Below, one piece after another: positions 1-64,000 of a DNA stretch of 64,000 nucleotides; the first letter of the stretch is position 1, and each line of letters opens with the position of its first letter. The notes beneath the pieces were generated by a model. That model searched no databases and was not told the origin of the DNA. It worked only from the letters and a program-made list of their open reading frames with translations. A program made the translations under genes and the position numbers. The DNA lies in assembly GCA_026014735.1 (NCBI GenBank), contig JAOZHT010000001.1:434001-498000 (forward strand). Reading direction: 5' to 3'. The stretch comes from Candidatus Bathyarchaeota archaeon. Lineage in GTDB: Archaea > Thermoproteota > Bathyarchaeia > Bathyarchaeales > Bathycorpusculaceae.

Positions 1-888
1 TGCAATTATGGTTATAGCGTAGATCAGCATGGAAAGATGCAGCATCGGCAACGCTTTAAGAGCAGACGCAGCGTCCTTGCCCCTTAAAACCAAAATGTTA
101 GCCACCGTAAGCAAACCGAAACTTATTGCAAACCCGCCGACTGCAAGATAACTGCCCAAAAAGTAGAGGAAAACCACCGCGAAGGCAAAGTGGACCACGG
201 TGAAGCCTAAAACCCAGTAGGCAGTCGCGTTCATGCCGTAGAGGGTAGGCGGCGTATTCATGCCTTTGGCTTTATCGTTGGCTACGTCGACGAGGTCGTT
301 AACTCCCAGATGAGCCAGCGCCAGCGGATAGAAGAAGAGGAACAGCGCCAGCGCATAGACGTCGGGGGTGCCTACGACCAGGTAGCCTGCGACGAGGAAA
401 AGCGCAAAATCCACGCGTCCAAGCAGCTGCGCAAAGGGGAACTGCTCGTTTCGCTTCTTTACCTGATAGAAAACCTCCAGTCCATAACAAGCTGCCATCA
501 GGGCAAACACGTAGAGGCTATGCGGATAGGGCAAGGTGACTATGACGGCTATGGTGGCGGCGACGAGCACAAAGAAGAGCAACGCGGCGTTGCGGGGCGA
601 AATCAATCCTTGAGCCAGCGGGCGCTCGCCGAAGGGACGCCAATACTTAGTTAACCGCTTATCCTCAGGCAACTCTTTCTTGTCAAGGTTAGCGTCTACG
701 ATGTCGTTGAGGACCAGCCCGGCTTCGAAGCCTAAGAAGGCAATCAGAACCGCCTGCAGAATCAGCGTCCAGCTAAAACCGCCATTAAAGGTGAAGCCCA
801 CAAAGAGCCCCGCTGAGAAGAGCACTGGCCAAACGAAAAAGAAGTGGAGCCGCAGCAAATCCACGTAAGCCCTGATTTTTTCGCTCAT
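1..888 (-). CDS. UbiA-family prenyltransferase (partial, runs off left edge)
   Basis: The minus strand is open from an ATG at 888 to the left edge, about 296 codons, with no stop, so the C-terminus is missing. It is a multi-pass membrane protein. It carries the UbiA aspartate motif NDIVDANLD near residue 61 and a second one, NDLVDVANDKAKG, near residue 206. UbiA enzymes move an isoprenyl chain from a diphosphate donor onto an acceptor such as a quinone ring or glycerol phosphate. ERPLAQG, shortly after the first motif, resembles the RP motif of archaeal digeranylgeranylglyceryl-phosphate synthases, so membrane-lipid synthesis is possible but unproven. It is transcribed divergently from the next UbiA gene across a 78-bp promoter region, so the two may be co-regulated. 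The family is certain; the substrate is not. Confidence 0.85.
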   Translation of the reverse strand, partial: MSEKIRAYVDLLRLHFFFVWPVLFSAGLFVGFTFNGGFSWTLILQAVLIAFLGFEAGLVLNDIVDANLDKKELPEDKRLTKYWRPFGERPLAQGLISPRNAALLFFVLVAATIAVIVTLPYPHSLYVFALMAACYGLEVFYQVKKRNEQFPFAQLLGRVDFALFLVAGYLVVGTPDVYALALFLFFYPLALAHLGVNDLVDVANDKAKGMNTPPTLYGMNATAYWVLGFTVVHFAFAVVFLYFLGSYLAVGGFAISFGLLTVANILVLRGKDAASALKALPMLHLSMLIYAITIIA

Positions 889-966
889 ACTTCCACGCTT
901 GTTTTATTTCGGCCATTTAAATAAATAAGCTTATGCGCCATAGAATAGCGATGAGAAGATAATTGT

Positions 967-1881
967 ATGAGCCAAAATGCAGCTTTAAACCTGCTTAGGG
1001 TTATTCGGCTACATATCGTGGCGGGCGGAGCTTTAGCCTTCACGTTAGGGGCGCTTTTGGGGCTTGCAGGCGGAGGAAGCTTCAACCCCTATGTGGCGGT
1101 GCTCTTCTACTTGATGGTGCTTCTGGGGGATTTATCGACGCATTACAGCAACGACTACTTCGACGTCGAACAGGACAGAGCGGTCGAATCAAAAAAGTTT
1201 TTCATGGGAAAACGAATCCTCGTCAAACATCCCAGCCTGCTGCGTCAAGCACGCCAAATAGCCCTGGTTCTGCTTGCCGCCTCAATCCTGCTGGCTGCCC
1301 TCGCCTACGCCTTTAAAGTAGCCTCCGCGGAGCTGCTGCTTATCGTGGTTGCCGCGAATTTGTTGGGCTGGTTTTACTCTGCCACGCCGCTTAGGCTGGT
1401 CTGCAGGGGGTTAGGTGAAGCCGCGATTGCCCTAGCGGCGGGGTTTGCCATACCCGCCACCGGTTACCTTGCGACGCGGGGACAACTGGATGGGCTGTTC
1501 TGGCTCTTTGCGCTGCCCTTTGTGCTCTACGGATTCATGCTTGCCCTAAGCCTTGAAGCCCCCGATATAGAGGTTGACCGAAAAAACCATAGACGCAGCC
1601 TAGGCGCCCGAAGAGGCATACGCGTGGTTTACCTTGCGGTTTTAGCTGCTGCCGCCGGCGCGTTTCTGTGGCTGCTCTTCTGCGGCTACCTGCTGGGGGA
1701 CGTGCAGCTTTGGTTTTGGGTGGCTGCGGCTCTTGCAGCTGTGCCCTTGGCCGCGGCGGCTATGGGATATTATGTTGGAATTAAAGCCAACAAACCAGAT
1801 GCCTTTAGCGCAGTGTGCATCTTTTCGCTGTTCATCTTCAATGCATTGATGGTTGCTTATTTTGCCCTGGTTAGCTTGTAA
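967..1881 (+). CDS. UbiA-family prenyltransferase
   Basis: This 304-residue polytopic membrane protein has the UbiA motifs. The first is SNDYFDVEQD near residue 59, giving the Mg-diphosphate-binding aspartates. The second is APDIEVDRKN near residue 198. Hydrophobic helices fill the rest, and the length is normal for MenA/UbiA-type polyprenyltransferases. The ATG lies downstream of an AT-rich box around 917-930. It is divergent to another UbiA gene, so this locus holds two paralogous prenyl-transfer enzymes, plausibly one for lipid or quinone assembly and one for another isoprenoid. No other pathway gene is adjacent, so the acceptor cannot be named. Confidence 0.85.
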   Translation: MSQNAALNLLRVIRLHIVAGGALAFTLGALLGLAGGGSFNPYVAVLFYLMVLLGDLSTHYSNDYFDVEQDRAVESKKFFMGKRILVKHPSLLRQARQIALVLLAASILLAALAYAFKVASAELLLIVVAANLLGWFYSATPLRLVCRGLGEAAIALAAGFAIPATGYLATRGQLDGLFWLFALPFVLYGFMLALSLEAPDIEVDRKNHRRSLGARRGIRVVYLAVLAAAAGAFLWLLFCGYLLGDVQLWFWVAAALAAVPLAAAAMGYYVGIKANKPDAFSAVCIFSLFIFNALMVAYFALVSL

Positions 1882-2023
1882 ACCCGGCGGCTTCTGGTGC
1901 AAAAATATGGATTGAAAGATAATACAGTTTAAAACGAATTTGCACCTGATTCAACACGGGTATGGCATATCCAAAACGGTGGGTCATGGGCATAACTGGA
2001 ATTGCATCGAGGGGGGCACTTAC

Positions 2024-4147
2024 GTGTCAATAATTGTTTTTTCGTTAATTTCGTTACTCTCAGCCATAATAAGTTTAGGCCTCGCCTTCTTTGTCCTCCA
2101 CCTAAACCTCAGCAACCGCTTAAACCGTATCTTCTTCATGACGGCTCTGCTTGGATTTCTCTACTCCTTTACAACTGTGATAATGTGGATGTCACCCGAC
2201 GCCTACACAGCGCTTGTATGGCATAAACTGGGGACTTTATGGCCGTTTTTTATTGCACTTGTGCTCCACTTCGCTTTGGTGTTCACGGGCAGCGGATGGC
2301 TCAAAAACAAGAGCCGCTACCTCATCCTCTACGGTCCCGCCGCCGCTTTCTTCTTAGTTGACCTATTCACCACATACATTAACACGGCTCCAACGCTGGA
2401 ATACTGGGGATTCAACGACCAAGCCGGTGGAACATGGGTTTGCGGAGTATCGACGGTTTGGTCTGCTGGGTTGCCGCTTTTGGCGTTTGCCCTCTGCTTT
2501 AGGTATTATCGCAATGCCAAAGAGTACACGCAGCGGCAGCGGGGCAAATTTGTGACTATAGGCTTAAGCATCCCCATTATAGCGTTCATCGTCACTAACA
2601 TGTTGGCGCGCCTTTTAGACATCGGCGTACCCAACCTTGGGGTATTCTCAACTTTATTTTTCAGCATATTCGTCGGTTATGCAGTGGCAAAATACGACCT
2701 TTTCACCATTGACGCAGCCCTAGCTGCAGAAAACCTCTTCGCCACGATCCCTGACCCGCTTATCCTGTCAGATATGAATACGAACATGATAAAGGTAAAC
2801 GAGAGGCTGACTGAGTTTTCAGGGTACAATAAAGATGAGTTAATCGGTGAACCAATCAGCAAGCTCTGCGGTGAAAACCAAGAGCAATGCAATCGACTAT
2901 TGGATTCCCTAGAAATGGAAAGGATTATCCGAAACCGGGAGATGCAGATCCGAACCAAACAGGGGGCAAGACGCCATGCACTTGTTTCGGGATCTATGGT
3001 GGAAAACAAAAAGGGGCGGCCTCTGGGGTTAACTTTTGTTATCCACGATATAACCGAACGCAAGATTGCTGAGGAGGAGTTGGCAACCACAAAAAGCTAC
3101 CTTGAAACCATACTTAATTCTATGCTCTCTGCCATCGTCATAATAGACGCTGAAAGCCACATGGTTATCGATCTAAACAATGCTGCTCTTAGGATGCTGG
3201 GGACCCAGCGGGAAGAGGCAGTTGGCAAGGTCTGCCACAATTTCCTCTGCCCCACCGAAAAAGGAAGATGCCCCATCACAGACCTCGGCTTAACCATGGA
3301 GAGCCAAGAGAGAACCCTCACGAGAGCGAACGGAGAAAAAATTCAGATCCTGAAAAACGTGGTTAAACTTGATTCCCCCATAGGCTTGTTGCTTATCGAG
3401 AACTTCATCGACATAACTGAACGCAAAAAAATTGAGCAGCAACTGGTTAAAGCTCAGCGTTTGGCTTCGATTGGCGAGTTGGCGGGGCAGCTTGGGCATG
3501 ACCTGCGTAACCCGCTTGCAGGCATAAAAAACGGGGTTTACTATGTCAAGAAAAAGGGGAATTCCATCTCGGCTGAGCAACGGGAAGAAATTTTGAAGAT
3601 AATTGAGGTAGCTGTTGAGGATTCAAACCGCATAGTAACCAGCCTGATTGATTACTCAAGTGAACTGCATCTTTCCTTAGGCGAGACTACTCCCTGCTAT
3701 ATTGTAGCTAAGGCGCTGGCTAAGCTTGAAGTCCCACAGCGCATAACCATCCAAAACCAAGCAGCCGACGACACCGCCCTTCGGGTTGATGAGGCAAAAA
3801 TCGAGGATACGGTGGCCCGAATCATACAGAACGCCATCCACGCTATCCCCGAGGAGGGAACCATCCGGATTTTGAGCCGACAAGAGGGCGCAAGCATCAA
3901 ATTATCCTTCACCGATTCAGGCATAGGCATCCCCCAGAATGTAATACCTAAACTTTTCACGCCTCTGTTCACCACCAAAGCCAAGGGGATGGGGATGAGT
4001 TTAGCAATCTGCAAGCGGGTGGTGGAGGCGCATGGCGGCGCAATCACGGTTGAGAGCACCCTGGGAAAAGGCACCACAGTAGTGGTTTCTCTGCCGCACA
4101 AGCAGCAACTCCAGACTGAATTGGCGGCGGCTTTAATTGCAGTTTAA
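2024..4147 (+). CDS. 7TM-PAS-PAS sensor histidine kinase
   Basis: This is a membrane sensor kinase. I prefer the GTG at 2024 because a GGGGGG run sits just upstream and the protein then opens directly with the first membrane helix; an in-frame start at 1940 adds only a non-family extension. From the GTG, about seven helices (residues 1-225) form a histidine-kinase N-terminal 7TM sensor. Two PAS domains follow (about 237-350 and 358-470), then HisKA with phospho-acceptor His492 in GQLGHDLRNP, and an HATPase with N box QNAIHAI, DSGIGIP and a glycine-rich KGMGMS lid. The second PAS holds a cysteine cluster (CHNFLCPTEKGRCPI), which could be redox or metal sensing. No response regulator is adjacent, so its output is unknown. 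It converges on the next gene with a 4-bp overlap. Confidence 0.88.
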   Translation: MSIIVFSLISLLSAIISLGLAFFVLHLNLSNRLNRIFFMTALLGFLYSFTTVIMWMSPDAYTALVWHKLGTLWPFFIALVLHFALVFTGSGWLKNKSRYLILYGPAAAFFLVDLFTTYINTAPTLEYWGFNDQAGGTWVCGVSTVWSAGLPLLAFALCFRYYRNAKEYTQRQRGKFVTIGLSIPIIAFIVTNMLARLLDIGVPNLGVFSTLFFSIFVGYAVAKYDLFTIDAALAAENLFATIPDPLILSDMNTNMIKVNERLTEFSGYNKDELIGEPISKLCGENQEQCNRLLDSLEMERIIRNREMQIRTKQGARRHALVSGSMVENKKGRPLGLTFVIHDITERKIAEEELATTKSYLETILNSMLSAIVIIDAESHMVIDLNNAALRMLGTQREEAVGKVCHNFLCPTEKGRCPITDLGLTMESQERTLTRANGEKIQILKNVVKLDSPIGLLLIENFIDITERKKIEQQLVKAQRLASIGELAGQLGHDLRNPLAGIKNGVYYVKKKGNSISAEQREEILKIIEVAVEDSNRIVTSLIDYSSELHLSLGETTPCYIVAKALAKLEVPQRITIQNQAADDTALRVDEAKIEDTVARIIQNAIHAIPEEGTIRILSRQEGASIKLSFTDSGIGIPQNVIPKLFTPLFTTKAKGMGMSLAICKRVVEAHGGAITVESTLGKGTTVVVSLPHKQQLQTELAAALIAV

Positions 4148-4503
4148 ATATTCACTTTGAGGTTCTGCTTGACGCGGAACCGCACGATTTCCCCTATCAG
4201 CTCCAGCGGCAGCGGCTCAGAGAGGGGGAAGCGGATGGCTCCTTTGCTGGTTTTGTATGCCTGCAGCTTCTCTTTGAAGGCTTCTACGCCCTCTGGGGTG
4301 GGGAAAAAGCCGATGTGACTCTTGAAGGCGGCGAAGTAGACGAGGATGCCGTTTTGGCGGTAAGCGGGCATCTGGTAGCTGATGGTTTCCTCCGCTTCGG
4401 GTGCGGCCTTTCGGATGGTCTGGCGTATCTGCCGCAGGGGAACTTGTGTTTTCTCTGGAAAGAAAGCGATGTATTCATCGACTGTCTGGATTTGAGTTTT
4501 CAT
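4144..4503 (-). CDS. DUF1801 / YdhG-like small protein
   Basis: This 119-residue soluble protein has the look of the DUF1801 family: an N-terminal EYIAFFPEKTQ segment, then PEAEETISYQMPAY near residue 40 and HIGFFPTPEGVEAF near residue 64. The Bacillus relatives (YdhG/Fra) are proposed iron chaperones, but many members have no known role. Length matches the family. It stands alone, convergent to the histidine kinase with a 4-bp overlap. Domain assignment is from motif resemblance; function is open. Confidence 0.7.
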   Translation of the reverse strand: MKTQIQTVDEYIAFFPEKTQVPLRQIRQTIRKAAPEAEETISYQMPAYRQNGILVYFAAFKSHIGFFPTPEGVEAFKEKLQAYKTSKGAIRFPLSEPLPLELIGEIVRFRVKQNLKVNI

Positions 4504-4693
4504 CTGAACTTCCTATTTCATAAGATAGTCGAGGTCATGTTTATGTTCTCCTCTACGATGCCTTCAGGGCCTGGCTTAGGCTAAAATCCGCGATACCTGC
4601 AGAAACTTGCGCTTCACTGCCTCTTTGTGGGCGGCGAGGGTATGTAACAATCACTTATACCCCGCCGAGGCGCTATAAACTGCGGAGAATGCT

Positions 4694-4822
4694 ATGGTCG
4701 AAGTCATAGTTGAATGGTTTTCGAGCTTCCAAAACGTGCTGGGCCTAGTTTTAATCGCCGGTTCCATAGCGATACTGCTGGCGACGCTGCAGCTGTCCAG
4801 CAAAAACTTTGAAACTTACTGA
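4694..4822 (+). CDS. Small single-helix membrane protein, 42 aa
   Basis: A short frame opens at ATG 4694, six bases after a GGAG ribosome-binding site and downstream of TATA-like boxes near 4656 and 4672. The product has an amphipathic start (MVEVIVEWF) and one hydrophobic helix of about 20 residues (VLGLVLIAGSIAILLATLQL), ending SSKNFETY. It resembles many uncharacterised archaeal miniproteins of the membrane. It sits alone between a DUF1801 gene and the eL22-like gene. Real expression is likely from the upstream signals but no homology is recognised. Confidence 0.5.
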   Translation: MVEVIVEWFSSFQNVLGLVLIAGSIAILLATLQLSSKNFETY

Positions 4823-4829
4823 GGGCCTC

Positions 4830-5177
4830 TTAGAGCCCCCAGGTTTGGGTAAGGGACTTTGTAGGCTGCTCCTTTTTGCTTTTCTCCTTCTTCTTCTCGT
4901 GGCTTTTGAAGCGGTTAATCTTCACGGTTGATGCTTCAATCGAAACATAGTGGGTGAGGTTTAAGTCGCGGTGGTAAATGTACTTCTTGACGGCGTGATG
5001 AAGCTCCGAAAGAGACGCCTCCTCAGTTTGCGCCACAATGAGTTTGCCTTTTTCTTGGTGGACCTCGGTTTTTAGGCGGGTTTGTAGAAATTTAGATAGA
5101 TTATCTGCTTCTTCTTTTAGGTCTCCTGGGTCGACTTGGAGTTTCTCTTGGGGTTGTTCTTTATGTTTAAACAGCAA
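4830..5177 (-). CDS. Lysine-rich small protein with eL22-like pattern
   Basis: This 115-residue protein starts at TTG 5177 behind a GGGGGT stretch. Residues about 18-90 show a pattern I associate with eukaryotic ribosomal protein eL22: an acidic lead, then NLSKFLQTRLK (human eL22 has NFEQFLQERIK), a beta strand KLIVAQTE, LHHAVKKYIYHRDLN (human: KYLTKKYLKKNNLR), and a final strand before a basic tail rich in Lys and Glu (KKKEKSKKE). Length and order agree, and an RNA-binding tail is plausible. This is a by-eye match and remote; otherwise the protein is unassigned. It lies at the edge of the tRNA-Pro repeat segment but its composition is like the chromosome. Confidence 0.45.
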   Translation of the reverse strand: MLFKHKEQPQEKLQVDPGDLKEEADNLSKFLQTRLKTEVHQEKGKLIVAQTEEASLSELHHAVKKYIYHRDLNLTHYVSIEASTVKINRFKSHEKKKEKSKKEQPTKSLTQTWGL

Positions 5178-5249
5178 AGGGTTACCCCCATACAGCTTAG
5201 ACGCTTATGATATTAAAGTCTTAAGCAAAAAAGCCCTCGCAGGCAGGTT

Positions 5250-5272
5250 TGGTGGGGCTTCCCGGATTTGAA
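5250..5272 (-). repeat. Degenerate tRNA-Pro 3'-end copy (outer att-like site)
   Basis: These 23 bases match exactly the CCA end, acceptor 3' strand and half of the T arm of the tRNA-Pro at 10469-10546. Beyond 5272 the match decays: the other T-stem strand no longer pairs with CCGGG, and no 5' half follows, so this is not a tRNA gene. As the outermost copy it would be the oldest, displaced tRNA end in an integration model. Confidence 0.75.
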
Positions 5273-5304
5273 TGCGGTCAATTCCATGGCCGACAAACCT
5301 TAGC

Positions 5305-5730
5305 TTATACCACTGGTAATCTTTTTATTCCCTCTATCTTGCTAAAGTGATCGTCAAAGGAGTAAACTTCCGCAATACCGTTTTGGCGCATCACATCCAA
5401 GGCTAACGCGTCGTTGGGGTCAAAACTGTAATCCTCACTTAACTCGACAGCAGCAAAATAGCCGTCGCGTGTTACATCCACGATTTTGACGTTGTCAAGC
5501 ATGAAGAGTCCCAGAATTACCCGTGTCAAAGAGTCTTTGGGCATACCATGTTTTAGGATGTTTACAACTTCGGACAGTTGAACGACGGTGGTTGTGATTT
5601 CTTCTTTGCCCTCAGAGACAGAGCGAATTATGTTTTGGGCCTGTTCTTTCATGGCTTGTTCTTTTTGGCTAAGCGGCTTTTTGGCCTTATAGTAGGCGTA
5701 GACAAAGATGTTGGCGTCTAGGAACCTCAT
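5305..5730 (-). CDS. vapC: PIN-domain toxin, VapC family
   Basis: This 141-residue PIN-domain nuclease has the acidic residues of the fold in order: Asp5 (LDANIF), Glu54 (QLSEVV), Asp107 (PNDALALDV) and Asp126/Asp127 (SFDDHF). VapC toxins cut RNA, commonly tRNA or rRNA, with Mg, and are held inactive by the partner antitoxin. It overlaps the upstream AbrB-like gene by 4 bp (ATGA), a translationally coupled toxin-antitoxin layout. It lies alone with that partner between two tRNA-Pro 3'-end repeats, suggesting acquisition by integration. Family assignment is firm; target RNA is unknown. Confidence 0.88.
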   Translation of the reverse strand: MRFLDANIFVYAYYKAKKPLSQKEQAMKEQAQNIIRSVSEGKEEITTTVVQLSEVVNILKHGMPKDSLTRVILGLFMLDNVKIVDVTRDGYFAAVELSEDYSFDPNDALALDVMRQNGIAEVYSFDDHFSKIEGIKRLPVV

Positions 5731-5984
5731 GGGTGTCTGCCAGCGTTTTTCTTTTCAAACTCTGTCCAGTTGCCAATGGAATCGACGCCTAAGTCTGCTT
5801 TGTCGAAGAACTCGGTTAAGTTAACTTTGCGTTTGGGAATCAGTTTTAGGCAGCCTTTTCGTTTTACAACGTAGACTTCTTTGGTTTCGTTAACTTCGGA
5901 TTCGCGCCAGTCAGCGGGTAGGATGATTCGGCCTTGTTGATCCAGTTTTTTGACTTCAACACCAGATTCCAATGTTTTCACCAT
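5727..5984 (-). CDS. vapB: SpoVT/AbrB-type antitoxin
   Basis: This 85-residue protein has an N-terminal swapped-hairpin AbrB domain: VEVKKLDQQGRIILPADWRE at about residues 9-28, with the typical QGRIILP core. Its C-terminal tail (about 50-85) would wrap the toxin. It precedes the PIN gene with a 4-bp overlap, so the pair is expressed in fixed order. AbrB antitoxins bind palindromes in their own promoter and repress the operon, which is expected but not demonstrated here. The start ATG at 5984 lies in an AT-rich region with several possible TATA boxes just upstream. Confidence 0.85.
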   Translation of the reverse strand: MVKTLESGVEVKKLDQQGRIILPADWRESEVNETKEVYVVKRKGCLKLIPKRKVNLTEFFDKADLGVDSIGNWTEFEKKNAGRHP

Positions 5985-6069
5985 AATATCGATGGATTAA
6001 CCATAATTAAAATATTCCGACAATCAACAAGGTTTTCAATGTTACATGCAGACCAAGCCTATGCGAAAG

Positions 6070-6102
6070 TGGTGGGGCTTCCCGGATTTGAACCGGGGTC
6101 TA
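6070..6102 (-). repeat. tRNA-Pro 3'-end copy (inner att-like site), 33 bp
   Basis: This stretch is identical over 33 bases to 10469-10501, covering the CCA, the acceptor 3' strand, the whole T arm and the variable-loop edge of tRNA-Pro. The match stops abruptly at 6103, and no acceptor 5' strand follows, so it cannot fold as a tRNA. It separates the toxin-antitoxin unit from the uptake operon and is best read as an integration scar. Confidence 0.85.
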
Positions 6103-6148
6103 CATGTTAAACCTCAATCGTTAGGCAGACGCTGCATAGTGCTGTCAC

Positions 6149-6934
6149 TCAGTGTGTGGTCGATGAAAGAAGAATAATATTATGATAGTTTGCAGACTTG
6201 TTATATTCGATTTCTGTTTTTACTTTAAAAACCTGTAAAATATTCTCAGGCGTCAAGACCTCTTTTGGGGTGCCTGCCGCATAGATTTTGCCACAGTGCA
6301 ATAGAAGCAATTTATCGCAATATCTTGAAGCGAAATTAAGTTCATGCGTAACCAACACGGTGATCAGTTTTTTTTCGCGGGTCAACTTTTGAATCAACGA
6401 CAGCAGGTCCAATTGATGATTGACATCTAAGTGCAATGTAGGTTCATCAAGAAGAAGAATTTGCGGTTCTTGAGTAAGTGCACGCGCGATGATTACACGT
6501 TGCATCTCGCCCCCGCTTAATTCAGTCACTGGTCTTTCTGATAAGTGCTCTATGCCCATCTGCTGCATTGCTTCTTCTACCGCTTTCAAATCCGTCGAGG
6601 TTTCTCCGCCTAACCTTTCAATGTATGGGGTTCGCCCCATCAGTATAGTTTCAAATACACTAAATGGGTAGAGCGAGTTTTCTTTCTGGGGCACAAGACC
6701 AATCTGCTTTGCAATTTCTCGCCTATCACTTAAGAAAAGATTCGCTTCATTGAGAAGAATTGATCCCTTTTTTGGTTTAAGCAAAAGATCGATGCATTTG
6801 AGCAACGTGCTTTTTCCTGAACCGTTAGGTCCAAGTATCCCAAACAAGTTGCCTTCTGTTACGTCGAACGTCACATCTTGGAGGATTTCGCTACTTTCAT
6901 AAGTGAAAGCCACATTTTTTACGCTTAGCTTCAA
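6149..6934 (-). CDS. ABC transporter ATP-binding protein, FecE/BtuD type
   Basis: This 261-residue ATPase has Walker A GPNGSGKST (35-43), a Q-loop at VPQKE, signature LSGGE (139-143), Walker B LLDEPT (161-166) and a switch histidine in VTHEL. It resembles the ATPases of iron-siderophore, heme and cobalamin importers. It ends a four-gene AT-rich operon (binding protein, radical SAM, permease, ATPase), 3 bp after the permease, and would power import on the cytoplasmic face. The substrate cannot be fixed from this subunit alone. Confidence 0.92.
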   Translation of the reverse strand: MKLSVKNVAFTYESSEILQDVTFDVTEGNLFGILGPNGSGKSTLLKCIDLLLKPKKGSILLNEANLFLSDRREIAKQIGLVPQKENSLYPFSVFETILMGRTPYIERLGGETSTDLKAVEEAMQQMGIEHLSERPVTELSGGEMQRVIIARALTQEPQILLLDEPTLHLDVNHQLDLLSLIQKLTREKKLITVLVTHELNFASRYCDKLLLLHCGKIYAAGTPKEVLTPENILQVFKVKTEIEYNKSANYHNIILLSSTTH

Positions 6935-6937
6935 TTT

Positions 6938-7999
6938 TTAAGCCACCTTTCTGTCTTTTTGAAGTATTATTGAGACGAAGAAGGGTGCGCCCACAAGGCC
7001 CATTATTACTCCTACGGGCACTTCTACAGGGTAGGTTATTGTTCGGGCTAATGTATCTGCTAACACAATCAGAATTGCGCCGCATAACCCTGATGCAGGC
7101 AACAAAACCCTATTGTCAGGTCCAACTAGTCTGCGTGTAATATGTGGTCCTACTAAACCTACAAACCCTATACAGCCACTTACAGAAACCGCTGCAGCGG
7201 TAATTAACGAAGCGGTGAACAGCAGTATTTTGGTTACATTTGAAACGTTTATGCCTAAACTCAGCGCCTGTTCTTCCCCGCTTAGAAAAACGTTGAGATC
7301 AAAACTAAAAATCATTGCCACAACGAATCCTATGGCAACCATTGGCAAGATTGTATAAAAGTCGGTCCATGTTGCAGACCATAACCCGCCAATTGTCCAA
7401 AAAACTATTGCGCGCAACTGTTCATCTGCTATATACATCAGCAAGGAGACAAGGGATGCAAAAAACAGGTTAATCGCCATGCCCACAAGCAGTACCGTGT
7501 TGATGCTCAATTTTCCTTTTTTCCGAGAAATCACGTAAACCAGAAGAGTAGTTAGTAACGCAAAAAGAAAAGCCATAATAGTTAACGTAAAAGTTCCAAA
7601 CACAACAATGTTCAATACAATTGCCATTGCAGCGCCAAAAGATGCGCCAGACGATATCCCCAAAAAGTAGGGTCCCGCTATTGGATTTCTGAATAAACCC
7701 TGAAGGATGCAGCCTGCAGCAGCTAACGCAAAACCGACCGCTACACCCAGCAGTATCCTGGGCAACCGGACAGTTAGAATTATGGCTTCTTGAGTTGGTG
7801 TCCAATTCGGCTCTATTAAGTTTGAGATACCGGGAATTTTGCTCAAAACGATTTTTGCGGCGCTATCGATGGACACATCAGCAATTCCTATACCGATTGT
7901 CCCGATTATCACCACGAACAAAATTATGCATAAAAGGATTATTGTTGCTGATTGCTTATGACGTGTATTCAGATATTTCTGTCTACCATTAAGAGTCAT
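6938..7999 (-). CDS. ABC transporter permease, FecCD/BtuC family
   Basis: This 353-residue permease begins with a short basic segment and a first membrane helix, and contains family hallmarks such as VRLPRILLGVAVGFALAAAG near residue 73, FRNPIAGPYFLGISSGASFG near 103 and GFVGLVGPHITRRLVG near 275. FecCD/BtuC permeases form the transmembrane dimer for Fe-siderophore, heme or vitamin B12 uptake. The start overlaps the end of the radical SAM gene by 11 bp, showing coupled translation. About ten helices are predicted, as in the family. Confidence 0.92.
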   Translation of the reverse strand: MTLNGRQKYLNTRHKQSATIILLCIILFVVIIGTIGIGIADVSIDSAAKIVLSKIPGISNLIEPNWTPTQEAIILTVRLPRILLGVAVGFALAAAGCILQGLFRNPIAGPYFLGISSGASFGAAMAIVLNIVVFGTFTLTIMAFLFALLTTLLVYVISRKKGKLSINTVLLVGMAINLFFASLVSLLMYIADEQLRAIVFWTIGGLWSATWTDFYTILPMVAIGFVVAMIFSFDLNVFLSGEEQALSLGINVSNVTKILLFTASLITAAAVSVSGCIGFVGLVGPHITRRLVGPDNRVLLPASGLCGAILIVLADTLARTITYPVEVPVGVIMGLVGAPFFVSIILQKDRKVA

Positions 8000-9326
8000 T
8001 GTTAAACCTCAGTAAGCTATGTTTCCATTTTTCTGAACAGAACTCAACGCATACATTTTGTCCCCATTCCGAGCCAAGATCAGTTAACTCTATTGTATCG
8101 TTGTTAACAGCAATCAATTTCTTGTTCAGTAATCGGTTGAAAACTTTAGGTAATGCCTGTTCCGGAGAAACACCGAATCTCTGTTGAAAATCCCTTTTAT
8201 CGATCTTCTGTAAGGCAAACCCTCTAGATAGGTACCTCCGTATCTCTTCTTGCGGAGACAACTCCACTACTTCAGTAATGGGACGTTTGTTTCCCTTTAT
8301 CATTTCCATGTAAGTGTGGGTTTCACCCGTATTGCGGTAAACCAAGTTGCCTAGATTTCCATTGCTCGAAACCCCCAAAGCAAGACAATCCATAGGGCTT
8401 ACTCGCAGTTGCTCGTAGATGCATTTAGCTGTGGGTCGGGTAAACTTGGCAATTATTGATTCTTGAATGTATCCTGCTTTGGTTAGTAATTCGACGGCCT
8501 TTTGATACATTGCCACCTCCATCGCAGGTTTGCCCACACTTAGGTTACCGGATTGAATTTGCGTTTGTAGGCGAGTATGAGGTTCAATGTGAAGTGCAAA
8601 GAAGCTGATGCTTTCAATTTCTAAATCTATAGCTGTTTGAACATCTTCCCCAAAGTCCTCAACTGTTTGACCGGGTAGATTATACATTAAATCTATGTCG
8701 ATGTTCGTGAAACCGATTTGATGGGCAGAGTTTATCCTTGAAATAACTTGTTTTTTTGTATCGGTTAGATTTAGCAGGCGCCGAATTGAATCGTTGAATG
8801 TTTGAACACCAAAACTAATTCTGTTAACTCCGGCATTTTTGGTAGAATTAAGCTTTTTTTCATCATAATTATGCGTGCATCCTTCAAGGGTTATTTCTGC
8901 GTTTGGTAAAAGATCGAAAATGCCCTTTGAGTGGATCACTAAATTGCATAATTGCTTTTCATTCAGAACTGTCGGTGTACCTCCCCCAATGTAAAGTGCA
9001 CCAAATTTGGTTGAACAAATATAGGGAGACTTCGCGTATTCAGTTAACTCGTTTGTTAATGCTGTCAGGTAAGCTTCAATATGTTTGTCAAGTTTGAAAA
9101 TTTTTGGGATAGCGCAAAATGAACAGAAAGAATCACAAAAGGGTATGTGAATGTATATTGCAGATGGGTTTTCTGGAAATTGGTTTTTGGTTTCAAGTAG
9201 TTTGTCAATGCAAGAGGTTTTTTTTGTTTGTTGAATAGGTGAGGAAGTGAATGGTTCTAGGGGATATAAAGGAAAAAATGCGCCTTTAATTCGGCGCTTG
9301 TAGGGCAGTTTAGGGTTAGCCTGCAA
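7989..9326 (-). CDS. Radical SAM protein, HemN/HemW/ChuW-like
   Basis: This 445-residue radical SAM enzyme carries the 4Fe-4S motif CDSFCSFC (Cys64, 68, 71) after IHIPF, the GGGTPT motif (113-118) and a HemN-like C-terminal domain. The family includes coproporphyrinogen dehydrogenase HemN, the heme chaperone HemW, and ChuW/HutW, which open the heme ring anaerobically and are encoded beside heme importers. Its place inside a binding-protein/permease/ATPase uptake operon, overlapping the permease start by 11 bp, favours a ChuW/HutW-like role on the imported tetrapyrrole. That is inference; a corrinoid or porphyrin chaperone is possible. No heme synthesis gene is in the window. Confidence 0.75.
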   Translation of the reverse strand: MQANPKLPYKRRIKGAFFPLYPLEPFTSSPIQQTKKTSCIDKLLETKNQFPENPSAIYIHIPFCDSFCSFCAIPKIFKLDKHIEAYLTALTNELTEYAKSPYICSTKFGALYIGGGTPTVLNEKQLCNLVIHSKGIFDLLPNAEITLEGCTHNYDEKKLNSTKNAGVNRISFGVQTFNDSIRRLLNLTDTKKQVISRINSAHQIGFTNIDIDLMYNLPGQTVEDFGEDVQTAIDLEIESISFFALHIEPHTRLQTQIQSGNLSVGKPAMEVAMYQKAVELLTKAGYIQESIIAKFTRPTAKCIYEQLRVSPMDCLALGVSSNGNLGNLVYRNTGETHTYMEMIKGNKRPITEVVELSPQEEIRRYLSRGFALQKIDKRDFQQRFGVSPEQALPKVFNRLLNKKLIAVNNDTIELTDLGSEWGQNVCVEFCSEKWKHSLLRFNNDS

Positions 9327-9332
9327 GTCGGA

Positions 9333-10292
9333 TTAAACCCCGAAGAGTTCAGGATGACACCATTTAGCGAAGGCATCTACACCGTCTGCTACCGAGGGGC
9401 CCCAACCGTATTTGTAGAATTCGATTACATAGATACGGTCGTTCTTTACTGCGTTTATGTTGCTCCAGCCGGGTCGCTCTTTTATTGTTTCGACCGTTGT
9501 TCCGTATTCTTCTTTGTTTAGGGCGTCGAGGATTATGACATCAGGATTTTTGTCAAGTACATATTCTGCGCTAACAACTGGGAAACGAATCGCGCTATCA
9601 CCGTAAATGTTTATGCCGCCTGCCCAAGAAATCATTTGATTCTGCATTGCTTCCTGGCCTACGCTTACCATTTCTCCTTGCAGTGAACTTTCAAAATAGA
9701 CTGTTGGGCGTTCGTCTGAACTGAGGTTTTCTGTTAACGATTTGACCTCGTTGAATTGTGTTTCAAGATCTGAAGCAAGCTGGTTTGCCTTGTCTGTTTT
9801 ATCCATGATTAAGCCAATCTGTTGAATGTTTTTGGTAATGTCATAGAGGGTCTTTGTGTCGAGGGTTACGATGGTTATTCCTTTTTCTTCGATGGATTGT
9901 GTTACTTCAGGGAACAGCGGGAGTGTAAAAATTATATCGGGTTTTAAAGCGACTATTTGCTCTATGTTAACTTCCCACATGTAACCCACATCGGGTAAAT
10001 TTCCTATTACTTTCCAGACTTCAGGGGTATAATGTACTGCTGTGAAATCTTTCCCTACTATGGTGTCTCCGCATCCTATTGCACATAGGATTTCGGCCAT
10101 TCCAGGCTGCAATGCGATTGTGCGTTTGGGTGTTTGGGGTATTTCTACAACTCTTCCAGCAGCATCCACTACTGTTAACCCTTCCGAGTGGGCATTTACT
10201 GTTGAGTTTAGCGCTGCAAATAGCGCGTAGCTACTTCCAAATGTTATGGCTATCAAAAGAATGACGGTTAGGTAAAGTACATTTTTTTTCAT
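9333..10292 (-). CDS. Substrate-binding protein, FecB/BtuF family
   Basis: This 319-residue extracellular binding protein has an N-terminal hydrophobic signal or anchor (residues 5-28) and the class III fold: TVVDAAGRVVEIPQTPKRTI near residue 40, a first lobe, a long linking helix around 160-200, and a second lobe. Such proteins capture Fe-siderophores, heme or cobalamin. It leads the four-gene operon, with a clear AAAGGAGAT ribosome-binding site ahead of the ATG at 10292 and a near-palindrome upstream that could be its operator. Confidence 0.88.
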   Translation of the reverse strand: MKKNVLYLTVILLIAITFGSSYALFAALNSTVNAHSEGLTVVDAAGRVVEIPQTPKRTIALQPGMAEILCAIGCGDTIVGKDFTAVHYTPEVWKVIGNLPDVGYMWEVNIEQIVALKPDIIFTLPLFPEVTQSIEEKGITIVTLDTKTLYDITKNIQQIGLIMDKTDKANQLASDLETQFNEVKSLTENLSSDERPTVYFESSLQGEMVSVGQEAMQNQMISWAGGINIYGDSAIRFPVVSAEYVLDKNPDVIILDALNKEEYGTTVETIKERPGWSNINAVKNDRIYVIEFYKYGWGPSVADGVDAFAKWCHPELFGV

Positions 10293-10312
10293 TTTTTCTT
10301 TTTATCTCCTTT

Positions 10313-10346
10313 CTAGTAATACTTTTTCAAAAAAAAGTAACACTAG
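10313..10346. promoter_or_regulatory. Inverted repeat in uptake-operon promoter
   Basis: Two 17-base arms match at 13 positions (arms begin CTAG and contain TACTTTTT), lying 21 bases upstream of the binding-protein ATG. On the minus strand a TATA-like TTTATTC is immediately upstream, so the repeat covers the expected transcription start, where a repressor would block initiation. A metal- or heme-responsive regulator is a natural candidate, but none is encoded in the segment. Confidence 0.5.
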
Positions 10347-10468
10347 AATAAATCCCTTCCGCACCAACAAGCGCTATCTTCTGGTTCAACAGCTCAACTT
10401 CCGCAAAAAATAGATTAAAAATTCCATTCAAAAAAGCACGATCCTCTTACAGGATAACCGAAAATGAA

Positions 10469-10546
10469 TGGTGGGGCTTCCCGGATTTGAACCGGGGTCT
10501 ATAGCGCCCGAGGCTACAAGCCTGGACCAAGCTAGCCGAAAGCCCC
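10469..10546 (-). tRNA. tRNA-Pro (anticodon CGG), CCA encoded
   Basis: The minus strand folds as a full cloverleaf without intron: acceptor GGGGCTT/AAGCCCC, D stem GGCT/GGCT with wobble pairs, anticodon stem GTAGC/GCTAT around loop CTCGGGC (anticodon CGG, proline), a four-base variable loop and T arm CCCGG-TTCAAAT-CCGGG. A73 and an encoded CCA occupy 10469-10472. AT-rich sequence at 10562-10576 is a plausible TATA box. Its last 33 bases are copied at 6070 and partly at 5250, marking it as an integration target. Confidence 0.93.
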
Positions 10547-10738
10547 ATGCATCGGTGGACGCGGTTATTGTTATTTGTTGGGTTGGCTTTAACTTTAGCG
10601 GTCAAAACAGAGCCATGGCGCAAGCATGTTCTGGCGCCTTTAAATAAGGGGAGGGAGGCGGCGGCAGAGGGCAACGGCGCAGATGCGGGTTGCAAAATTT
10701 ATATAACCGCATAGGGCATGGTTAATTGAGGAATCTCT

Positions 10739-11113
10739 TTGTCGCAGTCCACATGGAAAAAACCGGTAATTTGTATTTTCAGGGAACGCAACGTCAACCC
10801 CGAATCCGACCCCTTCGTGGTGATTATGGCACGCCAAATAACCCTCTCGGCGGGTGAGAACCCCAAATTCGCCGGCGCCATCGACGACTTCTTCACGCTC
10901 ATGGGCGACACAGATTATCTGTCCTCCGTTGAGGGCAAAGCTGACCACTACGTGATGTGCTGGTTTGACAACGACGAACCCGACATGTCCAAGGACCTGC
11001 GGCGGCTAAGAGGCGTGCGCTTCACGGGGGACGTGGTTTGCAGCGAAAGCCCCAAAACCCACAAGCGAACCTACAACGCCACGTTTAGCGCTGAGCAGGG
11101 CAAAACAAAGTAG
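10739..11113 (+). CDS. Conserved-looking hypothetical protein, 124 aa
   Basis: The frame starts at TTG 10739, after GAGG, with a TATA box (TTTATATAA) near 10698-10706. The protein is soluble, with no membrane segment. It holds a beta-rich first half (ICIFRERN, PFVVIMARQITLS) and a GAIDDFFTLMGDTDYLSS helix region. I do not recognise the family. It lies just upstream of and in the same direction as the formylmethanofuran dehydrogenase operon, but a 148-bp gap suggests a separate promoter. Confidence 0.6.
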   Translation: MSQSTWKKPVICIFRERNVNPESDPFVVIMARQITLSAGENPKFAGAIDDFFTLMGDTDYLSSVEGKADHYVMCWFDNDEPDMSKDLRRLRGVRFTGDVVCSESPKTHKRTYNATFSAEQGKTK

Positions 11114-11261
11114 CCCCTTAACAGTTGCCACGCAGATGAGCGGTGGCTGAGGAATGCGGTATTTCCCTGTAATCTATTGAGTTTATGGGGAAAAACTCGG
11201 TTATTTTGAACTTACTCTTAAATATAACTGAATAAATTTCTATTGGATAAGGTCGTAGACC

Positions 11262-11678
11262 ATGGTGGAGCAAAAAATACGGGCAACCCTCATTACTGGA
11301 AGAACTATCGATCAGGGTGTAGGAAAGGAACTGGGCAAGGGCTCAAAAGAATACTACGATAGCGCCGCAGTATGTTTTCTAGACAAAGCCGACATCGTCA
11401 AGCTCGGCTTGAAGGGCGGAGCAAAAGTTCGAGTGACCTCCAAATTCGGCTCGGTGGTTGTTAAAGCCAAAAAGTTCCCCAACACGATGACTAACATGGT
11501 TTTCATGCCCTGTGGCCTTTGGGCTAACGCAGTAACCGGCGACGACACCTACAGCATGGGTATGCCCCTCTTCAAAGGATTCCCCGTTGAAGTGGAACCA
11601 GCGCCCAACGAAGCGGTCTTGACCTTAGATGAGCTTTTACTCAAACAATTCGGAAAGAAGGGAATAACTAATGAGTAA
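11262..11678 (+). CDS. fwdD: Formylmethanofuran dehydrogenase subunit D
   Basis: This 138-residue protein is the molybdopterin-dinucleotide-binding beta-barrel subunit. It shows ATLITGRTIDQG (8-19), EYYDSAAVCFLD (30-41), VTSKFGSVVVKA (58-69) and FMPCGLWAN (81-89). With FwdB it forms the Mo/W-bis-pyranopterin site that reduces CO2 to formate, which FwdA joins to methanofuran. It heads the operon fwdD-B-A-C and overlaps fwdB by 8 bp. In an organism without visible mcr the complex probably feeds the tetrahydromethanopterin branch of the Wood-Ljungdahl pathway. Confidence 0.9.
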   Translation: MVEQKIRATLITGRTIDQGVGKELGKGSKEYYDSAAVCFLDKADIVKLGLKGGAKVRVTSKFGSVVVKAKKFPNTMTNMVFMPCGLWANAVTGDDTYSMGMPLFKGFPVEVEPAPNEAVLTLDELLLKQFGKKGITNE

Positions 11679-13239
11679 AGTACATGAAAATGTCGTTTGT
11701 CCCATCTGCGGTTGCCTCTGCGACGACTTAGAAGTCACCGTGGAGAACAACGAAATCGTCAAAATGAAGAACGGATGCTCCGTCTGCGAAGCCAAAATGG
11801 TGCATGGCTACAAAAGCGAAGAACGCATCCTAAAACCCCACATCCGCAAAAACGGGGAACTCGTACCCGTCTCGATGGATGAAGCCATCAAGAAAGCCGC
11901 TCAAATCCTAACCGACGCCAAGTATCCGCTGCTGTTCGGCTGGAGCAGCACAGTCGGCGAAGCACAACGCATCGGCGTTGAATTAGCTGAGGAACTCGGT
12001 TCAGCGTTGGATAACTGCTGCAGCGTCTGCCATGGCCCCTCCGTTATGGCCACCCAAGAAATCGGTATACCCGCTGCTACTCTGGGCCAAATCAGGCACC
12101 GCGCAGACTTGATTGTTTACTGGGCATGCAACCCCTGGGCTAGCCACCCCCGCCATGTAGAGCGATACACAGCTTTCACTGACGGACGCTTCGAAGGAAG
12201 CGAATGGAAGGACTTCATGCAGAAAATGAAGGCCGGTGCAAGCCGCAAAAAAATGGAGGTTGCCTCCAAACGGATCGCCCGCACTGAACCGCCTATCCGC
12301 CCCGCCGTATGCTTCAATGGTCCGCCTCCACAGACCCTGCAGAAGCATGGACGCAAACTAATCGTGGTGGATGTCCGCAGAACCATGACTTCGGAGGCAG
12401 CTGACTACTTCCTGCAGATTGAACCCAACCGCGACTACGACGTCATCGAAGCCCTGCGATGTCTTGTTCAGGACCAAGAAATCGACGTTGACAAAGTCGG
12501 CGGCATACCCGTTGATTACCTGCGTGACGTCGCAGACGCCATGATGGGCTGCGAATTCGGCGTCATCTACTTCGGTTTAGGCATGACTCAGAGCCTGGGC
12601 AGATTCCGAAACATCGAAATCGCCATTGCCCTCGCACGTGACCTTAACCGCAAAACCAAATTCATCATCTCTCCGATGCGTGGCCACTTCAACGTTACAG
12701 GCGCCAACACTGTGTTTGCTTGGCAAACCGGTTACCCCTACGCAATCGACTTCTCACAGGGCTACCCCCAGTATAACCCCGGCGAAAACACCGCCATGGA
12801 CCTGCTAAAACACGGCGACAACGACGCAACGATGGTTATCTCCGCTGACCCCGGCGCCCACTTCCCCAAAGTCGCCATACAGAACATGATGAAGCATCCA
12901 CTCATCACCATAAACCCCGACTGGAACGCGATTAGCAGGCTAGGCGACGTGGTGTTTCCGACGCAGTGGTGCGGCATCGAATACGAAGGCACCGCTTACC
13001 GCATGGACTCGGTTCCCATAACGCTCAAGAAAGTGGTTGAGCCACCCAAGGGCGTGTTAACCGACGAGCAACTCCTAAACCGCATACTTGAAGAGGTCCG
13101 CGCCATCAAAGTTAAACGTGGCGAAATGGTTGAACAGGCCGAAGTGAAGGTTGCGCATAAAGAGGCAACTGAGGCGCCGATGGTCTGCAAGGCTCCGGTT
13201 AAACCTAGAAAAGCAGTGAAAAAGAAGGTGGCGGCTTAA
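11671..13239 (+). CDS. fwdB: Formylmethanofuran dehydrogenase subunit B
   Basis: This 522-residue catalytic subunit binds a 4Fe-4S cluster through the N-terminal cysteine motif CPICGCLCDD (10-19). It holds the Mo/W site, whose protein ligand is probably Cys120 in CHGPS; it is a cysteine codon, not selenocysteine. The remaining sequence is the molybdopterin oxidoreductase fold, with YFGLGMTQSLG and GHFNVTGAN. A basic and Ala/Val/Pro-rich tail of about 40 residues (485-522) extends beyond the usual core. It overlaps fwdD by 8 bp and shares one base with fwdA (TAATG). Confidence 0.93.
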   Translation: MSKVHENVVCPICGCLCDDLEVTVENNEIVKMKNGCSVCEAKMVHGYKSEERILKPHIRKNGELVPVSMDEAIKKAAQILTDAKYPLLFGWSSTVGEAQRIGVELAEELGSALDNCCSVCHGPSVMATQEIGIPAATLGQIRHRADLIVYWACNPWASHPRHVERYTAFTDGRFEGSEWKDFMQKMKAGASRKKMEVASKRIARTEPPIRPAVCFNGPPPQTLQKHGRKLIVVDVRRTMTSEAADYFLQIEPNRDYDVIEALRCLVQDQEIDVDKVGGIPVDYLRDVADAMMGCEFGVIYFGLGMTQSLGRFRNIEIAIALARDLNRKTKFIISPMRGHFNVTGANTVFAWQTGYPYAIDFSQGYPQYNPGENTAMDLLKHGDNDATMVISADPGAHFPKVAIQNMMKHPLITINPDWNAISRLGDVVFPTQWCGIEYEGTAYRMDSVPITLKKVVEPPKGVLTDEQLLNRILEEVRAIKVKRGEMVEQAEVKVAHKEATEAPMVCKAPVKPRKAVKKKVAA

Positions 13240-14936
13240 TGACTGAGGTTTTAATCAAAAACGGCTTCGTCGTCGATCCTCTGCAGAAAATTAACTGTGA
13301 AAAGATGGATATAGCCATCAAAGACGGCAAAATCGTCTCGAAAGTCAGCGGCAAAGCCAAAGTAATCGATGCATCAGGCATGACGGTTATGGCTGGCGGC
13401 GTAGATATCCACAGTCACGTAGCCGGTGCAGAAGTTAACATGGGCCGAATGATTCGCCCCGAAGACCACTACAAAGATGTCGTGGCAAAAACCGCCATCA
13501 CCCGCGCGGGCACAGGTTACTCTATTCCCTCCACCTTCGTCACCGGCTACCGCTACAGCACCATGGGTTACACCTCGGTCTTTAACGGCTCCATCGCCCC
13601 GCTTAAAGCCAAACACTGCCACGAAGAACTAAACGATATTCCATTGATGGACAAAGCTACCTATGTTCTGATGGGTGACTGGTGGTTTGTTCTGGAGAAC
13701 CTCGCTAAAGGCGACATCGACGAATGCGCCCGCCTCGTAGCTTGGCTTATGCATGCCTCAAGGGGATACGCCATCAAAGTCGTTAACCCCGGCGGATTGG
13801 AATCCTGGGGTTTTGGCCGCAACGTGCACAGCATCGACGATCAGGTGCCAAACTTCTGTATCACGCCCCGAGAGATCATGCGTGGCTTAGTTAAAGTCAA
13901 CAAGAAACTCAACCTGCCCCACACCATTCACCTGCACACTAACAACCTCGGAGTCCCCGGCAACTACCAAACCACCCTTGACACCATGGCGGCGCTGGAG
14001 GACCTCTCAACCGACGGCAAACCAGTTGCCCATATTACCCATGTTCAATTCGCCGCGTTTAAAGGGGAAAACTGGGGTAAATTCAAGTCTGGCGCGGAAG
14101 AAATCGCCCGGTACATGAACGGCCACACCCATATGACTCTAGATATGGGTCAAGTAACCTTCGCCGACACCACCACCATGACAGCTGACGGACCCTTCGA
14201 ATTCAGCCTCTACGAACTCGGCGGACACAACAAGTGGGTTAACAGCGACGTGGAAACCGAAAGCAGCGGCGGCATCATTCCCTTCCACTACAAGAAGAAA
14301 AGCCCCGTTAACGCGCTACAGTGGAGCATAGGCTTAGAAATTGCTCTCCTCATAAAGGACCCCTGGAAAATCTTCATGACCACCGACCACCCCAACGGCG
14401 GACCCTTCTACGATTACCCCAAAGTGCTGGCTTGGCTATACAGCAAAAAAGCCCGCGAAGCCACCCTGGCAAAGTGCCACAAGAGCGCCCGCAAAAAGAG
14501 CCTGCTTCCCTCCATAGATCGGGAGATGTCTCTCTACGAGATCGCCATCATGACCCGCGCTGGCACAGCAAAAGCCTTGGGCTTACCTAACAAGGGTCAC
14601 CTCGGCGTAGGCGCAGACGCGGACGTAGCGGTCTTTAATATTAACCCTGAAACCTTAGATATCGCAAAGAAATTCCGAACCGCACGCAAAGCCCTCACCG
14701 ACGCAGCCTACACCCTCAAAGACGGCGTAATCGTCGCTAAAGCAGGCCAAGTCGTCGACAGCACTGTGCCGGGTAAAACCATTTGGCTTGATGTCCAAAC
14801 CAAAGACCCCTGCAGAATCGATGATGACATGAAACGCAAATTCAAAGAGTACTGGACTATCGAGTACGAAAACTACCCCGTCACGGACCATTACGTTAAG
14901 GTTCCAGACAAATTAACCATAAAGGCAAGTGTTTAG
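13239..14936 (+). CDS. fwdA: Formylmethanofuran dehydrogenase subunit A
   Basis: This 565-residue subunit is a metal-dependent amidohydrolase that condenses formate with methanofuran at a binuclear zinc site. The ligands are visible: His58 and His60 (DIHSH), the carboxylated lysine Lys180 (GYAIKVVNPGG), His231/His233 (HLHTNN), His268 (ITHVQF) and Asp383 (TTDHPNGG). Length is normal. It starts on the fwdB stop and is followed by fwdC two bases later, so translation is coupled. Formate reaches it through an internal tunnel from FwdB in the known complex. Confidence 0.95.
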   Translation: MTEVLIKNGFVVDPLQKINCEKMDIAIKDGKIVSKVSGKAKVIDASGMTVMAGGVDIHSHVAGAEVNMGRMIRPEDHYKDVVAKTAITRAGTGYSIPSTFVTGYRYSTMGYTSVFNGSIAPLKAKHCHEELNDIPLMDKATYVLMGDWWFVLENLAKGDIDECARLVAWLMHASRGYAIKVVNPGGLESWGFGRNVHSIDDQVPNFCITPREIMRGLVKVNKKLNLPHTIHLHTNNLGVPGNYQTTLDTMAALEDLSTDGKPVAHITHVQFAAFKGENWGKFKSGAEEIARYMNGHTHMTLDMGQVTFADTTTMTADGPFEFSLYELGGHNKWVNSDVETESSGGIIPFHYKKKSPVNALQWSIGLEIALLIKDPWKIFMTTDHPNGGPFYDYPKVLAWLYSKKAREATLAKCHKSARKKSLLPSIDREMSLYEIAIMTRAGTAKALGLPNKGHLGVGADADVAVFNINPETLDIAKKFRTARKALTDAAYTLKDGVIVAKAGQVVDSTVPGKTIWLDVQTKDPCRIDDDMKRKFKEYWTIEYENYPVTDHYVKVPDKLTIKASV

Positions 14937-14938
14937 AC

Positions 14939-15748
14939 ATGATAACCCTAACACCCCTCAAAGCATTCGACGTTCCCATCCAAGCCCCCTGCATTACACC
15001 CGACAACTTTGCAGGCAAAACACCCGCGGAAATCGCCAAGCTCCCCCTCACCGAAGGCAACCGAAACCTCACAGTCGGCGACCTCTTCAAAGTCGAAGAG
15101 TCACCTCAAGCCTCCCCAAACATCACCTTAAACGGCGACTTCAGCAAAGTCAAACGCATCGGTCAACGCATGAAAACAGGCGAAATCCTCTGCAGCGGCA
15201 ACATCGGCATGCACACGGGCGAAATGATGGCGGGCGGCAAAATCACAGTTAACGGCAGCGCAGGCGGCTGGACAGGCAGCGAAATGAAAAAAGGCTCCAT
15301 CGAAATCCACGGTGACGGCGGAGACTACCTTGCTTCGCCATCCAGAGGCAACGATGCAGGCATGAAGGGCGGCTTAATCATCGTTGACGGCAACGTCGGC
15401 ACCGATGTGGGCTGCTACCTTAAAGGCGGCATCATAAAAATCAAAGGCTCCGCAGGCAGATTCCTCGGCTACCACATGTCTGACGGCGCAATCTACGTTG
15501 AGAAAGACGCGGATGTCCGAACAGGCGCATGCATGAGCGGCGGAAAAATCGTGGTCGGCGGCAAACTCGAAGTACTGCCCTCTTTCACCATCGACAGCGT
15601 TAAACCCAAAGTCAAAGTCGACGACGCAACCAACGTGCCAGGTCCCTTCTACGTGTTTTTAGGCGACCTCAGCGAGCATGGCACAGGCAAAATCTTCGCC
15701 AACAAAGCCGCGAACACAGCCATGAAGTTCTACGAGAAATACCTCTAA
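14939..15748 (+). CDS. fwdC: Formylmethanofuran dehydrogenase subunit C
   Basis: This 269-residue structural subunit shows the right-handed beta-helix of glycine-rich repeats also found in glutamate synthase C-terminal domains, for example SGNIGMHTGEMMAGGKITVN, GSAGGWTGSEMKKGSIEIHG and GNVGTDVGCYLKGGIIKIKG. It holds FwdA and FwdB together. It closes the operon; no fwdF, fwdG or fwdE follows, so the electron-input ferredoxin subunits must be elsewhere or replaced. Confidence 0.93.
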   Translation: MITLTPLKAFDVPIQAPCITPDNFAGKTPAEIAKLPLTEGNRNLTVGDLFKVEESPQASPNITLNGDFSKVKRIGQRMKTGEILCSGNIGMHTGEMMAGGKITVNGSAGGWTGSEMKKGSIEIHGDGGDYLASPSRGNDAGMKGGLIIVDGNVGTDVGCYLKGGIIKIKGSAGRFLGYHMSDGAIYVEKDADVRTGACMSGGKIVVGGKLEVLPSFTIDSVKPKVKVDDATNVPGPFYVFLGDLSEHGTGKIFANKAANTAMKFYEKYL

Positions 15749-15865
15749 AACAAGGGTTAACCCCCTGCTTTCCCTTTTGTTTACTTGCATGTTTAAGTCT
15801 TAGGTGTTCTGCCGAATCACTTATCAACTCCTAAGGATTCAAACCTCAAGGGCACAGGTGATGTT

Positions 15866-16651
15866 ATGCGGCAGGTTGACATGACACGGCTTGACTTATC
15901 CGCGGGAGCAGCCACAGCGATGCGTGACTGGGTCGCCGAGGAGGTTCCGTTGAAAATCATCATAAACGATGCTTATACCTTCATTATCTGGTGCTCGCCC
16001 AGCCAGTATAAGGAACTTGCCGTTGGGCACCTCTACGCCGAAGATATTCTGCATTCAATAGACGAGTTAGAATCCATAACATCCGACCAAACACAAAACG
16101 TCTGCCATGTGCAATTCAAAGCTGACATCAACATAGACGAGCGCATGGAGAACCGCCGTCGGGGAGCCCGCATCGTGCCGCTTCTGAAAGCCAGCACCGC
16201 AGCTTACCAGAAAGACCACAAACTCGCGGTGGTAAACTCGGATTTAACCGTTAAAGCCCAGGTTATTTTGGATGCTGTAGCGCAGATGAACCAGAAAGCC
16301 ACTGGGTTCCGGGAAACCGGCGGCTTGCATGACAGCGGCATCTTTACAGCCGACGGCACAATGGTTGCATTCTCCGAGGATGTGGGCAGACACAACACCG
16401 TCGACAAAGTCATCGGTGAAGCATTACTTAAACGCCTTGACTGTGGCGGATGCTTCTTGGTTATCACGGGCAGGGTGCCTGGCGACATGATTTTTAAGGC
16501 GGCTAAGGTGGGGTTGCCTATTTTGGCGTCGGTGGCGGCGGTGCTTAACTCAGGCGTCGCCTCAGCGGAGAAAGCCAACGTTTGCGTCGTGGGGTTTGTG
16601 CGGGGTAAACGCATGAACGTTTACACTTGCCCCCAGAGAATTCTGCTCTAA
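15866..16651 (+). CDS. fdhD: FdhD-like sulfurtransferase, Cys motif absent
   Basis: This 261-residue protein has clear FdhD signatures: GFRETGGLHDSGIF (near 150), EDVGRHNTVDKVIG (near 172), ITGRVPGDM and the C-terminal GFVRGKRMNVYT. FdhD passes sulfur from a desulfurase to the Mo/W-bis-PGD cofactor so that formate dehydrogenases become active. The flexible loop that normally carries the CxxC sulfur acceptor instead reads MENRRRGARIVPLLK with no cysteine; the only cysteines before the core are at about 43 and 80. It follows fwdDBAC closely and no formate dehydrogenase is in view, so the client is probably Fwd. It converges on mobB with a 4-bp overlap. Confidence 0.85.
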   Translation: MRQVDMTRLDLSAGAATAMRDWVAEEVPLKIIINDAYTFIIWCSPSQYKELAVGHLYAEDILHSIDELESITSDQTQNVCHVQFKADINIDERMENRRRGARIVPLLKASTAAYQKDHKLAVVNSDLTVKAQVILDAVAQMNQKATGFRETGGLHDSGIFTADGTMVAFSEDVGRHNTVDKVIGEALLKRLDCGGCFLVITGRVPGDMIFKAAKVGLPILASVAAVLNSGVASAEKANVCVVGFVRGKRMNVYTCPQRILL

Positions 16652-17202
16652 GTGGTTTGCTGCTGCTTTTCCAGCTCTGCTTCAATGAGCCCAATTAATT
16701 TCATGCCTTCCTGGGGAACCTTAATCAGTGGGATACCTTCAAAGCAGCCTTCGCTTGATGTCTGCGCAACCATTCCCGAGGCAGCTAGAATCGGCGGCAC
16801 GGTTCTCTGGAGGGTTCTTTCCAGCTCCGCTGTGTCCTTCGCGGTTACGATTTTTAGGACGTCTCTGCGTTTAGCGATTAAGCTATGGAAGCCCTCGATG
16901 AAGATGATGTCGAGTTTTTCCCTCTCCAGTATCCCCAAGATGTTATCTAAATCCCTAAGTTCCCGCCGCGTTTTTCTGATGACGTCTATTTCGTGGGGTG
17001 AAATAGCTACGACGAATTCAGAGCCCGCCTGTGCATAACGCCATGTGTTGGAGCCTTCTTTATCCATCGAGAAGTTTTCGTGATGAATGTGCTTCACGGC
17101 GCCGACGACGCAGCCTTGGCCTGAAAAATGCGAAATCAAGTATTCTAATAGAGTTGTTTTCCCCGAGCCACTACAGCCAACCGCGGCAACTAATACGACC
17201 GT
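16648..17202 (-). CDS. mobB: MobB, P-loop protein of Mo-cofactor synthesis; non-standard start
   Basis: The protein has Walker A GCSGSGKTT, SHFSGQGCVVGAVKHIHHE and a C-terminal P-loop fold typical of MobB, which binds GTP and aids molybdopterin guanine dinucleotide synthesis. The conventional TTG at 17139 would begin after the Walker A lysine and discard it. The frame is open upstream to a TGA at 17224-17226, but contains no ATG, GTG or TTG before the P-loop. A GGAGG at 17210-17214 lies seven bases before ACG at 17200-17202, giving the natural MobB N-terminus VVLVAAVGCSGSGKTT. I therefore start it at ACG; a base error or mutation from ATG is the alternative. TATA-like TTATAATA lies at 17239-17246. 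Confidence 0.75.
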   Translation of the reverse strand, partial: TVVLVAAVGCSGSGKTTLLEYLISHFSGQGCVVGAVKHIHHENFSMDKEGSNTWRYAQAGSEFVVAISPHEIDVIRKTRRELRDLDNILGILEREKLDIIFIEGFHSLIAKRRDVLKIVTAKDTAELERTLQRTVPPILAASGMVAQTSSEGCFEGIPLIKVPQEGMKLIGLIEAELEKQQQTT

Positions 17203-17492
17203 ATGGTTTCCTCCGTCGGTGACTCAAGCACCCATGCTTATTATAAATTATGCTTCGCTGTTTATGTTTCCATTGAATATCATTAATACTCAAAAATTGA
17301 ATATGAGTAGAAAAAAAGCTGCATATTTTAAGCAATCCCCCAACAGGCGGCCGCCGTCGCCCCGCAGAATTTCAGTCGTTTCCGCATCAATTACTATTTT
17401 TTATATATTAATCCAAGTGGCATCTGCCCGTTGCACCGCAAGCTAAAATTAGCAGTGCACCGTTACGCTGGGAAGGTAACTGGTACATCAGC

Positions 17493-18161
17493 ATGGACTT
17501 AGAAAAGAAAAAACCTTTAGTGCTGCTCTTGGTGTTCGTTTTGCTATTTTCCGGAGTAAGCATCCTCGGCTTCGCCCTTAACGACTTGTCCCCTGATAAC
17601 TTGCGTGTGGCATGCGTCGGCGACAGCATCACTGAGCGAAGTGGATACACCACCAAACTTCAAACGCTCCTCGGAAAAGACTATTTGGTAGGTAATTTCG
17701 GCGTGTCCGGCTCAGCAATCTGTGGCTGTTCCCGTTTGCCCTACATCAACCAGTTCCAGTTTAGCCGTGCTGTTGCTTTTAACCCAGACATAGTGTTGAT
17801 TATGCTGGGCACCAACGATGCTAACCGCGAATTAACCGGCAGCGACCAGAGTTTAGAGGAAGACTACACACGGTTGATCCAATCCTTTCAGTCCTTGCCC
17901 AGCAGCCCCAAGGTGATAATTGTGAAGTCACCGCCGATTTTCACCAGCGAAGGCGACGCATACAACAACACCAACCTCGTCACGAACGTGAATCCGCGGG
18001 TTTCGGTTTTGGCTGCCCAGATGAATCTGCCCACGGTTGACATGTATGAAGCATTCGGTAATCACTCCGAGTTCTTCGCTGACGGTGTGCATCCCAACGA
18101 TGACGGCGCGGCTCTTATCGCCTCGACAATCTGCGACGCCATAACTGATTATCCATACTAA
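17493..18161 (+). CDS. Membrane-anchored SGNH/GDSL hydrolase
   Basis: This 222-residue esterase has one N-terminal helix (residues 8-28) and an outside SGNH domain: Ser45 in CVGDSITE (block I), GVSGS (II), MLGTNDAN (III) and DGVHPND (V, Asp-His). SGNH enzymes remove acetyl or acyl groups from sugars or lipids. A TATA box (TTTTTATATATTAA) lies near 17397-17411, and GGGAAGG precedes the ATG. It is paralogous to the two genes at 48.8-50.2 kb and lies before a membrane acyltransferase, suggesting reversible acylation of surface glycans. Confidence 0.88.
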   Translation: MDLEKKKPLVLLLVFVLLFSGVSILGFALNDLSPDNLRVACVGDSITERSGYTTKLQTLLGKDYLVGNFGVSGSAICGCSRLPYINQFQFSRAVAFNPDIVLIMLGTNDANRELTGSDQSLEEDYTRLIQSFQSLPSSPKVIIVKSPPIFTSEGDAYNNTNLVTNVNPRVSVLAAQMNLPTVDMYEAFGNHSEFFADGVHPNDDGAALIASTICDAITDYPY

Positions 18162-18241
18162 GCTACCCTGTTCCTAGACTGAAAGTGTTATAAACGTAGA
18201 GGGGACATATCAGACTTAGCTAGTTATGTTAAGGGACCGAT

Positions 18242-19321
18242 ATGGATCCTGAGAGCTCGGGGACCTCTCTTCCGGTAGACCTGATACGAACCGTCGCCAT
18301 AGTTCTAGTTATCTTACTCCATGCCGCCATCGAACCCAACCCTGCACTCAGCCAGATGTCACCGGAGGGTGTAGCGCTCTGGTGGACCTCAGACATCTAC
18401 AATTCCATCGCAAGAGTCTGCGTTCCCCTCTTCATCATGCTGACCGGTGCGCTTCTGCTGCAGCCCAGCAAAACCAATGAGCCCCTGGGGGCATTCTTCA
18501 AGAAACGCTGGAACCGCATCGGCATACCAGTGCTGTTTTGGGCAGGGCTCTATTTTATCTGGGACTTTCTTGTCCGCGGAGAAGCCTTAACGCCCACTTC
18601 CTTTGTGCAGGGTCTCCTAGCTGGACCCTACGTTCATTTCTGGTTCATCTACATCCTAATCGGGCTGTACCTAATCACACCCTTGGTCCGCGTATTCGTC
18701 GCATACGCCAGCTGGAAAGTTATCCGGTACTTCTTTCTGCTCTGGATCGTGGGGACCGCGGTGATTCCGCTTCTAACCCTAATAGCAGACATCAGTCCGG
18801 CGGCCACGTGGTTTGGAGAAAGCGTCTTCCTCTTAACAGGATTAGTGGGCTACTTTATTTTAGGTGCTTTCTGGAGTAAACTTAAGCTGCGCATCTGGGT
18901 TTTAGCAGCGATGTTCACGTTAAGCACACTTTGGACGATTGTTGCCACCTATTTTCTGGTGGGCGCCCTAGGCGAGAGCTACAGCCAGTTTTTCCTAGGC
19001 GCCACCAGCTTCAGCGTAATCGTGGCTTCCGTGTCGCTGTTTGGCATCTTAGCCTCCACCTCCAACGTAGCCCTCCAAACACGCTATCCCAACGCCAGCC
19101 GCGTCTTGGCAGTCATCAGCGCAAACACCCTGCCGATTTACCTCCTCCACATCATGGTTCTGGAGACGCTTCAGAGGGGCTATTTGGGGTTCCAGCTTAG
19201 CGTCACCACCCTAAACCCAGTTATCGAGATTCCCCTGGTGACGGCGTTGACCCTGCTGATTTGCTTAGCCATAATTGTTCCGCTGAAAAAGCTGCCCTAT
19301 GTCGGGCGAATTATAGGTTAG
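18242..19321 (+). CDS. Membrane acyltransferase, Acyltransferase_3 family
   Basis: This 359-residue protein has about ten membrane helices. It opens with the family signature DLIRTVAIVLVILLHAAIEP, whose histidine is the likely catalytic residue, and continues with ARVCVPLFIMLTGALLL and RWNRIGIPVLFWAGLYF. Such enzymes carry acyl groups across the membrane to O-acetylate polysaccharides or lipids. It follows an SGNH esterase by 80 bp and precedes a glycosyltransferase, forming a small surface-modification cluster. Confidence 0.87.
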   Translation: MDPESSGTSLPVDLIRTVAIVLVILLHAAIEPNPALSQMSPEGVALWWTSDIYNSIARVCVPLFIMLTGALLLQPSKTNEPLGAFFKKRWNRIGIPVLFWAGLYFIWDFLVRGEALTPTSFVQGLLAGPYVHFWFIYILIGLYLITPLVRVFVAYASWKVIRYFFLLWIVGTAVIPLLTLIADISPAATWFGESVFLLTGLVGYFILGAFWSKLKLRIWVLAAMFTLSTLWTIVATYFLVGALGESYSQFFLGATSFSVIVASVSLFGILASTSNVALQTRYPNASRVLAVISANTLPIYLLHIMVLETLQRGYLGFQLSVTTLNPVIEIPLVTALTLLICLAIIVPLKKLPYVGRIIG

Positions 19322-19378
19322 CAGGCTGGATAATGCAAAAATTTAAACCCCCAAGCGCTGCCTAAACAATAGAGACTT

Positions 19379-20788
19379 TTGACCACAAACGTCGTGTCCC
19401 CGCAAGTTTCCAAAAGATATCTGAGCAGACACACTTACAGCCGATCATCCCTGAAGGCGCTGCTAACCACGTATTATCCGCTCATATGCATCTGCGTCGG
19501 CTACCTTTTGGTTGCCTTCTCCACGGGGCCCTACCATAACGGCGACACCTCCTGGGAATACGACGCCGTAGCGGGGGTACGCCAATACGGCATGCCCTAC
19601 GCCAACGGCATGTACCTGATGGATCAGCCGCCAGTTGGCTTCTACATCCAAGCTGCCTTCTTCGACTTGGTCGGCGCGTCTTTTGGCAACGGCGCCGCTT
19701 TGGTGACGCTGTTTGGTTTAGGCTGCGTGGCTCTGGTTTACTTCATCGGCAAAATCCTCTACAACCCCACAATGGGCTTTTTCGCCTCGCTGCTCTTCGC
19801 CTTCAGCCCCTGGCACCTTGTGCTTTCCCGTAGCTTCCTCATCGATGTCCCCTGCCTCTTCTTTAGTCTCCTCAGCCTAGCCGTAGCCACCGTTGCCGTC
19901 CGCCGAGGCTCTTTTTGGCTTTTCGCAGCCAGCGGAGTCATCTTCGCCGTGGCCTTCAACACCAAACTCTACGCCGTTTTCGTCATTATACCGTTGATAG
20001 CGGCGTTTCTGTATTGGCGCCGCGGAGGCATAGGACGCATGGCGGGTTGGCTAGCGGCGTTTTCTTTGCCTGTGCTTGCCTTCTCTTTTATCTGGTATAA
20101 CTTAATCGCTAAAACGGGGTTAACCTCGATTTTTCTGCATTCCGACTTCTTCACGCAGAGCGTGGATTTGGTGCCCTCATACTTTTTTGTCCCTAACTTT
20201 CTGGTAAGCTACGGGCTAGGTTGGCTATTCATCGACGCCGCTTTGCTCTCGGTCTTTTTTAGTTTGGCGTGGCGGGGGGTGCTGCGTCGCTACCTGGTTT
20301 TTGATGCCGTATGCCTAGCTTTAATTGCCAGCGTAATCGGCGTTAACACGTTTCTGGGTACAACTCTGGACCTTCATGCCCCCTACATGAATGCAATTAA
20401 ATATGATTATCAGGCGCTTCCTTTCTTTGCGCTTCTGGTGGCGGGGCTCGTGTCAAAGGGTATGGTACTGTATAACTTGTCTGCAAGCAAAGCAAAGTCT
20501 CTGCTGTTCAAGGCGGCTGCAATCATCGGCTTAGTTCTGGCGGCTGCCGCAGTCCTCTATAATATGCAGCGGACTAATTTGTTCTCGACTGTGGAATACC
20601 TGATTTTTCGTGTGGAGCCAACCGTGGATGCGGGTTACTCCCTCTTCAACTTCCACCCCACCGCCGCCGGCAGCGCTCTGATGGCTATGCAGTATCTGGG
20701 CTATGCAGTGGCGCTTTCGGGGCTGCTCTGGATAAGCAGACACAGAATAGGCGCTCTGGCGATGCGGCTGACAGGAAATAAACCGTGA
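19379..20788 (+). CDS. Polyprenol-phosphate-sugar glycosyltransferase (GT39/GT83-like)
   Basis: This 469-residue protein has about ten membrane helices and, in the first outside loop, DTSWEYDAVAGVRQYGMPY followed by MDQPPVGFYIQAAFF. These match the acidic and DxPP patterns of ArnT/PMT-type glycosyltransferases, which transfer sugars from dolichol- or polyprenyl-phosphate to proteins or lipids outside the cell. It starts with TTG at 19379 close behind an AT-rich promoter. Neighbouring esterase and acyltransferase genes support a role in surface glycoconjugates. Confidence 0.82.
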   Translation: MTTNVVSPQVSKRYLSRHTYSRSSLKALLTTYYPLICICVGYLLVAFSTGPYHNGDTSWEYDAVAGVRQYGMPYANGMYLMDQPPVGFYIQAAFFDLVGASFGNGAALVTLFGLGCVALVYFIGKILYNPTMGFFASLLFAFSPWHLVLSRSFLIDVPCLFFSLLSLAVATVAVRRGSFWLFAASGVIFAVAFNTKLYAVFVIIPLIAAFLYWRRGGIGRMAGWLAAFSLPVLAFSFIWYNLIAKTGLTSIFLHSDFFTQSVDLVPSYFFVPNFLVSYGLGWLFIDAALLSVFFSLAWRGVLRRYLVFDAVCLALIASVIGVNTFLGTTLDLHAPYMNAIKYDYQALPFFALLVAGLVSKGMVLYNLSASKAKSLLFKAAAIIGLVLAAAAVLYNMQRTNLFSTVEYLIFRVEPTVDAGYSLFNFHPTAAGSALMAMQYLGYAVALSGLLWISRHRIGALAMRLTGNKP

Positions 20789-20814
20789 GAAAACTTGCGC
20801 CTGGTCCAGCGGTT

Positions 20815-21819
20815 CTATGCTGTGAACGGCAGGAAATACACAATTAACGCTAACAGCACAAACAGCACCGCCAACATAATGATGGAGTATGTCGAGCGCC
20901 GTTTTGCCTCGCCCTTCTGGTAATATTTGCTCGGCGAGACCCCCAGAAGCCGCAGCATCAATGTGCAGCCGAATTCTAGCCCAAGCAGGTACACCAGCGT
21001 TAACACGAGGGCGCTGACAAAGAATATTTCGTTTGCCAATGCCAACTCGATGCCCGCGACGGTGGCGGGGGGAACAAGCGCCACCGAAATCACCACGCCA
21101 AAAAGGTTCTCCGGTAGCTCCGTGCGGAGTGCAAGCCCCGCTGCTATGCCGATTACCAACGCGATGAGCACGTCGAATATGCTTACGTGAACTTGGATGA
21201 GTATCTGCTGAGTGGTAGGCAGCGAGATAAATTGGGACGCGATGAAGGTGGTAAGCGCCGAAAGCAGAATCACCGCGGCGAGCAGCATCAGCACGATGGC
21301 TTGGCTGTTTAAGAGCTTTTTTGGATGCCCCAAATTCGCGTTCACCGCCAAGGCATTCACGGGTCCAAGCAGCGGAGGAATAAGCATACCGCCTATAATG
21401 ATGATGACGTTGTCTAGGAAAAGCCCCGATAGAGCAATCAACGTTGCCAGAAGCGTCGTAGCCAGCAGGTCCCAGGTTAGATGGGTGTAGCGTTGGGTGC
21501 TCTCGACGAGTTCCTCGGTGGGGTTAAGGGCGGATTTGGCTTTCGATGCCTTTTCCTTGAGGCGCTCGATGAAACTCGACGTTACCCCCTCGACGACTAA
21601 CATGCTGACCATGTTATTTTTATGCCGCAGGTCAATCACTGATGAAACCTTATCCATGGCTTTGGCGGCGAACTCGTCTGGTATCAGCGCGGAGTAGCTG
21701 CTGCATTCCTCATCTTCCACCAAAACCTTGCTGTGGACGTAGAGGAGCCCCATGTGTTTTAGGGCTTTTTCGCCGTCGGGGGCTTCCTTTGGGGTTACGA
21801 TAACCTCGATTTTCTTCAA
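20815..21819 (-). CDS. DUF389 / TIGR00341 membrane protein
   Basis: The 334-residue protein has a soluble N-terminal domain (about 1-110) and a C-terminal block of six hydrophobic helices. The block holds GLFLDNVIIIIGGMLIPPLLGPVNALAV near residue 131 and LALRTELPENLFGVVISVALVPPATVAG near 229, hallmarks of the DUF389 family. Members are widespread in archaea and bacteria and have no settled function; transport has been suggested. It is transcribed alone, convergent to the glycosyltransferase. Confidence 0.82.
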   Translation of the reverse strand: MKKIEVIVTPKEAPDGEKALKHMGLLYVHSKVLVEDEECSSYSALIPDEFAAKAMDKVSSVIDLRHKNNMVSMLVVEGVTSSFIERLKEKASKAKSALNPTEELVESTQRYTHLTWDLLATTLLATLIALSGLFLDNVIIIIGGMLIPPLLGPVNALAVNANLGHPKKLLNSQAIVLMLLAAVILLSALTTFIASQFISLPTTQQILIQVHVSIFDVLIALVIGIAAGLALRTELPENLFGVVISVALVPPATVAGIELALANEIFFVSALVLTLVYLLGLEFGCTLMLRLLGVSPSKYYQKGEAKRRSTYSIIMLAVLFVLLALIVYFLPFTA

Positions 21820-22213
21820 AAAACACCAGACCAGCTTGGAGAACAGCTAAAATACGCGTTATCTAGACTCTCAGGGAACCATAAAACGCTTTCCCATCTA
21901 CAATCAGCCTAAACGCTGCTGCCGCGTTTGCCCTACCGAAAGAGGTTTTTCGACAAGAAACCTTGACTAACCCCGAAAAACCCAGTCAAAGAAATTTGAC
22001 CCAACCACCGAAAAGACTGAAAAGCAAACAGGTTAATACAGAAACCCTGAAACTTTCCCCGGCAGATGCCTAGCCAAACCAGCCAGCAACCAACAAATAA
22101 CCTCCCATAGCCGCCCTGACCCCGCAGCTGCACAGCCAAACCGCTGCGGCATCAGCAAGCGTTGAGCCTATAAATAGAGGGGGGTAGAGTTTGGCAAGCA
22201 ACAGCGTGATTAG
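21820..22213. other. Intergenic region with repeat element A
   Basis: I find no convincing gene in this 394-base gap: its open frames are short, with no ribosome-binding site or family pattern. It contains an imperfect hairpin-rich stretch and, near the right end at 22167-22206, the first copy of a TATA-plus-G-run element that recurs twice elsewhere. Confidence 0.5.
22167..22206 (+). repeat. TATA/G-run element, copy A
   Basis: The sequence has a TATA box (CTATAAATA), then GAGGGGGGTAGAG and TTGGCAAGCAAC. Copies B (30337-30377, minus) and C (54919-54958, plus) share this order. The resemblance to C continues for about 20 more bases (GCTAT downstream). Transcription from it would run antisense into the winged-helix gene that ends at 22214, so a small RNA or antisense promoter is more likely than an mRNA promoter. 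Confidence 0.5.
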
Positions 22214-22468
22214 CTATTCCCAGGCTTCAATCAGCGCCGCCACCGCCTTTGCCTTCGCTGACTCGCCGAAGCGGTAAAGGTGCACGCGGCCATACACCCG
22301 AACCTCCAAGATGCCCTCTGCCTCCAGCAGCCGCAGGTGCTCTGCTGTCGCCGAGTAATTCATGTTTATTTGGCTGGCGATTTTCGAGACGTTTAGCTGC
22401 TGCATCTGATGGATGAGTTTGAGGATTTTCATGCGGGGTTTAGATGAGAAAACCTCTTCCAGCTCCAC
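22214..22468 (-). CDS. ArsR-like winged-helix protein
   Basis: This 84-residue protein is almost entirely one winged helix: RMKILKLIHQ, then LNVSKIASQINMNYSATAEHLRLLEAEGILEV, and a wing VRVYGRVHLYRF. It resembles archaeal ArsR/TrmB-type DNA-binding domains with no sensor domain. Its first base overlaps the last base of orc1/cdc6, so the two are co-translated, and it may regulate or accompany replication initiation. Target DNA is unknown. Confidence 0.75.
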   Translation of the reverse strand: MELEEVFSSKPRMKILKLIHQMQQLNVSKIASQINMNYSATAEHLRLLEAEGILEVRVYGRVHLYRFGESAKAKAVAALIEAWE

Positions 22469-23679
22469 TAAGGCTGCCTCCGCATCGCCTCTATGCTGTC
22501 TGCCATCTGCCTCTCAAGTTCCTCCGCGGGGATGGTTGGCAGCGAAACCCTTGTGCTGCGTCCCCGAGATTCCCCAGACGCCACCTCCGCCTTAAGCACC
22601 CCCAGCCTGGAGAGGTACACGGTGTAGCTGTAGACTTGGGTGTGGCTGTTGGGTTGCTCATCGTATTCCTCGCACACCACCGCGTAGGCCCCTTCAAGCT
22701 CAGTTAAACTTGCGTAGACCTCCTCGTTTTCCTTAAAGTACCGCGCCACCGCCAACAGAAACATCTGCCCATGCAGCCCAAGCGAAGCAAGCTCGCTGCG
22801 ACGCAGACTAGGCACGATGCTGGAAACCGCCTGCCGCACACACTCCGCCTCAACCGAACCCGTGTCCCCTGCGTCAGCGTATTTTCCGGCGCGCCAAAGC
22901 AGCTCGATGCCGAACCGCGCATTCCCCGTTTGGCTGTAGGCAAGTTCAGCGATTAAATCCACCACGTCCTCGCTTACCGCGCCCAACTCGAAGGCTAAGG
23001 CAACGCGGGCACAGAGGATGTCGATGAGTTCTGTTTTTCCGTAGCGTTGCAGGCTTATGATGCTGCGTTGAAGGGTGCTTTGGGCGCTTTCGTCGAGTTT
23101 TGCGGTGGCGTCGAGGTTGCGCATGATGAAGATGAATGAGAGTCGCTGTGACTGGCCCTGCCGCATCTCCTGCAGCCTAGTTAGTTTGTACACTGCATCG
23201 GAGCCCTCCTTCTCGATGAGGCTGTCGAATTCGTCGAGCGCCAGAATCATGGTGGCGTCTTCCTCGTCGAGCACCTGCATAAGCGCAGAGAGGATTTCTT
23301 CGGCGCCGTAGCCACGGGCGGGAAAGTTGGGGCGAAAAACCGAGACTGCACGATGCAAAATAGGCTGCAGCGCACCGCGGAACTCGCGGCAATTCACGTG
23401 AACATAACGGAATTTCAAGCCGCGCCTGTTAGCTTGAGAAGTCAGGTTGGCACCGAAATTCTGCGCCAACGCCGTTTTGCCCGTGCCCACGTCCCCAGTC
23501 AATATCACCCGCTGCGCCATCCGCTGGGGACACCGCAGCACAAACCCGAAAAACTCCATTAGCAACCGCTGTTCTTTTTCGCGGTGGGGCAGCTCCGCTG
23601 GGATATAGTTAATGTCCAGTTTGGATTCGTCTTTAAATACGGTATGCGCCGCCAATTGTTGCCCTTCGAATATGCCCAA
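22468..23679 (-). CDS. orc1/cdc6: Orc1/Cdc6 replication initiator-like AAA+ ATPase
   Basis: The 403-residue protein has Walker A GDVGTGKT (62-69), Walker B LALDEFD (146-152), a sensor region FIMRNLD and a sensor 2 segment NARFGIELLWRAG, followed by a C-terminal winged-helix region. Archaeal Orc1/Cdc6 proteins bind origins and load MCM. It starts at TTG 23679 close to an AT-rich box, so it is probably leaderless. Length is normal. It overlaps the small winged-helix gene by one base. Origins often lie beside these genes, but I see no clear origin-recognition box in the short upstream gap. Confidence 0.87.
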   Translation of the reverse strand: MGIFEGQQLAAHTVFKDESKLDINYIPAELPHREKEQRLLMEFFGFVLRCPQRMAQRVILTGDVGTGKTALAQNFGANLTSQANRRGLKFRYVHVNCREFRGALQPILHRAVSVFRPNFPARGYGAEEILSALMQVLDEEDATMILALDEFDSLIEKEGSDAVYKLTRLQEMRQGQSQRLSFIFIMRNLDATAKLDESAQSTLQRSIISLQRYGKTELIDILCARVALAFELGAVSEDVVDLIAELAYSQTGNARFGIELLWRAGKYADAGDTGSVEAECVRQAVSSIVPSLRRSELASLGLHGQMFLLAVARYFKENEEVYASLTELEGAYAVVCEEYDEQPNSHTQVYSYTVYLSRLGVLKAEVASGESRGRSTRVSLPTIPAEELERQMADSIEAMRRQP

Positions 23680-23815
23680 ATATGTTTTAGGGTTAATATT
23701 ATGTTTTGCAGTCCCAGGCGCCTTTAGGTATCGTGGAGGTTGACTGGTAAGCTGTAAGATTTATAACTACTTCCTACACAATTCATTGAGCGTAACGCGC
23801 AACCGATAACCTGTG

Positions 23816-25312
23816 ATGCCCTTGGTATATTCAGAGTGGGTTAGACGAAAACAAAGCGAAGTGTTAAACTGGCAAATCAACAAGCCAAATGACGATGACG
23901 ATGGCGGTTTCTGCGCGGAAAAACCCCACGACGTCGGCGGCGTTTGGACCACCGCGGAAACCCTCTTCATTCTCCTAAAATACAAACTTCTCCCCCCACA
24001 AGACAGCCGCATCCAACGCGCCAAAAACTGGCTTCTGCGTCACCAAAATCTCGGTGGCGACTACGGTGATGGTTGGCCCCTGATTAACCGCGGCAACAGC
24101 TTCGTTGACACCACGGCACGTGCGGTTCTTGCGTTGTCGTTTTTTGCAGGCGAAATCGAAGTTAAAGAGGCGATTCGGCGCGCTAAAGATTGGCTCTTGG
24201 AGAACCAGAACGAGGATGGCGGCTGGAGCATCTGGAAATACGAAGACAGCCTCGTTTCAGCCACCAGCTTTGTGTTGGTGGCGCTGCGGCAGCTGGTTGA
24301 TTTGTTCCCAGACGACCAAAACGCTAAACTCGCCACCTTAAACGGGGCTGCATGGCTTAAGGCGGCGCAGAACCCAAGCACGGGCCTTTGGGGCTTTGAA
24401 CCCAACGGGCGCCTAGCGGAGTCGGAAACAAACAACGCCAGCACCCGCATGGCGGTTTACGCGCTTTTCATGTTAGGTGAGGATTTGGAGGAGTATTTGC
24501 CTGCGCTGAAATCCTTCATAGCAGAATTCGAAGCGGAGGGCAGATGGCGCACTATCCCCGAAACCTACACGCTCAAGTACTTTGGTGAAGGCCTTGATCA
24601 GCGGCTCTCATGGTTTAACGCGCCCTTTATGGTTATGATGCTGGTGACTTATGCACGCTGCGTGCCGGGATGCGTGGGCATTAAACCCATAATCGACGGT
24701 GCCGAGTCACTCAAGAAATTCGATGCAGTCTACCAGGGTATGGAAGTCACCGACATCTCCGTCGGCGGCAACCTCGACATCCGCCCCTGGGCGTCAGTGC
24801 AGTACCTTCGCGGCTTGCTTGAGGCAGAATCCTACCTTCAAGACCACCTCGACGAGTACGTGGAGGTTATGGGCAAAAAAGTCGCCGTCATCGAAAAAGC
24901 CGGGATGCTCAAGTCCATGCCGATTCTGATGCCTCATAAACGCACCAGCAGCGTGTATGCAAGCGGCAAATTCTACATTATGTTAGTGCCGCTTTTGGGT
25001 TTAAGCCTAATAGGCATCGCTTACTTGACGGCGCATGTGGGCTTTGAGGTTTCTGCAATCGTGGGGTTGTTTGCTGTTTACATCGTAACCTTTGGGATTC
25101 TGCTCACGGGCTTTAAGCAGAAAGTTATCTCTAAATCAAAATTCTGCTTCATGTACTTCCCCATCTGGGCGCTGGCAGTCGCGGGGACAGTGCTCCTGTT
25201 CCTCGGTGAACACATCGAGGGGCTTGTGGTGCTGCTGCTCATTGGGTTCCCTGAGTTGCTTTCGCTGGTTATGAATAAACTCGGCAAAGAAGAACACGAC
25301 AACAAAGAATAG
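23816..25312 (+). CDS. Alpha/alpha-toroid (prenyltransferase/squalene-cyclase repeat) protein with membrane tail
   Basis: Residues about 25-330 contain repeats like those of terpenoid cyclases and protein prenyltransferases: GGFCAEKPHDVGGVWTTAET, GDYGDGWP, NQNEDGGWSIW and NPSTGLWGFEP. These build an alpha/alpha barrel. The acidic DxDD catalytic motif of squalene cyclases is not seen, so it may bind rather than cyclise. From about residue 385 four hydrophobic helices form a membrane tail, an unusual combination. It is divergent from orc1/cdc6. Either GTG 23813 or ATG 23816 may start it. Function unknown. Confidence 0.7.
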   Translation: MPLVYSEWVRRKQSEVLNWQINKPNDDDDGGFCAEKPHDVGGVWTTAETLFILLKYKLLPPQDSRIQRAKNWLLRHQNLGGDYGDGWPLINRGNSFVDTTARAVLALSFFAGEIEVKEAIRRAKDWLLENQNEDGGWSIWKYEDSLVSATSFVLVALRQLVDLFPDDQNAKLATLNGAAWLKAAQNPSTGLWGFEPNGRLAESETNNASTRMAVYALFMLGEDLEEYLPALKSFIAEFEAEGRWRTIPETYTLKYFGEGLDQRLSWFNAPFMVMMLVTYARCVPGCVGIKPIIDGAESLKKFDAVYQGMEVTDISVGGNLDIRPWASVQYLRGLLEAESYLQDHLDEYVEVMGKKVAVIEKAGMLKSMPILMPHKRTSSVYASGKFYIMLVPLLGLSLIGIAYLTAHVGFEVSAIVGLFAVYIVTFGILLTGFKQKVISKSKFCFMYFPIWALAVAGTVLLFLGEHIEGLVVLLLIGFPELLSLVMNKLGKEEHDNKE

Positions 25313-25408
25313 GTAGCTACAATTTGCCCTTTTTTTAATTTCTTAGTTTAATTTGTAAACAAAACCCTAATAAATGAATACTGCAATCCATATTTTCCGA
25401 AACCAAAC

Positions 25409-25966
25409 ATGATACCAAAGTACTTCTTCTTCACAAAAGGAGTTGGAAAACACAAAGAGCAACTCCAATCCTTCGAATTAGCCCTCCGAGACGCAGGCAT
25501 CCAAATGTGCAACCTAGTCAGCGTGTCAAGCATCGTGCCCCCCGGCTGCGAGCAGCTTACACGCGAAAAAGGCTTAAAGATGATTCAGCCCGGAGAAATC
25601 ACCTTCGTAGTCATCGCCCGCAACGCAACCAACGAGCCCCACCGCCTCGTCGCATCCAGCGTAGGCGTCGCCATCCCCAGCGGCAAAAACCAGTACGGCT
25701 ACCTGAGCGAGCATCATAGCTTTGGGCAAACCGACGAAACCGCAGGCGACTACGCAGAGGACCTTGCCGCCACCATGCTTGCCACCACGATGGGTATACA
25801 GTTTGACCCCGAAACCGCCTGGGATGAACGCAAAAAAATCTTCAAAACCACCGGGCTCATCATAAAAACCGCTAACAGCACGCAGTCGGCGTCAGGCGAC
25901 AAAAACGGGCTCTGGACCACCACAGTGTCTGCAGCGGTGTTTGTGCCCGAAGAAAACAGCAAATAA
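25409..25966 (+). CDS. pdaD: Pyruvoyl-dependent arginine decarboxylase
   Basis: This 185-residue proenzyme has [13 protein letters not shown], in which the Ser40-Ser41 bond is cut to form the pyruvoyl group. [17 protein letters not shown] and [10 protein letters not shown] follow. The enzyme makes agmatine from arginine, the first step of polyamine synthesis, and agmatine also modifies archaeal tRNA-Ile. Length and motifs fit the family well. It stands alone behind an AT-rich promoter region. Confidence 0.93.
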
Positions 25967-26176
25967 CGCAAAAAATGAAAGTGAGCTAAGCAAGTTCCTT
26001 TATGGCTTGCTTCCCTAATTGTTTGAGGTTTTCTTTTAAGGCGTCGCCTTAGGCTCTGAGTTACTTGTGCAGAATTATGCCCATTTACTTCTTGAATTTA
26101 AAAAACAAAAATTGTGGCTAAGAGAGAAACGGTATGCTAACCTTTTGGGGTTGTAATAGGGGGAAGGGGGGAGTGT

Positions 26177-26401
26177 TTAGTATGGGTCTTTTTTGCCTGT
26201 CATGTATGCCCAGACGCCGACGAGCACGACGGTTAGGGCTGCTCCTGCGAATCCCGAGATCAGGTAGTTAGTTGCGCCGCCGAGCAGGGGCAGGACTGTT
26301 ACGAGCCAGGGGATGACGATGGTGGCTGTGAGTTGTGCGATGATGCCTGCGAGGAATCCCAAAACGGCTATTATGCCAAATACTTTCAATCTACTGTTCA
26401 T
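26177..26401 (-). CDS. Small two-helix membrane protein
   Basis: The product is 74 residues from the ATG at 26401, chosen because AAGGTGA lies six bases upstream; an upstream ATG at 26431 would add ten residues without such a site. Two hydrophobic helices (FGIIAVLGFLAGIIAQLTATIV and YLISGFAGAALTVVLVGVWAYM) flank a short loop, with a basic tail KKDPY. I do not recognise a family. It is divergent from the cdv operon. Confidence 0.65.
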   Translation of the reverse strand: MNSRLKVFGIIAVLGFLAGIIAQLTATIVIPWLVTVLPLLGGATNYLISGFAGAALTVVLVGVWAYMTGKKDPY

Positions 26402-26532
26402 TATGTTCACCTTTGGTACTTGGTTGGTCAACGCATCATTTTAGTGTAACTAACACGTTTATGTATAAAACCATCAATCCGCAGTACCCCTTTTACTGGC
26501 AAATTTTAAACAAGCATGGACAATTGCTCACC

Positions 26533-26556
26533 ACGTATATCCGTACATATATACGT
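26533..26556. promoter_or_regulatory. Perfect inverted repeat upstream of cdv operon
   Basis: Arms ACGTATAT and ATATACGT are exact inverse complements separated by eight bases, and an extra CGTACAT unit lies in the spacer and again at 26553. The element sits 72-95 bases upstream of the first cdv gene and faces the divergent small membrane gene. It could bind a cell-cycle regulator; no binding protein is known here. Confidence 0.45.
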
Positions 26557-26627
26557 ACATATTTCCAACATATTAACAATGCATAATTCGTTTTCCAGCA
26601 CTCTAACGCGGTATAGAGGTAATCAAA

Positions 26628-27287
26628 TTGTCAGAACGATTCGCTAAAAAGTGGGAAGCAAAACGTGATGAGCAAGCATTCGGGGACCGCATAAAAGACG
26701 CAGTAAAACCGCCGGGACCACTCAAACCACGTCTTGACTTCGCAGTCAGACGCATTGAACTCCAAGTCCAAAAACTCGACCAGGCAAACGAAAGATTCAG
26801 CCAACGCGACAAAGCCATCTTCGCACGCATCGTCGACGCATACACAAAGCATGACAGTGCACGCGCAAACGTCTTCGCAAACGAACTTGCAGAAGTTAGA
26901 AAAATGTCCAAGTTAATCATGAATGCTAAACTTGCTCTCGAGCAGATTACATTAAGATTACGAACTGTATCAGAATTAGGCGACGTAGTCTCTACACTCG
27001 GCCCAGCTGTCGGTGTTCTACGCTCGGTCAGATCAGGCTTAGTCAGTGTATTTCCAGAGGCAGAAAATGAACTTGGCGAAATCGGTAACATGCTTAGCGG
27101 AATCATGATTGAAGCTGGCCAAGGCAGCGGCATGACCCTCAACTTCGACACAGTCAACGAGGACGCATCAAAGATCCTAACTGAAGCAGCAACTGTTGCA
27201 GAGCAGAAAATTAAAGACAAGTTCCCAGACCTACCCCCAGGAATGCCATCGACCCCTGCTTCTCAGGCAGAGAAAACAACATTCTAA
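26628..27287 (+). CDS. cdvB: ESCRT-III-like protein (CdvB paralog without winged helix)
   Basis: This 219-residue helical protein matches the Snf7 core: RIELQVQKLDQANERFSQRD (45-64), ANELAEVRKMSKLIMNAKLAL and RLRTVSELGDVVSTLGPAVG. The tail has a proline-rich KFPDLPPGMP, resembling a MIM2 motif that binds the Vps4/CdvC MIT domain. It forms filaments that constrict the membrane at division. It starts at TTG with GAGG seven bases upstream. It is followed by cdvA, the second cdvB and cdvC, all tightly spaced. The C-terminal winged helix of the longer paralog is absent. Confidence 0.87.
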   Translation: MSERFAKKWEAKRDEQAFGDRIKDAVKPPGPLKPRLDFAVRRIELQVQKLDQANERFSQRDKAIFARIVDAYTKHDSARANVFANELAEVRKMSKLIMNAKLALEQITLRLRTVSELGDVVSTLGPAVGVLRSVRSGLVSVFPEAENELGEIGNMLSGIMIEAGQGSGMTLNFDTVNEDASKILTEAATVAEQKIKDKFPDLPPGMPSTPASQAEKTTF

Positions 27288-27307
27288 GATAAGGAGGAAA
27301 ACAAAAA

Positions 27308-28039
27308 ATGTCCTACTCCAATCTTTTTCTCTCTATCGGTAAACCCATCAAGAACGAATACGGACGAGTAATCGGAAAAGTCGCATCATTTGCGCTCTCA
27401 CCAAACGGCAAATTCGACGCAGCATACATCGAATTTGGCGACGGCCAATTCTCCAAGCAGCCCATGGAAAGCCTACGTTTCAGTGGCGCTGAAATCACAT
27501 TCATCTCAAAAATCAAATCACAAGCAGGCATCCTTTGTGATCACATACCCCTCATCTGGCGCAAAGACGAAGCCCTAAAGGATCTGGTGGATAAAAAGAA
27601 AATCACCCCTGACGTTTACCAGGAACTCCACAGCAGCTTCGAAAGCGTCCTCTCCCAGCTTAAGAAGGAAGCGCAAGTAATCATCGACGAATCATCCATA
27701 GAAGTCGAGCGCTGCCAGGAAGAGATTTCCTCGCTAAGCTACGCGATTGCTAACTTGGAAATCGAGCATGAAATCGGCAAAGTCGACGATGAAAACTACA
27801 GTGCAGCCTTCGGGCTTTTGCAAGAAACCCTGCGGCGGGCAACCACCGAGAAAACTGACTATGAACTCACCAAGAGCCGCCTATCCAGTGTGCTATTGGG
27901 CGAGCAAAGCCAGCCCGCACCTAAGCCTCAGCCGGTTGCAAACAAGATTTACGCCGAGCAGGTTACTAACACAGCTACCAAGCTACCTGAGCCCCCTGTT
28001 GTCGTCTACGTGAAAGATATCGGAAAAACAAGCGCTTAA
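27308..28039 (+). CDS. cdvA: CdvA-like division protein
   Basis: The 243-residue protein starts with a PRC-barrel-like beta domain (about 5-75: GKPIKNEYGRVIGKVASFAL). A coiled coil follows at about 90-190. The C-terminal segment ends PEPPVVVYVKDIGK, resembling the ESCRT-III-binding peptide that recruits the CdvB winged helix. CdvA binds DNA and membrane and positions ESCRT-III at mid-cell; it is characteristic of TACK archaea. AAGGAGG lies just upstream of the ATG. It sits second in the operon. Confidence 0.85.
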   Translation: MSYSNLFLSIGKPIKNEYGRVIGKVASFALSPNGKFDAAYIEFGDGQFSKQPMESLRFSGAEITFISKIKSQAGILCDHIPLIWRKDEALKDLVDKKKITPDVYQELHSSFESVLSQLKKEAQVIIDESSIEVERCQEEISSLSYAIANLEIEHEIGKVDDENYSAAFGLLQETLRRATTEKTDYELTKSRLSSVLLGEQSQPAPKPQPVANKIYAEQVTNTATKLPEPPVVVYVKDIGKTSA

Positions 28040-28079
28040 ACGGGAATGGACTACACGGTAGGTTGTGGAGGGACAAGAC

Positions 28080-28991
28080 ATGAAAAGCTTCACTAACCAA
28101 TCCCCTCCCCCTATTCGTGAAGTCGCCACTAAATCTATTTATACACTTAAAATCCAGCAGAACAAGCTGGAGCAAGCAAGTTTTCGCCTTAAAGAGCGGG
28201 ATCGTGTTCTTTTTGAAACCTGCATGAGTGCACTTAAAAAGAACAACAAAGACAAAGCAGCGATTTGCGCCACCGAAATCGCTGAGGTCCGCAAGTTAAT
28301 CAGCTTCATCGGTAACGTGCATTTAGCCATTGAACGGGTTGTTATGCGCCTTGAAACCATCAAGGAACTCGGTGACATAGTCACTGACCTTAAACCTGCA
28401 CTTACCCTGCTTCAGGGTGTTTCCCAGCAGCTATTCCAGGTGCTTCCTGATGTAAGCAGCGAACTCAGTAACGTTAACTCAACTATTCAGGAAACCCTCC
28501 ATGCTACCAAGCTCTCCGCCGACGAGAACCTGGTTCCAGTGGGCAAAAAAACCGAGGCGGGCGAAGAAATCCTAAAGGAGGTCTCCTGCTTTATGGAGCA
28601 AAAACTCTCCGAAGCCCTGCCTGAGCCGCCTGCTGCGGCGCCAGTCAAGGAGAAAGTAGCTAAAGAGCCTCAAACTCCCATCCGGGAATTGGTGGCTTTA
28701 ACCGCGAGTTCCTCGCAGGTGTTTGGCAAGAAAACCGTTGAGGAAGCAGGGTTTGACCCCGAGAAATCCATGTTTACCTTCAAGAAATCCGAGATTAAAG
28801 AGTTCTCGCTTAAAGTTACCAAGCCAGCGTTGGAAGACGTGCTTTTAGAGTACGTGCGTAAAAGCAACGGCGAAATCGATTTAAGCCGATGTTCCAATGA
28901 ACTGCAGACTTCCAACGAGGAAATTGAACGTGCCCTCGAAGCGTTAGGAACGCAGGGAAAAATCAAGATAGAGTTACGTTCGCCTGAATAA
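28080..28991 (+). CDS. cdvB: CdvB with C-terminal winged helix
   Basis: The protein is 303 residues from ATG 28080, which follows GGAGG at 28067-28071; a GTG at 28065 would place that site inside the gene. The Snf7 core includes NKLEQASFRLKERDRVLFE and AICATEIAEVRKLISFIGNV, a match to the first cdvB. A proline-rich linker (PEPPAAAPVKE) leads to a C-terminal winged helix (about 240-303: LEDVLLEYVRKSNGEIDLSR). That domain receives CdvA's tail. This is the canonical CdvB; the upstream copy is its shorter partner. Confidence 0.88.
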   Translation: MKSFTNQSPPPIREVATKSIYTLKIQQNKLEQASFRLKERDRVLFETCMSALKKNNKDKAAICATEIAEVRKLISFIGNVHLAIERVVMRLETIKELGDIVTDLKPALTLLQGVSQQLFQVLPDVSSELSNVNSTIQETLHATKLSADENLVPVGKKTEAGEEILKEVSCFMEQKLSEALPEPPAAAPVKEKVAKEPQTPIRELVALTASSSQVFGKKTVEEAGFDPEKSMFTFKKSEIKEFSLKVTKPALEDVLLEYVRKSNGEIDLSRCSNELQTSNEEIERALEALGTQGKIKIELRSPE

Positions 28992-29020
28992 GCAAACGAG
29001 AAGGAGAGAGAAAAAATCAA

Positions 29021-30202
29021 ATGAGTGCTTCAAACGAGTTAGAGAAAGCGGCAACAGCGTATGCTTTGGATGCTGTGCGCCTAGATAAGCAGGGGCAGAA
29101 AGGCAGAGCCATAACCCTCTACCAGAAAGCCATCGAGAGCCTCCTGCAGCTGGTGCAGCTTTATCCGGAGTATGGCCTCAATAAAGTTTACGTGCAACGC
29201 GCAATCGCCTACCAGGAGCGCATAAAGGCGCTTCAGGGAGCAGTTTCGCCGATGGAGATGAATCAAGCAGCCAACGAAGACGGCGAAGGAGGAGGAGCAG
29301 CAACCATGGATGGAAACGGATTAGCTAAACCCAACAATGAAGAGTTAGTGATCACCGAGAAACCTAAAGTTAACTGGGACGAAGTTGTCGGCTTAGACGT
29401 CGCTAAAAAAGCCGTTAAAGAAGCCATCGTTTACCCCGTGCAGCGCCCTGACTTGTTCCCGTTGGGGTGGCCAAGGGGCATCTTGCTGTTTGGTCCTCCG
29501 GGCTGCGGCAAAACCTTGCTGGCGGCTGCGGTGGCAACGGAGATCGAGGCGAATTTCTACTCGATTGATGCAGCTTCGATTATGTCTAAGTGGCTGGGCG
29601 AAGCCGAGCAGAACGTGGCAAAGCTGTTTGGTTCAGCACGCAAGAGCAGCAACGAGGGCAAACCCGCCATCGTATTCGTGGATGAATTGGACTCGCTTAT
29701 GGGCGCTCACACTAACGAGGTCGGCGGCGAAATCCGCGTGCGCAACCAGTTCCTTAAGGAGATGGACGGCATCATGGATAAGGGCAAAGCGCTCCACGTC
29801 TACGTGATCGGCGCAACCAACAAGCCCTGGGACCTGGACTGGGCGTTTATTCGACGGTTCCAGAAACGCATCTTGGTTCCGCTGGCAGACCATGGTACAC
29901 GCCTCAGCATGCTCAAGCTCTACTCGAGCAACCTGCAGATTAGCCCAGACGTGGACCTGCATGAACTCGCAAGGCTCGCCGAGGGCTTCTCGGGAAGCGA
30001 CATACGCGATGTTTGCCAGTCTGCGCAGCTTAAACTCATCGGTGAATTCTTCGAGTCAGGCAAAGCCATGGACAAGGAAGCAAAGCCGCGTCCGTTGACG
30101 ATGGCTGATTTCCGCCAGATACTGGAGGAACGCAAACCCAGCGTCTCGCTGGATATGCTTTCGATGTATAACCGATGGTTCGAGGCATTCAAGGCACTAT
30201 AG
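29021..30202 (+). CDS. cdvC: CdvC / Vps4-family AAA ATPase
   Basis: This 393-residue protein has an N-terminal MIT domain (1-75, helical, YQKAIESLLQLVQLYPE) and an AAA domain. The AAA domain carries Walker A GPPGCGKT (158-165), Walker B IVFVDELD (217-224), sensor GATNKPWDLDWAFIRRF with the arginine finger, and a C-terminal helical part. Vps4 disassembles ESCRT-III filaments during scission; the MIT domain would bind the MIM2-like tails of the two CdvB proteins. It has a GAAGGAGAGAG ribosome-binding site and closes the operon. Confidence 0.93.
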   Translation: MSASNELEKAATAYALDAVRLDKQGQKGRAITLYQKAIESLLQLVQLYPEYGLNKVYVQRAIAYQERIKALQGAVSPMEMNQAANEDGEGGGAATMDGNGLAKPNNEELVITEKPKVNWDEVVGLDVAKKAVKEAIVYPVQRPDLFPLGWPRGILLFGPPGCGKTLLAAAVATEIEANFYSIDAASIMSKWLGEAEQNVAKLFGSARKSSNEGKPAIVFVDELDSLMGAHTNEVGGEIRVRNQFLKEMDGIMDKGKALHVYVIGATNKPWDLDWAFIRRFQKRILVPLADHGTRLSMLKLYSSNLQISPDVDLHELARLAEGFSGSDIRDVCQSAQLKLIGEFFESGKAMDKEAKPRPLTMADFRQILEERKPSVSLDMLSMYNRWFEAFKAL

Positions 30203-30599
30203 GAGGCAAAGCAAAAGCAAGGGTACAGGCGGGTTGGGTGGAAAGGTTTGGAGAACAATAATTTTTGCACGCTCTCCCTTCTCCCCCCTCAAACTATCTC
30301 CAGGCCCCACAAACCCCAAAGGTCAACCCGCCTAAACCTCGCTTGCTTGCACAGACCTATCCCCCCTCTATATATAGCAATCAAAACCTGCGTTAGCTGT
30401 TTTTGTCTGGTTGTTTTGGGTGGGGCCGCTATTTTTTTGCTCATACTCACCTCTCTTAGTTTGAGGTTTGTTTTGAATAAAGTTTGCGTTAGAGCATCGC
30501 TGCTTCACTTTCGCTGTCCCCTCCACTGCCGCCGGGCGTCGTTTGGCTGATAATTTAAATAAGCAAAACCTGCCACAAAGGGGTTTTCGGGAGAAAAAC
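30203..30599. other. Intergenic region with repeat element B
   Basis: No gene is supported in this 397-base gap; the frames in it lack ribosome-binding sites and plausible composition. The minus strand carries the second copy of the TATA/G-run element at 30337-30377. An AT-rich TAATTTAAATAAG at 30551-30563 is the promoter of the RecA-like gene. Confidence 0.5.
30337..30377 (-). repeat. TATA/G-run element, copy B
   Basis: Read on the minus strand it begins with CTATATATAG, then AGGGGGGATAGG and GTGCAAGCAAGC, in the same order and spacing as copies A and C. Transcription would head back toward the 3' end of cdvC across a GC-rich stretch, with no gene in that direction. Confidence 0.5.
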
Positions 30600-31334
30600 A
30601 TGCAGAACCTAACCTTTAAACCAGCCCTAACGCGGAACGAGCAACCAGCGCTTTCGCTGAATATGCCTCTTCTCGACGGGCTTTTCCCCGGGTTTAGCTG
30701 CGGCGACTTCGCTGTCCTCTATGGTTCCCGCTCCGTGACCTCGTTGACTTCCCTGCTTTGCGTGCGGGCGCAGTTGCCGGTGCAGCTGGGCGGCTTAGCA
30801 AGCAGCGTGGTCTTCATCGACGGCGGCGTCACCTTTCGCCTCTACAACGTAGCCCGCTTAGCCCAGCTCTACCAGCTTAACCCCGAGGGGGCGCTAAAGA
30901 AAATCTACATATCCCGAGCCTTCACCGCCTACCAGCTAACCGCCCTGATAATGGAGCGCCTCGAGCAAGCCGTGGCGGCATACAACGCCAAAGTCGTCGT
31001 TATCTCTGATTTAGCAGGCTTTTTCCTTGACAACAACATCGCCGCAGAGGAGGCTCAGCGCATCTACAGCCAACTCGCCACCTACCTCGCCAACTTCGCC
31101 CGCCAACACCAAATCGCCCTCATCGCCACGTATCTGCCTCATCAGGGCAGCAAACGGGAAAGCCTCCTCCAGGAAGTAACCGCCAAATACGCCAGCACCG
31201 TGCTGCGCTTCACCAAAACATCGCATGGCAAAGAAGTCGCCCTCGAAAAACACCCCACCTACAAGCTGGGCAGCGCTGACTTATCAGCCAAAAAACTCGC
31301 CTTAACAGATTTTATGGGTGGCGGCGTTGGGTAA
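30600..31334 (+). CDS. RecA/RadA-superfamily protein with degenerate Walker A
   Basis: This 244-residue protein has the RecA-core layout: LSLNMPLLDGLFPGFSCGDF, a P-loop position reading LYGSRSVTSL, a strand with VVFIDGG, and a Walker B-like VVVISDLAGFF. Lysine and threonine of GxxxxGKT are missing, so ATP binding is doubtful. I start at ATG 30600 behind GGGAG, since the in-frame TTG at 30543 precedes the TATA box. The gene overlaps the next by 17 bp and leads to a PolB in the same direction. By analogy with bacterial ImuA/SulA-like RecA paralogs that serve error-prone polymerases, it may be an accessory factor. RadB is an alternative. Confidence 0.7.
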   Translation: MQNLTFKPALTRNEQPALSLNMPLLDGLFPGFSCGDFAVLYGSRSVTSLTSLLCVRAQLPVQLGGLASSVVFIDGGVTFRLYNVARLAQLYQLNPEGALKKIYISRAFTAYQLTALIMERLEQAVAAYNAKVVVISDLAGFFLDNNIAAEEAQRIYSQLATYLANFARQHQIALIATYLPHQGSKRESLLQEVTAKYASTVLRFTKTSHGKEVALEKHPTYKLGSADLSAKKLALTDFMGGGVG

Positions 31335-31608
31335 AACCGTTGAATCCTACCGCATGGCAGTCGAGGATGAAATCCGCCGCTGGAGCGGCTTTGCCAAAGC
31401 CCTGCGCCGAGAAGACCGCGAAGCCTTCGACGCCCTCATGGATGCCTGCCGCAGCTACGCCTCAGCCGCCAGCAACGCCACCAAACCCATCCTCTTCGAA
31501 CCCATGATGATGTCGATTGTGCTTTCCCAGCAAATCCGCATAGAGCATCTGCAGAGGGAAATCGATGACCTCAAAACCCACCGGTCCAGCAGCGCCCAGC
31601 AAGGTTAA
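31318..31608 (+). CDS. 96-residue helical protein between RecA-like and PolB genes
   Basis: It starts at GTG 31318, overlapping the RecA-like gene by 17 bp, and ends 44 bp inside the PolB gene. It is charged and helical: EDEIRRWSGFAKALRREDRE, FDALMDACRSYASAASN, and a C-terminal SQQIRIEHLQREIDDLKTH resembling a short coiled coil. I cannot assign a family. Its strict overlap with both neighbours implies a subunit or bridge of one complex. Confidence 0.75.
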   Translation: MAALGKTVESYRMAVEDEIRRWSGFAKALRREDREAFDALMDACRSYASAASNATKPILFEPMMMSIVLSQQIRIEHLQREIDDLKTHRSSSAQQG

Positions 31609-33865
31609 GGGCTGGATTTTAGATGCTTACCCAACCGAAGCCGGACGCGTGGCGGTTTGGGTGATTTCTGAGTCGGGGCAACGCATCCGCCTAACCGACC
31701 GCTTCCAGCCCTGCATCTACGTCTCCGCTAAACAGGAGGACCTAGACGGGCTGCTAAGCAAACTCTGCAGCAACCAAAAAATCGCTTCGCTACGCTTCAC
31801 CGAGAAGTATGCCCAGCCCATCGACAGCGAAAAAACGCGGGTTCTGGAGTTAACCGTTAGGGACTGCAGGCAGATTCCCCAGTTGACGCTGGAGGTTCTG
31901 CGTTTAGGCGATTATCTGCGTTATGAAGTCCACAACTGCGATGTCCACAGTGACCGCAGCTACTTTTTCAGCCGCGACCTGTTCCCCCTCGCCTACGTGG
32001 AGGTGGAGGCGGGCAAAGCGGGCTTAAGCTACAGGCTGCTGGACAGCGTGGAAAGCACCGACTATGCAGTGCCTGAGCTGCGTGTGCTGCGGCTAGCGGT
32101 GGATGTCGCCAAACAAGGTATCCTGCCCAGCTTTGATGATCCCATCGAGAAAATCCGCATCCAAACAGGCACCCGCGGGGAAATCGAGATAGACTACGGC
32201 GACGAAGCCACCAAGCTGCTGCAGCTCTCCTACGCCGTCGCCGAATTGGATCCCGACGTAATCCTCACCAGCTCAGGCGACTCCTTCCTGTTTCCCTACC
32301 TGATTCAACGCGCCACCGCAAACGGGGTCTTCGACGAGTTCCTCCTCAGCCGCGACAAGGTGCCCTTTAACCGCCGTTTAGCCGCGGGCAAAACCTACTT
32401 CTCCTACGGCCACACCTTCTACCGCGCCGGCGCCGTAAGGCTCTATGGGCGAATACACATCGACGAAGCCAACACCTTCATCATGAAGGAATCCAGCTTC
32501 CAAGGCCTCATCGAGATAGCCCGCACCTGCCGGGTGCCACTGCATACGGCGGCTAGGTTCTCCATCGGCTCAAGCATGTCCTCCATCCAGTTCTACCAAG
32601 CCCAAAAAGACGACGTATTGCTGCCCCGCAACAAAAAAATCCCCGAAGCCTTCAAGTCCGCGTTGGATTTGCTGGTGGGCGACCGAGGCGGCTTCGTCTT
32701 TGAACCCCGAGTGGGCCTCTACAGCAGCATAGGCGAGCTTGATTTCTCCTCGATGTATCCCTCGCTTATGCGCAAATACAATATATCCGCTGAAACGGTG
32801 CTCTGCAAATGCTGCCCGGATTCGCCGGTGCGGATTCCAGATTTGGATTATCACATCTGCACCAAACGCGTAGGCATGGTTCCTAAAACGGTGGATTTAG
32901 CGTTGACTAAACGCTTAACCTATAAGCGCCTAAGAGACGAAGCCTCCGATGGGCGGCAGCGGGAAATCTATGATGCACGCCAGACCGCGCTGAAGTGGAT
33001 ACTGGTCACCTGCTTTGGCTACTTGGGGTTTAGCAACTCCAAATTCGGCACCGTCGATGGGCACATCGGTGTCTGCGCGTTTGCCCGCGAAGTCTTCCTT
33101 AAAGCAGCGCATATCGCGGAGGACGCGGGGTTTGAGGTGATTCATGGCATAGTGGATTCGCTGTGGCTAAAAAAACCCGACGCTACAATGGAGGACTACC
33201 GTCTGCTATGCAGAAAAATCACAGAGGAAATCGGTGTGCCCATCAACTTTGAGGGACGCTACAAGTGGATAGCTTTCTTGCCCTCAAGACTGCATCCCCG
33301 CGTCGGCGTCCTCAACCGCTACTTCGGCGCCTTGGAGGGCGGCAAAGTCAAAGTCCGAGGTTTAGCTGTGCGCCGCCGCGACACCCCCAAATTTGTCTAC
33401 GACGCCCAAACCGACATGATAGATGCGTTGTCCCCCGCCGGCGACGCCGACGAGGTTTACAGGCGCATCCCCCAAGCCATCGGGGTGCTGCGCAGCTATC
33501 GGCAGCGGCTCATAGACGGCGACGTGGCGCTCCCCGATTTAATCGTGACCAAGCATATGTCGCGCCCCATCAGCCAGTACCGCCAGCAAGTCAGCCAAGT
33601 CATCGTTGCCCAGCAGCTGGCCAGCTACGGCGTGGATTCGCAGGCAGGCAACAGCGTAAAGTTCCTCTTCACCAGCCATCAAAATAAGCGATTTATGCGC
33701 AGGGTCAAAGCGGCGCAGCTAATCGAGAAGGACACAAACCCCGATGTCAAAAAGTACCTGCTGCTCCTCTATGACTCCGCCGCTAACCTGCTGAGTTTTG
33801 CCGGCTACACCCCAGATAGCATGTATGAGGCAGTTATGGGGCAGCAGCAGAAGCGGCTTCTCTAA
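31565..33865 (+). CDS. Family B DNA polymerase with altered catalytic motifs (PolB2-like)
   Basis: The 766-residue polymerase keeps motif A ELDFSSMYPS (391-400, Asp393) and KVKVRGL near 594. Motif C reads HGIVDS (527-532) where active enzymes have YGDTDS, so the first aspartate is Ile529 while Asp531 remains. Motif B reads LKWILVTCFGYLGFSNS with Thr/Cys where Asn-Ser is usual. Exo I is LAVDVAKQG (one acidic residue) and Exo II is SSGDSFLFPYL, so proofreading is probably lost. A cysteine group C414-C432 may bind zinc. This fits the PolB2/Dpo2 group linked to translesion synthesis rather than the replicase. Confidence 0.85.
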   Translation: MTSKPTGPAAPSKVKGWILDAYPTEAGRVAVWVISESGQRIRLTDRFQPCIYVSAKQEDLDGLLSKLCSNQKIASLRFTEKYAQPIDSEKTRVLELTVRDCRQIPQLTLEVLRLGDYLRYEVHNCDVHSDRSYFFSRDLFPLAYVEVEAGKAGLSYRLLDSVESTDYAVPELRVLRLAVDVAKQGILPSFDDPIEKIRIQTGTRGEIEIDYGDEATKLLQLSYAVAELDPDVILTSSGDSFLFPYLIQRATANGVFDEFLLSRDKVPFNRRLAAGKTYFSYGHTFYRAGAVRLYGRIHIDEANTFIMKESSFQGLIEIARTCRVPLHTAARFSIGSSMSSIQFYQAQKDDVLLPRNKKIPEAFKSALDLLVGDRGGFVFEPRVGLYSSIGELDFSSMYPSLMRKYNISAETVLCKCCPDSPVRIPDLDYHICTKRVGMVPKTVDLALTKRLTYKRLRDEASDGRQREIYDARQTALKWILVTCFGYLGFSNSKFGTVDGHIGVCAFAREVFLKAAHIAEDAGFEVIHGIVDSLWLKKPDATMEDYRLLCRKITEEIGVPINFEGRYKWIAFLPSRLHPRVGVLNRYFGALEGGKVKVRGLAVRRRDTPKFVYDAQTDMIDALSPAGDADEVYRRIPQAIGVLRSYRQRLIDGDVALPDLIVTKHMSRPISQYRQQVSQVIVAQQLASYGVDSQAGNSVKFLFTSHQNKRFMRRVKAAQLIEKDTNPDVKKYLLLLYDSAANLLSFAGYTPDSMYEAVMGQQQKRLL

Positions 33866-33874
33866 ACTGGGGCC

Positions 33875-34267
33875 TTAGGTTTTTGGTTTGGAGACTTCGC
33901 ATGTGACTTGGGCGGAGGAGGGCGGGGGCTGCGGCTGCGTTTTGGGCGAGGAAAGCTGTTTTCTAATTATCAGGGCAAGCGCGATGAAGAGGGCGGCGGC
34001 GACAACGGCGGCGGTGCCTCCGATGATGAACCATGCCTGCCACGAAGGAAGAAACGTCTGTAGATACCGCAGTGACCCGATGAGGAAAAACAGCGAAGCG
34101 GCACCCGCCATGGAAATCCCAATCGACATCAACACGGCGCCGGTTATGGAAAAGATGAGGATTCGTTTAAGCCGCTCCTTGACGGCTGCCTCCTGCTTGC
34201 TCAGGTACTCTTTGAGTGCTGCTTTAATCTGGTCTAGAAACGAGGTGAAAGCTTCTTTAATAGACAT
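33875..34267 (-). CDS. Membrane protein with two helices, holin-X/DUF1469-like
   Basis: This 130-residue protein has a helical, amphipathic N-terminus (about 1-35), two hydrophobic helices (LIFSITGAVLMSIGISMAGAA and WFIIGGTAAVVAAALFIALALII), and a Pro/Gln-rich tail. It is similar in layout to DUF1469/holin-X proteins, which support membrane or envelope structure. The match is weak. It is convergent to the PolB gene. Confidence 0.55.
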   Translation of the reverse strand: MSIKEAFTSFLDQIKAALKEYLSKQEAAVKERLKRILIFSITGAVLMSIGISMAGAASLFFLIGSLRYLQTFLPSWQAWFIIGGTAAVVAAALFIALALIIRKQLSSPKTQPQPPPSSAQVTCEVSKPKT

Positions 34268-34364
34268 CTAAAAACCGACTGCCCACGACTGCCGCCGCAT
34301 GGATTCACTACAGTTAACGGTCGAGAGTTAATATGGATGTGTGACTGCCCCGGTGAGGTTACAG

Positions 34365-34865
34365 CTAAGCAGTGCTCTTCATTTCTTCACGGAAGGTTTC
34401 CTCAAGCATCTTCTTGTTGATGCCGATTTCCTCCGCCAACCGCTTAACCTGCTTAACGTAGGTGCGAAACAGACTCTGCAAAATCTCGCTTTTCTCCTGC
34501 TCGGTGATCTCTGCCTCCTCCGCTAGGAGCAGCGCAAACCAGCGTCCAAGGTTGGTGAGTTGGTAGGCTTTGATCCAGATGATGCGGCCTTCCTTCTCGT
34601 TTTTCTCCATGCTCTCGTTGAGGACGCCAAGGGAGGTTAGGGTTTTGAGGTTTTCGATGATGGTTTTGTTGGAGTAGTTAAGTTTGGCGACGAGGTCTTT
34701 TTGGTAGATGTTTTTAGCTATGCCCTGCTTGAGTGAGAAGCGCAGAACGTCTACGCCTGCTTTGGAGCCAAATATGGCGGAGAGTATCTTATCTTTTTTT
34801 TCCACGGGAAGAAAAACTACATAGGGACGTAACTTTTCACTCAATGGTACCGCCGCTACATCCAT
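34365..34865 (-). CDS. Winged-helix transcription regulator
   Basis: The product is about 166 residues from ATG 34865, chosen because a TATA-like TTTAAA box sits about 20 bases upstream, as in leaderless archaeal genes; the in-frame start at 34913 would place that box inside the gene. A winged helix is clear: KAGVDVLRFSLKQG, YQKDLVAKLNYSNKTIIENLKTLTSLGVLNE, then a wing. A long C-terminal helix (EEAEITEQEKSEILQSLF) may dimerise. It is divergent to the secreted protein at 34992 and may control it. Confidence 0.7.
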   Translation of the reverse strand: MDVAAVPLSEKLRPYVVFLPVEKKDKILSAIFGSKAGVDVLRFSLKQGIAKNIYQKDLVAKLNYSNKTIIENLKTLTSLGVLNESMEKNEKEGRIIWIKAYQLTNLGRWFALLLAEEAEITEQEKSEILQSLFRTYVKQVKRLAEEIGINKKMLEETFREEMKSTA

Positions 34866-34991
34866 AGGCAGCGACTCTACATTTAAAACTATTCCCCTGC
34901 CCGGCAGAGCCACAGACCCTAATTTGGAAAAACAATTTTATATCACCCCCGCATTGAACATCTAAAACAACCGCAACGGGGTATCCAAGCA

Positions 34992-35978
34992 ATGAAAAAA
35001 CTAACCGCATGTTTACTTGTCTTTTTTGTAGCCGCATCTTTGAGTATAACGCTGGTTCCAAATGGTGCCAGCCAAGCCAGCACTGTTAAAATCGTCAGTT
35101 ACAGCTATTACGTAGACACTCTGGGCTACCTTGATGTCGTCGGCGAAATCCAGAACAATGGACCAAACACCCTTGACCAAGTAGTAGTCTCGGGTACAGT
35201 AACCACCACCGACGGCCAAGAACTCACCTCATCAATCAAGGCTTGGGGCTTCCAACTCAAACCCGGCCAGAAAGCACCCTTCTATCTGGAGTTCCACTCA
35301 CAGGGCAGCACCGATGGAACCTTCACTGGAACCGTCGCGGATGTGTCCCTCTCGATAAGCGAGGCACCTGCAACCGCCAAGTATCAGTACCCAGACATAA
35401 CCATAACCAGCCATCACCCAACCCTGACCGCGGTAGGCGAATACTTCGCTGATTGCCAGATTAAAAACACCGGCAGCCAAACCGCGACAAGCGTTATCGT
35501 TTCAGCCACCTTCTATAACTCCACCGGCCAAGTTGTGGCGGTAGGCTACTCCAACCAAACAGACCTTGCACCCGGCGCCACCGCTTTCCTTCGCGCGGGC
35601 GCATTTGACCTCAACCAAACCTCTGTACCCTCGGGCCAAAAAATCGACAGCTACAGCTTACGTCTCCAGCTAAGTGCTCCCCTGCTGGAGGGCTCCGCAC
35701 CCGTAGATGTTCCTACCCCCACCCCCGGTCCCGCCGTCGTCGAGACACCTGGTCCAGACTCGGGTTCATCGGGCCCAGATAACAACAACGGCGGAGGCGA
35801 CTCAACAGGCGTTATCGGCATCGACCAGAGCACGAATTTAGCAATCGGAATTGTGGTTGTCGTGGTTGTGGTGGTGGCTGCACTGCTGCTTCTTACACGG
35901 CGACGCAAACCCAAACCCGCCGCTACCCTGCCTGCTGCCAAATCAGCCGGCGGCAAAGCAAAAAGGAAACATAAGTAG
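34992..35978 (+). CDS. Secreted two-domain beta protein with C-terminal membrane anchor
   Basis: This 328-residue protein has a signal peptide (1-27). Two similar beta domains follow: TVKIVSYSYYVDTLGYLDVVG with NTLDQVVVSGTV, and DITITSHHPTL with TSVIVSATFYN. Both resemble the FxLYD surface fold. A Pro/Thr and Gly/Asn linker leads to one helix (NLAIGIVVVVVVVVAALLLL) and a basic cytoplasmic tail. This is a typical surface-anchored archaeal architecture. The ligand is unknown. Confidence 0.75.
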   Translation: MKKLTACLLVFFVAASLSITLVPNGASQASTVKIVSYSYYVDTLGYLDVVGEIQNNGPNTLDQVVVSGTVTTTDGQELTSSIKAWGFQLKPGQKAPFYLEFHSQGSTDGTFTGTVADVSLSISEAPATAKYQYPDITITSHHPTLTAVGEYFADCQIKNTGSQTATSVIVSATFYNSTGQVVAVGYSNQTDLAPGATAFLRAGAFDLNQTSVPSGQKIDSYSLRLQLSAPLLEGSAPVDVPTPTPGPAVVETPGPDSGSSGPDNNNGGGDSTGVIGIDQSTNLAIGIVVVVVVVVAALLLLTRRRKPKPAATLPAAKSAGGKAKRKHK

Positions 35979-36050
35979 CCATCGGTAGCTAAGAAAGTGG
36001 CAGTGGACTGTGCCACCCTTTAAATATTTCTTTATCCCACTGGTTTGATT

Positions 36051-36893
36051 ATGAGCAATCGAACACCAAGAAGCCGAGCAGGCGCCAGCAAACATCCAAC
36101 AAGCACCCGCCAGAAGAAAACCAAGGCCAAGAAGACACGGCAAGGCGCCAAGTACCTGCGTGAGGAAACACCGCAGGCTTCCCCACAGGAGGTCTCGCAG
36201 CGTGCCCTAGGCGGCATCACCCGATTAGGAAGCCAAATATTTGCGCTATCCCCTTTCAGCCAGTACTATGATGATTGGCTAATTAACCTGCGCCAGGTCG
36301 TAGGCGAATTTGAAAGCACCCCCGCCATAAAAGTTGATGAAACTTTCCAGAAAGCGCGGGAGCAGATTTTCCTTGACGTTGAAGCTGCCCTTGCGGAACA
36401 GCGAATTGCGGAGTCTCACTTATCTGAGGAAGCCAAAGCCTTAGCGGATAACAACCACAAAATCGCGGAGGCAGACAAAGAATACGCTGAGCAAACCCGC
36501 GACTTAAGCAACAAACGCAACAGCGACATACAGCGCCTAAGCAACAAAGTCCGCATGTTAGAAGACGATTTAGCAGCGCAGGAAGGCGTCAAACTGGGCT
36601 TTTTCAAATTCAAAGAGAAACGCTTAGCCGCAGAGAAACTCGCCAAAACAAACCAGGACCTTTCAGCTGCCAAAAACGAGCTTGAAGTCATCACATCGAA
36701 TTTCAAAGCTGAGCAAGATAAACTCCATGACAACTACGAGAAGCACAAGCAGGAACTCTTCGAAACCTCCGACCGTCTCCACAAGGAACTCGAAAAACTC
36801 GAAACCGACTCCTCCGCCCAACCGCGACAAACCGCATGCAACGCACTCACCCAAGCCATAAACGCCCTCCTCCAGCGGTGCCCCCCAAGCTAA
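36051..36893 (+). CDS. Coiled-coil protein with basic N-terminus
   Basis: This 280-residue protein starts at ATG 36051, about 30 bases from a TTTAAATA box, so it is nearly leaderless. The first 45 residues are very basic (SRAGASKHPTSTRQKKTKAK), suitable for nucleic-acid binding. Residues about 110-265 form a long coiled coil rich in Lys, Glu and Ala (LAEQRIAESHLSEEAKALAD, LSNKVRMLEDDLAAQEG). No enzymatic motif is seen. It overlaps the convergent gene by 4 bp. It may organise DNA or the membrane, but this is speculation. Confidence 0.7.
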   Translation: MSNRTPRSRAGASKHPTSTRQKKTKAKKTRQGAKYLREETPQASPQEVSQRALGGITRLGSQIFALSPFSQYYDDWLINLRQVVGEFESTPAIKVDETFQKAREQIFLDVEAALAEQRIAESHLSEEAKALADNNHKIAEADKEYAEQTRDLSNKRNSDIQRLSNKVRMLEDDLAAQEGVKLGFFKFKEKRLAAEKLAKTNQDLSAAKNELEVITSNFKAEQDKLHDNYEKHKQELFETSDRLHKELEKLETDSSAQPRQTACNALTQAINALLQRCPPS

Positions 36894-37351
36894 AATTGCC
36901 CTTTTCTTTTTTTATTCCAAAACTTCAGGTTCATCGGTGGTGGCTTCTTAAGGTATTTTCCACGCACATTCGCCGTGAAAAGGTAAGTTACCGCCAGGAG
37001 GCTGTAGGCTATCTCCGCAAACGCCGGTGCATATGGAATCCCCGGGATCGTCGGTAAACCAAGCACCCTTAAAGAGTCAGCGGCAAAGACAAACAAGCAA
37101 ACCGCAACGGTTCCAGCCCACCCCCATCTTTTGATCTGCCAAAACCAAACCGCAAACAGCAGTGTCAGCAAACCATAGACCAGCGTGTAGACGTCATAGG
37201 CGGCGGTGGCGGGGAGCTTGGAGAAGTCCTCGGAGGCTAAAAGCAGCGCCCCTGCCCCAACGTGGATGACGCCAATGGATGCTTGGGCAGCTGTTAAGGC
37301 AGCGATGCCTAGGCTTCTGCCCTTAAATGTCGGTGGCGAAGGTTTGCTCAT
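36890..37351 (-). CDS. Four-helix membrane protein
   Basis: The frame extends upstream to 37489, but ATG 37351 follows GGGAAAG at a normal distance and places the basic start (MSKPSPPTFKGRS) before the first helix, giving about 153 residues. Four helices are visible, including SLGIAALTAAQASIGVIHVGAGALLL and YTLVYGLLTLLFAVWFW, with a basic tail KFWNKKRKGQF. No family is recognised. The longer start cannot be excluded. Confidence 0.65.
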   Translation of the reverse strand: MSKPSPPTFKGRSLGIAALTAAQASIGVIHVGAGALLLASEDFSKLPATAAYDVYTLVYGLLTLLFAVWFWQIKRWGWAGTVAVCLFVFAADSLRVLGLPTIPGIPYAPAFAEIAYSLLAVTYLFTANVRGKYLKKPPPMNLKFWNKKRKGQF

Positions 37352-37468
37352 TTCTTTCCCATGTTGATTAGGGCGGGGCGGATTTAGCGTTTTGGTTTGT
37401 AGTGGCATAATTGGCGGCAACGCGATAAATTTACTAACCCCTGCTATCCAATACTTACCGATGATAGT

Positions 37469-37693
37469 ATGACCTGTTATTTCCGCCACTTATACGGTGT
37501 CTTCGCCAAAGCTGGCATAGAAGTCACCAAAGAAAACAAGCGTGAACTCAACAGAACCATAAAGTCCATAGTGGGTGAGGGGGACTGCCCGCTTGTCTGG
37601 CGCCAACTAAAACAGCGCTTAGCCCAAGATGAAGAAGGCTTTGTTTTGGAGCTAAAAAACGCCTGGCAAAACCGCTCCGCCGCTATGACGTAA
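37469..37693 (+). CDS. Small conserved-looking archaeal protein, 74 aa
   Basis: This small basic protein has the pattern CYFRHLYGVFAKAGIEVTKE, then NRTIKSIVGEGDCPLVWRQL, which I associate with short uncharacterised proteins found widely in archaea. The CYFRH and CPxxW cores look functional. It starts at ATG 37469 and overlaps the convergent winged-helix gene by 11 bp. Function is unknown. Confidence 0.65.
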   Translation: MTCYFRHLYGVFAKAGIEVTKENKRELNRTIKSIVGEGDCPLVWRQLKQRLAQDEEGFVLELKNAWQNRSAAMT

Positions 37694-38105
37694 AGGCTTC
37701 AAGTAAATCGTTTAGCTGAGCGAATAACTCAAGGAAGCGGTAGCCCTTCTCGCTGGTAACATATTTGTTCTGTGCCTTTAGCAGCAGCCCCTGAGTGGTT
37801 AAGTTGTCCATGTGGTTTTTCAGCTGAGAATAGTTAAGGTTGGTGTTGTACATTATGCTGGTTTTGGTTTTCTGTTGCTCACAGAACAGCAATATCTCCG
37901 CGATTATGTCCAGTTTGCCCCGTCTTGACCCTTTAAGGATGCTTCTTTCTCCTTCATGACGTAGCAGCGCAAACTGGAGTTCATGCGAATTAAGCTTAAC
38001 CATTCCAGGGGGGTTAATTGACAAAAAAGTTTCTTCCTTTTCGTTTTTTAGTAGGTTTAATTGGCTCTTAAACGAATGTGATTGTATACGCGCAGCAACA
38101 ACCAA
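37683..38105 (-). CDS. Winged-helix DNA-binding protein
   Basis: The C-terminal part has RRGKLDIIAEILLFCEQQ, KTSIMYNTNLNYSQLKNHMDNLTTQGLLL and KYVTSEKGYRFLELF, the standard archaeal winged helix with a long dimerisation helix. The first 30-45 residues look less conserved, so ATG 38003 (MVKLNSHELQF) is an alternative start. It is divergent to the RNase HI gene. Its target is unknown. Confidence 0.75.
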   Translation of the reverse strand: MVVAARIQSHSFKSQLNLLKNEKEETFLSINPPGMVKLNSHELQFALLRHEGERSILKGSRRGKLDIIAEILLFCEQQKTKTSIMYNTNLNYSQLKNHMDNLTTQGLLLKAQNKYVTSEKGYRFLELFAQLNDLLEAFTS

Positions 38106-38170
38106 CCTAGCCGCCGCTTGAAGATTAACTGTTTAAATAAATGGTGTAGGATAGACAGGTAAGTGATGCA

Positions 38171-38590
38171 ATGGCAAAATTGATGATTTATACCGATGGC
38201 GGCGCAAGAGGCAACCCGGGTCCCTCTGCTATAGCGTTTATCGCCACTGACAGCCAGGGCGTAACCCTCCAGTTGGGTTCCCGCTACATCGGCATCCACA
38301 CCAACAACCAAGCCGAGTACCTGGCGCTTCTCATGGCATTGCAGTACGCCCTCGACGTTAAAGCCACTGAAGTGCTCTGCCACCTAGACAGCGAGCTTGT
38401 GGCTAAGCAGCTAAACGGACAATATGCAGTTAAGAATCCCGAGTTACAGAAGCTTAACGTTCAAGTCAAAGCTTTGATGGGTGGCTTTAAAAAAATCGGT
38501 TTCGTAAACGTGCCAAGAGAGCATCCGCAGATAGCACGCGCGGACGGCTTAGTCAATAAGGTCCTCGATGAGCAAGCGCGGAAACGTTAG
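38171..38590 (+). CDS. rnhA: Ribonuclease HI
   Basis: The 139-residue enzyme has all four catalytic acids: Asp9 (IYTDGGARGNPG), Glu49 (NNQAEYLAL), Asp73 (HLDSELVAKQLNG) and Asp125 (ARADGLVNK). It cuts RNA in RNA-DNA hybrids. It is the compact type without the basic protrusion. It ends directly against a convergent gene. Confidence 0.94.
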   Translation: MAKLMIYTDGGARGNPGPSAIAFIATDSQGVTLQLGSRYIGIHTNNQAEYLALLMALQYALDVKATEVLCHLDSELVAKQLNGQYAVKNPELQKLNVQVKALMGGFKKIGFVNVPREHPQIARADGLVNKVLDEQARKR

Positions 38591-38591
38591 G

Positions 38592-39029
38592 TTACTCGTA
38601 GAATCTGGGTCGAGCCCGTTTACTGTATTCCTCGATGGCTTTGGCTCGCTCCTCTTCCTCTTTATCTTTCTCTTCCGCTTCTTCCTGGGCGGGTTTAGCG
38701 ATGGTTTTGTCAAAGTCGCCGTCTACGTTACGGTAGCTGCCCTCCAAGGCGGTTATGTAGTTTTTGAAGTCATCTATGGTGCTTTCCGCTTGCCTATGGG
38801 AATTATGCACCTGCTCCGAGAGTAGAATTATGAGGTCAAGCATGCTGCGCAGGGTTTGCTTGTCGGCTTCCTCGGCGTGGTCGTAGTAGCGCTGGAATAC
38901 GCTTAGCAAATCCATGAACATGTCATCTACCTCCTTGTTTTCCCGTTTGTAGAGATTCTGCGAGGTAAGCGACTTTGTTTTCAAATAGAGCATAAGATTC
39001 TTTAAAACTGCTGTGTCGGCATGTGCCAA
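38592..39029 (-). CDS. Acidic helical protein, 145 aa
   Basis: The product is soluble and largely helical, with an N-terminal core (LKNLMLYLKTKSLTSQNLYK, MFMDLLSVFQRYYDHAEEAD) and a highly charged coiled C-terminus (EEAEEKDKEEEERAKAIEEY). I know no family. It converges on rnhA with one base between the stops. Acidic tails of this kind often bind basic partners; none is apparent. Confidence 0.6.
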   Translation of the reverse strand: MAHADTAVLKNLMLYLKTKSLTSQNLYKRENKEVDDMFMDLLSVFQRYYDHAEEADKQTLRSMLDLIILLSEQVHNSHRQAESTIDDFKNYITALEGSYRNVDGDFDKTIAKPAQEEAEEKDKEEEERAKAIEEYSKRARPRFYE

Positions 39030-39329
39030 AATTAAGACCCATCTTAGCTATTCGTGCTGGATGAATTATATTTTTTGGTTAAACTGCTGCCTTGTTCTTT
39101 TGGCTCCCAGACGCTGCATGCCTTGATGGTCAAAAAACCGCTTAGCTACTTGAATTGTTAGCGCTAATTTGCTTATAAAAATGCTTGGAGTAAATGTGTT
39201 ATCCTCGCCACTTGATTAATAAGTATCGAAAACCCTGTTTGCATGAATACTGAATGGTAAACTAGAGCAGCAGTACCTTTTGGGCTTAAACCAAAAAGAC
39301 GCGGTTGACGCGTTGAAGAACAATGCGCT
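39030..39329. other. Gene-free stretch before the flippase-like gene
   Basis: These 300 bases hold promoter-like AT-rich sequence (TTATAAAAATG near 39174) and some small inverted segments, but no supported gene or RNA. Confidence 0.4.
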
Positions 39330-40454
39330 TTGGAAACAAACAGTTCAGCAGCAGAGGTGGGAAAAAGACTGCGTTTAATAGGCGGAAAAACCCTTGCGTT
39401 CATGGCTATTGGTTTAGTAGCCTTCTTCCTATACCTGTACTTCTTCGTGGGCTTCGATAGTCTCATCACCCTTTTAAGCAGCCTCAACGTGTACCAGTAC
39501 TCCCTCTTCTTTGCATTGGCGGTGGCTGCACTCTTCGCCGGTGTAGTGTTTGACTCGCTGATCTGGCATAGCCTGCTAGAATCCCTCTCAGTGAAAGTCA
39601 AATTCCGCAAACTGTTGCTCTTCAACTGGATTGGAAACTTTATCGAATTAATTATCCCCAGCGCCACCATAGGCGGAGAACTCGCCCGCATTGCGTTGGC
39701 ACAGAAAGAAACCAAACATGACACTGGCATCGCCGCCGCCACCGTCATCGGCTCCCGATTAATCAGCACCTTCGTTTACTCGGGCGGGTTGCTGGTGGCG
39801 TTTACGCTTCTTTTGATTTCAGGCCAATTGCCCCTATACCTTGTTACCCCCGTAATCTTAGTTATGGCGGGAACCGGCGCTGCCGTAGGCTGCATCTTCC
39901 TCATAGCCTTTAGAGACGACGCCGTAGGCAAGCTTGTCTCCGTTGCCATGTGGGTAATAAAGCGGGTAATCAAGGATCCGGCTCGGCAGAAGTCGCTGGA
40001 AACCAAAATCAGCGGCGGCTTATCGTCTTTTAGCGGCGTGTTCCGCAGCTTCAAAGACCACCCCCGCCAACTCATCAAACCCGCCCTCTACGCCACGGTG
40101 GCATGGCTGTTTAACCTCGTCGTTTACTTGATGGTGTTCTACGCTCTTGACTTCACCGCGATCTCGCTGGTTGATTTGGCGACGGTGTACTGCATAATCA
40201 CAACGGTGGAAACCCTAACCGCCGGCGTCCCCGTCGGCGCAGTTGAAGTCACCATGGTTAGCCTTTTTGCCCTCTACGGCGTGCCCTTAGTCATCGCGGG
40301 CGCCGCAACCACGATTGCGCGGCTGCTGACTTTCTGGGGACAAGTCATCGTCGGTTACCCCCTGGTGCAGTGGATAGGTGCCAAGTCGCTGGTGAAAGGC
40401 GGCAAGGCCAACCCGTTATCCATCAAGCCCCAGGTCTCCTCCGGAATCAACTAG
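39330..40454 (+). CDS. LPG-synthase-TM/UPF0104-family membrane protein
   Basis: This 374-residue protein has about eight helices and family features such as LIIPSATIGGELARIALAQ near residue 109 and TVETLTAGVPVGAVEVTMVS near 290. UPF0104 proteins match the flippase half of lysylphosphatidylglycerol synthase, and archaeal members occur with glycosyltransferases, so lipid or glycolipid translocation is likely. The start is TTG 39330. It lies beside beta-mannosidase and a DPM-like enzyme, consistent with mannolipid metabolism. Confidence 0.8.
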   Translation: METNSSAAEVGKRLRLIGGKTLAFMAIGLVAFFLYLYFFVGFDSLITLLSSLNVYQYSLFFALAVAALFAGVVFDSLIWHSLLESLSVKVKFRKLLLFNWIGNFIELIIPSATIGGELARIALAQKETKHDTGIAAATVIGSRLISTFVYSGGLLVAFTLLLISGQLPLYLVTPVILVMAGTGAAVGCIFLIAFRDDAVGKLVSVAMWVIKRVIKDPARQKSLETKISGGLSSFSGVFRSFKDHPRQLIKPALYATVAWLFNLVVYLMVFYALDFTAISLVDLATVYCIITTVETLTAGVPVGAVEVTMVSLFALYGVPLVIAGAATTIARLLTFWGQVIVGYPLVQWIGAKSLVKGGKANPLSIKPQVSSGIN

Positions 40455-42961
40455 ACCTGCGCATAAGGGTAGGCGTCAAGTCTTAGGAGCCTTTGGAATT
40501 CTGATTCGGATATATCCCTTTTTAGGCTGCATCGGATCGTCTTTGGCTTGTTGGGCAGCAAATCAAAAAAGTTATCTGCAAACATGCCCTCCGCATCCCC
40601 GAGGCTTAACATTACCGCTTTGGCAAACAACTCAGAAGCTAACGTGACCGCGAATTCCCCGGGGGCTTTCTTTGCCGATTCAAGCCTAATCTGGCTATTT
40701 ACAAGCTGCAGGTCTTTGGGTTCAGAAGCGGTTTTTGCGTCTTCAAAGAGGACTCCGCGGTTGCTTTCCAGAGTCGCTATGAAAACCGAGTTGCCCTCAA
40801 TTGGTAAGCCACTCAAGGGCATCTCCAATACAAGCTGGGAGGTGAAAGTCGGCGCCTTCACAGCTACTTCTTGGCGATGCAGAACCTCCCCGCTTAGAGT
40901 CGCCAGCGTAAACTTCAAAGTCGCCGCCAACTCCGATGCCGACTCATTCACCACAAAAACCCGAGCCACCCCATCTTTAACAAGCAGCGGCGCAACAATC
41001 GGCTGAAGCATCCGCTTAACCGCGTAGTAGGCGGGCTTGGGGTTTAGGCCGTAGTCGATGAGGCTCCAGCTTATGGCGGGCCAGCAGTCGTTTAGCTGCC
41101 AGATGAGGCATCCGCTGGTTTTGGGCATGCGGCTGCGCCAATGCGCCACTGCGGTTTTGAGGGCGTCGGCTTGGTTGAGTTGGCTGTAGAGGACAAACCG
41201 CGTGAAATCGTTAGGCACCGGGTAATGTAGCGCAAGCAGCCTCTTCATAAGTTCCAATCCATCCGTCTGTTTTTGATGCGCCAAAAAGCCAGCGGAGTCA
41301 ACCCGCAAATCAGCATCGCCCAGAGTCTGCTTTAGAAGCCCCAGCGTCGCCGGCGCCTGCCACCCAAACTCAGTTAAAAACCGCCCCCGATCCTCAAGGT
41401 AGCTTAGGTAATCCGCGCCTTTGCTCCACACCATCCAGTTGTGGCGTGTTCCCTGTGCTTCGCTGTTGGGGTCTTCTCCGCCTAGGGGGCTGCTGGCTCG
41501 GTAGGGCCTTGTGCCGTCCAGCCGGGCAAGAACCCGCGGAATCACCTCCTCAAAAATGGGCAGTCCCATAGGCTTCTCGCGGTCCCTCCAGACTTGATGG
41601 TGCTGCCAATGGATTTCGTTGTTGCCGCACCACACCACGATGCAGGGGTGCCCCCGTAGCCGCGTAGCCTCCAGTTCCGCCTCCTCCTCCGCTGCTTTAA
41701 GGAACCAATCGGTCTGGGGGTAGGCTGCGCAGGCATACATGAAGTCCTGCCAAACCATTAAGCCCAACTCGTCACATAGACTGTAGAATTCCTCGTCTTC
41801 GTAGACTCCGCCGCCCCAAACCCTCAGCATATTCATGTTAGCCTCAGATGCCAAAGTCAACAGGGCGCGGTAACGGTCAGCGGAGACTTTGGGCAGAAAT
41901 GAATCAGCGGGCACCCAGTTGGCGCCGCGGCAAAACACTTCTCGCCCGTTAACCGCGAAGACGAAGCCTACTCCTTCATCGTCGGACTGCTGGAGCAGCT
42001 TTACGCTTCGGATGCCGCATTTTGCCTCTGCCCTATCCAGCAGCTTGCCTTGGGCGGTGATTTCCAGGGTGGCGGTGTATAGGTTTGGTTTGCCGTAGCC
42101 TTTGGGCCACCAAAGCTGTGGCTTTGAGATTTCAATTTGGGTTTCTATCAAGCTGTAACCCGCGGGGATGATGGCCGCATGCGTTTTTTCTTGTTTTTGC
42201 CCAAAGCCTTCAAACGTAAACTTTGCCTGCAACACGCAATCTTCAACGCAGTAAACTTCCCCAGACAACTTGACCGCTGCCTTCTCCTCTGAGACTTCAA
42301 GAGGCAAAACCGCCAAACCCCCCAGCGCTGCCACATCATAGCCCACCAGAGAAGCGCTGCGCCATATCCCCGCCGTCGGCAAAGTCGGAGCCCAATCCCA
42401 ACCGAACATATACTGAGCTTTGCGGATGTAGGGGCGGCTTGAGCAGTTCTCGGCATGCAGGCAGCCGCATACTGCGCCGTATCGGCGTTCAAGTTCAGCG
42501 GCAACCCGGTAGATCGGCTTAAAGCACACCGCCAACACGTTTCGTCCCGGCAAAGCGGCTTCTTTTACGTTGAAGCGCCAGGGCCTAAACATGTTATCTG
42601 CTTTGCCCACGGCTACACCGTTAAGCCAGATTGAGGCAGCGGTGTCTAGCCCCTCGAAGACAAGCCAAAGCGCCTCTTTTTCGGCGAGGCCTTGGGGCAA
42701 CTCAAATTCCCTGCGGTACCACCATTCCCTCTGGCTGACCCACTGTGCCGCTGATTCGTTTTCGTTCTGCAGCGGGTCGGCGATGCATCTGTTAGCCAGC
42801 AAATCCGTATGCACTACCCCGGGGACCTCGCCCAAGAGCCAGTCGCCATCCGGGTAGTTTGGCTTGTAGGCTTTTACTTGTTCTCCAGTGTCTTCCAAAA
42901 AACCGTTAAATCTCCATTTGCCGTTCAAAGAAAAATCCAAAAGAAGCCTCCACCTAAACAT
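40451..42961 (-). CDS. GH2-family beta-mannosidase
   Basis: This 836-residue enzyme shows the GH2 domain order: a sugar-binding jelly roll (FSLNGKWRF..., 10-200), Ig-like domains, then a TIM barrel. The acid/base is Glu449 in CGNNEIHW and the nucleophile Glu531 in LTEFGWQ, which fits beta-mannosidase best among GH2 enzymes. It releases terminal beta-mannose. It has no signal peptide, so it acts in the cytoplasm, and it overlaps the convergent flippase-like gene by 4 bp. The start could be a few codons downstream of 42961. Confidence 0.88.
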   Translation of the reverse strand: MFRWRLLLDFSLNGKWRFNGFLEDTGEQVKAYKPNYPDGDWLLGEVPGVVHTDLLANRCIADPLQNENESAAQWVSQREWWYRREFELPQGLAEKEALWLVFEGLDTAASIWLNGVAVGKADNMFRPWRFNVKEAALPGRNVLAVCFKPIYRVAAELERRYGAVCGCLHAENCSSRPYIRKAQYMFGWDWAPTLPTAGIWRSASLVGYDVAALGGLAVLPLEVSEEKAAVKLSGEVYCVEDCVLQAKFTFEGFGQKQEKTHAAIIPAGYSLIETQIEISKPQLWWPKGYGKPNLYTATLEITAQGKLLDRAEAKCGIRSVKLLQQSDDEGVGFVFAVNGREVFCRGANWVPADSFLPKVSADRYRALLTLASEANMNMLRVWGGGVYEDEEFYSLCDELGLMVWQDFMYACAAYPQTDWFLKAAEEEAELEATRLRGHPCIVVWCGNNEIHWQHHQVWRDREKPMGLPIFEEVIPRVLARLDGTRPYRASSPLGGEDPNSEAQGTRHNWMVWSKGADYLSYLEDRGRFLTEFGWQAPATLGLLKQTLGDADLRVDSAGFLAHQKQTDGLELMKRLLALHYPVPNDFTRFVLYSQLNQADALKTAVAHWRSRMPKTSGCLIWQLNDCWPAISWSLIDYGLNPKPAYYAVKRMLQPIVAPLLVKDGVARVFVVNESASELAATLKFTLATLSGEVLHRQEVAVKAPTFTSQLVLEMPLSGLPIEGNSVFIATLESNRGVLFEDAKTASEPKDLQLVNSQIRLESAKKAPGEFAVTLASELFAKAVMLSLGDAEGMFADNFFDLLPNKPKTIRCSLKRDISESEFQRLLRLDAYPYAQV

Positions 42962-42993
42962 TTGGGCGGCGAGGCAAATATAACTTCAGCGTC

Positions 42994-43659
42994 TTAGCTG
43001 AGAAGGTAAATCCAGAGGCACCTGCATGTCGAGGCGGTTATGCGTAGGTTAGCGCGGAGGCTGCCGCCGATGCGTGGTCGGCTACGGCGCGGCGGAGCCT
43101 GATACTTCAATTCGCCTACTTTAAAGCCGCTTTTTTTAGCCGCAACCAACAGTTCACCCCCGAAGGTTTCGCCGCCCCGCAACTTGGCATCCACGATTGC
43201 TTCTCGCCTGAAAGCCCGGAAATTTGAGTAGAAATCAGAGACCCCTATTAATCTGCCTAAAGTTGCCGCTGCCCACCGCTCAGAAATTCTTGGCAGAACC
43301 CTGCGGGAAGCAACGGCTACGTCGCAGTCAGCGAGTTTTTCCAGCAGCGCCGGTATGGTTTCAGGGGGGTTTTCTAGGTCTGAGTCGATGGTGACTACGA
43401 TAGGGTACCGGGCGTGTTTGGCAGCCAGCAGCAGCCCCTTGGTTTGTCCCTCGTGTGCTTTTCCGATGGCTACGTCGGCGAGTTGCTTGGCGATTTGGAG
43501 GGTTCCATCTGGCGAGCTATCATCCACCACCACGATTTCATGGGGGCGCCCCGCGAGCGTTTGGCGGATTCTGCGGATTAGCTCTGCAATGTTTTCTTGC
43601 TCGTTCCATGTGGTGGTGACCACGGATACGCCGTATGGGCTTGCGGTTTTAGGGCTCAT
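42994..43659 (-). CDS. GT2 glycosyltransferase, DPM1-like
   Basis: The protein is 221 residues from ATG 43659 (MSPKTASPYG); the open frame reaches 43716. It has the GT-A fold with VSVVTTTWNEQENIAELIRR, VVDDSSPDGT and the metal-binding TIDSDLENPP, and then a DPM-like GVSDFYSNFRAFRR. Dolichol-phosphate mannose synthases use GDP-mannose. No C-terminal membrane helices are evident. Clustered with beta-mannosidase and a flippase-like protein, it suggests mannose-lipid cycling. Confidence 0.85.
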   Translation of the reverse strand: MSPKTASPYGVSVVTTTWNEQENIAELIRRIRQTLAGRPHEIVVVDDSSPDGTLQIAKQLADVAIGKAHEGQTKGLLLAAKHARYPIVVTIDSDLENPPETIPALLEKLADCDVAVASRRVLPRISERWAAATLGRLIGVSDFYSNFRAFRREAIVDAKLRGGETFGGELLVAAKKSGFKVGELKYQAPPRRSRPRIGGSLRANLRITASTCRCLWIYLLS

Positions 43660-43842
43660 CGATAGCCTATATGGCTGGACGTTGGTATTAAGCTCTGTTA
43701 GGCTGGGTTGATGCATTTGCTTTTGGCGGGTTTAGAGAATTTTTAGTCATAGCCTGAGGGTTGGTGACACAATAAGCTTTTAATAACTGGAGGACTGATG
43801 TGTTAACGAATTTCAAAATTAGGATAAGACTAATAGAAGGAA

Positions 43843-45153
43843 ATGAACATGAGCAAAAGTGATAAACCCCACCTAAACATCATTATCATGGGGCACGTTG
43901 ACAACGGCAAATCAACAACCACAGGCCACTTACTGTACTTGGCAGGCGTTATCGATCAGCGCACAATCGACGCATTCAAGGAAGAAGCCGAAAAAATGGG
44001 CAAAGGCACATTCCACTTCGCGTGGGTTCTCGACAACCTAAAGGAAGAGCGAGAACGCGGTGTCACCATCGATCTTCGATTCCTCCAGTTCCCAACAAAG
44101 AAATACAACATGACTGTCATCGATGCACCAGGCCACAGAGACTTTATCAAAAACATGATTACTGGCGCAAGCCAAGCCGACGCAGCTGTCCTCTTCAGTT
44201 CAGCTAAGAAAGGCGAGTTCGAGGCAGGCATCGGCGCAGGCGGCCAAACAAGAGAGCATGCATTCCTTGCTTTCACCCAAGGCATCCGCCAACTAATCGT
44301 TGCCATCAACAAGATGGATGACAACACCGTTAACTGGAGCCAAGAAAGATATACTGAAATGAAGAACGAAATTACAAGAATGCTCAAAACCATCGGCTAC
44401 AAGATTGAAGCAATCAACTTCATTCCAGTTTCCGGCTGGACAGGCGACAACTTGATCAAGAAAAGCGACAAGATGCCCTGGTATAACGGTCCAACCTTGA
44501 TGGAAGGATTCGACCTACTTGAGGTCCCAGCAAAACCAACCAACAAACCACTCCGCGTCCCAATCCAAGACGTTTACACCATCACAGGCATCGGCACAGT
44601 TCCAGTTGGCAGAGTCGAAACCGGCATCCTCAAACCAGGACAGAACCTAGTCTTCATGCCATCAAACAAAACCGCTGAAGTCAAATCCATCGAAATGCAC
44701 CACACCTCTATCCCCTCAGCAGAGCCAGGCGACAACATCGGCATCAGCGTCAGAGGCATCGCAAAGAACGATGTCCACCGCGGAGACGTTGCAGGTCCAG
44801 TTGACAACCCGCCAACCGTAGCGAAAGAATTCATCGGACAAATCCTTGTCATCTACCACCCAACAGCCATCGCAGCAGGCTACACACCAGTCCTCCACTA
44901 CCACACAGGACAGATCGCATGCAGATTCACCGAACTCATCAAGAAAATTGACCCAAGAACTGGTCAAGTATCCGAAGAGCACCCAAGCTTCCTAAAGACA
45001 GGCGACGCAGCTCAAGTACGCATGGAACCACTACACCCAATCGCGGTCGAAGCATTCAAGGACTTCCCAGAACTCGGCAGATTCGCAGTCCGAGACATGG
45101 GCACAACTGTTGCAGCAGGCGTAATCAAAGAAGTAACCAAGAAGGGTCCATAA
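43843..45153 (+). CDS. tuf: Translation elongation factor 1-alpha
   Basis: This 436-residue GTPase has GHVDNGKST (17-25), a switch region ending GVTIDLRF, DAPGHRD and NKMD. Domains II and III follow with the typical RVPIQDVYTI and HTGQIACR. It delivers aminoacyl-tRNA to the ribosome. The start may be ATG 43843 or 43849, both behind GAAGG. A TATA-like element lies near 43777. The codon pattern (CCA, AAC, ATC) is the restricted choice of a highly expressed gene. Confidence 0.97.
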   Translation: MNMSKSDKPHLNIIIMGHVDNGKSTTTGHLLYLAGVIDQRTIDAFKEEAEKMGKGTFHFAWVLDNLKEERERGVTIDLRFLQFPTKKYNMTVIDAPGHRDFIKNMITGASQADAAVLFSSAKKGEFEAGIGAGGQTREHAFLAFTQGIRQLIVAINKMDDNTVNWSQERYTEMKNEITRMLKTIGYKIEAINFIPVSGWTGDNLIKKSDKMPWYNGPTLMEGFDLLEVPAKPTNKPLRVPIQDVYTITGIGTVPVGRVETGILKPGQNLVFMPSNKTAEVKSIEMHHTSIPSAEPGDNIGISVRGIAKNDVHRGDVAGPVDNPPTVAKEFIGQILVIYHPTAIAAGYTPVLHYHTGQIACRFTELIKKIDPRTGQVSEEHPSFLKTGDAAQVRMEPLHPIAVEAFKDFPELGRFAVRDMGTTVAAGVIKEVTKKGP

Positions 45154-45284
45154 GACCCCTTTTCAAATTTTTTTAGTATTTTTTAGTTCTCGTTGACTAG
45201 TTATTTTTTCGCTTGTTGTTGCAGCGATGCAGTCACAAGTCCATATATCCGTTGCTGCCGAGTGCCTACATAAGGTGTGGCAGA

Positions 45285-45437
45285 ATGGAATACGTCATCG
45301 TTAAAGAAGTGGATTTCCCAAAAAAGCAACTTCAAGGCAAAGAACATGACTCTGATTACCCCTCACTTAAGGATGTGCCGCTTGAAGTTCGGCGCAGGGA
45401 AGCCAAAAAACCGCTCTATCTAATCCGCTACGAATAA
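45285..45437 (+). CDS. Small protein, 50 aa
   Basis: The ATG at 45285 follows AGGTG and begins MEYVIVKEVDFPKKQLQGKE. The product is charged, with a C-terminus KKPLYLIRYE. The frame extends upstream to 45213, but that part has no sensible pattern. It lies between aEF1A and a convergent secreted-protein gene. I recognise no family; the short regular sequence and ribosome-binding site support it. Confidence 0.5.
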   Translation: MEYVIVKEVDFPKKQLQGKEHDSDYPSLKDVPLEVRRREAKKPLYLIRYE

Positions 45438-45440
45438 GCC

Positions 45441-46790
45441 CTACCTGCAAGCATTGATCACGTTGCTGATTGAGGCAGGCAGCGGATAAGCTGGATCCTC
45501 GAAGACGACGTTGACTTTTAAGCCGTAATCTTTGAGTGTTTTCTGCATCGTGTCCCAGATTCGCAGGGTTTGCTCGTCCGCGGGGTAGATGCCCCAGATT
45601 TTATCTTGCGCCCAGCGGCTTCCCCACCCATAGTTTGGGGGCAGAACCAATGCGGCGTCGGCGACGATGGAGTTTGGGCTATGTTGTCCCTCTATGATTT
45701 CGTTTTTCCAAAACGTATGTAGCGCCTCGAAATGCTCCGTTTGCATGGTGCCGTATTCGCCGCTGTCTTGGCTGTAGTAGTTGAAGATAATCAGGTATTT
45801 GGCTCCGCATTGATATGCAGTTTCAAGTTGACCCAGTATTTCTGCGCCGCTGTCTAGATAAGGCGGCGATTGATACTTCCAGGTGATAACCGCTCCCCAA
45901 TCTTTATGCTGCAGGTCCGCGGCCCCCCGCAGAAAAGCAATCTGCTGATTAACACTCAAATTCCAGCCCAGCTGCCCCAAAACCACGTCGTAGCCGGCTT
46001 GGTAATCAAACCAGTAAAGCTGGTAGTCGGAGGTGAACACTTGGGTTTGCTGTTTTAGGTAACTTATTTTGTCCTTGTCTTTATCTTGAAATCTTTGTGC
46101 TGTGTCGTCGATGTTTTGGAAGGGGCGACTGCTGTTTAGTTGCTGATAGGTTTGGTAACTGAATCCCTCTTGGGCTGACCTGATTGTTTGGATTGTGCCG
46201 TCGGGGTTAAACAGTGCTTCGCTGTTTATGCCAACGCCATCTTTTTGGGGTTCAGAGAGACGTATTGCACCATCAAACTGGTAGTTGATGACTACGCCGT
46301 TGGCCTTCTCCACCACAACGTCGCCGTACTTGGTTTTGGTTATGGTGTCGCCAGTGGCTTGGTCAGTATAGGTCACGTAGTCATCGAGCATTTTTCCCCC
46401 GGGTTCATCACCATAGTAGACGCCGACTAAGTGGCTACCCCACCGCTCCTTAGCCGCCGCTAGCCACTCCGAAAAGGATTCTTCCACAAAGTTGCCGAAG
46501 TAAGGAAGAAAATACATGCCTGCGTCCACCGCGTAATCGCCCAGTTCATTGACGCCCTCAAAGTCCCGCTGCAGCAGACCCGACTGCAAAACAAACAGGT
46601 TCGAGTAGTCTTTAACGTGGTCTATAAGCTGTTTGCCCTGCGCCACCGTGTCTCCGCAGTACGCGATTCCAACATATGCAGGCGGCGGCTCAGGCTTAGC
46701 GGGGGCTCTGTTTTGTGTGGCTAAGAATCCAGCCAGCGCTACCATAGCTATTATGATTACGCACAGGGCTGTGGTGTATGCTCTTCTCAT
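45441..46790 (-). CDS. Secreted or anchored protein with TIM-barrel-like domain
   Basis: This 449-residue protein has an N-terminal hydrophobic signal or anchor (5-25) and a Pro-rich spacer. It then shows alternating strands and helices with aromatic, acidic segments: GVYYGDEPGGKM, WGAVITWKYQSPPYL, KYLIIFNYYSQDSGEYGTM and AALVLPPNYGWGSRWAQDKI. The pattern resembles glycoside hydrolases of the TIM-barrel kind, with possible catalytic acids in GDEPG, but no family was matched. It probably acts on external glycans. Confidence 0.6.
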   Translation of the reverse strand: MRRAYTTALCVIIIAMVALAGFLATQNRAPAKPEPPPAYVGIAYCGDTVAQGKQLIDHVKDYSNLFVLQSGLLQRDFEGVNELGDYAVDAGMYFLPYFGNFVEESFSEWLAAAKERWGSHLVGVYYGDEPGGKMLDDYVTYTDQATGDTITKTKYGDVVVEKANGVVINYQFDGAIRLSEPQKDGVGINSEALFNPDGTIQTIRSAQEGFSYQTYQQLNSSRPFQNIDDTAQRFQDKDKDKISYLKQQTQVFTSDYQLYWFDYQAGYDVVLGQLGWNLSVNQQIAFLRGAADLQHKDWGAVITWKYQSPPYLDSGAEILGQLETAYQCGAKYLIIFNYYSQDSGEYGTMQTEHFEALHTFWKNEIIEGQHSPNSIVADAALVLPPNYGWGSRWAQDKIWGIYPADEQTLRIWDTMQKTLKDYGLKVNVVFEDPAYPLPASISNVINACR

Positions 46791-46912
46791 TACCTACCCC
46801 TAGCCAATACTGCCTGCCGTTGAGATAAGATTTTCCCAGTTTCTTGATGTTTTTTGGAAGCGTTGGCTATGCAGACATATGTAAAAATTTATAACAGCCA
46901 TGTTACCGTTGT

Positions 46913-47902
46913 ATGATAAGAAAACAATTGGCGGTCGAGCGGATGAAAGTTAAACTGTTGGGTCTATTCACAGCCTTATTGATTGTATTATCCGGTTGCG
47001 TTACTCTTTCAGGTTCCATGGTGCTTGCCGCCGCTCAAAGCGGCGATGTTGCCTACACGTTGCTATTCGATCCTTTCGGTTCCCCTACCCCTACGCCCTC
47101 GCCTACAGCTGAACCAACTGTTACCCCCACACCAACACCCCGACCTGAACCCACTGAGAAACCAACATTGGACATGTACTGTTTAAGCACCGCCTCAGTA
47201 AGCAACCTTAAAGTTAACGTAACGGGATCTCTGACCTACAATAACACCGCAATACCCAACGCAAACATCTACCTCGGTTATAGCGCTGACAGCGGGGACA
47301 CCTGGCAAAACTTTACGTTTGTGCAAACACGCGTTGACGGCTCTTTTGGTGCAGTTTGGATTCCCAACGCAACAGGGAACTATCTGATGTGTGCCTACTG
47401 GGAAGGTAACTGGACACTCCATTGGATGAACACCACCGCAGCTCTCGCGTTAGCCCATGATTCGGCAGGTAACGTTTTCTCGGTCACGTCGAACTCAACC
47501 GTATCTGGCTTCACCTACAATGAGGATACCCAAACAGTTAGCTTGGCTACGAATGGCACCTCTAGCACGCTGGGTTATCTGCAGGTTTCTATTCCAAAGA
47601 CTCTGCTAAGCGATGTTGAGACGCTGGAGGTCAACATAGATGGGAAAACAATCGAGTTCACCAGTGTATCCCAAGACGAAACCTGGGTTATCTCATGCCT
47701 GTACAGTCAAAGCGCACACACATTCACCATGCAGATACCTTTCAAGCAAGTGTTGTCTGCAAACGAAACACCCTGGATAGCCATTGTCCTCATCATAATC
47801 TTAGTGTTAATCGCTCTTGCCGCATTAGTGGTGGTTAGACGTAGACGCAGAACAGCCGCAACCGTCGCAGCTATCCTGAAAGAGAATCGCCCAGTTAACT
47901 AA
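46913..47902 (+). CDS. Secreted beta protein with PT-rich linker and membrane anchor
   Basis: The ATG at 46913 lies about 25 bases after a TTTATAA box, so leaderless translation is likely; ATG 46943 is an alternative. A signal helix (about 14-38) precedes a proline/threonine linker (PTPTPSPTAEPTVTPTPTP). An Ig/CNA-like beta domain follows (SNLKVNVTGSLTYNNTAIPN...), then one C-terminal helix and a basic tail. It resembles archaeal surface adhesin or cell-wall domains of the carboxypeptidase-regulatory type. Specific role unknown. Confidence 0.7.
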   Translation: MIRKQLAVERMKVKLLGLFTALLIVLSGCVTLSGSMVLAAAQSGDVAYTLLFDPFGSPTPTPSPTAEPTVTPTPTPRPEPTEKPTLDMYCLSTASVSNLKVNVTGSLTYNNTAIPNANIYLGYSADSGDTWQNFTFVQTRVDGSFGAVWIPNATGNYLMCAYWEGNWTLHWMNTTAALALAHDSAGNVFSVTSNSTVSGFTYNEDTQTVSLATNGTSSTLGYLQVSIPKTLLSDVETLEVNIDGKTIEFTSVSQDETWVISCLYSQSAHTFTMQIPFKQVLSANETPWIAIVLIIILVLIALAALVVVRRRRRTAATVAAILKENRPVN

Positions 47903-48050
47903 CCTCTAAAGGAAAACAACTCAGCAGTTAGGCGCTTACATACAAAAACAAATCACCTAAGCCCCTTTGGGTTGTGCATACGTGCAAACATTTTGAAACG
48001 AAAACCACATTAAACCCAGTGCAGTAACCGCAATCAACAGTGTGACGGCT

Positions 48051-48782
48051 ATGTCTGGAAGCGAAACCCTTGTGCCCTTCATCAAAGAAAAGAAACGCGG
48101 CGAAGAACCCACCATAATAGTGGATAGCCGCGAAGCAAGCAGCGCCAAAAAAATCGCCGGGGGCCTAGTCGAGCGAGGCGTTGAAGTTAAAACCCAGATG
48201 CTCGAGAAAGGCGACTACATCCTGAGCGACCAATGCGCGGTGGAACGCAAAACCGTCAACGACTTCGTTTACACGCTAACGCGGCGTTACCTCTTCGAGC
48301 AGCTTTTCCGCCTAAAAGACGTTTACCCCAAATCGCTCATCGTGCTGGAGGGATACTTGCCCATCATCTACAAGTACAGCAGCATCTCCCCAGCGTCAGT
48401 GTGGGGCGCCATGTTTAACCTCGCCAAAAACGGCATAGCCATCGTTAACACCGCCAGCCAGAAGGAAACCGTTGATTTCCTCTACACCGCCGCGCGGCAA
48501 GAGCAAATCGTGGAGAAACGCAGCGCCGTCGTGCATGCCTTCAAAAAATGCGATACTCTCTCTGATGCGCAGGTTTACTTCGTCGCGAGTTTACCGGCTA
48601 TTGGACGCGAAAAAGCCACGGCTATTCTGGAGTCCTACCAGACGCCGATGAATGCACTCATCAACGTAGCTGACTGGGAATCCGCGGTGCATGGGCTTGG
48701 TCCAGTGATAACTAACCGCGTTAAGGACGTGCTTAACTCGCCCTACTGCCAAAAGGAACCCAAAGAGGAAACAGAACCCTGA
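48051..48782 (+). CDS. xpf: XPF/ERCC4-type nuclease, short archaeal form
   Basis: The protein has the ERCC4 nuclease core: IIVDSRE, GDYIL and ERKTVNDF. A C-terminal helix-hairpin-helix pair follows (VASLPAIGREKATAILES, GLGPVITNRV). Such proteins cut branched DNA at repair and replication sites. It lacks the helicase of euryarchaeal Hef, as in crenarchaeal XPF, but the C-terminal PCNA-binding motif of those is not obvious (tail QKEPKEETEP). I use ATG 48051; a GTG at 48042 is in frame. Confidence 0.9.
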   Translation: MSGSETLVPFIKEKKRGEEPTIIVDSREASSAKKIAGGLVERGVEVKTQMLEKGDYILSDQCAVERKTVNDFVYTLTRRYLFEQLFRLKDVYPKSLIVLEGYLPIIYKYSSISPASVWGAMFNLAKNGIAIVNTASQKETVDFLYTAARQEQIVEKRSAVVHAFKKCDTLSDAQVYFVASLPAIGREKATAILESYQTPMNALINVADWESAVHGLGPVITNRVKDVLNSPYCQKEPKEETEP

Positions 48783-48842
48783 CCTGAGCCTCTGCTGCCT
48801 CCAAGCTACCTCCCCTCCCTATCGCTCAAGGCTGCCCTGACT

Positions 48843-49499
48843 CTATTCTTTAGTTAGCGCCTCGTAGACTGCGCTGGCGATCAGTCGGCTTCCCTGATCG
48901 TTAGGATGGACGCCGTCGAAGGGAAAAGCCTCGGGGTGGCTGAGCAGCGCAGAATACACGTCTATGGTGGGCAAGCCTGTTTTGGCGGCGACTTCACTGA
49001 TGCCTGGAAGTATATGTTGCTCAAAGAATTCGGTGCTTAAGCCGGTGCCGTTGTTGAAGATCGGCGGGGGCAGCGCAAGCCAAACCTGCGGTTTACTCTC
49101 CAGTGACTGGAACTTATCGATGAGGGCCGAATAATCCTCGATGAAGTAGGCATTGTACTTTTGGACGTCGGGGTTAGCGTCGTTGGTGCCCAGCATGATA
49201 ATGACGATGTCGGGTTTGAATTCGAGGGCTTGCCGGAAAACCTCCTCGTGCATATATGGCGTGGGTGCATCAAGGGAAACCGTGGTTCCATGCCAACCAA
49301 AGTTCGCAACATCGTAGCCTCCGCCAAGCATCATGTAGAGGTCATCGGGGTAGAGGGAGCCTTCGGTTAAGCTGTCGCCGACGCATGCCACGCGGATAGG
49401 CGCACTTTGGGGTTTACTGATGGCTTGCATGAGCAGGGCTCCTCCGATTATGATGATTACTGCGGCTGCGGCATATAGCAGTTTAGTTTGCCTCTTCAT
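48843..49499 (-). CDS. Membrane-anchored SGNH hydrolase
   Basis: This 218-residue protein has an N-terminal helix (6-26) and the SGNH motifs CVGDSLTEG, GWHGTT, MLGTNDANPD and DGVHPND. It is the middle copy of three paralogs in this window and is 20 bp downstream of the next one, in the same direction, so the two form a tandem duplication. It is likely an extracellular deacylase of glycans or lipids. Confidence 0.87.
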   Translation of the reverse strand: MKRQTKLLYAAAAVIIIIGGALLMQAISKPQSAPIRVACVGDSLTEGSLYPDDLYMMLGGGYDVANFGWHGTTVSLDAPTPYMHEEVFRQALEFKPDIVIIMLGTNDANPDVQKYNAYFIEDYSALIDKFQSLESKPQVWLALPPPIFNNGTGLSTEFFEQHILPGISEVAAKTGLPTIDVYSALLSHPEAFPFDGVHPNDQGSRLIASAVYEALTKE

Positions 49500-49518
49500 C
49501 GCAGATGCACTATCGGGC

Positions 49519-50214
49519 TTAAGTTAAAAGCGTAATGGCTGCTGCCTGCTGTTTAAGGTTTGGCTCCACCGCGGCATAGATGGTTTCCGCAATCACTACT
49601 GCGCCGGCTACCTTGGGGTGGATGCCATCGATGAAGTAGTCTTCATGCCCCAGAAGCGGCGTATGCACATCAATCACTGGCAAATCCATCTGCCCCGCTA
49701 GCTGCCGGATGCTGGGAATGATCTTCTGCGTTAAAATTGCTTCACTGAGGTCTCCTGGGTTATGGTAAATCGGCGGGGGCAAAACAAGCCAAACCTGCGG
49801 TTTACTGTCCAGCCCCTGGAAAGCCTCTATGAGGGCGGTGTAGTCAGCGATGAATGCGTCGGCGGTTTCGTTAAGTTCGGGGTTGGCATCGTTAGTGCCC
49901 AGCATGATGATGACAACGTCGGGGTTAAAAGTTAGGGCAACTTGGAAGGCGGTTTCGTTGATGTATCCGCTGCCTGAATGCGAATCCACCGTTGCTCCCC
50001 CGATGCCGAAGTCGCCTACTACGTAGCCGCTGCCCAGTTTGCTCCAGAGGTCAATGGTGTACTCGTTGCCCCTGGTGATACTGTCGCCGATGCATGCCAC
50101 GCGGATGGGTTGAGCTAGGGCATTTTGCTGGGCGGTAAGCATGTAGGCTTCCGTGGCTGCCACGACAACTATCGCTATCAGGGCAAGTGATAGCAGCTTT
50201 ACTTTGCGGTTCAT
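49519..50214 (-). CDS. Membrane-anchored SGNH hydrolase
   Basis: This 231-residue protein has an N-terminal helix (7-27) and motifs CIGDSITRG, GIGGATV, MLGTNDANPEL and DGIHPKV. It is the first gene of the tandem pair with the copy at 48843; the two have similar layout but differ enough to suggest an old duplication. Extracellular ester hydrolysis is probable. Confidence 0.87.
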   Translation of the reverse strand: MNRKVKLLSLALIAIVVVAATEAYMLTAQQNALAQPIRVACIGDSITRGNEYTIDLWSKLGSGYVVGDFGIGGATVDSHSGSGYINETAFQVALTFNPDVVIIMLGTNDANPELNETADAFIADYTALIEAFQGLDSKPQVWLVLPPPIYHNPGDLSEAILTQKIIPSIRQLAGQMDLPVIDVHTPLLGHEDYFIDGIHPKVAGAVVIAETIYAAVEPNLKQQAAAITLLT

Positions 50215-50372
50215 AGGTTTGATTTACTCATGCTGCGGATTTAAGGCTTAGCAGATATGAAGGGGCGCCTCGGGGCGCAACTGTTTTGTTGTTGGACAAG
50301 TCTATGATGTATCAGGAAATGTAGTATGGGGTTTATAAAGAGGAAGCGAAAAACCCCCTGAGGAATCTTATT

Positions 50373-50714
50373 TTGACGGATAAAGACGTTTTTGATGCGG
50401 AATCAATTAAAGCAGAGTTTACCCGAAGGTTAGTTTCTAATCTTTTAGACATAATTCTTCTGGCACATTTTAAGGAGGAACCCTTCAGCGGCTACGACGC
50501 AACCCAGTACCTGCACCGAAGCCTAAACGTGTTGATGAGCCCCGGGACAGTCTACGCTAACCTCTACTCGATGGAGCGGCATGGACTGGTGGAAAGCTTC
50601 CGCGGACCTAACAAAACCCTCTTTAAAGCCACAGCTAAAGGCATCTTCACCAAAGACCTGCTCACTTCACCTATGGAAATCGCCGGTTTCTTCTCTAGAA
50701 TTATGGAACAGTAA
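50373..50714 (+). CDS. PadR-like winged-helix regulator
   Basis: This 113-residue protein starts with TTG 50373. Residues 25-95 follow the PadR pattern: LDIILLAHFKEEPFSGYDATQYL, MSPGTVYANLYSMERHGLVESF and a wing KTLFKATAKG. There is a short N-terminal extension and a C-terminal helix for dimerisation. It is divergent to the SGNH pair and may regulate nearby surface genes. Ligand unknown. Confidence 0.75.
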   Translation: MTDKDVFDAESIKAEFTRRLVSNLLDIILLAHFKEEPFSGYDATQYLHRSLNVLMSPGTVYANLYSMERHGLVESFRGPNKTLFKATAKGIFTKDLLTSPMEIAGFFSRIMEQ

Positions 50715-50972
50715 AACGGCAGCATAACCAATGTTTGGTGTGAACCGGTTGAACAGTGGCCTGTGGGTGATGGGGCAGGTCTTTTTGTGGTTTTGTTGCG
50801 TGGGGCGCTGGATGCATGTATCAACTGTGTTTAATGGGTCAATAAGTTAATATCGGGCAACTTTGATTTTGAGGTGAACGAAACGGGTAAACCTCTGGTT
50901 TGCCTGTCTACAAGTTGGAAAATGCCCAATTTTTGGACAAATAACGTTTACAAATTTACGGAAGAGACTAAA

Positions 50973-52226
50973 GTGAAAATCGAAGTGCTCGGTGGAGCCC
51001 GAGAAGTAGGTGGCTCCTGCATCTCAGTTGAAACAGATTCAGCTAAGATAGCATTAGACTACGGAATAAAACTTGACGGCGAAGTAAAAAAGCTGCCTAA
51101 GGATTTTGATGCGGTTATCATAAGCCATGCCCATCTGGACCACACAGGCAGTTTGCTCTCGTTAAGCAAAAACAACCCCATAATAATCGGCTCCGACATC
51201 AGCCGCGACGTAACCGTTGACCTCCTCCATGACATGGTGAAGATCCAGAATGGAAAAGGCAACTTTGAATACCAAGATGAACACGCGGAACGTGTAGGCG
51301 CGTGCTGGTGGAGCCGCGACTCCGCTGCATTGCCCGGCATGAACATTACGCTTCAATCCGCAGGGCACGTGGCGGGCGCAAAAATAACCACGCTTCAGGC
51401 GGAGAAGAAAAGGATCGTTTACACAGGCGATTTCTGTCTTCATGACACCGAGATTCTGCAGGGCGCCAAACTCGAGACGCTGCCTAAGAGGCCTGATGTC
51501 TTGATTTGCGAGTCCACATATGGGGGTAAAGTGCGTCCGCCCCGAGAACAGCTTGTTGACCAGTTCATGAATCAGGTGCGCCAAACTATGCAGCGCGGCG
51601 GCAACGTGTTGATTCCCACGTTTGCGTTTCACCGCAGCCAAGAGATGGCTAAAAGACTCGACACCGCCATCGCCAACGGGCATCTGCCACGCTACAACGT
51701 CTACACCATATCTAACCTTGCACACCGCATAAACGGCTACTTCAACAAGAACAAGCCGCTGTTCACCAAGGAAATCAGGCGCCAAAAGCAGCCCTTCAAC
51801 TACCGATACGTCAAGCACATCTACCGAACCAGCCAAATCGAGGAACCCGCGGTGGTCATCTGCACCTCAGGCTTTGGACATGCAGGGGCAAGCCTTAACC
51901 TGCTGGAGCTGTGGGCAAAAGACAAAGACAACTCGGTCATCTTGACTTCGGGGTATCTGCCTCCTGATAGCCCCCTTAAGCTCGCCAAGGAAGAGGGCAT
52001 CTTCAAAAGTGACGAGGAAGCCTTCGCGGTGGAAGCGGAGATTAAGCAGTTTGAACTCTCCGGGCACGCTGACCAAACCGAACTCAAGCAGCTTATAGGC
52101 AAACTTAAGCCCAAGCGGACCCTTCTGGTACACGGCGACCTCGAACAGGCAGAACTGCTCTCAGAGGAAATTTCAGCCATAACCGACGTCTGCATCCCCC
52201 AGCAAAACGAAGTCATAGACCTCTAA
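50973..52226 (+). CDS. Beta-CASP metallo-beta-lactamase nuclease
   Basis: I start at GTG 50973, about 20 bases after a TACAAATTTA box, which gives a leaderless gene beginning MKIEVLGGAREVGGSC; an upstream frame adds only a poor extension. The 417-residue protein has the MBL motif SHAHLDHTG, SAGHVAGAK, TGDFC, and beta-CASP elements such as ESTYGG, IPTFAFHRSQEMA, SGFGHAG and LSGHADQTE. These are CPSF73/RNase J-type ribonucleases that process or degrade RNA. It lacks the N-terminal KH domains of archaeal CPSF1, so it is the short form. Confidence 0.9.
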   Translation: MKIEVLGGAREVGGSCISVETDSAKIALDYGIKLDGEVKKLPKDFDAVIISHAHLDHTGSLLSLSKNNPIIIGSDISRDVTVDLLHDMVKIQNGKGNFEYQDEHAERVGACWWSRDSAALPGMNITLQSAGHVAGAKITTLQAEKKRIVYTGDFCLHDTEILQGAKLETLPKRPDVLICESTYGGKVRPPREQLVDQFMNQVRQTMQRGGNVLIPTFAFHRSQEMAKRLDTAIANGHLPRYNVYTISNLAHRINGYFNKNKPLFTKEIRRQKQPFNYRYVKHIYRTSQIEEPAVVICTSGFGHAGASLNLLELWAKDKDNSVILTSGYLPPDSPLKLAKEEGIFKSDEEAFAVEAEIKQFELSGHADQTELKQLIGKLKPKRTLLVHGDLEQAELLSEEISAITDVCIPQQNEVIDL

Positions 52227-52486
52227 GCCGCAGACGCAAAACCCCCTTTACTTTTATAAATGGTCTAAGGCGTAGGATTTCGAATATCTAAAACGCTGGA
52301 TACATCATTCAGCAAATCTCGCTTTCAATTTTTTTCAAGATAAACTATGGAAAGTATGAGATCGGAAGAAGCATAAGTGTCTATTAGCAGTGTTACCCAC
52401 TTAGGGAAGCTTGTTGTCATGCATGATTTTAAAATATATGGTCGAATAATAAGAAAAGCAATGTAGTCAAATGAGTGAGGGATTAC

Positions 52487-53170
52487 ATGACAAACTACCA
52501 AATACTGCCGCGTTTTAGAGAGATATTTGCAAGAATTTACTGGAAAACTAGATGTCTAAAAAGATTACGTCTGGCTTTCATCATAATCACTATCTCAGCA
52601 ATAGCTGCTTTCTGTGGGCTTGTGATACTTGAAACAATTTTTGCACCAAGAGTAATTGGCGATTCTGGGGACATACGGTTAAGCGTTCCCATAAATGTTT
52701 CATCATCTGGATATTTTGAGTACAATGAAACTGTTGATCCAGGCTATTTTTGGAGTTCAGCTAATGCCTATGTGTACATGTGTTCGCCATATGCAGGCAT
52801 TTTCAATTTTACGTTGGAATATTCCGTGGATAATAGTTCCTCATGGATTGAAGTTCCAATTGCAAAAGGTCAAGCCATTCCACAAGACCTTAATCAATAT
52901 ACAACCGTGGGCAGCTTTTCAATAGATAAACCAACCACCCTACGGCTTTATGGAAGATACGAATTACCCTCACAAAATGTACCCCTCCCAGCAGGCGTGA
53001 CTGCAAATCAAATATTAAGAAGCCTTCATGGACAAATAGTATTTGCGGCACCACGTAATGCTATGTTAGAGATTTTGGTATTCATAACACTTTTCTCGCT
53101 TTCATTGTCGATTATTAGGTTTTTAAAAGATGAATGGTGTAAGGAGACAAACAAGACAGGCCTTCAGTAG
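52487..53170 (+). CDS. Bitopic membrane protein with extracellular domain
   Basis: This 227-residue protein starts at ATG 52487 after GAGGG. A helix (about 30-52) is followed by an extracytoplasmic domain with N-glycosylation-type sites (INVSSS, YNETV, DNSSS). A second helix lies near the end (MLEILVFITLFSLSLSIIRFL). Codons and bases are much more AT-rich than elsewhere, suggesting recent acquisition. No family is recognised. Confidence 0.65.
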   Translation: MTNYQILPRFREIFARIYWKTRCLKRLRLAFIIITISAIAAFCGLVILETIFAPRVIGDSGDIRLSVPINVSSSGYFEYNETVDPGYFWSSANAYVYMCSPYAGIFNFTLEYSVDNSSSWIEVPIAKGQAIPQDLNQYTTVGSFSIDKPTTLRLYGRYELPSQNVPLPAGVTANQILRSLHGQIVFAAPRNAMLEILVFITLFSLSLSIIRFLKDEWCKETNKTGLQ

Positions 53171-53388
53171 AAATGTACCTAATTAGGTTAATGATCTCAT
53201 GTTAATGGTCCTTGTTATCGTTTCACCTGGACTAGTTTTTATCTCAGATTAAGCAACAACTCTTTGCTCTGCTTCGGTATTCCCGAACCTTCTCGATGAT
53301 TTGTCCTCGTCAGCTAATTCAACTGGTAATTTACCGTTGACATAACGATCTCTCAAGGGTTAATATCTTAATTTATAGAATTTTTTGA

Positions 53389-53476
53389 TGGTGCAGGGGG
53401 TGGGATTCGAACCCACGAACCCCTACAGGATAGGCTCCTGAAGCCTACGCCTTTGACCTGGCTCGGCGACCCCTGC
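53389..53476 (-). tRNA. tRNA-Leu (anticodon CAG), CCA encoded
   Basis: The minus strand gives acceptor GCAGGGG/CCCCTGC, a D arm, anticodon stem TAGGC/GCCTA with loop TTCAGGA (anticodon CAG, leucine), a long variable arm (TCCTGTAGGGGTTC) typical of leucine, T arm GTGGG-TTCGAAT-CCCAC, A73 and an encoded CCA. No intron is present. AT-rich TATTTATTA at 53505-53513 is its likely TATA box. Confidence 0.95.
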
Positions 53477-53747
53477 ACACTGTAGGCACTATCCCATCTG
53501 CATTTACTAATAAATACTTGCCGACCAAAAATGGTGCACTCAATCCTTTCTGTCTATTTTTTCGGCTGCCGCTTATTTGTTTTGGCTACCTGTACCTAAA
53601 TCTTTGTGCATGTTGCTCGCGGGGTAAGCTTTCGTTGCTGGTTTGTTGGGGCTTGGAAAAAAGAAATTGTATCAAATGGTGCATAAATGTTATTATTTAC
53701 ACCAGTTTTGTCGCAAAACTTATAGCCTGCCATATACAATTAGCTTG
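53477..53747. other. AT-rich gap between tRNA-Leu and candidate RNA
   Basis: I see no credible gene here. A frame from 53518 gives a Cys-rich, low-quality protein with no ribosome-binding site and continues into the structured RNA, so I reject it. TATA-like boxes occur for the tRNA on the minus strand and near 53732 for the RNA on the plus strand. Confidence 0.5.
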
Positions 53748-53962
53748 TGTAGGTCAGGGAGCAAGCTTTAAACGCATGCACAGCCCACAGGAAACGCGTC
53801 ACCAACCCGATGGCGCGTCAAAACTCTACCTCTGTAGGGTTGTCATGCATGTCGAAGCATCTGCCCATGAGCGGTAGGTTCATGCAGCGTCTTGAATCTG
53901 CTGCGTCAAAGACATGGGTTAGGTGGGCTGCCTTCCACATTAAGGCTCAGACCTGACCTACA
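53748..53962 (+). ncRNA. Candidate structured non-coding RNA, about 215 nt
   Basis: An 11-bp helix closes the element: 53748-53758 pairs exactly with 53952-53962. Inside are 53782-53788 with 53923-53929 (7 bp), 53794-53801 with 53811-53818 (8 bp), 53823-53829 with 53834-53840 (7 bp, four-base loop), 53848-53853 with 53911-53916 (6 bp), 53866-53870 with 53880-53884, and 53930-53934 with 53942-53946. U-G pairs at 53799/53813 and 53825/53838 work only for plus-strand RNA. CATATACAA at 53731 is a possible TATA box and TTTTT at 53974-53978 a terminator. I could not match 5S, SRP or RNase P RNA. Confidence 0.6.
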
Positions 53963-53978
53963 TCCTTCCCCACTTTTT

Positions 53979-54029
53979 GGCACCCGCTTTTGATCGACCG
54001 CACTCTCTGTTTGCGGAAGCGTCTGTGCC
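53979..54029 (+). ncRNA. Three-segment hairpin downstream of the candidate RNA
   Basis: GGCAC (53979-53983) pairs with GTGCC (54025-54029), CGCTT (53985-53989) with AAGCG (54017-54021) and CCGCA (53998-54002) with TGCGG (54012-54016). An eight-base bulge, 53990-53997, lies on one side only. It follows the previous element directly, so it may be a second domain of the same transcript or a processing or stability hairpin. It has no coding explanation. Confidence 0.45.
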
Positions 54030-54159
54030 AGGTTCTAAAAAACGCATTTTTAACATGCTATCGCTATCTTTAATAGTTAATTTAAACAATAATTAGTTAG
54101 GGCAAAAATGAGTTAATCACTAAATATTGAAGTACTCTATTCCTGGAGGATAGAAAATA

Positions 54160-54738
54160 GTGAGACCATTAAAGCTCCCAGAAATAATCGGAATTGTCGG
54201 CTTATGTTTGGCTATAATAGTACCATACTCGATTTATTGGCAATCAACATCAAAGCCCCAAGTCACCTATAACTCGACAACTACACAGACTTTCACCCCC
54301 ACTCCAAAGCCTGTGCAAATAATCCAAAACTTAACAACTCTTGAAATCGCCGCCCCCCAAAGCGAGACTTCGGTACCCCAGTATTGCACCGTCGAGGGCT
54401 CCGCTGACGGCCAATTACCACCCGACATGTACCTATACGTTGTCGTGCAGTACGCTAACGAATGGTGGCCGCAGGCAAGCAATCTGAGCGTTCGTTACTC
54501 TTCGGTTTCTCAGCGCTATGAGTTCTCCGCGCCTGTCCAGTTCGGTCTCCAAGCAGACTACGGCAAATCATTCACCGCGCATTCGGTGCTTGTAGATTCG
54601 GGTGTTCATCAGAGTTTTCAAAGCTGGTTCCAAAGCTACCGAAACATTGCCGACCGCCCAGGTATCCCATACACTGACATTGCCCAGTCCGGTCAAGCCT
54701 CAATTTACGACTCTGTCACTGTAATCCGGCAACCCTAA
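54160..54738 (+). CDS. Membrane-anchored secreted protein
   Basis: The GTG at 54160 follows GGAGG. The 192-residue product begins with one membrane helix (about 8-27), a Thr/Pro linker, and an extracellular domain with TVEGSADGQLPPDMYLYVVV, ANEWWPQASN and a C-terminal SGQASIYDSVTVIRQP. It may bind a polymer or sugar, but there is no clear family. It follows the AT-rich RNA region. Confidence 0.65.
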   Translation: MRPLKLPEIIGIVGLCLAIIVPYSIYWQSTSKPQVTYNSTTTQTFTPTPKPVQIIQNLTTLEIAAPQSETSVPQYCTVEGSADGQLPPDMYLYVVVQYANEWWPQASNLSVRYSSVSQRYEFSAPVQFGLQADYGKSFTAHSVLVDSGVHQSFQSWFQSYRNIADRPGIPYTDIAQSGQASIYDSVTVIRQP

Positions 54739-55063
54739 GTTAACTGGCATTTCAATTAACGCAAACGAACCCGCTTCCCAAATCTAACACAAAAACGCCG
54801 CAACCGCCAGAGATTCCAGCGGTCACAGCAGCCAAAAGCAGCGTTCCCAGGCGACGGGAATCTTCATCCCCCTTCTTTTTTGACTAAAACAGAGCCGACT
54901 GTATGCTGAACCGTTTTGCCTATATATAAGGGGGATAGAGGTTGGTGGAGCAACCGTGTCTTGCGCTATGTCTCTGGTAGCGAAACAATTTTTTGATTAG
55001 ACGCCTTATCGTTTATTATTCGGTGTGCATCATGTTTTTCCAGCGGCTTTTAAGGGCATAAAC
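54739..55063. other. Intergenic region holding repeat element C
   Basis: The first 180 bases contain no supported gene. The right half holds element C (54919-54994), with a T-run at 54989-54994, followed by a probable promoter for the kinase-like gene. Confidence 0.45.
54919..54994 (+). repeat. TATA/G-run element, copy C, with hairpins and T-run
   Basis: TATA box TATATATAA (54921-54929) is followed by GGGGGATAGAGGTTGG and GCAACC, as in copies A and B. In this copy GGTTG (54940-54944) pairs with CAACC (54951-54955), and CGCTA (54964-54968) pairs with TAGCG (54978-54982), then six T residues (54989-54994) end it. This looks like a promoter with a very short RNA, perhaps 45-55 nt, ending before the kinase-like gene. 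Confidence 0.5.
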
Positions 55064-55642
55064 GTGAAGTACCAAGAACTCAGAGGCGTTGCCAGACAAA
55101 TCGACCATTTAATAGACCACAATCTGCCCCCCAAAACCGCAGGCTTCATCAGCCAAAGCACCCTTGAATCGCTGGTAACCCAAAGTTTCCCCGACTTCTA
55201 CGTCATCGCCCACGGATGGCACAAAACAGTCTTCGGCACCCGAAGCCAAGACCACAGGGTAGTCCTCAAGGTGGGTCCCCAAAAAAGCATCGAAAACGAC
55301 CACCGCGCCTACAGGCAAGTCCCTCATAGCCTGCGCCACCATCTTTTCGCCCGCATATTTTGGCACACCAAATACTGTCTGCTTCAAGAGTACGGTGCAC
55401 CAGCCGACATTACGTCCCAGCAGCTTAAAGAGTTAAGAGACATCGTTAACCGCTATGGGATATTTGACGTGAAAGCCGATAACCTGCGGGTTATAGGCGG
55501 CGAAGTCAAAATCATCGATGCCAACGTCACACGCCTACGCCTGTCCAGGCTGCTTAGGGTTGCCGATGAGGTTAAAGCCAGGTTTCCGCAAAAACTGCAG
55601 CTATGGATCAAAAAGGCAACTAGGCAGCTCCATGACAGGTAA
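55064..55642 (+). CDS. Minimal protein-kinase-like fold protein
   Basis: The start is uncertain: GTG 55064 (VKYQELRGV) is preferred, but an in-frame GTG at 55025 exists. The 192-residue product has a shortened kinase pattern: HKTVFGTRSQDHRVVLKVG (the lysine of the nucleotide site), FDVKADNLRVIGG in place of the HxDxKxxN loop, and IDANV in place of DFG. The usual catalytic histidine is Phe and the large lobe is much reduced. It may be a small RIO- or aminoglycoside-kinase-like enzyme or a pseudokinase. Confidence 0.6.
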   Translation: MKYQELRGVARQIDHLIDHNLPPKTAGFISQSTLESLVTQSFPDFYVIAHGWHKTVFGTRSQDHRVVLKVGPQKSIENDHRAYRQVPHSLRHHLFARIFWHTKYCLLQEYGAPADITSQQLKELRDIVNRYGIFDVKADNLRVIGGEVKIIDANVTRLRLSRLLRVADEVKARFPQKLQLWIKKATRQLHDR

Positions 55643-55726
55643 GCTTCAGCAAGGTCTCACGAGCTAAGATGATGCAAAAAAGGCATCTGCCAAATAGCCA
55701 TTCAGGCACCCGTTTTTTATTTAAAC

Positions 55727-57109
55727 ATGTACAGAAAAGTTATGAAGCAAATATACCCCTCTACTTTAGAGATGACGCAAACCCAGACTCCGCCCTCTAC
55801 GGGACAGAACAAAAGCAACTGGCTAGAGGACATCATAAGAAAAGTCAACAGCAGCGCCCTCGAGCAGCAAGTAGTCACCCGCACCAGCAACAGCCTCTGC
55901 GTTCTATGCAAGGGCTCAAGGTTTCTCTGCGGCAAAACCCGCTGCCCCATCATGGTTAAAGTCAACAGTTTCCTCAAAAGCGCCCCGTTGATGGAGAGCC
56001 AAGACATCGACGGCGCCTCCCCGCCCAGCGTCTTCATCGGCAGAATCGGCTACCCCAATGTCTACATTGGACCCCTGGTGCCGCCGGTGCATGAAAACAC
56101 AGGCATCTATGACGCACCCGAGCAGTGGTTTGGCAAACCCATGGATGAAATTGTGGGGTTCCGCAGCCTGCTTATCCGCGGCAAACACCTTGTCAACGTA
56201 ACAAAAATCAGCGCGGCAGGCAAAATCCTCGACCGCACCCGCGACTTGGCACTTGCCGACAGCAGCGTAGACACCGAACTTAACCTCACCAAGAAACCAC
56301 GGGGCTCCATAACCCTTAGCGATGACGTGCAGCCCTTTGGTCCCTCAGCGCCCATCCGCGACCTTCACGTGGGCAACGCACCCTACAACCAGAAAATCGA
56401 GAAAGCCTACTATGACACCGACCTGAAAGCCACCGGCGCCGTGGTTGACCTCTACAACAGAGGAGTCACCGTAACCCAGATTCAGAAGGCATTCAGCGTC
56501 GGCGCATTCGGAGTGGAAAAAAACCGGCGCCTAGTTCCCACCCGCTGGAGCATAACTGCAGTCGACGACATCATCGGCAAAAAACTCCTCGAGAAAGTGA
56601 AGACCTTTCCCGAAATCAACGAGTACCGCATCTACGAATCCATCTACCTCGACAACGTCTTTGAGATCCTGATGATTCCCGCGCGGTGGAGCTACGAATC
56701 CATGGAGGCATGGTACCCCGGCACCGTCTGGAACCCCGCAGGTTCAAGCGTTGCCATCTACAGCGACTGGGAAGGCAACAGTGGACGCAGCACGTACGCC
56801 TCAATCGGAGGATGCTACTACAGTGCACGTCTGGCAATCTGTGAATTACTGCAGAAGGAGCGTCGCCAAGCCACCGCCATCGTGCTGCGGGAAGCCCGCC
56901 CAGGCTACATTATGCCCATAGGGGTTTGGCAGGTACGCGAGAACGTGCGCAACGCCATGCGCCAGAAACCCTACGTTTTTAGGAGTCTTGCGGAGTCGCT
57001 GCAGTTTCTGGGAGGAAAATTCGAGATTCCCATTTCAAGATGGATTCTGCAGAGTGAACTGCTTAAGAGGGCGCTGTTCCAGAGACGGATAAGCGATTTT
57101 TTCGCATAA
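55727..57109 (+). CDS. nreA: NreA-type DNA-repair protein with PCNA-binding tail
   Basis: The protein has an N-terminal zinc finger (Cys58, Cys61, Cys68, Cys73 in CVLCKGSRFLCGKTRC) and the archaeal Nre domains: PPSVFIGRIGYPNVYIGPL, RWSITAVDDIIGKKLL and YASIGGCYYSARLAI. Its last residues, QRRISDFF, form a PIP box for PCNA. Nre proteins take part in mitomycin-C repair in Haloferax. The start is uncertain because a TATA box lies just before ATG 55727, so ATG 55742 or 55772 may be used. Confidence 0.9.
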   Translation: MYRKVMKQIYPSTLEMTQTQTPPSTGQNKSNWLEDIIRKVNSSALEQQVVTRTSNSLCVLCKGSRFLCGKTRCPIMVKVNSFLKSAPLMESQDIDGASPPSVFIGRIGYPNVYIGPLVPPVHENTGIYDAPEQWFGKPMDEIVGFRSLLIRGKHLVNVTKISAAGKILDRTRDLALADSSVDTELNLTKKPRGSITLSDDVQPFGPSAPIRDLHVGNAPYNQKIEKAYYDTDLKATGAVVDLYNRGVTVTQIQKAFSVGAFGVEKNRRLVPTRWSITAVDDIIGKKLLEKVKTFPEINEYRIYESIYLDNVFEILMIPARWSYESMEAWYPGTVWNPAGSSVAIYSDWEGNSGRSTYASIGGCYYSARLAICELLQKERRQATAIVLREARPGYIMPIGVWQVRENVRNAMRQKPYVFRSLAESLQFLGGKFEIPISRWILQSELLKRALFQRRISDFFA

Positions 57110-57220
57110 AAAGCTAAACTTAGACATCCGGCATGGTTGGGGATAACGGGAAGGTTCAGCCTAGCGGGGTACTTGGATAATTCTTAAAAAGCATGCACTT
57201 TATACCTAGCTTGACGTTGA

Positions 57221-58831
57221 ATGTTAACTCTGCCCGTTAAGCGCTTGATGCTGCCGTTTGCGTCGCGAAAAAACGGAAACCCCCAGCTGGAAGCAGCCAC
57301 CGTTTTTTCCCTCGCGATGCTTCAGAGGAGCCGGGGCAAAGGATTATTTTCCCGGCAACCCCAAGAGAAACTTTCCTTCGTCACCAGCACCGCCTATCCG
57401 CTATGGCTGTTCCCAAGAAACAACTCGGGGTTGATTTTCGATGGGTTAAAACGCGTCAGCCACAGCGTTGCATACGAGGAGGCGCCCTCCGCGTTAGCGT
57501 TCATGGATAATCTGATGAAGAATCAGCGTCCCCGAGAAACCTTTGAGGCTTTCCTCTCAGATAACAACAGCTACTTCCAGCAGCCCCCTAGAGAGAAACG
57601 ATTCATTTTTCAAGGCTTAATCGCCGACCCCTTCTTCAAGGTCGAATTCAACCTCTACCGCAAAGAAGCCACCGACCTTGCCGCCCCCATGACGGTGCTT
57701 ACGCCCCTGCTTGTGGAAAAACACATAACCTCAACCCTAAGTGAACTCGACAAGCTGCAGGCGCTGTTCAGAGAGGACGCGGAGAAGCTGCCTGAATGCT
57801 CACGGTTCATAGCTAAAACAACCGGCCAGTACATGACTGAAATAGACTACGAAGCCGCAGCCGCTAAAGATGAAGCGGACGCAAAAATCAAGGCGCTGGA
57901 AGAATTTATCAATCCACAGGTAGCTAAACTCAGCAAGGAGTATCACCGTAAAATCAAGGACCTAACTGAGGGCTTTGATAGGGAAATTGAGAGGCTGCAG
58001 AAGCTTAAGACAAAAACCGAGAAAAGCATAGCGTCCTCGGAGGCGAAGATTCGTCAGTACGAGCGGGAGGCGAAGGCAAGCGGCAAGAAGGGACATGAAT
58101 ATTATGAGAGGCACTGGAAGGACAAAACCAAGGTAACCGAGAAGGAATTATCCGCCATCAAAAAGGAATACAAGAATTTTGAGAACGAAATCAAAGGTTT
58201 ATCTAAACAAAAAGGCAAAGATGCCTCCGAACTTAATTTCGAGATGGATTCTAAAATCAGGCTGATGCGTCAACCCATCTTGGATCTTGAGCAAGCCCGG
58301 GACACAAAAATCCTGGCATGTAAACAGGAAAGCAGCCGATTGCTATCAATAGAGAGACCCCTGCTGGAGGGCATCAACCGAAGCATCAGGCTGCGGGAGA
58401 AGGCTAACGCGGTATTCGAGGACTTAGGCATCCATGACCCCCAATCCAAGAGCCCAACCCTCTTCTATGTGCCTTTCTATTTGGTCTGCTACGAAATGGA
58501 TTCAGCAAGACGCTACGTTTGTATCTCACCCTCCACGTTCAGCGAAGCCAATCTATCATCAAAACTTAAGGCTGCATTGGGGAGATCTAAAATCAAAGAT
58601 ATCCTAACTCCACGCTACCCCGCAATCGCAACCCTCATCAGCAAAGTAGAAAAGCTGCCATACCAAGACAGCCTCTTTGAAGGAACGCTCTGGAGCCTGG
58701 GCGAAAAAAATAATCTGCTAAAAAACAAAGAGTTCCAAAGCGAAGCCTCGGAGGGCTTGCGGATTCTCCGAGGGGATAACTGGCTAACGGAGCAGGAAGC
58801 CTCGGAATTAAGAAGTCAGCTGTCCAGTTAA
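57221..58831 (+). CDS. Large coiled-coil protein of unknown function
   Basis: The ATG at 57221 lies about 22 bases after a TTTATACC box, consistent with a leaderless gene. The 536-residue protein has globular ends (about 20-215 and 410-536) and a long coiled coil (about 220-390: KALEEFINPQVAKLSKEYHR, IERLQKLKTKTEKSIASSE). The head contains VTSTAYPLWLFPRNN. No ATPase or membrane motifs are visible. A scaffold role is a guess; I have no family match. Confidence 0.65.
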   Translation: MLTLPVKRLMLPFASRKNGNPQLEAATVFSLAMLQRSRGKGLFSRQPQEKLSFVTSTAYPLWLFPRNNSGLIFDGLKRVSHSVAYEEAPSALAFMDNLMKNQRPRETFEAFLSDNNSYFQQPPREKRFIFQGLIADPFFKVEFNLYRKEATDLAAPMTVLTPLLVEKHITSTLSELDKLQALFREDAEKLPECSRFIAKTTGQYMTEIDYEAAAAKDEADAKIKALEEFINPQVAKLSKEYHRKIKDLTEGFDREIERLQKLKTKTEKSIASSEAKIRQYEREAKASGKKGHEYYERHWKDKTKVTEKELSAIKKEYKNFENEIKGLSKQKGKDASELNFEMDSKIRLMRQPILDLEQARDTKILACKQESSRLLSIERPLLEGINRSIRLREKANAVFEDLGIHDPQSKSPTLFYVPFYLVCYEMDSARRYVCISPSTFSEANLSSKLKAALGRSKIKDILTPRYPAIATLISKVEKLPYQDSLFEGTLWSLGEKNNLLKNKEFQSEASEGLRILRGDNWLTEQEASELRSQLSS

Positions 58832-58912
58832 GCTCTGCCTCAAAAAACTTATTTGTAGCCACCCGTGAAGTACTATGTGTGTCTGCCATGGTTTGGCAGA
58901 TGAAGTGGTTCT

Positions 58913-59617
58913 ATGACAACTTTTGACGAGTACATTTTGAGGGTTTCTGATGTCGGCGTGAAGATGCAGAACCAAATCCTGCTAGAGCACATAAGCTTCA
59001 AAGTCAAAAAGGGAACCACCATGGCCATTTTGGGTCCAAACGGCGCCGGCAAAACACTGCTTTTCCGAACGCTTCTGGGGCTGATCCCGCATACTGGCTC
59101 GGTTGATTGGACGGAGAAAACCAAAATCGGCTACGTTCCCCAATACGTAACCGTAGCGGATGTTCCTATTTCTGTGAGGGAATTCCTCTCGATCGGTGAG
59201 GGCATACCTGTCGAGGATGCTTTGGCGCTTGTTAAATTGAAGGATAAAAACGTCGCAGATAAAAGGATAGGAGTGCTTTCAGGGGGACAACTGCGTCGGG
59301 TTCTGATTGCCGCGGCGCTGCGGGAAAACCCCAACGTGCTCTTTCTGGATGAACCCACCACCGGCGTTGACATGGACAGCGAAGAACCCATCTACCTAAT
59401 GCTAAACGACATCAAAAAAACAAACAAAATAACCATCCTGCTGATCACCCATGACATCCACATCATCCAAGAATACGCCGACGACCTCTTAGCCATAAAC
59501 AAATGCGTCACCTTCTTCGGAGCCGCCGTCGAAATCGGTAAACCCGAAACCCAGCGGGTAATCTATGGAGAACCTGTCTGCGTCGAAAGCATTAAGGGGA
59601 GAACGGTAAATGGTTGA
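58913..59617 (+). CDS. ABC ATP-binding protein, ZnuC/MntB type
   Basis: This 234-residue ATPase has Walker A GPNGAGKT, signature LSGGQ, Walker B LFLDEPTTGVD and a switch histidine in LITHD. It overlaps the permease gene by 8 bp, forming a two-gene metal transporter of the zinc/manganese family. No binding protein is adjacent. It would drive import at the cytoplasmic membrane. Confidence 0.92.
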   Translation: MTTFDEYILRVSDVGVKMQNQILLEHISFKVKKGTTMAILGPNGAGKTLLFRTLLGLIPHTGSVDWTEKTKIGYVPQYVTVADVPISVREFLSIGEGIPVEDALALVKLKDKNVADKRIGVLSGGQLRRVLIAAALRENPNVLFLDEPTTGVDMDSEEPIYLMLNDIKKTNKITILLITHDIHIIQEYADDLLAINKCVTFFGAAVEIGKPETQRVIYGEPVCVESIKGRTVNG

Positions 59618-60401
59618 AGTCTACAGTTTGGCGCTGTCAATCTTTGTAGGCGTCGCCGCAGGCTATCTGGGGTCACTTATGGTTTTGGAGAGGATGGCAC
59701 TGGTAGGCGATGCACTCTCACATGTGGCGCTGCCCGGCTTGGCCATCGGGGTTACACTGAATTTTGACCCCGTTTTAGGCGCTTTTGTGTTCTTGTTTGC
59801 CTCTGCAGTCATCATTTGGCATGTTCAGAGGGTAACAAAAATCTCCTACGAAGCCCTCGTCGGCGCCATGTTCACGTTGGCGCTGGCGATTGGCATACTG
59901 CTCTTCGGAAATAACCTGGAGGCGCTGGAGGAGGCTTTCTTTGGCGACATCTCGCAGGTAACCGCCTTCAGTGCCTTAGCATCGATTGGCATCTGCGTCT
60001 TAGCGGTGCTTGCCACCAAAGTCATCTACAACAAACTGGTTTTAGCTATGATTTCGGAGGACCTAGCCATCGCGAAAGGCATCAAGGTGGCGCAGATAAA
60101 TTTGCTTTATCTCTTCTTGGTTTCAGTGGTGGTTGCCATAAGTATCCTAATCGTCGGCACCCTGCTGGTGGGGTTCCTCGTCATCGTCCCCGCGATAGCA
60201 GCCAAAAACCTCAGCAACCACATGCGACGCTACTCCATGCTCAGCGCGTTGTTCGGCGCGGTTTCGGGGTTCACTGGAGTTCTGACGTGGGACCTTTTCA
60301 ATTTCGGCTTGCCTTTTCCCAGCCCCGTGGTGGTTTTTGTGGGCATAATCATCTTTGCGGTGACCGTAATCATTAATTGGAGACGCAAGATAACATCTTA
60401 G
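59610..60401 (+). CDS. ABC permease, ZnuB family
   Basis: This 263-residue protein has about eight helices and family features such as YLGSLMVLERMALVGDALSHVALPGLAIG at residues 19-47 and LLVGFLVIVPAIAAKNLS. ZnuB-type permeases take in zinc, manganese or iron with a solute-binding partner. The coupled ATPase gene overlaps it. It is followed after 12 bp by the Nudix gene. Confidence 0.92.
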   Translation: MVEVYSLALSIFVGVAAGYLGSLMVLERMALVGDALSHVALPGLAIGVTLNFDPVLGAFVFLFASAVIIWHVQRVTKISYEALVGAMFTLALAIGILLFGNNLEALEEAFFGDISQVTAFSALASIGICVLAVLATKVIYNKLVLAMISEDLAIAKGIKVAQINLLYLFLVSVVVAISILIVGTLLVGFLVIVPAIAAKNLSNHMRRYSMLSALFGAVSGFTGVLTWDLFNFGLPFPSPVVVFVGIIIFAVTVIINWRRKITS

Positions 60402-60413
60402 AGCTGACTTGAA

Positions 60414-60830
60414 ATGAAGAAGTACACGGGCAAAACCTCAACCGCCATAATCCCCTACCCCAGCGGCCAGATACTGCTGATTAAACGCAACACCCGCCCG
60501 TTTCTGGGCTACTGGGCGCTGCCCGGCGGCAGAATGGACCCCGGCGAAACCATAGAGCAAACCATAGTTCGAGAAGTCAAGGAGGAAACTGGGCTTGATG
60601 TAGCCGTTGAAAGCGTCCTGGGAGAATACGTTGAATGGGGCATAAAAGATGACATCGAATACGAATATTACCCCACATGCTTTGTCGTTAAAGTTTTAGG
60701 CGGCGACTTGAAAAAGCAGGATAGCGAAATCCAGCAGATCCAGCTCTTCAGCCTAAACGCGCTGCCGCATCCGCTGGCTTTTGAGCATGACCAGATGATA
60801 AAGGATTACCTAAAAAAAATAAAAGGGTAA
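60414..60830 (+). CDS. Nudix hydrolase
   Basis: This 138-residue protein has a full Nudix box GGRMDPGETIEQTIVREVKE with ETGL (about 40-63). It starts with MKKYTGKTSTAIIPYPSGQI, like ADP-ribose or nucleotide-sugar pyrophosphatases. These cleave nucleoside diphosphates linked to X using Mg. It follows the metal transporter by 12 bp in the same direction. The substrate is not determined. Confidence 0.92.
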   Translation: MKKYTGKTSTAIIPYPSGQILLIKRNTRPFLGYWALPGGRMDPGETIEQTIVREVKEETGLDVAVESVLGEYVEWGIKDDIEYEYYPTCFVVKVLGGDLKKQDSEIQQIQLFSLNALPHPLAFEHDQMIKDYLKKIKG

Positions 60831-60836
60831 GGTAGA

Positions 60837-61778
60837 TTACTTGCTGGTTTTGGCTTGAGGCTGCGGAATCGGAATCACCGAACCCTTAGCGAGGTTCTCC
60901 TGCTCGTTTAGTATCAGCGAGATTGCCTTGCCCTCGGGCACGATGATTTTGGTGTTATTCATCAGCGAGTACATGACGGTTTCAAGCTGCTTGTGAGTTA
61001 CAGCGGAATCCTTAAAGTAAGTCGTTAAAGCCTCGTTTCGCAGTTTCGTGGCTTCCGCATCACCCTCCGCGATGGCTATCGTGGCGGTTTTTTGGCCTTC
61101 CGCCTGCAAAATCGCCGACTGCTTCATACCCTCTGCACGCTGGATAGACGCGTTTTTCTCGCCGCTGGCTAATGTAGCTTGGGCGATGGCGGTTTTCTCT
61201 GCTGCCTGCCGTTCGTTGTCAGCTTTAAGCACCGACTCCATGGAACTCATTAAGCCGCGGGGGGGTTCGAGGTCTTTGATTTCGGCGCGGACGATTTCTA
61301 TGCCCCAGTCTCTGGTTTGCTCGTCTAGGGCTTCTTTTAGTTTAGCGTTGATGGTGGGTCGGCTGGTGTTGGCGACGGTCATGTCCATGCCGCCGATGAT
61401 GTCTCGTAGCACAGTGCGTGCTAGTGTGTCTATTTGGGATTCGTAGTTGTTGACGAAGTACTGTGAGGCCTTCACTGAGGTTTCGTCGGTTTTGACTTTG
61501 TAGAAGACCACGGCGTCTACGCCCATGAAGACTTTGTCGCGGGTGATGACATCTTGCCGCTGGACGGGGGTCATGCGTTCGGTTACGTTGACTCTGATGA
61601 TTCGGTCAAGGAAGGGTAAAAGCAAGGTTATGCCGCCCTCCACGAAACGGTGGTATTTGCCAAGTCTCTCAACTAAGCCTCGGTCAGTTGGCCGAACAAT
61701 ACGCAGTGACGAAATCACTAACACCACAACTACAATTATTGGAACGAATATCGCTAATATCTCTATTATCTCAACCAA
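60837..61778 (-). CDS. Stomatin/SPFH-domain membrane protein (slipin-like)
   Basis: The 313-residue protein has one N-terminal helix (about 5-27) and an SPFH domain with RIVRPTDRGLVERLGKYHR, LLPFLDRIIRVNVTERM and ARTVLRDIIGGMDM. A coiled C-terminal part follows (ERQAAEKTAIAQATLASGEK). Slipins gather as ring assemblies in the membrane and associate with a protease in archaea; the usual NfeD partner is not adjacent here. It converges on the Nudix gene. Confidence 0.9.
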   Translation of the reverse strand: MVEIIEILAIFVPIIVVVVLVISSLRIVRPTDRGLVERLGKYHRFVEGGITLLLPFLDRIIRVNVTERMTPVQRQDVITRDKVFMGVDAVVFYKVKTDETSVKASQYFVNNYESQIDTLARTVLRDIIGGMDMTVANTSRPTINAKLKEALDEQTRDWGIEIVRAEIKDLEPPRGLMSSMESVLKADNERQAAEKTAIAQATLASGEKNASIQRAEGMKQSAILQAEGQKTATIAIAEGDAEATKLRNEALTTYFKDSAVTHKQLETVMYSLMNNTKIIVPEGKAISLILNEQENLAKGSVIPIPQPQAKTSK

Positions 61779-61963
61779 TTTGATACACCCTCTCTATATT
61801 TTGTTCTTGCTTATTGACAAGCGGCGAGATTTAAAATTTGTTATTACAACAATATGTTATCGTTAGCAGAGTAACCCATACGTGAAGATAAGGGCTCAGC
61901 TAAAGAATTAGCCATGAAGCAAGCCTTCGAGAAAAACAGGCAAAGACCTAAACCGAAATCCAC

Positions 61964-64000
<2,037 letters not shown>

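Follow-up and report, generated by a model that had tools for sequence, protein, structure and literature searches.

The window, a 64,000-nucleotide stretch of a Candidatus Bathyarchaeota archaeon contig, carries a tRNA-Pro(CGG) gene whose 3' end is copied twice, at the outer boundaries of two small cargo units. By its relatives, too, the organism belongs to the Bathyarchaeota. The features of the locus are the following.

4830..5177, minus strand: flank gene without a family match; in G011 and G018 it comes straight after the tRNA
5250..5272, minus strand: repeats 23 bp of the tRNA 3' end (76% over 33 bp) and closes the vapBC unit on its outer side
5305..5730, minus strand: predicted PIN-domain toxin, VapC-like (PF01850, E 1.5e-14)
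5727..5984, minus strand: predicted MraZ/MazE-like antitoxin, overlapping the toxin gene (PF02381, E 5.4e-06)
6070..6102, minus strand: matches the tRNA 3' end exactly over 33 bp and closes the inner unit on its outer side
6149..6934, minus strand: ATPase component of the ABC transporter in the inner operon (PF00005, E 4.6e-36)
6938..7999, minus strand: FecCD-type permease of the inner operon (PF01032, E 9.8e-89)
7989..9326, minus strand: ChuW/HutW-like radical SAM protein (TIGR04107, 278 bits, below the cut-off of 400)
9333..10292, minus strand: substrate-binding protein of the inner operon (PF01497, E 9.3e-38)
10469..10546, minus strand: tRNA-Pro(CGG), found by ARAGORN, the integration target, made whole again by the inner unit
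10739..11113, plus strand: gene flanking the tRNA on its other side, unmatched in NCBIfam

Positions 10469-10501 and 6070-6102 are identical over 33 bp, lie on the same strand and end with the terminal tRNA CCA. The 23 bp at 5250-5272 share this strand and ending, exactly as the initial annotation had described. Of the three copies, only 10469-10546 is a whole tRNA. Compared locally with the last 46 bases of the tRNA, the copy at 6070 scores 33 and the one at 5250 scores 24.5; no other place in the 64 kb scores above 13.5, which makes chance a poor explanation of the repeats. Decay has gone further in the outer copy, which retains 76% identity over 33 bp against 100% for the copy at 6070. Genome-wide, the 23-mer common to all three copies has no further exact match, and inexact copies (1-3 mismatches) occur at five sites, 3/5 of them at a second tRNA-Pro site.

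The outer unit contains only a PIN toxin and its MraZ/MazE-like partner. The toxin gene overlaps that of a DNA-binding antitoxin (PF01850 with PF02381/PF04014), as in VapBC pairs. The inner unit contains only the ATPase, the FecCD permease, the HutW-like radical SAM protein and the substrate-binding protein (6149-10292); by its predicted products, it is a haem/corrinoid-type ABC uptake operon. This bears out the cargo that had been proposed, a toxin-antitoxin pair alone in one unit and an uptake operon alone in the other. Both units are also AT-richer than their neighbours, as first noted: their GC contents are 0.437 and 0.413, against 0.505 in the left flank and 0.521 in the right.

No tyrosine recombinase was found in either unit (tblastn, 11 recombinase queries), in agreement with the lack of one pointed out initially, and none of the six cargo genes is an integration or transfer gene by Pfam. 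Pfam and tblastn together revealed no remnant of such genes in the two units, which also have no intN or intC integrase halves of the SSV type. An intN-like match beside the tRNA (27 residues, 52%, E 0.005) was not counted as a remnant, because about 10 of its residues are encoded by the att site and an in-frame stop directly precedes those residues. Searching the whole genome for tyrosine integrases gave two SSV-type and three further recombinases, located outside the units.

The predicted empty site, with the 5249-side sequence joined to the tRNA, is present in two relatives, G011 and G018. These are two of the 11 same-genus tRNA-Pro(CGG) loci; in one more the flank gene is 2.4 kb off, and in the remaining 8/11 it is missing from the stretch, and these are uninformative on the empty site. 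The two units were therefore added in series. The initial annotation had proposed this, taking the outermost copy as the oldest, and the unequal decay of the two copies agrees with it. Further support comes from vapBC relatives between tRNA-Pro ends in five other genomes, and from the HutW-like gene, found in 0/31 other same-genus genomes at E<=1e-60. The boundaries of the units, the empty site, the lack of any integrase found and the order of insertion are shown at this locus: the vapBC unit is the older, and the uptake operon was inserted later, beside the tRNA.

A single composite element, bringing both cargo blocks and the internal tRNA-end copy in one insertion event, would suit the common strand and low GC of the two units, and accretion composites can move whole in bacteria, according to the accessible text of PMC5704250. 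However, the two boundaries differ in decay, and in G029 the vapBC unit that lies, decayed, between ubiA and tRNA-Pro(CGG) is accompanied by another inner cargo; we consider such an event very improbable. We also disfavour, as extremely unlikely, that the genes are old residents inherited vertically and the copies local duplicates of the tRNA. The vapC tree, rejected as proof of transfer with the support mark reached on 2/14 inner branches, is weakly resolved and compatible with inheritance, and in G003 a distance of 1.8 kb separates two complete tRNA-Pro(TGG) genes. Yet relatives have empty sites, the occurrence is patchy (16/90 and 9/90 genomes), the units are lower in GC, and the copies comprise the 3' end only.

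Six of the 13 close vapBC loci are flanked by tRNA-Pro ends on both sides. They involve two different tRNA-Pro genes, and the order is always tRNA end, vapB, vapC, tRNA end. The other 7/13 have no significant tRNA-end pair. Among the 34 GTDB vapBC loci examined, out of 51 fetched, a tRNA is found in three, all of them Bathyarchaeota; with 6/13 and 3/34 loci, we rejected the idea that the family is always tRNA-linked. The scores of the tRNA copies at vapC exceed those of shuffles by a narrow margin at some loci (e.g. 14.0 against 12.0). In viral contigs, 0 of 36 pattern-matching stretches were confirmed to carry this vapBC. The pair probably helps the retention of its unit.

Other tRNA-bounded units occur in the same genome, among them a PIN-toxin unit at tRNA-Pro(TGG) and a 548-bp hicBA unit at tRNA-Arg. 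At tRNA-Pro(TGG) there is also a 15.8-kb element (the C2 element below), whose SSV-type integrase is split and whose att measures 46 bp; an integrase-less PadR/PIN unit lies in tandem behind it. An uptake operon at C1:891 kb was rejected as a bounded unit: it has no second tRNA-Val copy above shuffles. Units with hicBA between tRNA ends are found in G000, G095, G099 and G100, which represent four genera and three tRNA genes. Altogether, 4/26 HicA loci have tRNA ends on both sides, with a margin of the tRNA copy over shuffles that is small in places (e.g. 18 against 18).

A one-gene helicase unit is shared by two genera. Between G025 and G084 it is 91.9% identical in DNA from tRNA end to tRNA end, and the alignment shows no identity outside these ends. 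At the protein level, the identity is 93.2% for the helicase unit and 72.6% for FwdA. Judged from this comparison, the helicase unit has passed between genera as a whole integrase-less unit with both tRNA ends. In G084 and G000 an insertion that bears an integrase precedes it in tandem; its far tRNA copy was not seen in G000.

These units bear on decay in place, by which each would be the remnant of an autonomous virus or plasmid that integrated and then lost its genes for integrase and replication; the survivors would be genes under selection, for example an addictive toxin-antitoxin pair or a useful uptake operon. In the accessible part of PMC8371274, archaeal elements without an integrase are usually explained by its loss once they had integrated, and toxin-antitoxin pairs would resist loss. 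Several tRNA copies and cargo genes are indeed decayed: vapC has stops in G029 and G017, and an AAA gene is split over two frames. A 14-residue zinc-finger-like match in the L143 unit (E 0.017) may be an integrase remnant. However, the helicase unit contains no integrase in either genus and aligns from one tRNA end to the other, so it either lacked an integrase when crossing or reached both genera in that state from a third source. Compact hicBA units of 548-696 bp exist in four genera. Across 24 unit stretches, tblastn found no integrase domain, with integrase-bearing controls detected, and no intN or intC piece beside att, where matches span at most 27 residues and start in or enter the att. 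Decay in place is thus unlikely in our view; movement without an own integrase is favoured over it because the helicase unit keeps 92% DNA identity against 73% for FwdA.

We find it reasonably likely that two integrase-less cargo units were inserted serially at the 3' end of tRNA-Pro(CGG), moved by the integrase of another element. The vapBC unit was inserted first at this 3' end, then the haem/corrinoid-type uptake operon, adjoining the tRNA. Both modules would have arrived without an integrase of their own; another element's tyrosine integrase, acting on tRNA 3' ends, would have carried and inserted them: an SSV-type enzyme, or one of the class seen at tRNA-Leu. The easiest route would be tandem accretion, where the element with the integrase sits next to the tRNA, the module behind it, and both leave together; the helper element would have departed afterwards. 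No integrase-bearing element is present at the window's site now, and tandem arrangements are seen beside the C2 element and in G084 and G000. The units would work like cis-mobilizable elements.

Such help is favoured because the integrase-less helicase unit appears to have crossed genera and hicBA lies at three tRNA genes. Of the earlier alternatives, mobilisation in trans or loss, these units favour the former; that an enzyme of another element mobilised the two units of the window is favoured, not proven. At 33 and 23 bp, the att sequences of the window fall short of the SSV-type element's 46 bp, which counts against our explanation. In G011 the tRNA copy of an integrase element is preceded by a motif, GGTGA..TCTCC, and so are the copies of two units without integrase in G013; the window's tRNA 3'-end copies lack it.

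The closest known kind would be the bacterial cis-mobilizable elements (CIMEs), described as decayed ICEs or IMEs in the accessible text of PMC5704250. As far as that text goes, CIMEs likewise have att sites on both sides (in the window, the tRNA plus its copies at 6070 and 5250) and lack genes for integration or transfer; they also form tandem arrays with integrase-bearing elements at tRNA 3' ends, an arrangement seen here beside the C2 element and in G084 and G000. In contrast, the present units are archaeal, hold a single gene or operon in as little as about 0.55 kb, and their proposed helpers are SSV-type split or other tyrosine integrases, not ICEs. One of them also appears to have been already reduced when crossing genera. 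SSV-type integrative elements were reportedly described by She et al. They too integrate at tRNA 3' ends (PMC3293823, accessible part), and both the split integrase and a 46-bp att occur in the neighbouring C2 element; the window units differ by having no integrase halves and shorter copies.

In archaea, the accessible parts of PMC9897764, PMC3718332 and PMC8371274 report partial tRNA copies at element ends, tandem integration and integrase-less elements, all shared by the units here; recurrence of one-operon units at several tRNA genes, or their crossing of genera as integrase-less modules, is not described there. Integron gene cassettes (for archaeal integrons, PMC9668308) resemble the present units in having one gene or operon per unit, tandem arrangement, mostly one orientation and a recombinase encoded elsewhere; the boundaries here are tRNA 3' ends instead. 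A literature search, with subscription papers mostly outside it, returned no description of tRNA-bounded, cis-mobilizable or non-autonomous archaeal units.

It is possible, though we hold this only tentatively, that Bathyarchaeia have a gene-cassette system with tRNA 3' ends as recombination sites, a tRNA-based counterpart of integrons with modules shuffled by resident integrases. Integrase-less modules of single genes or operons (toxin-antitoxin, defence-like, uptake) with a tRNA tail would stack behind tRNA genes, shuffled within and between genera by the tyrosine integrases of resident viruses or plasmids. Integrase-less archaeal islands are usually attributed to decay. If the system exists, tRNA genes would be capture points for single genes, including toxin-antitoxin and defence genes, without a viral or conjugative body, and many accessory genes near archaeal tRNAs could be traced, and dated in order, by the tails left behind. 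The pairing of modules with integrases able to move them would be testable. In an orientation test on 14 families, grouped after inspection with homologous units merged, and leaving out two mixed-strand units, one without a clear gene and later the G099 hicBA unit, which is oriented against its tRNA, the units mostly share one orientation.

The window lies at C1:434001-498000, within a 1.14-Mb contig (C1), one of the 10 contigs that make up a 2.91-Mb genome (G000). Both of its cargo units at tRNA-Pro are part of a larger group of modules in Bathyarchaeia that lack an integrase and end in tRNA tails, and the interpretation offered in the initial annotation, serial insertion of cargo without a recombinase of its own, is supported overall. 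The repeats on which it was based are confirmed:

10469-10546, minus strand: tRNA-Pro(CGG)
6070-6102, same sense as the tRNA, ending in CCA: inner copy, the last 33 bases of the tRNA, exact
5250-5272, same sense as the tRNA, ending in CCA: outer copy, 23 of those 33 bases

In a scan of the window with the last 46 bases of tRNA-Pro(CGG), the copies score 33 (6070) and 24.5 (5250), against 13.5 for the best match elsewhere. The outer unit, from 5250 to 6070, holds vapBC, two overlapping genes predicted from sequence to encode a PIN toxin and its MraZ/MazE-like partner. The inner unit, between 6070 and the tRNA, is an operon of an ABC ATPase, a FecCD permease, a radical SAM protein and a substrate-binding protein. 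The radical SAM protein is nearest to ChuW/HutW, yet under the model cut-off (278 versus 400 bits), and the operon may serve the uptake of haem or a corrinoid. The GC content is 0.437 in the outer unit and 0.413 in the inner one, with 0.505 and 0.521 in the flanks. To the right of the tRNA, 11262-16651 holds what we take to be formylmethanofuran dehydrogenase subunits, then an FdhD-like gene; orthologues of these genes lie on the opposite side of the tRNA in G016 and G018, two other genomes of the family.

An empty site had been predicted to join the left flank directly to the tRNA, and this junction is present in two genomes of the same genus. In G011 the orthologue of window gene 4830-5177 begins about 65 bp behind tRNA-Pro(CGG); in G018 it likewise follows tRNA-Pro(CGG), there intron-bearing, and in both the sequence behind the CCA is similar to that left of window 5250. 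Among 11 same-genus tRNA-Pro(CGG) loci, the flank gene is 2.4 kb off in G025, and eight have no flank gene in the stretch and are hence uninformative. ARAGORN calls the G018 tRNA (L094:9160-9265) a tRNA-His, and its default settings miss several intron-bearing tRNAs of these genomes.

We conclude that vapBC inserted first and the uptake operon later, because of copy decay, the distribution of the HutW-like gene and the arrangement in G029. The outer copy is 76% identical to the tRNA over 33 bp, while the inner one is exact. At E<=1e-60, the HutW-like gene is absent from all 31 further genomes of the genus; across the family it is present in 9 of 90 genomes including its own, the others at no more than 37% identity. 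In G029, tRNA-Pro-like sequence flanks either side of a decayed vapBC unit, which is placed between ubiA and tRNA-Pro(CGG) and separated from the tRNA by different cargo. The three observations support the earlier proposal that the outermost copy is the oldest. The inner operon is apparently not fully unique: 5' of its tRNA-Pro(CGG), G009 carries a substrate-binding protein, permease and ATPase related to those of the operon (33-45%).

VapC relatives (E<=1e-15) occur in 16 of 90 family genomes. When tRNA ends were scored against the maximum of 100 shuffles, tRNA-Pro 3' sequence flanked vapBC on both sides in 6 of 13 loci of at least 55% identity (our own included, with G013, G063, G061, G005 and G029), some margins being small, e.g. 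14.0 versus 12.0. All six have the order tRNA end, vapB, vapC, tRNA end. The 873-bp unit of G013 sits instead at the second proline tRNA (TGG), where tRNA and copy differ at one of 46 positions. By the same scoring, a vapBC pair near the flank gene in G024 has no tRNA ends. A strict test placed a tRNA near just 3 of 34 GTDB vapBC loci examined, all three from Bathyarchaeota. The toxin-antitoxin pair may itself contribute to retention of the unit.

A lone 805-aa helicase, bounded in G025 by tRNA-Leu(TAG) on one side and a copy of its end on the other, allows a comparison across genera. Its relatives occupy 29 loci in 27 of 90 genomes, the closest being those of G025 itself, G084 (93%), G007 (88%) and G000 (86%); in these four a tRNA-Leu end beside the helicase scores at least 24.5, versus shuffle maxima of 13-15.5. 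At the remaining 25 loci (at most 75% identity) tRNA-Leu end sequence is mostly missing; one (L223) scores 15 versus 13, and near two (L230 and L231) there is sequence of other tRNAs. G084 belongs to a different genus from G025, and a 2645-bp alignment of the two units, 91.9% identical in DNA, starts with the final 26 tRNA bases and closes where the far copy ends; blastn between the two found no similarity outside the unit. Since this DNA identity and that of the helicase protein (93.2%) stand against 72.6% for FwdA, our measure of genome relatedness, the integrase-less module crossed genera, or reached both from a third source already in that form. The G025, G007 and G000 genomes are close (FwdA 88-91%), so that inheritance may account for the unit among them. 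An integrase adjoins the tRNA in both G084 and G000, and a short tRNA-end copy separates it from the helicase, the arrangement expected from insertion of a later element between tRNA and helicase; a far copy was looked for in the G000 unit and none was seen.

The toxin-antitoxin pair hicBA lies between tRNA ends in 4 of 26 HicA loci (22 of 90 family genomes), in four genera:

hicBA units, with tRNA-end score versus shuffle maximum
G000: tRNA-Arg(CCT), 548 bp
G095: tRNA-Arg(GCG), 575 bp, 19 versus 15
G099: tRNA-Glu(CTC), 696 bp, 18 versus 13, hicBA opposite to the tRNA
G100: two Arg(GCG)-like ends 594 bp apart, 18 versus 18, 1 of 500 shuffles as high

One-sided Arg-like sequence accompanies HicB in G105 (92% identical, at 67 bp) and G022 (84%, at 60 bp), and G005 has a tRNA-end-like stretch near hicBA. 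G105 is of another genus than G000, the source of the HicB compared; its HicB (L265:2332-2575) adjoins a decayed tRNA-Arg end, and HicA was not found beside it.

G000 has 36 strict matches to the tRNA 3' end pattern, 8 or 9 of which cannot be completed to a tRNA. At tRNA-Pro(TGG), a 15.8-kb element with a 46-bp tRNA 3' end repeat (att) carries an SSV-type integrase split by att:

C2:145205: C half, starting in the copy
C2:160979: N half, reading into tRNA-Pro(TGG)

Behind this element is a 1.6-kb unit of a PadR regulator, a PIN toxin and a small partner. The HicB-HicA unit at tRNA-Arg(CCT) (HicA E 1.9e-20) neighbours a unit of a single 478-aa gene with no Pfam match, and tRNA-Leu(CAA) has a 2.1-kb unit with an AAA/OLD-like gene in two frames. 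The first frame of this defence-type gene (L055:6290-8163; C1:384.3-386.2 kb) starts within the tRNA-Leu(CAA) end. G013, G025, G009 and G007 have more units, e.g. a lone DEAD helicase or an ABC pair between tRNA ends; among the matches listed for G006, G014, G017, G018 and G078 there was no obvious neighbouring tRNA-end pair. In G000, an ABC uptake operon resembling the inner unit (C1:887.9-891.1 kb; L149:2927-6089) is oriented away from a 3' copy of tRNA-Val that neighbours an SSV-type integrase; a second tRNA-Val copy was looked for there and not found. G003 has two tRNA-Pro(TGG) genes 1.8 kb apart (L103:954-1031 and 2765-2842), both called whole, the second with an altered T stem. Of 14 clear unit families, 13 have cargo in the same direction as the tRNA, versus 15 of 34 first ORFs of at least 100 aa behind tRNAs (Fisher p 0.003), which is only a hint because families were grouped after inspection and a hicBA unit detected afterwards in G099, outside this count, is reversed.

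Searches by tblastn with 11 tyrosine recombinase queries, six of SSV type and five others, found no integrase domain in 24 unit stretches, which include homologous units and one stretch (L136) spanning two; the same queries detected integrase-bearing control stretches. Residual matches span at most 27 residues and are mostly encoded by att itself; in L143, a run of 14-16 residues is similar to the zinc-finger region of one integrase (best E 0.017).

In the mechanism that we propose, a tyrosine integrase would recombine an incoming circle, at the tRNA tail that it carries, with the 3' end of the tRNA gene; the incoming tail would rebuild the tRNA and displace the previous one outward. An integrase-less module would use the same route when its enzyme comes from a helper, either in trans or from a tandem position. 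Bacterial cis-mobilizable elements and accretion follow the same logic of helper-dependent insertion (PMC5704250). Work on archaea describes tandem integration, and integrase-less integrated elements attributed to loss after integration (PMC8371274); cryptic thaumarchaeal elements characterised via their integrase (PMC6563490); a recombinase-bearing 1.8-kb insertion at a Caldiarchaeum tRNA-Thr locus (PMC3293823); and, in S. islandicus LAL14/1, 13 insertions that left remnants at tRNA genes and transferred genes that include vapBC pairs (PMC3718332). Integration-derived tRNA fragments are a recognised annotation problem (PMC9897764). Our literature search brought up no description of one-operon integrase-less tRNA units.

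A search of G000 for tyrosine integrases, suggested at the outset, gave two of SSV type (C2:145205 and C1:891632) and three further tyrosine recombinases (C1:279 kb, C1:315 kb and C2:805 kb), candidate helpers that, judged by their sequences, could act in trans. The motif GGTGA..TCTCC immediately precedes the T-arm tRNA copy, both in an element of G011 that has an integrase (L202:14740) and in two integrase-less units of G013 (L139:2431 and 4633), and may be an integrase binding site common to helper and module.

Follow-up and report, generated by a model that had tools for sequence, protein, structure and literature searches.

A bathyarchaeal PolB2 mutasome operon and a shared promoter box that may mark a DNA-damage regulon

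A three-gene operon encoding iRadA, PPB2 and PolB2 occupies positions 30600-33865 of the + strand of the window, the whole 64-kb stretch of bathyarchaeal DNA analyzed here. We are highly confident that this locus is a PolB2 mutasome operon whose products would act as a damage-inducible translesion complex. Its identity is apparent from the domains and residues of the encoded proteins, the co-occurrence of the three genes and a promoter element shared with other genes. The association of iRadA, PPB2 and PolB2 in operons was described in 2014 (Makarova et al., PMC4104785), and the PolB2 mutasome was modelled in 2025 as an iRadA:PPB2(3):PolB2 heteropentamer (Timinskas et al., PMC11791011), a study whose main text does not name Bathyarchaeota. 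A sequence-only reading of the window had suggested a possible archaeal mutasome, which was the right interpretation but not a new system, as it corresponds to the published PolB2 mutasome (PMC11791011; PMC4104785). What goes beyond the literature searched is the shared promoter box with its putative regulon and the persistence of iRadA without PolB2; in published PolB2 mutasome work, we found no description of either or of separated operons.

The first gene of the operon encodes an inactive RadA homologue. All three genes lie on one strand and overlap, as had been read from the open reading frames before. The 44-bp overlap between PPB2 and PolB2 (31565-31608) stands, with the PolB2 ATG common to a relative (L007) and preceded by GAGG, while the overlap of iRadA and PPB2 is 8 bp instead of the 17 bp proposed earlier because PPB2 starts at TTG 31327 and not at GTG 31318. 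iRadA (30600..31334, +) is a RadA/Rad51 homologue lacking the N-terminal domain, with 244 amino acids compared to 355 in RadA (Pfam Rad51, E 1.2e-15), and its best PDB matches are archaeal RadA proteins (2.6e-19). The loss of the Walker A lysine from this RecA-like protein, noted previously, is confirmed by alignment, where GSRSVTS stands opposite GSGKS of RadA. The C-terminus, KLALTDFM, resembles a clamp-binding motif without the canonical glutamine, and L235 and F238 of its xxLTDF segment are nearly invariant in the alignment and residue table. A cell-division cluster (CdvB/Snf7, CdvA, a second CdvB and CdvC/Vps4; 26628-30202) is located directly upstream of the operon. A link to cell division was considered and dropped, as the cdv genes are not kept beside the operon in relatives and approximately 400 bp and a promoter lie between them. 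About 4 kb downstream of the operon, an RNase H-like gene is found (38171-38590; Pfam RVT_3, 1.8e-17).

PPB2 carries the conserved N-terminal arm known from the published complex. The gene (31327..31608, +) encodes an arCOG07300-like protein of 93 amino acids with a predicted structure of three helices (residues 5-25, 28-50 and 57-92; mean pLDDT 76). The nonamer MGKTVESYR, with small substitutions, opens PPB2 in all 27 aligned sequences; M, G, T, S, Y and R are invariant, position 3 is always lysine or arginine and position 9 always arginine, the window protein having K3 and R9. This conserved N-terminus is obtained with the TTG start, and GTG 31318 was rejected as the start codon; GGTGG at 31317-31321, around that GTG, is likely a ribosome site. 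The published arm reads MGRT, arginine being conserved at positions 3 and 9 (PMC11791011). The window sequence matches this arm and differs in having lysine rather than arginine at position 3.

PolB2 is a Dpo2-like B-family polymerase that retains catalytic aspartates but has an altered motif C. The 766-residue protein (31565..33865, +; Pfam DNA_pol_B, E 2.3e-31) was compared with 73 relatives in a wide alignment of 74 sequences. The changes that the sequence-only reading had listed are all found: motif C reads HGIVDS instead of YGDTDS with Ile529 in place of the first aspartate in 74/74 sequences, motif B has lost its Asn-Ser (KWILVTCFG versus KVILNASYG), and the exonuclease motifs, read by eye against PolB1, are degraded with most of their acidic residues gone. 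Asp393 and Asp531, reported as kept, are present in every one of the 74 sequences, and Lys477 and Gly485 are likewise invariant. The predicted structure is of moderate confidence (pLDDT 71) and matches the fold of archaeal PolB structures (E 1e-37). Earlier, PolB2 had also been considered as a possible high-fidelity replicase. This role is unlikely: the genome encodes two further PolBs with an intact YGDTDS motif, which are likely the replicases. PolB2 as the sole bypass polymerase was also rejected, given that a DinB-type Y-family polymerase gene is present in the genome.

The operon agrees with the published PolB2 mutasome in gene order, in an inactive RadA without its N-terminal domain, in a three-helix PPB2 with MG(R/K)T and R9, in the aspartate to isoleucine change of motif C, in a D(K/R) pair and possibly in a clamp-like motif in iRadA. 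In the published model, a PolB2 loop resembling the Rad51 oligomerisation motif binds iRadA just before the D(K/R) pair, and the PPB2 trimer puts one N-terminal arm between PolB2 and iRadA (PMC11791011). At the place of this loop, the window PolB2 carries the segment F363-K-S-A366...D373-R374-G-G (32651..32692, +), in which a loop that may bind iRadA precedes the D(K/R) pair, judging from conservation and from the binding role proposed in PMC11791011. F363 and A366 are invariant in 26/26 close relatives and present in 63/74 and 50/74 sequences of the wide set, respectively, while D373 and R374 are found in 74/74. The FKSA loop has a pLDDT below 50 in the single-chain PolB2 model and is unresolved there. 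The earlier proposal of the middle protein as a bridge is thus partly in line with the published model, in which one PPB2 arm is inserted between the partners but PolB2 also contacts iRadA directly.

Complex formation, error-prone synthesis and damage induction are predicted from the published model and by analogy with Sulfolobus Dpo2. After DNA damage, a transcription factor would act at a promoter box at 30504, and the three genes would be transcribed from the TATA box at 30554. PolB2, using Asp393 and Asp531 for catalysis and lacking a working proofreading site, would copy past lesions or extend mispaired ends. iRadA, as an ATPase-dead copy of RadA, would hold PolB2 via the FKSA loop, mimicking the contact between RadA subunits, and its C-terminus may tether the complex to PCNA. 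The PPB2 trimer would set one MGKT...R9 arm in a cleft near the active site.

Two other interpretations of the operon were weighed. PolB2 could be catalytically dead, as proposed in 2014 (PMC4104785), with the complex playing a structural or regulatory role in marking or clearing stalled forks or acting at origins. The replacement of the first motif C aspartate in all 74 sequences and the altered motif B would fit this proposal, but the invariance of Asp393, Asp531, Lys477 and Gly485 across the same alignment argues against it, as does Sulfolobus Dpo2, which has the same aspartate to isoleucine change (PMC11791011), is active and mutagenic (PMC11791011, PMC7390963) and, in Sulfolobus islandicus, is needed for targeted mutagenesis (PMC7390963). 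We therefore regard a dead polymerase as improbable. It is still harder to credit that the locus represents a new and independent archaeal mutasome analogous to ImuA-ImuB-DnaE2. The operon does pair an inactive RecA-family protein with the gene of an error-prone polymerase, and a polymerase of this type joined to a RecA-family protein is also what characterizes E. coli Pol V (UmuD'2C-RecA) and ImuA-ImuB-DnaE2. The operon differs from both in using a B-family polymerase without UmuD and without a Y- or C-family subunit; neither ImuB (Y-family) nor DnaE2 (C-family) is encoded in it, the B-family enzyme being its sole polymerase. Moreover, the genes are homologous to arCOG07300/iRadA/PolB2 operons, and none of the sequence features that define the published PolB2 mutasome and could be tested here failed.

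The three genes co-occur across archaea, and iRadA is also found without the polymerase. Looking for the three genes together elsewhere had been proposed in the sequence-only reading, and the iRadA-PPB2-PolB2 order indeed recurs in Bathyarchaeota, Methanomethylicota, Nitrososphaerota/Thaumarchaeota and Thermoplasmatota. Among 151 genomes of the order, mostly MAGs in which absence of PolB2 is judged from the assemblies, 54 contain a close PolB2, which is accompanied by both PPB2 and iRadA in 49 of the 54, an association that is not due to chance. Eight genomes carry one PPB2-PolB2 pair without iRadA upstream. These split operons were considered as mutasomes that lost iRadA, an explanation rejected because iRadA is located elsewhere in 8/8 such genomes. 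Conversely, 21 of the 151 genomes, all from the family of the window and 19 of them at least 90% complete, contain iRadA without a detected PolB2 or PPB2. In a tree, these solo copies nest among operonic ones, the label requiring about nine changes, and they look like copies that departed from the operon several times. Solo iRadAs keep L-E-K-H and a C-terminal L-x-x-F/Y (30/30 each), the latter resembling the clamp motif that has been reported in other iRadAs. Since iRadA persists without PolB2 and PPB2 while keeping this clamp-motif-like C-terminus, it probably has a second role beyond the mutasome. One solo iRadA (L070) stands after a CdvB gene. The genome of the window itself encodes a second iRadA at C4:25338 (C4:25197-25991; locus L056 7282-8037) with its own operator box and a neighbourhood, including a ThiF/MoeB-like gene and a membrane protein, that is conserved in several relatives.

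The iRadA promoter contains an operator-like box at a fixed distance from the TATA box. The box was first seen before TATA in an alignment of iRadA upstream regions. In the window, it reads TTCACTTTCGCTGTCCCCTCCACTG (30504..30528, +) and is followed by a second conserved promoter element, GTCGTTT (30538..30544, +), and by the TATA box TTTAAATA (30554..30561, +), which lies 50 nt downstream of the first box position. The box consensus of about 25 bp is TTCACTTTnA(C/G)TnACCYCTCCMCTG, and across 95 sites GTnGTTT is conserved at +34 to +40 relative to the box. Using a PWM trained without the window's own site, the box scores 40.7 and is the only hit in 64 kb, compared to at most 2.4 in mononucleotide-shuffled windows, indicating that it is not a generic part of promoters. 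Part of the training set consisted of sites found by pattern, which makes conservation at the pattern positions circular; TATA spacing, target genes and split operons are not affected. The box-to-TATA spacing is 50 nt in 7/7 iRadA promoters tallied and 51 nt in 11/11 RadA promoters and 18/18 promoters of small-protein family D. A simple dyad (TCACT-TTC-AGTGA) was discarded as a description of the box; RadA has it in perfect form, but the remaining sites do not conserve it.

The box occurs at seven sites in the window's genome. A search of the 2.9-Mb genome with the 24-mer of the box, allowing at most three mismatches, returned seven sites and none for the reversed control, the window's copy being among the weaker ones with two mismatches. 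The targets are RadA, the mutasome operon, the second iRadA, a DUF559 gene (C2:109757, locus L266; Pfam 4.6e-9), which we take to belong to a nuclease-like family, and three small conserved genes: a KLMVYAS family (C2:492592, locus L263), a two-gene C..PW pair (C1:977055, locus L265) and an LTLHN family (C1:618169, locus L264), none of which matches a Pfam family above the cut-off. With a shorter pattern and at most one mismatch, sites are present in 28/32 genomes of the genus and absent from the control. In the order, box sites occur in 54/151 genomes, all in the window's family, again with none in the control, and by PWM the box is weaker or absent outside this family. In other families of the class (L029, L033, L099-L107), the box upstream of iRadA retains its left half, TTCACTTTCACT, and the right half changes. 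RadA is a recurrent boxed gene, with 11 sites read directly and 12 more assigned by coordinates against RadA places. Where iRadA is apart from PPB2-PolB2, both units are boxed. Box and TATA precede 7/7 of the separated PPB2-PolB2 operons that could be read; the match is clear in six and weak in one (L026, PWM score 17.3). At the sequence level, this distribution suggests co-regulation of the mutasome with RadA. Several solo or broken PPB2 genes and near-identical copies of the box were also noted (L237, L239, L240, L280, L238, L209, L250, L256), for example TTCACTTTCACTTACCTCTCC five times in one genome (G112), observations that suggest repeated spread of box and PPB2.

Taken together, the boxed genes look like a DNA-damage regulon. 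On balance, we favor an SOS-like damage regulon of Bathyarchaeia in which an undescribed operator (the box, GTnGTTT and TATA at 50-51 nt) would drive RadA, the PolB2 mutasome, extra iRadA copies, the DUF559 nuclease-like gene and several small proteins; in many genomes, iRadA would have become independent of the mutasome and would function in the absence of PolB2, with the clamp or RadA filaments as possible targets. The box could instead be a general promoter or growth-phase element, which would make the regulon uninformative about DNA damage. Several boxed genes encode small proteins without assigned function, as might be expected for such an element, but only seven sites exist in 2.9 Mb, RadA, the mutasome and the second iRadA are among them together with a nuclease-like gene, and the window contains a single PWM hit, so that we consider a general element less likely. 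A comparable case is S. islandicus with Dpo2 and the Orc1-2 DNA-damage regulon, where a PolB2 polymerase and a promoter element before damage-response genes (ANTTTC) are likewise found (PMC7390963, PMC9738581). Part of the boxes here contain ACTTTC, which fits that element. In contrast, the bathyarchaeal box spans about 25 bp, has CCYCTCC as one half and keeps a fixed spacing to TATA, and RadA is a main target. Equating the box with the Sulfolobus ANTTTC (Orc1-2) element is not supported, as position 8, the last C of the hexamer, is C in 55%, A in 26% and T in 19% of the 95 sites, although the window's copy has ACTTTC. In the open-licence literature searched, a damage regulon with a promoter element was found only for Sulfolobales and none for Bathyarchaeota.

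With this operon, the published complex, known so far from models, reaches Bathyarchaeota, and its predicted contacts can be examined at the level of sequence. The operator carries more weight than the operon itself. To our knowledge, archaea lack a LexA-type SOS system, and the candidate regulon is compact and control-clean and joins a recombinase with an error-prone polymerase. The small-protein families C, D and E behind the box are candidates for roles in repair. If true, the regulon would open damage-induced mutagenesis to experimental tests in a large class of uncultured archaea.
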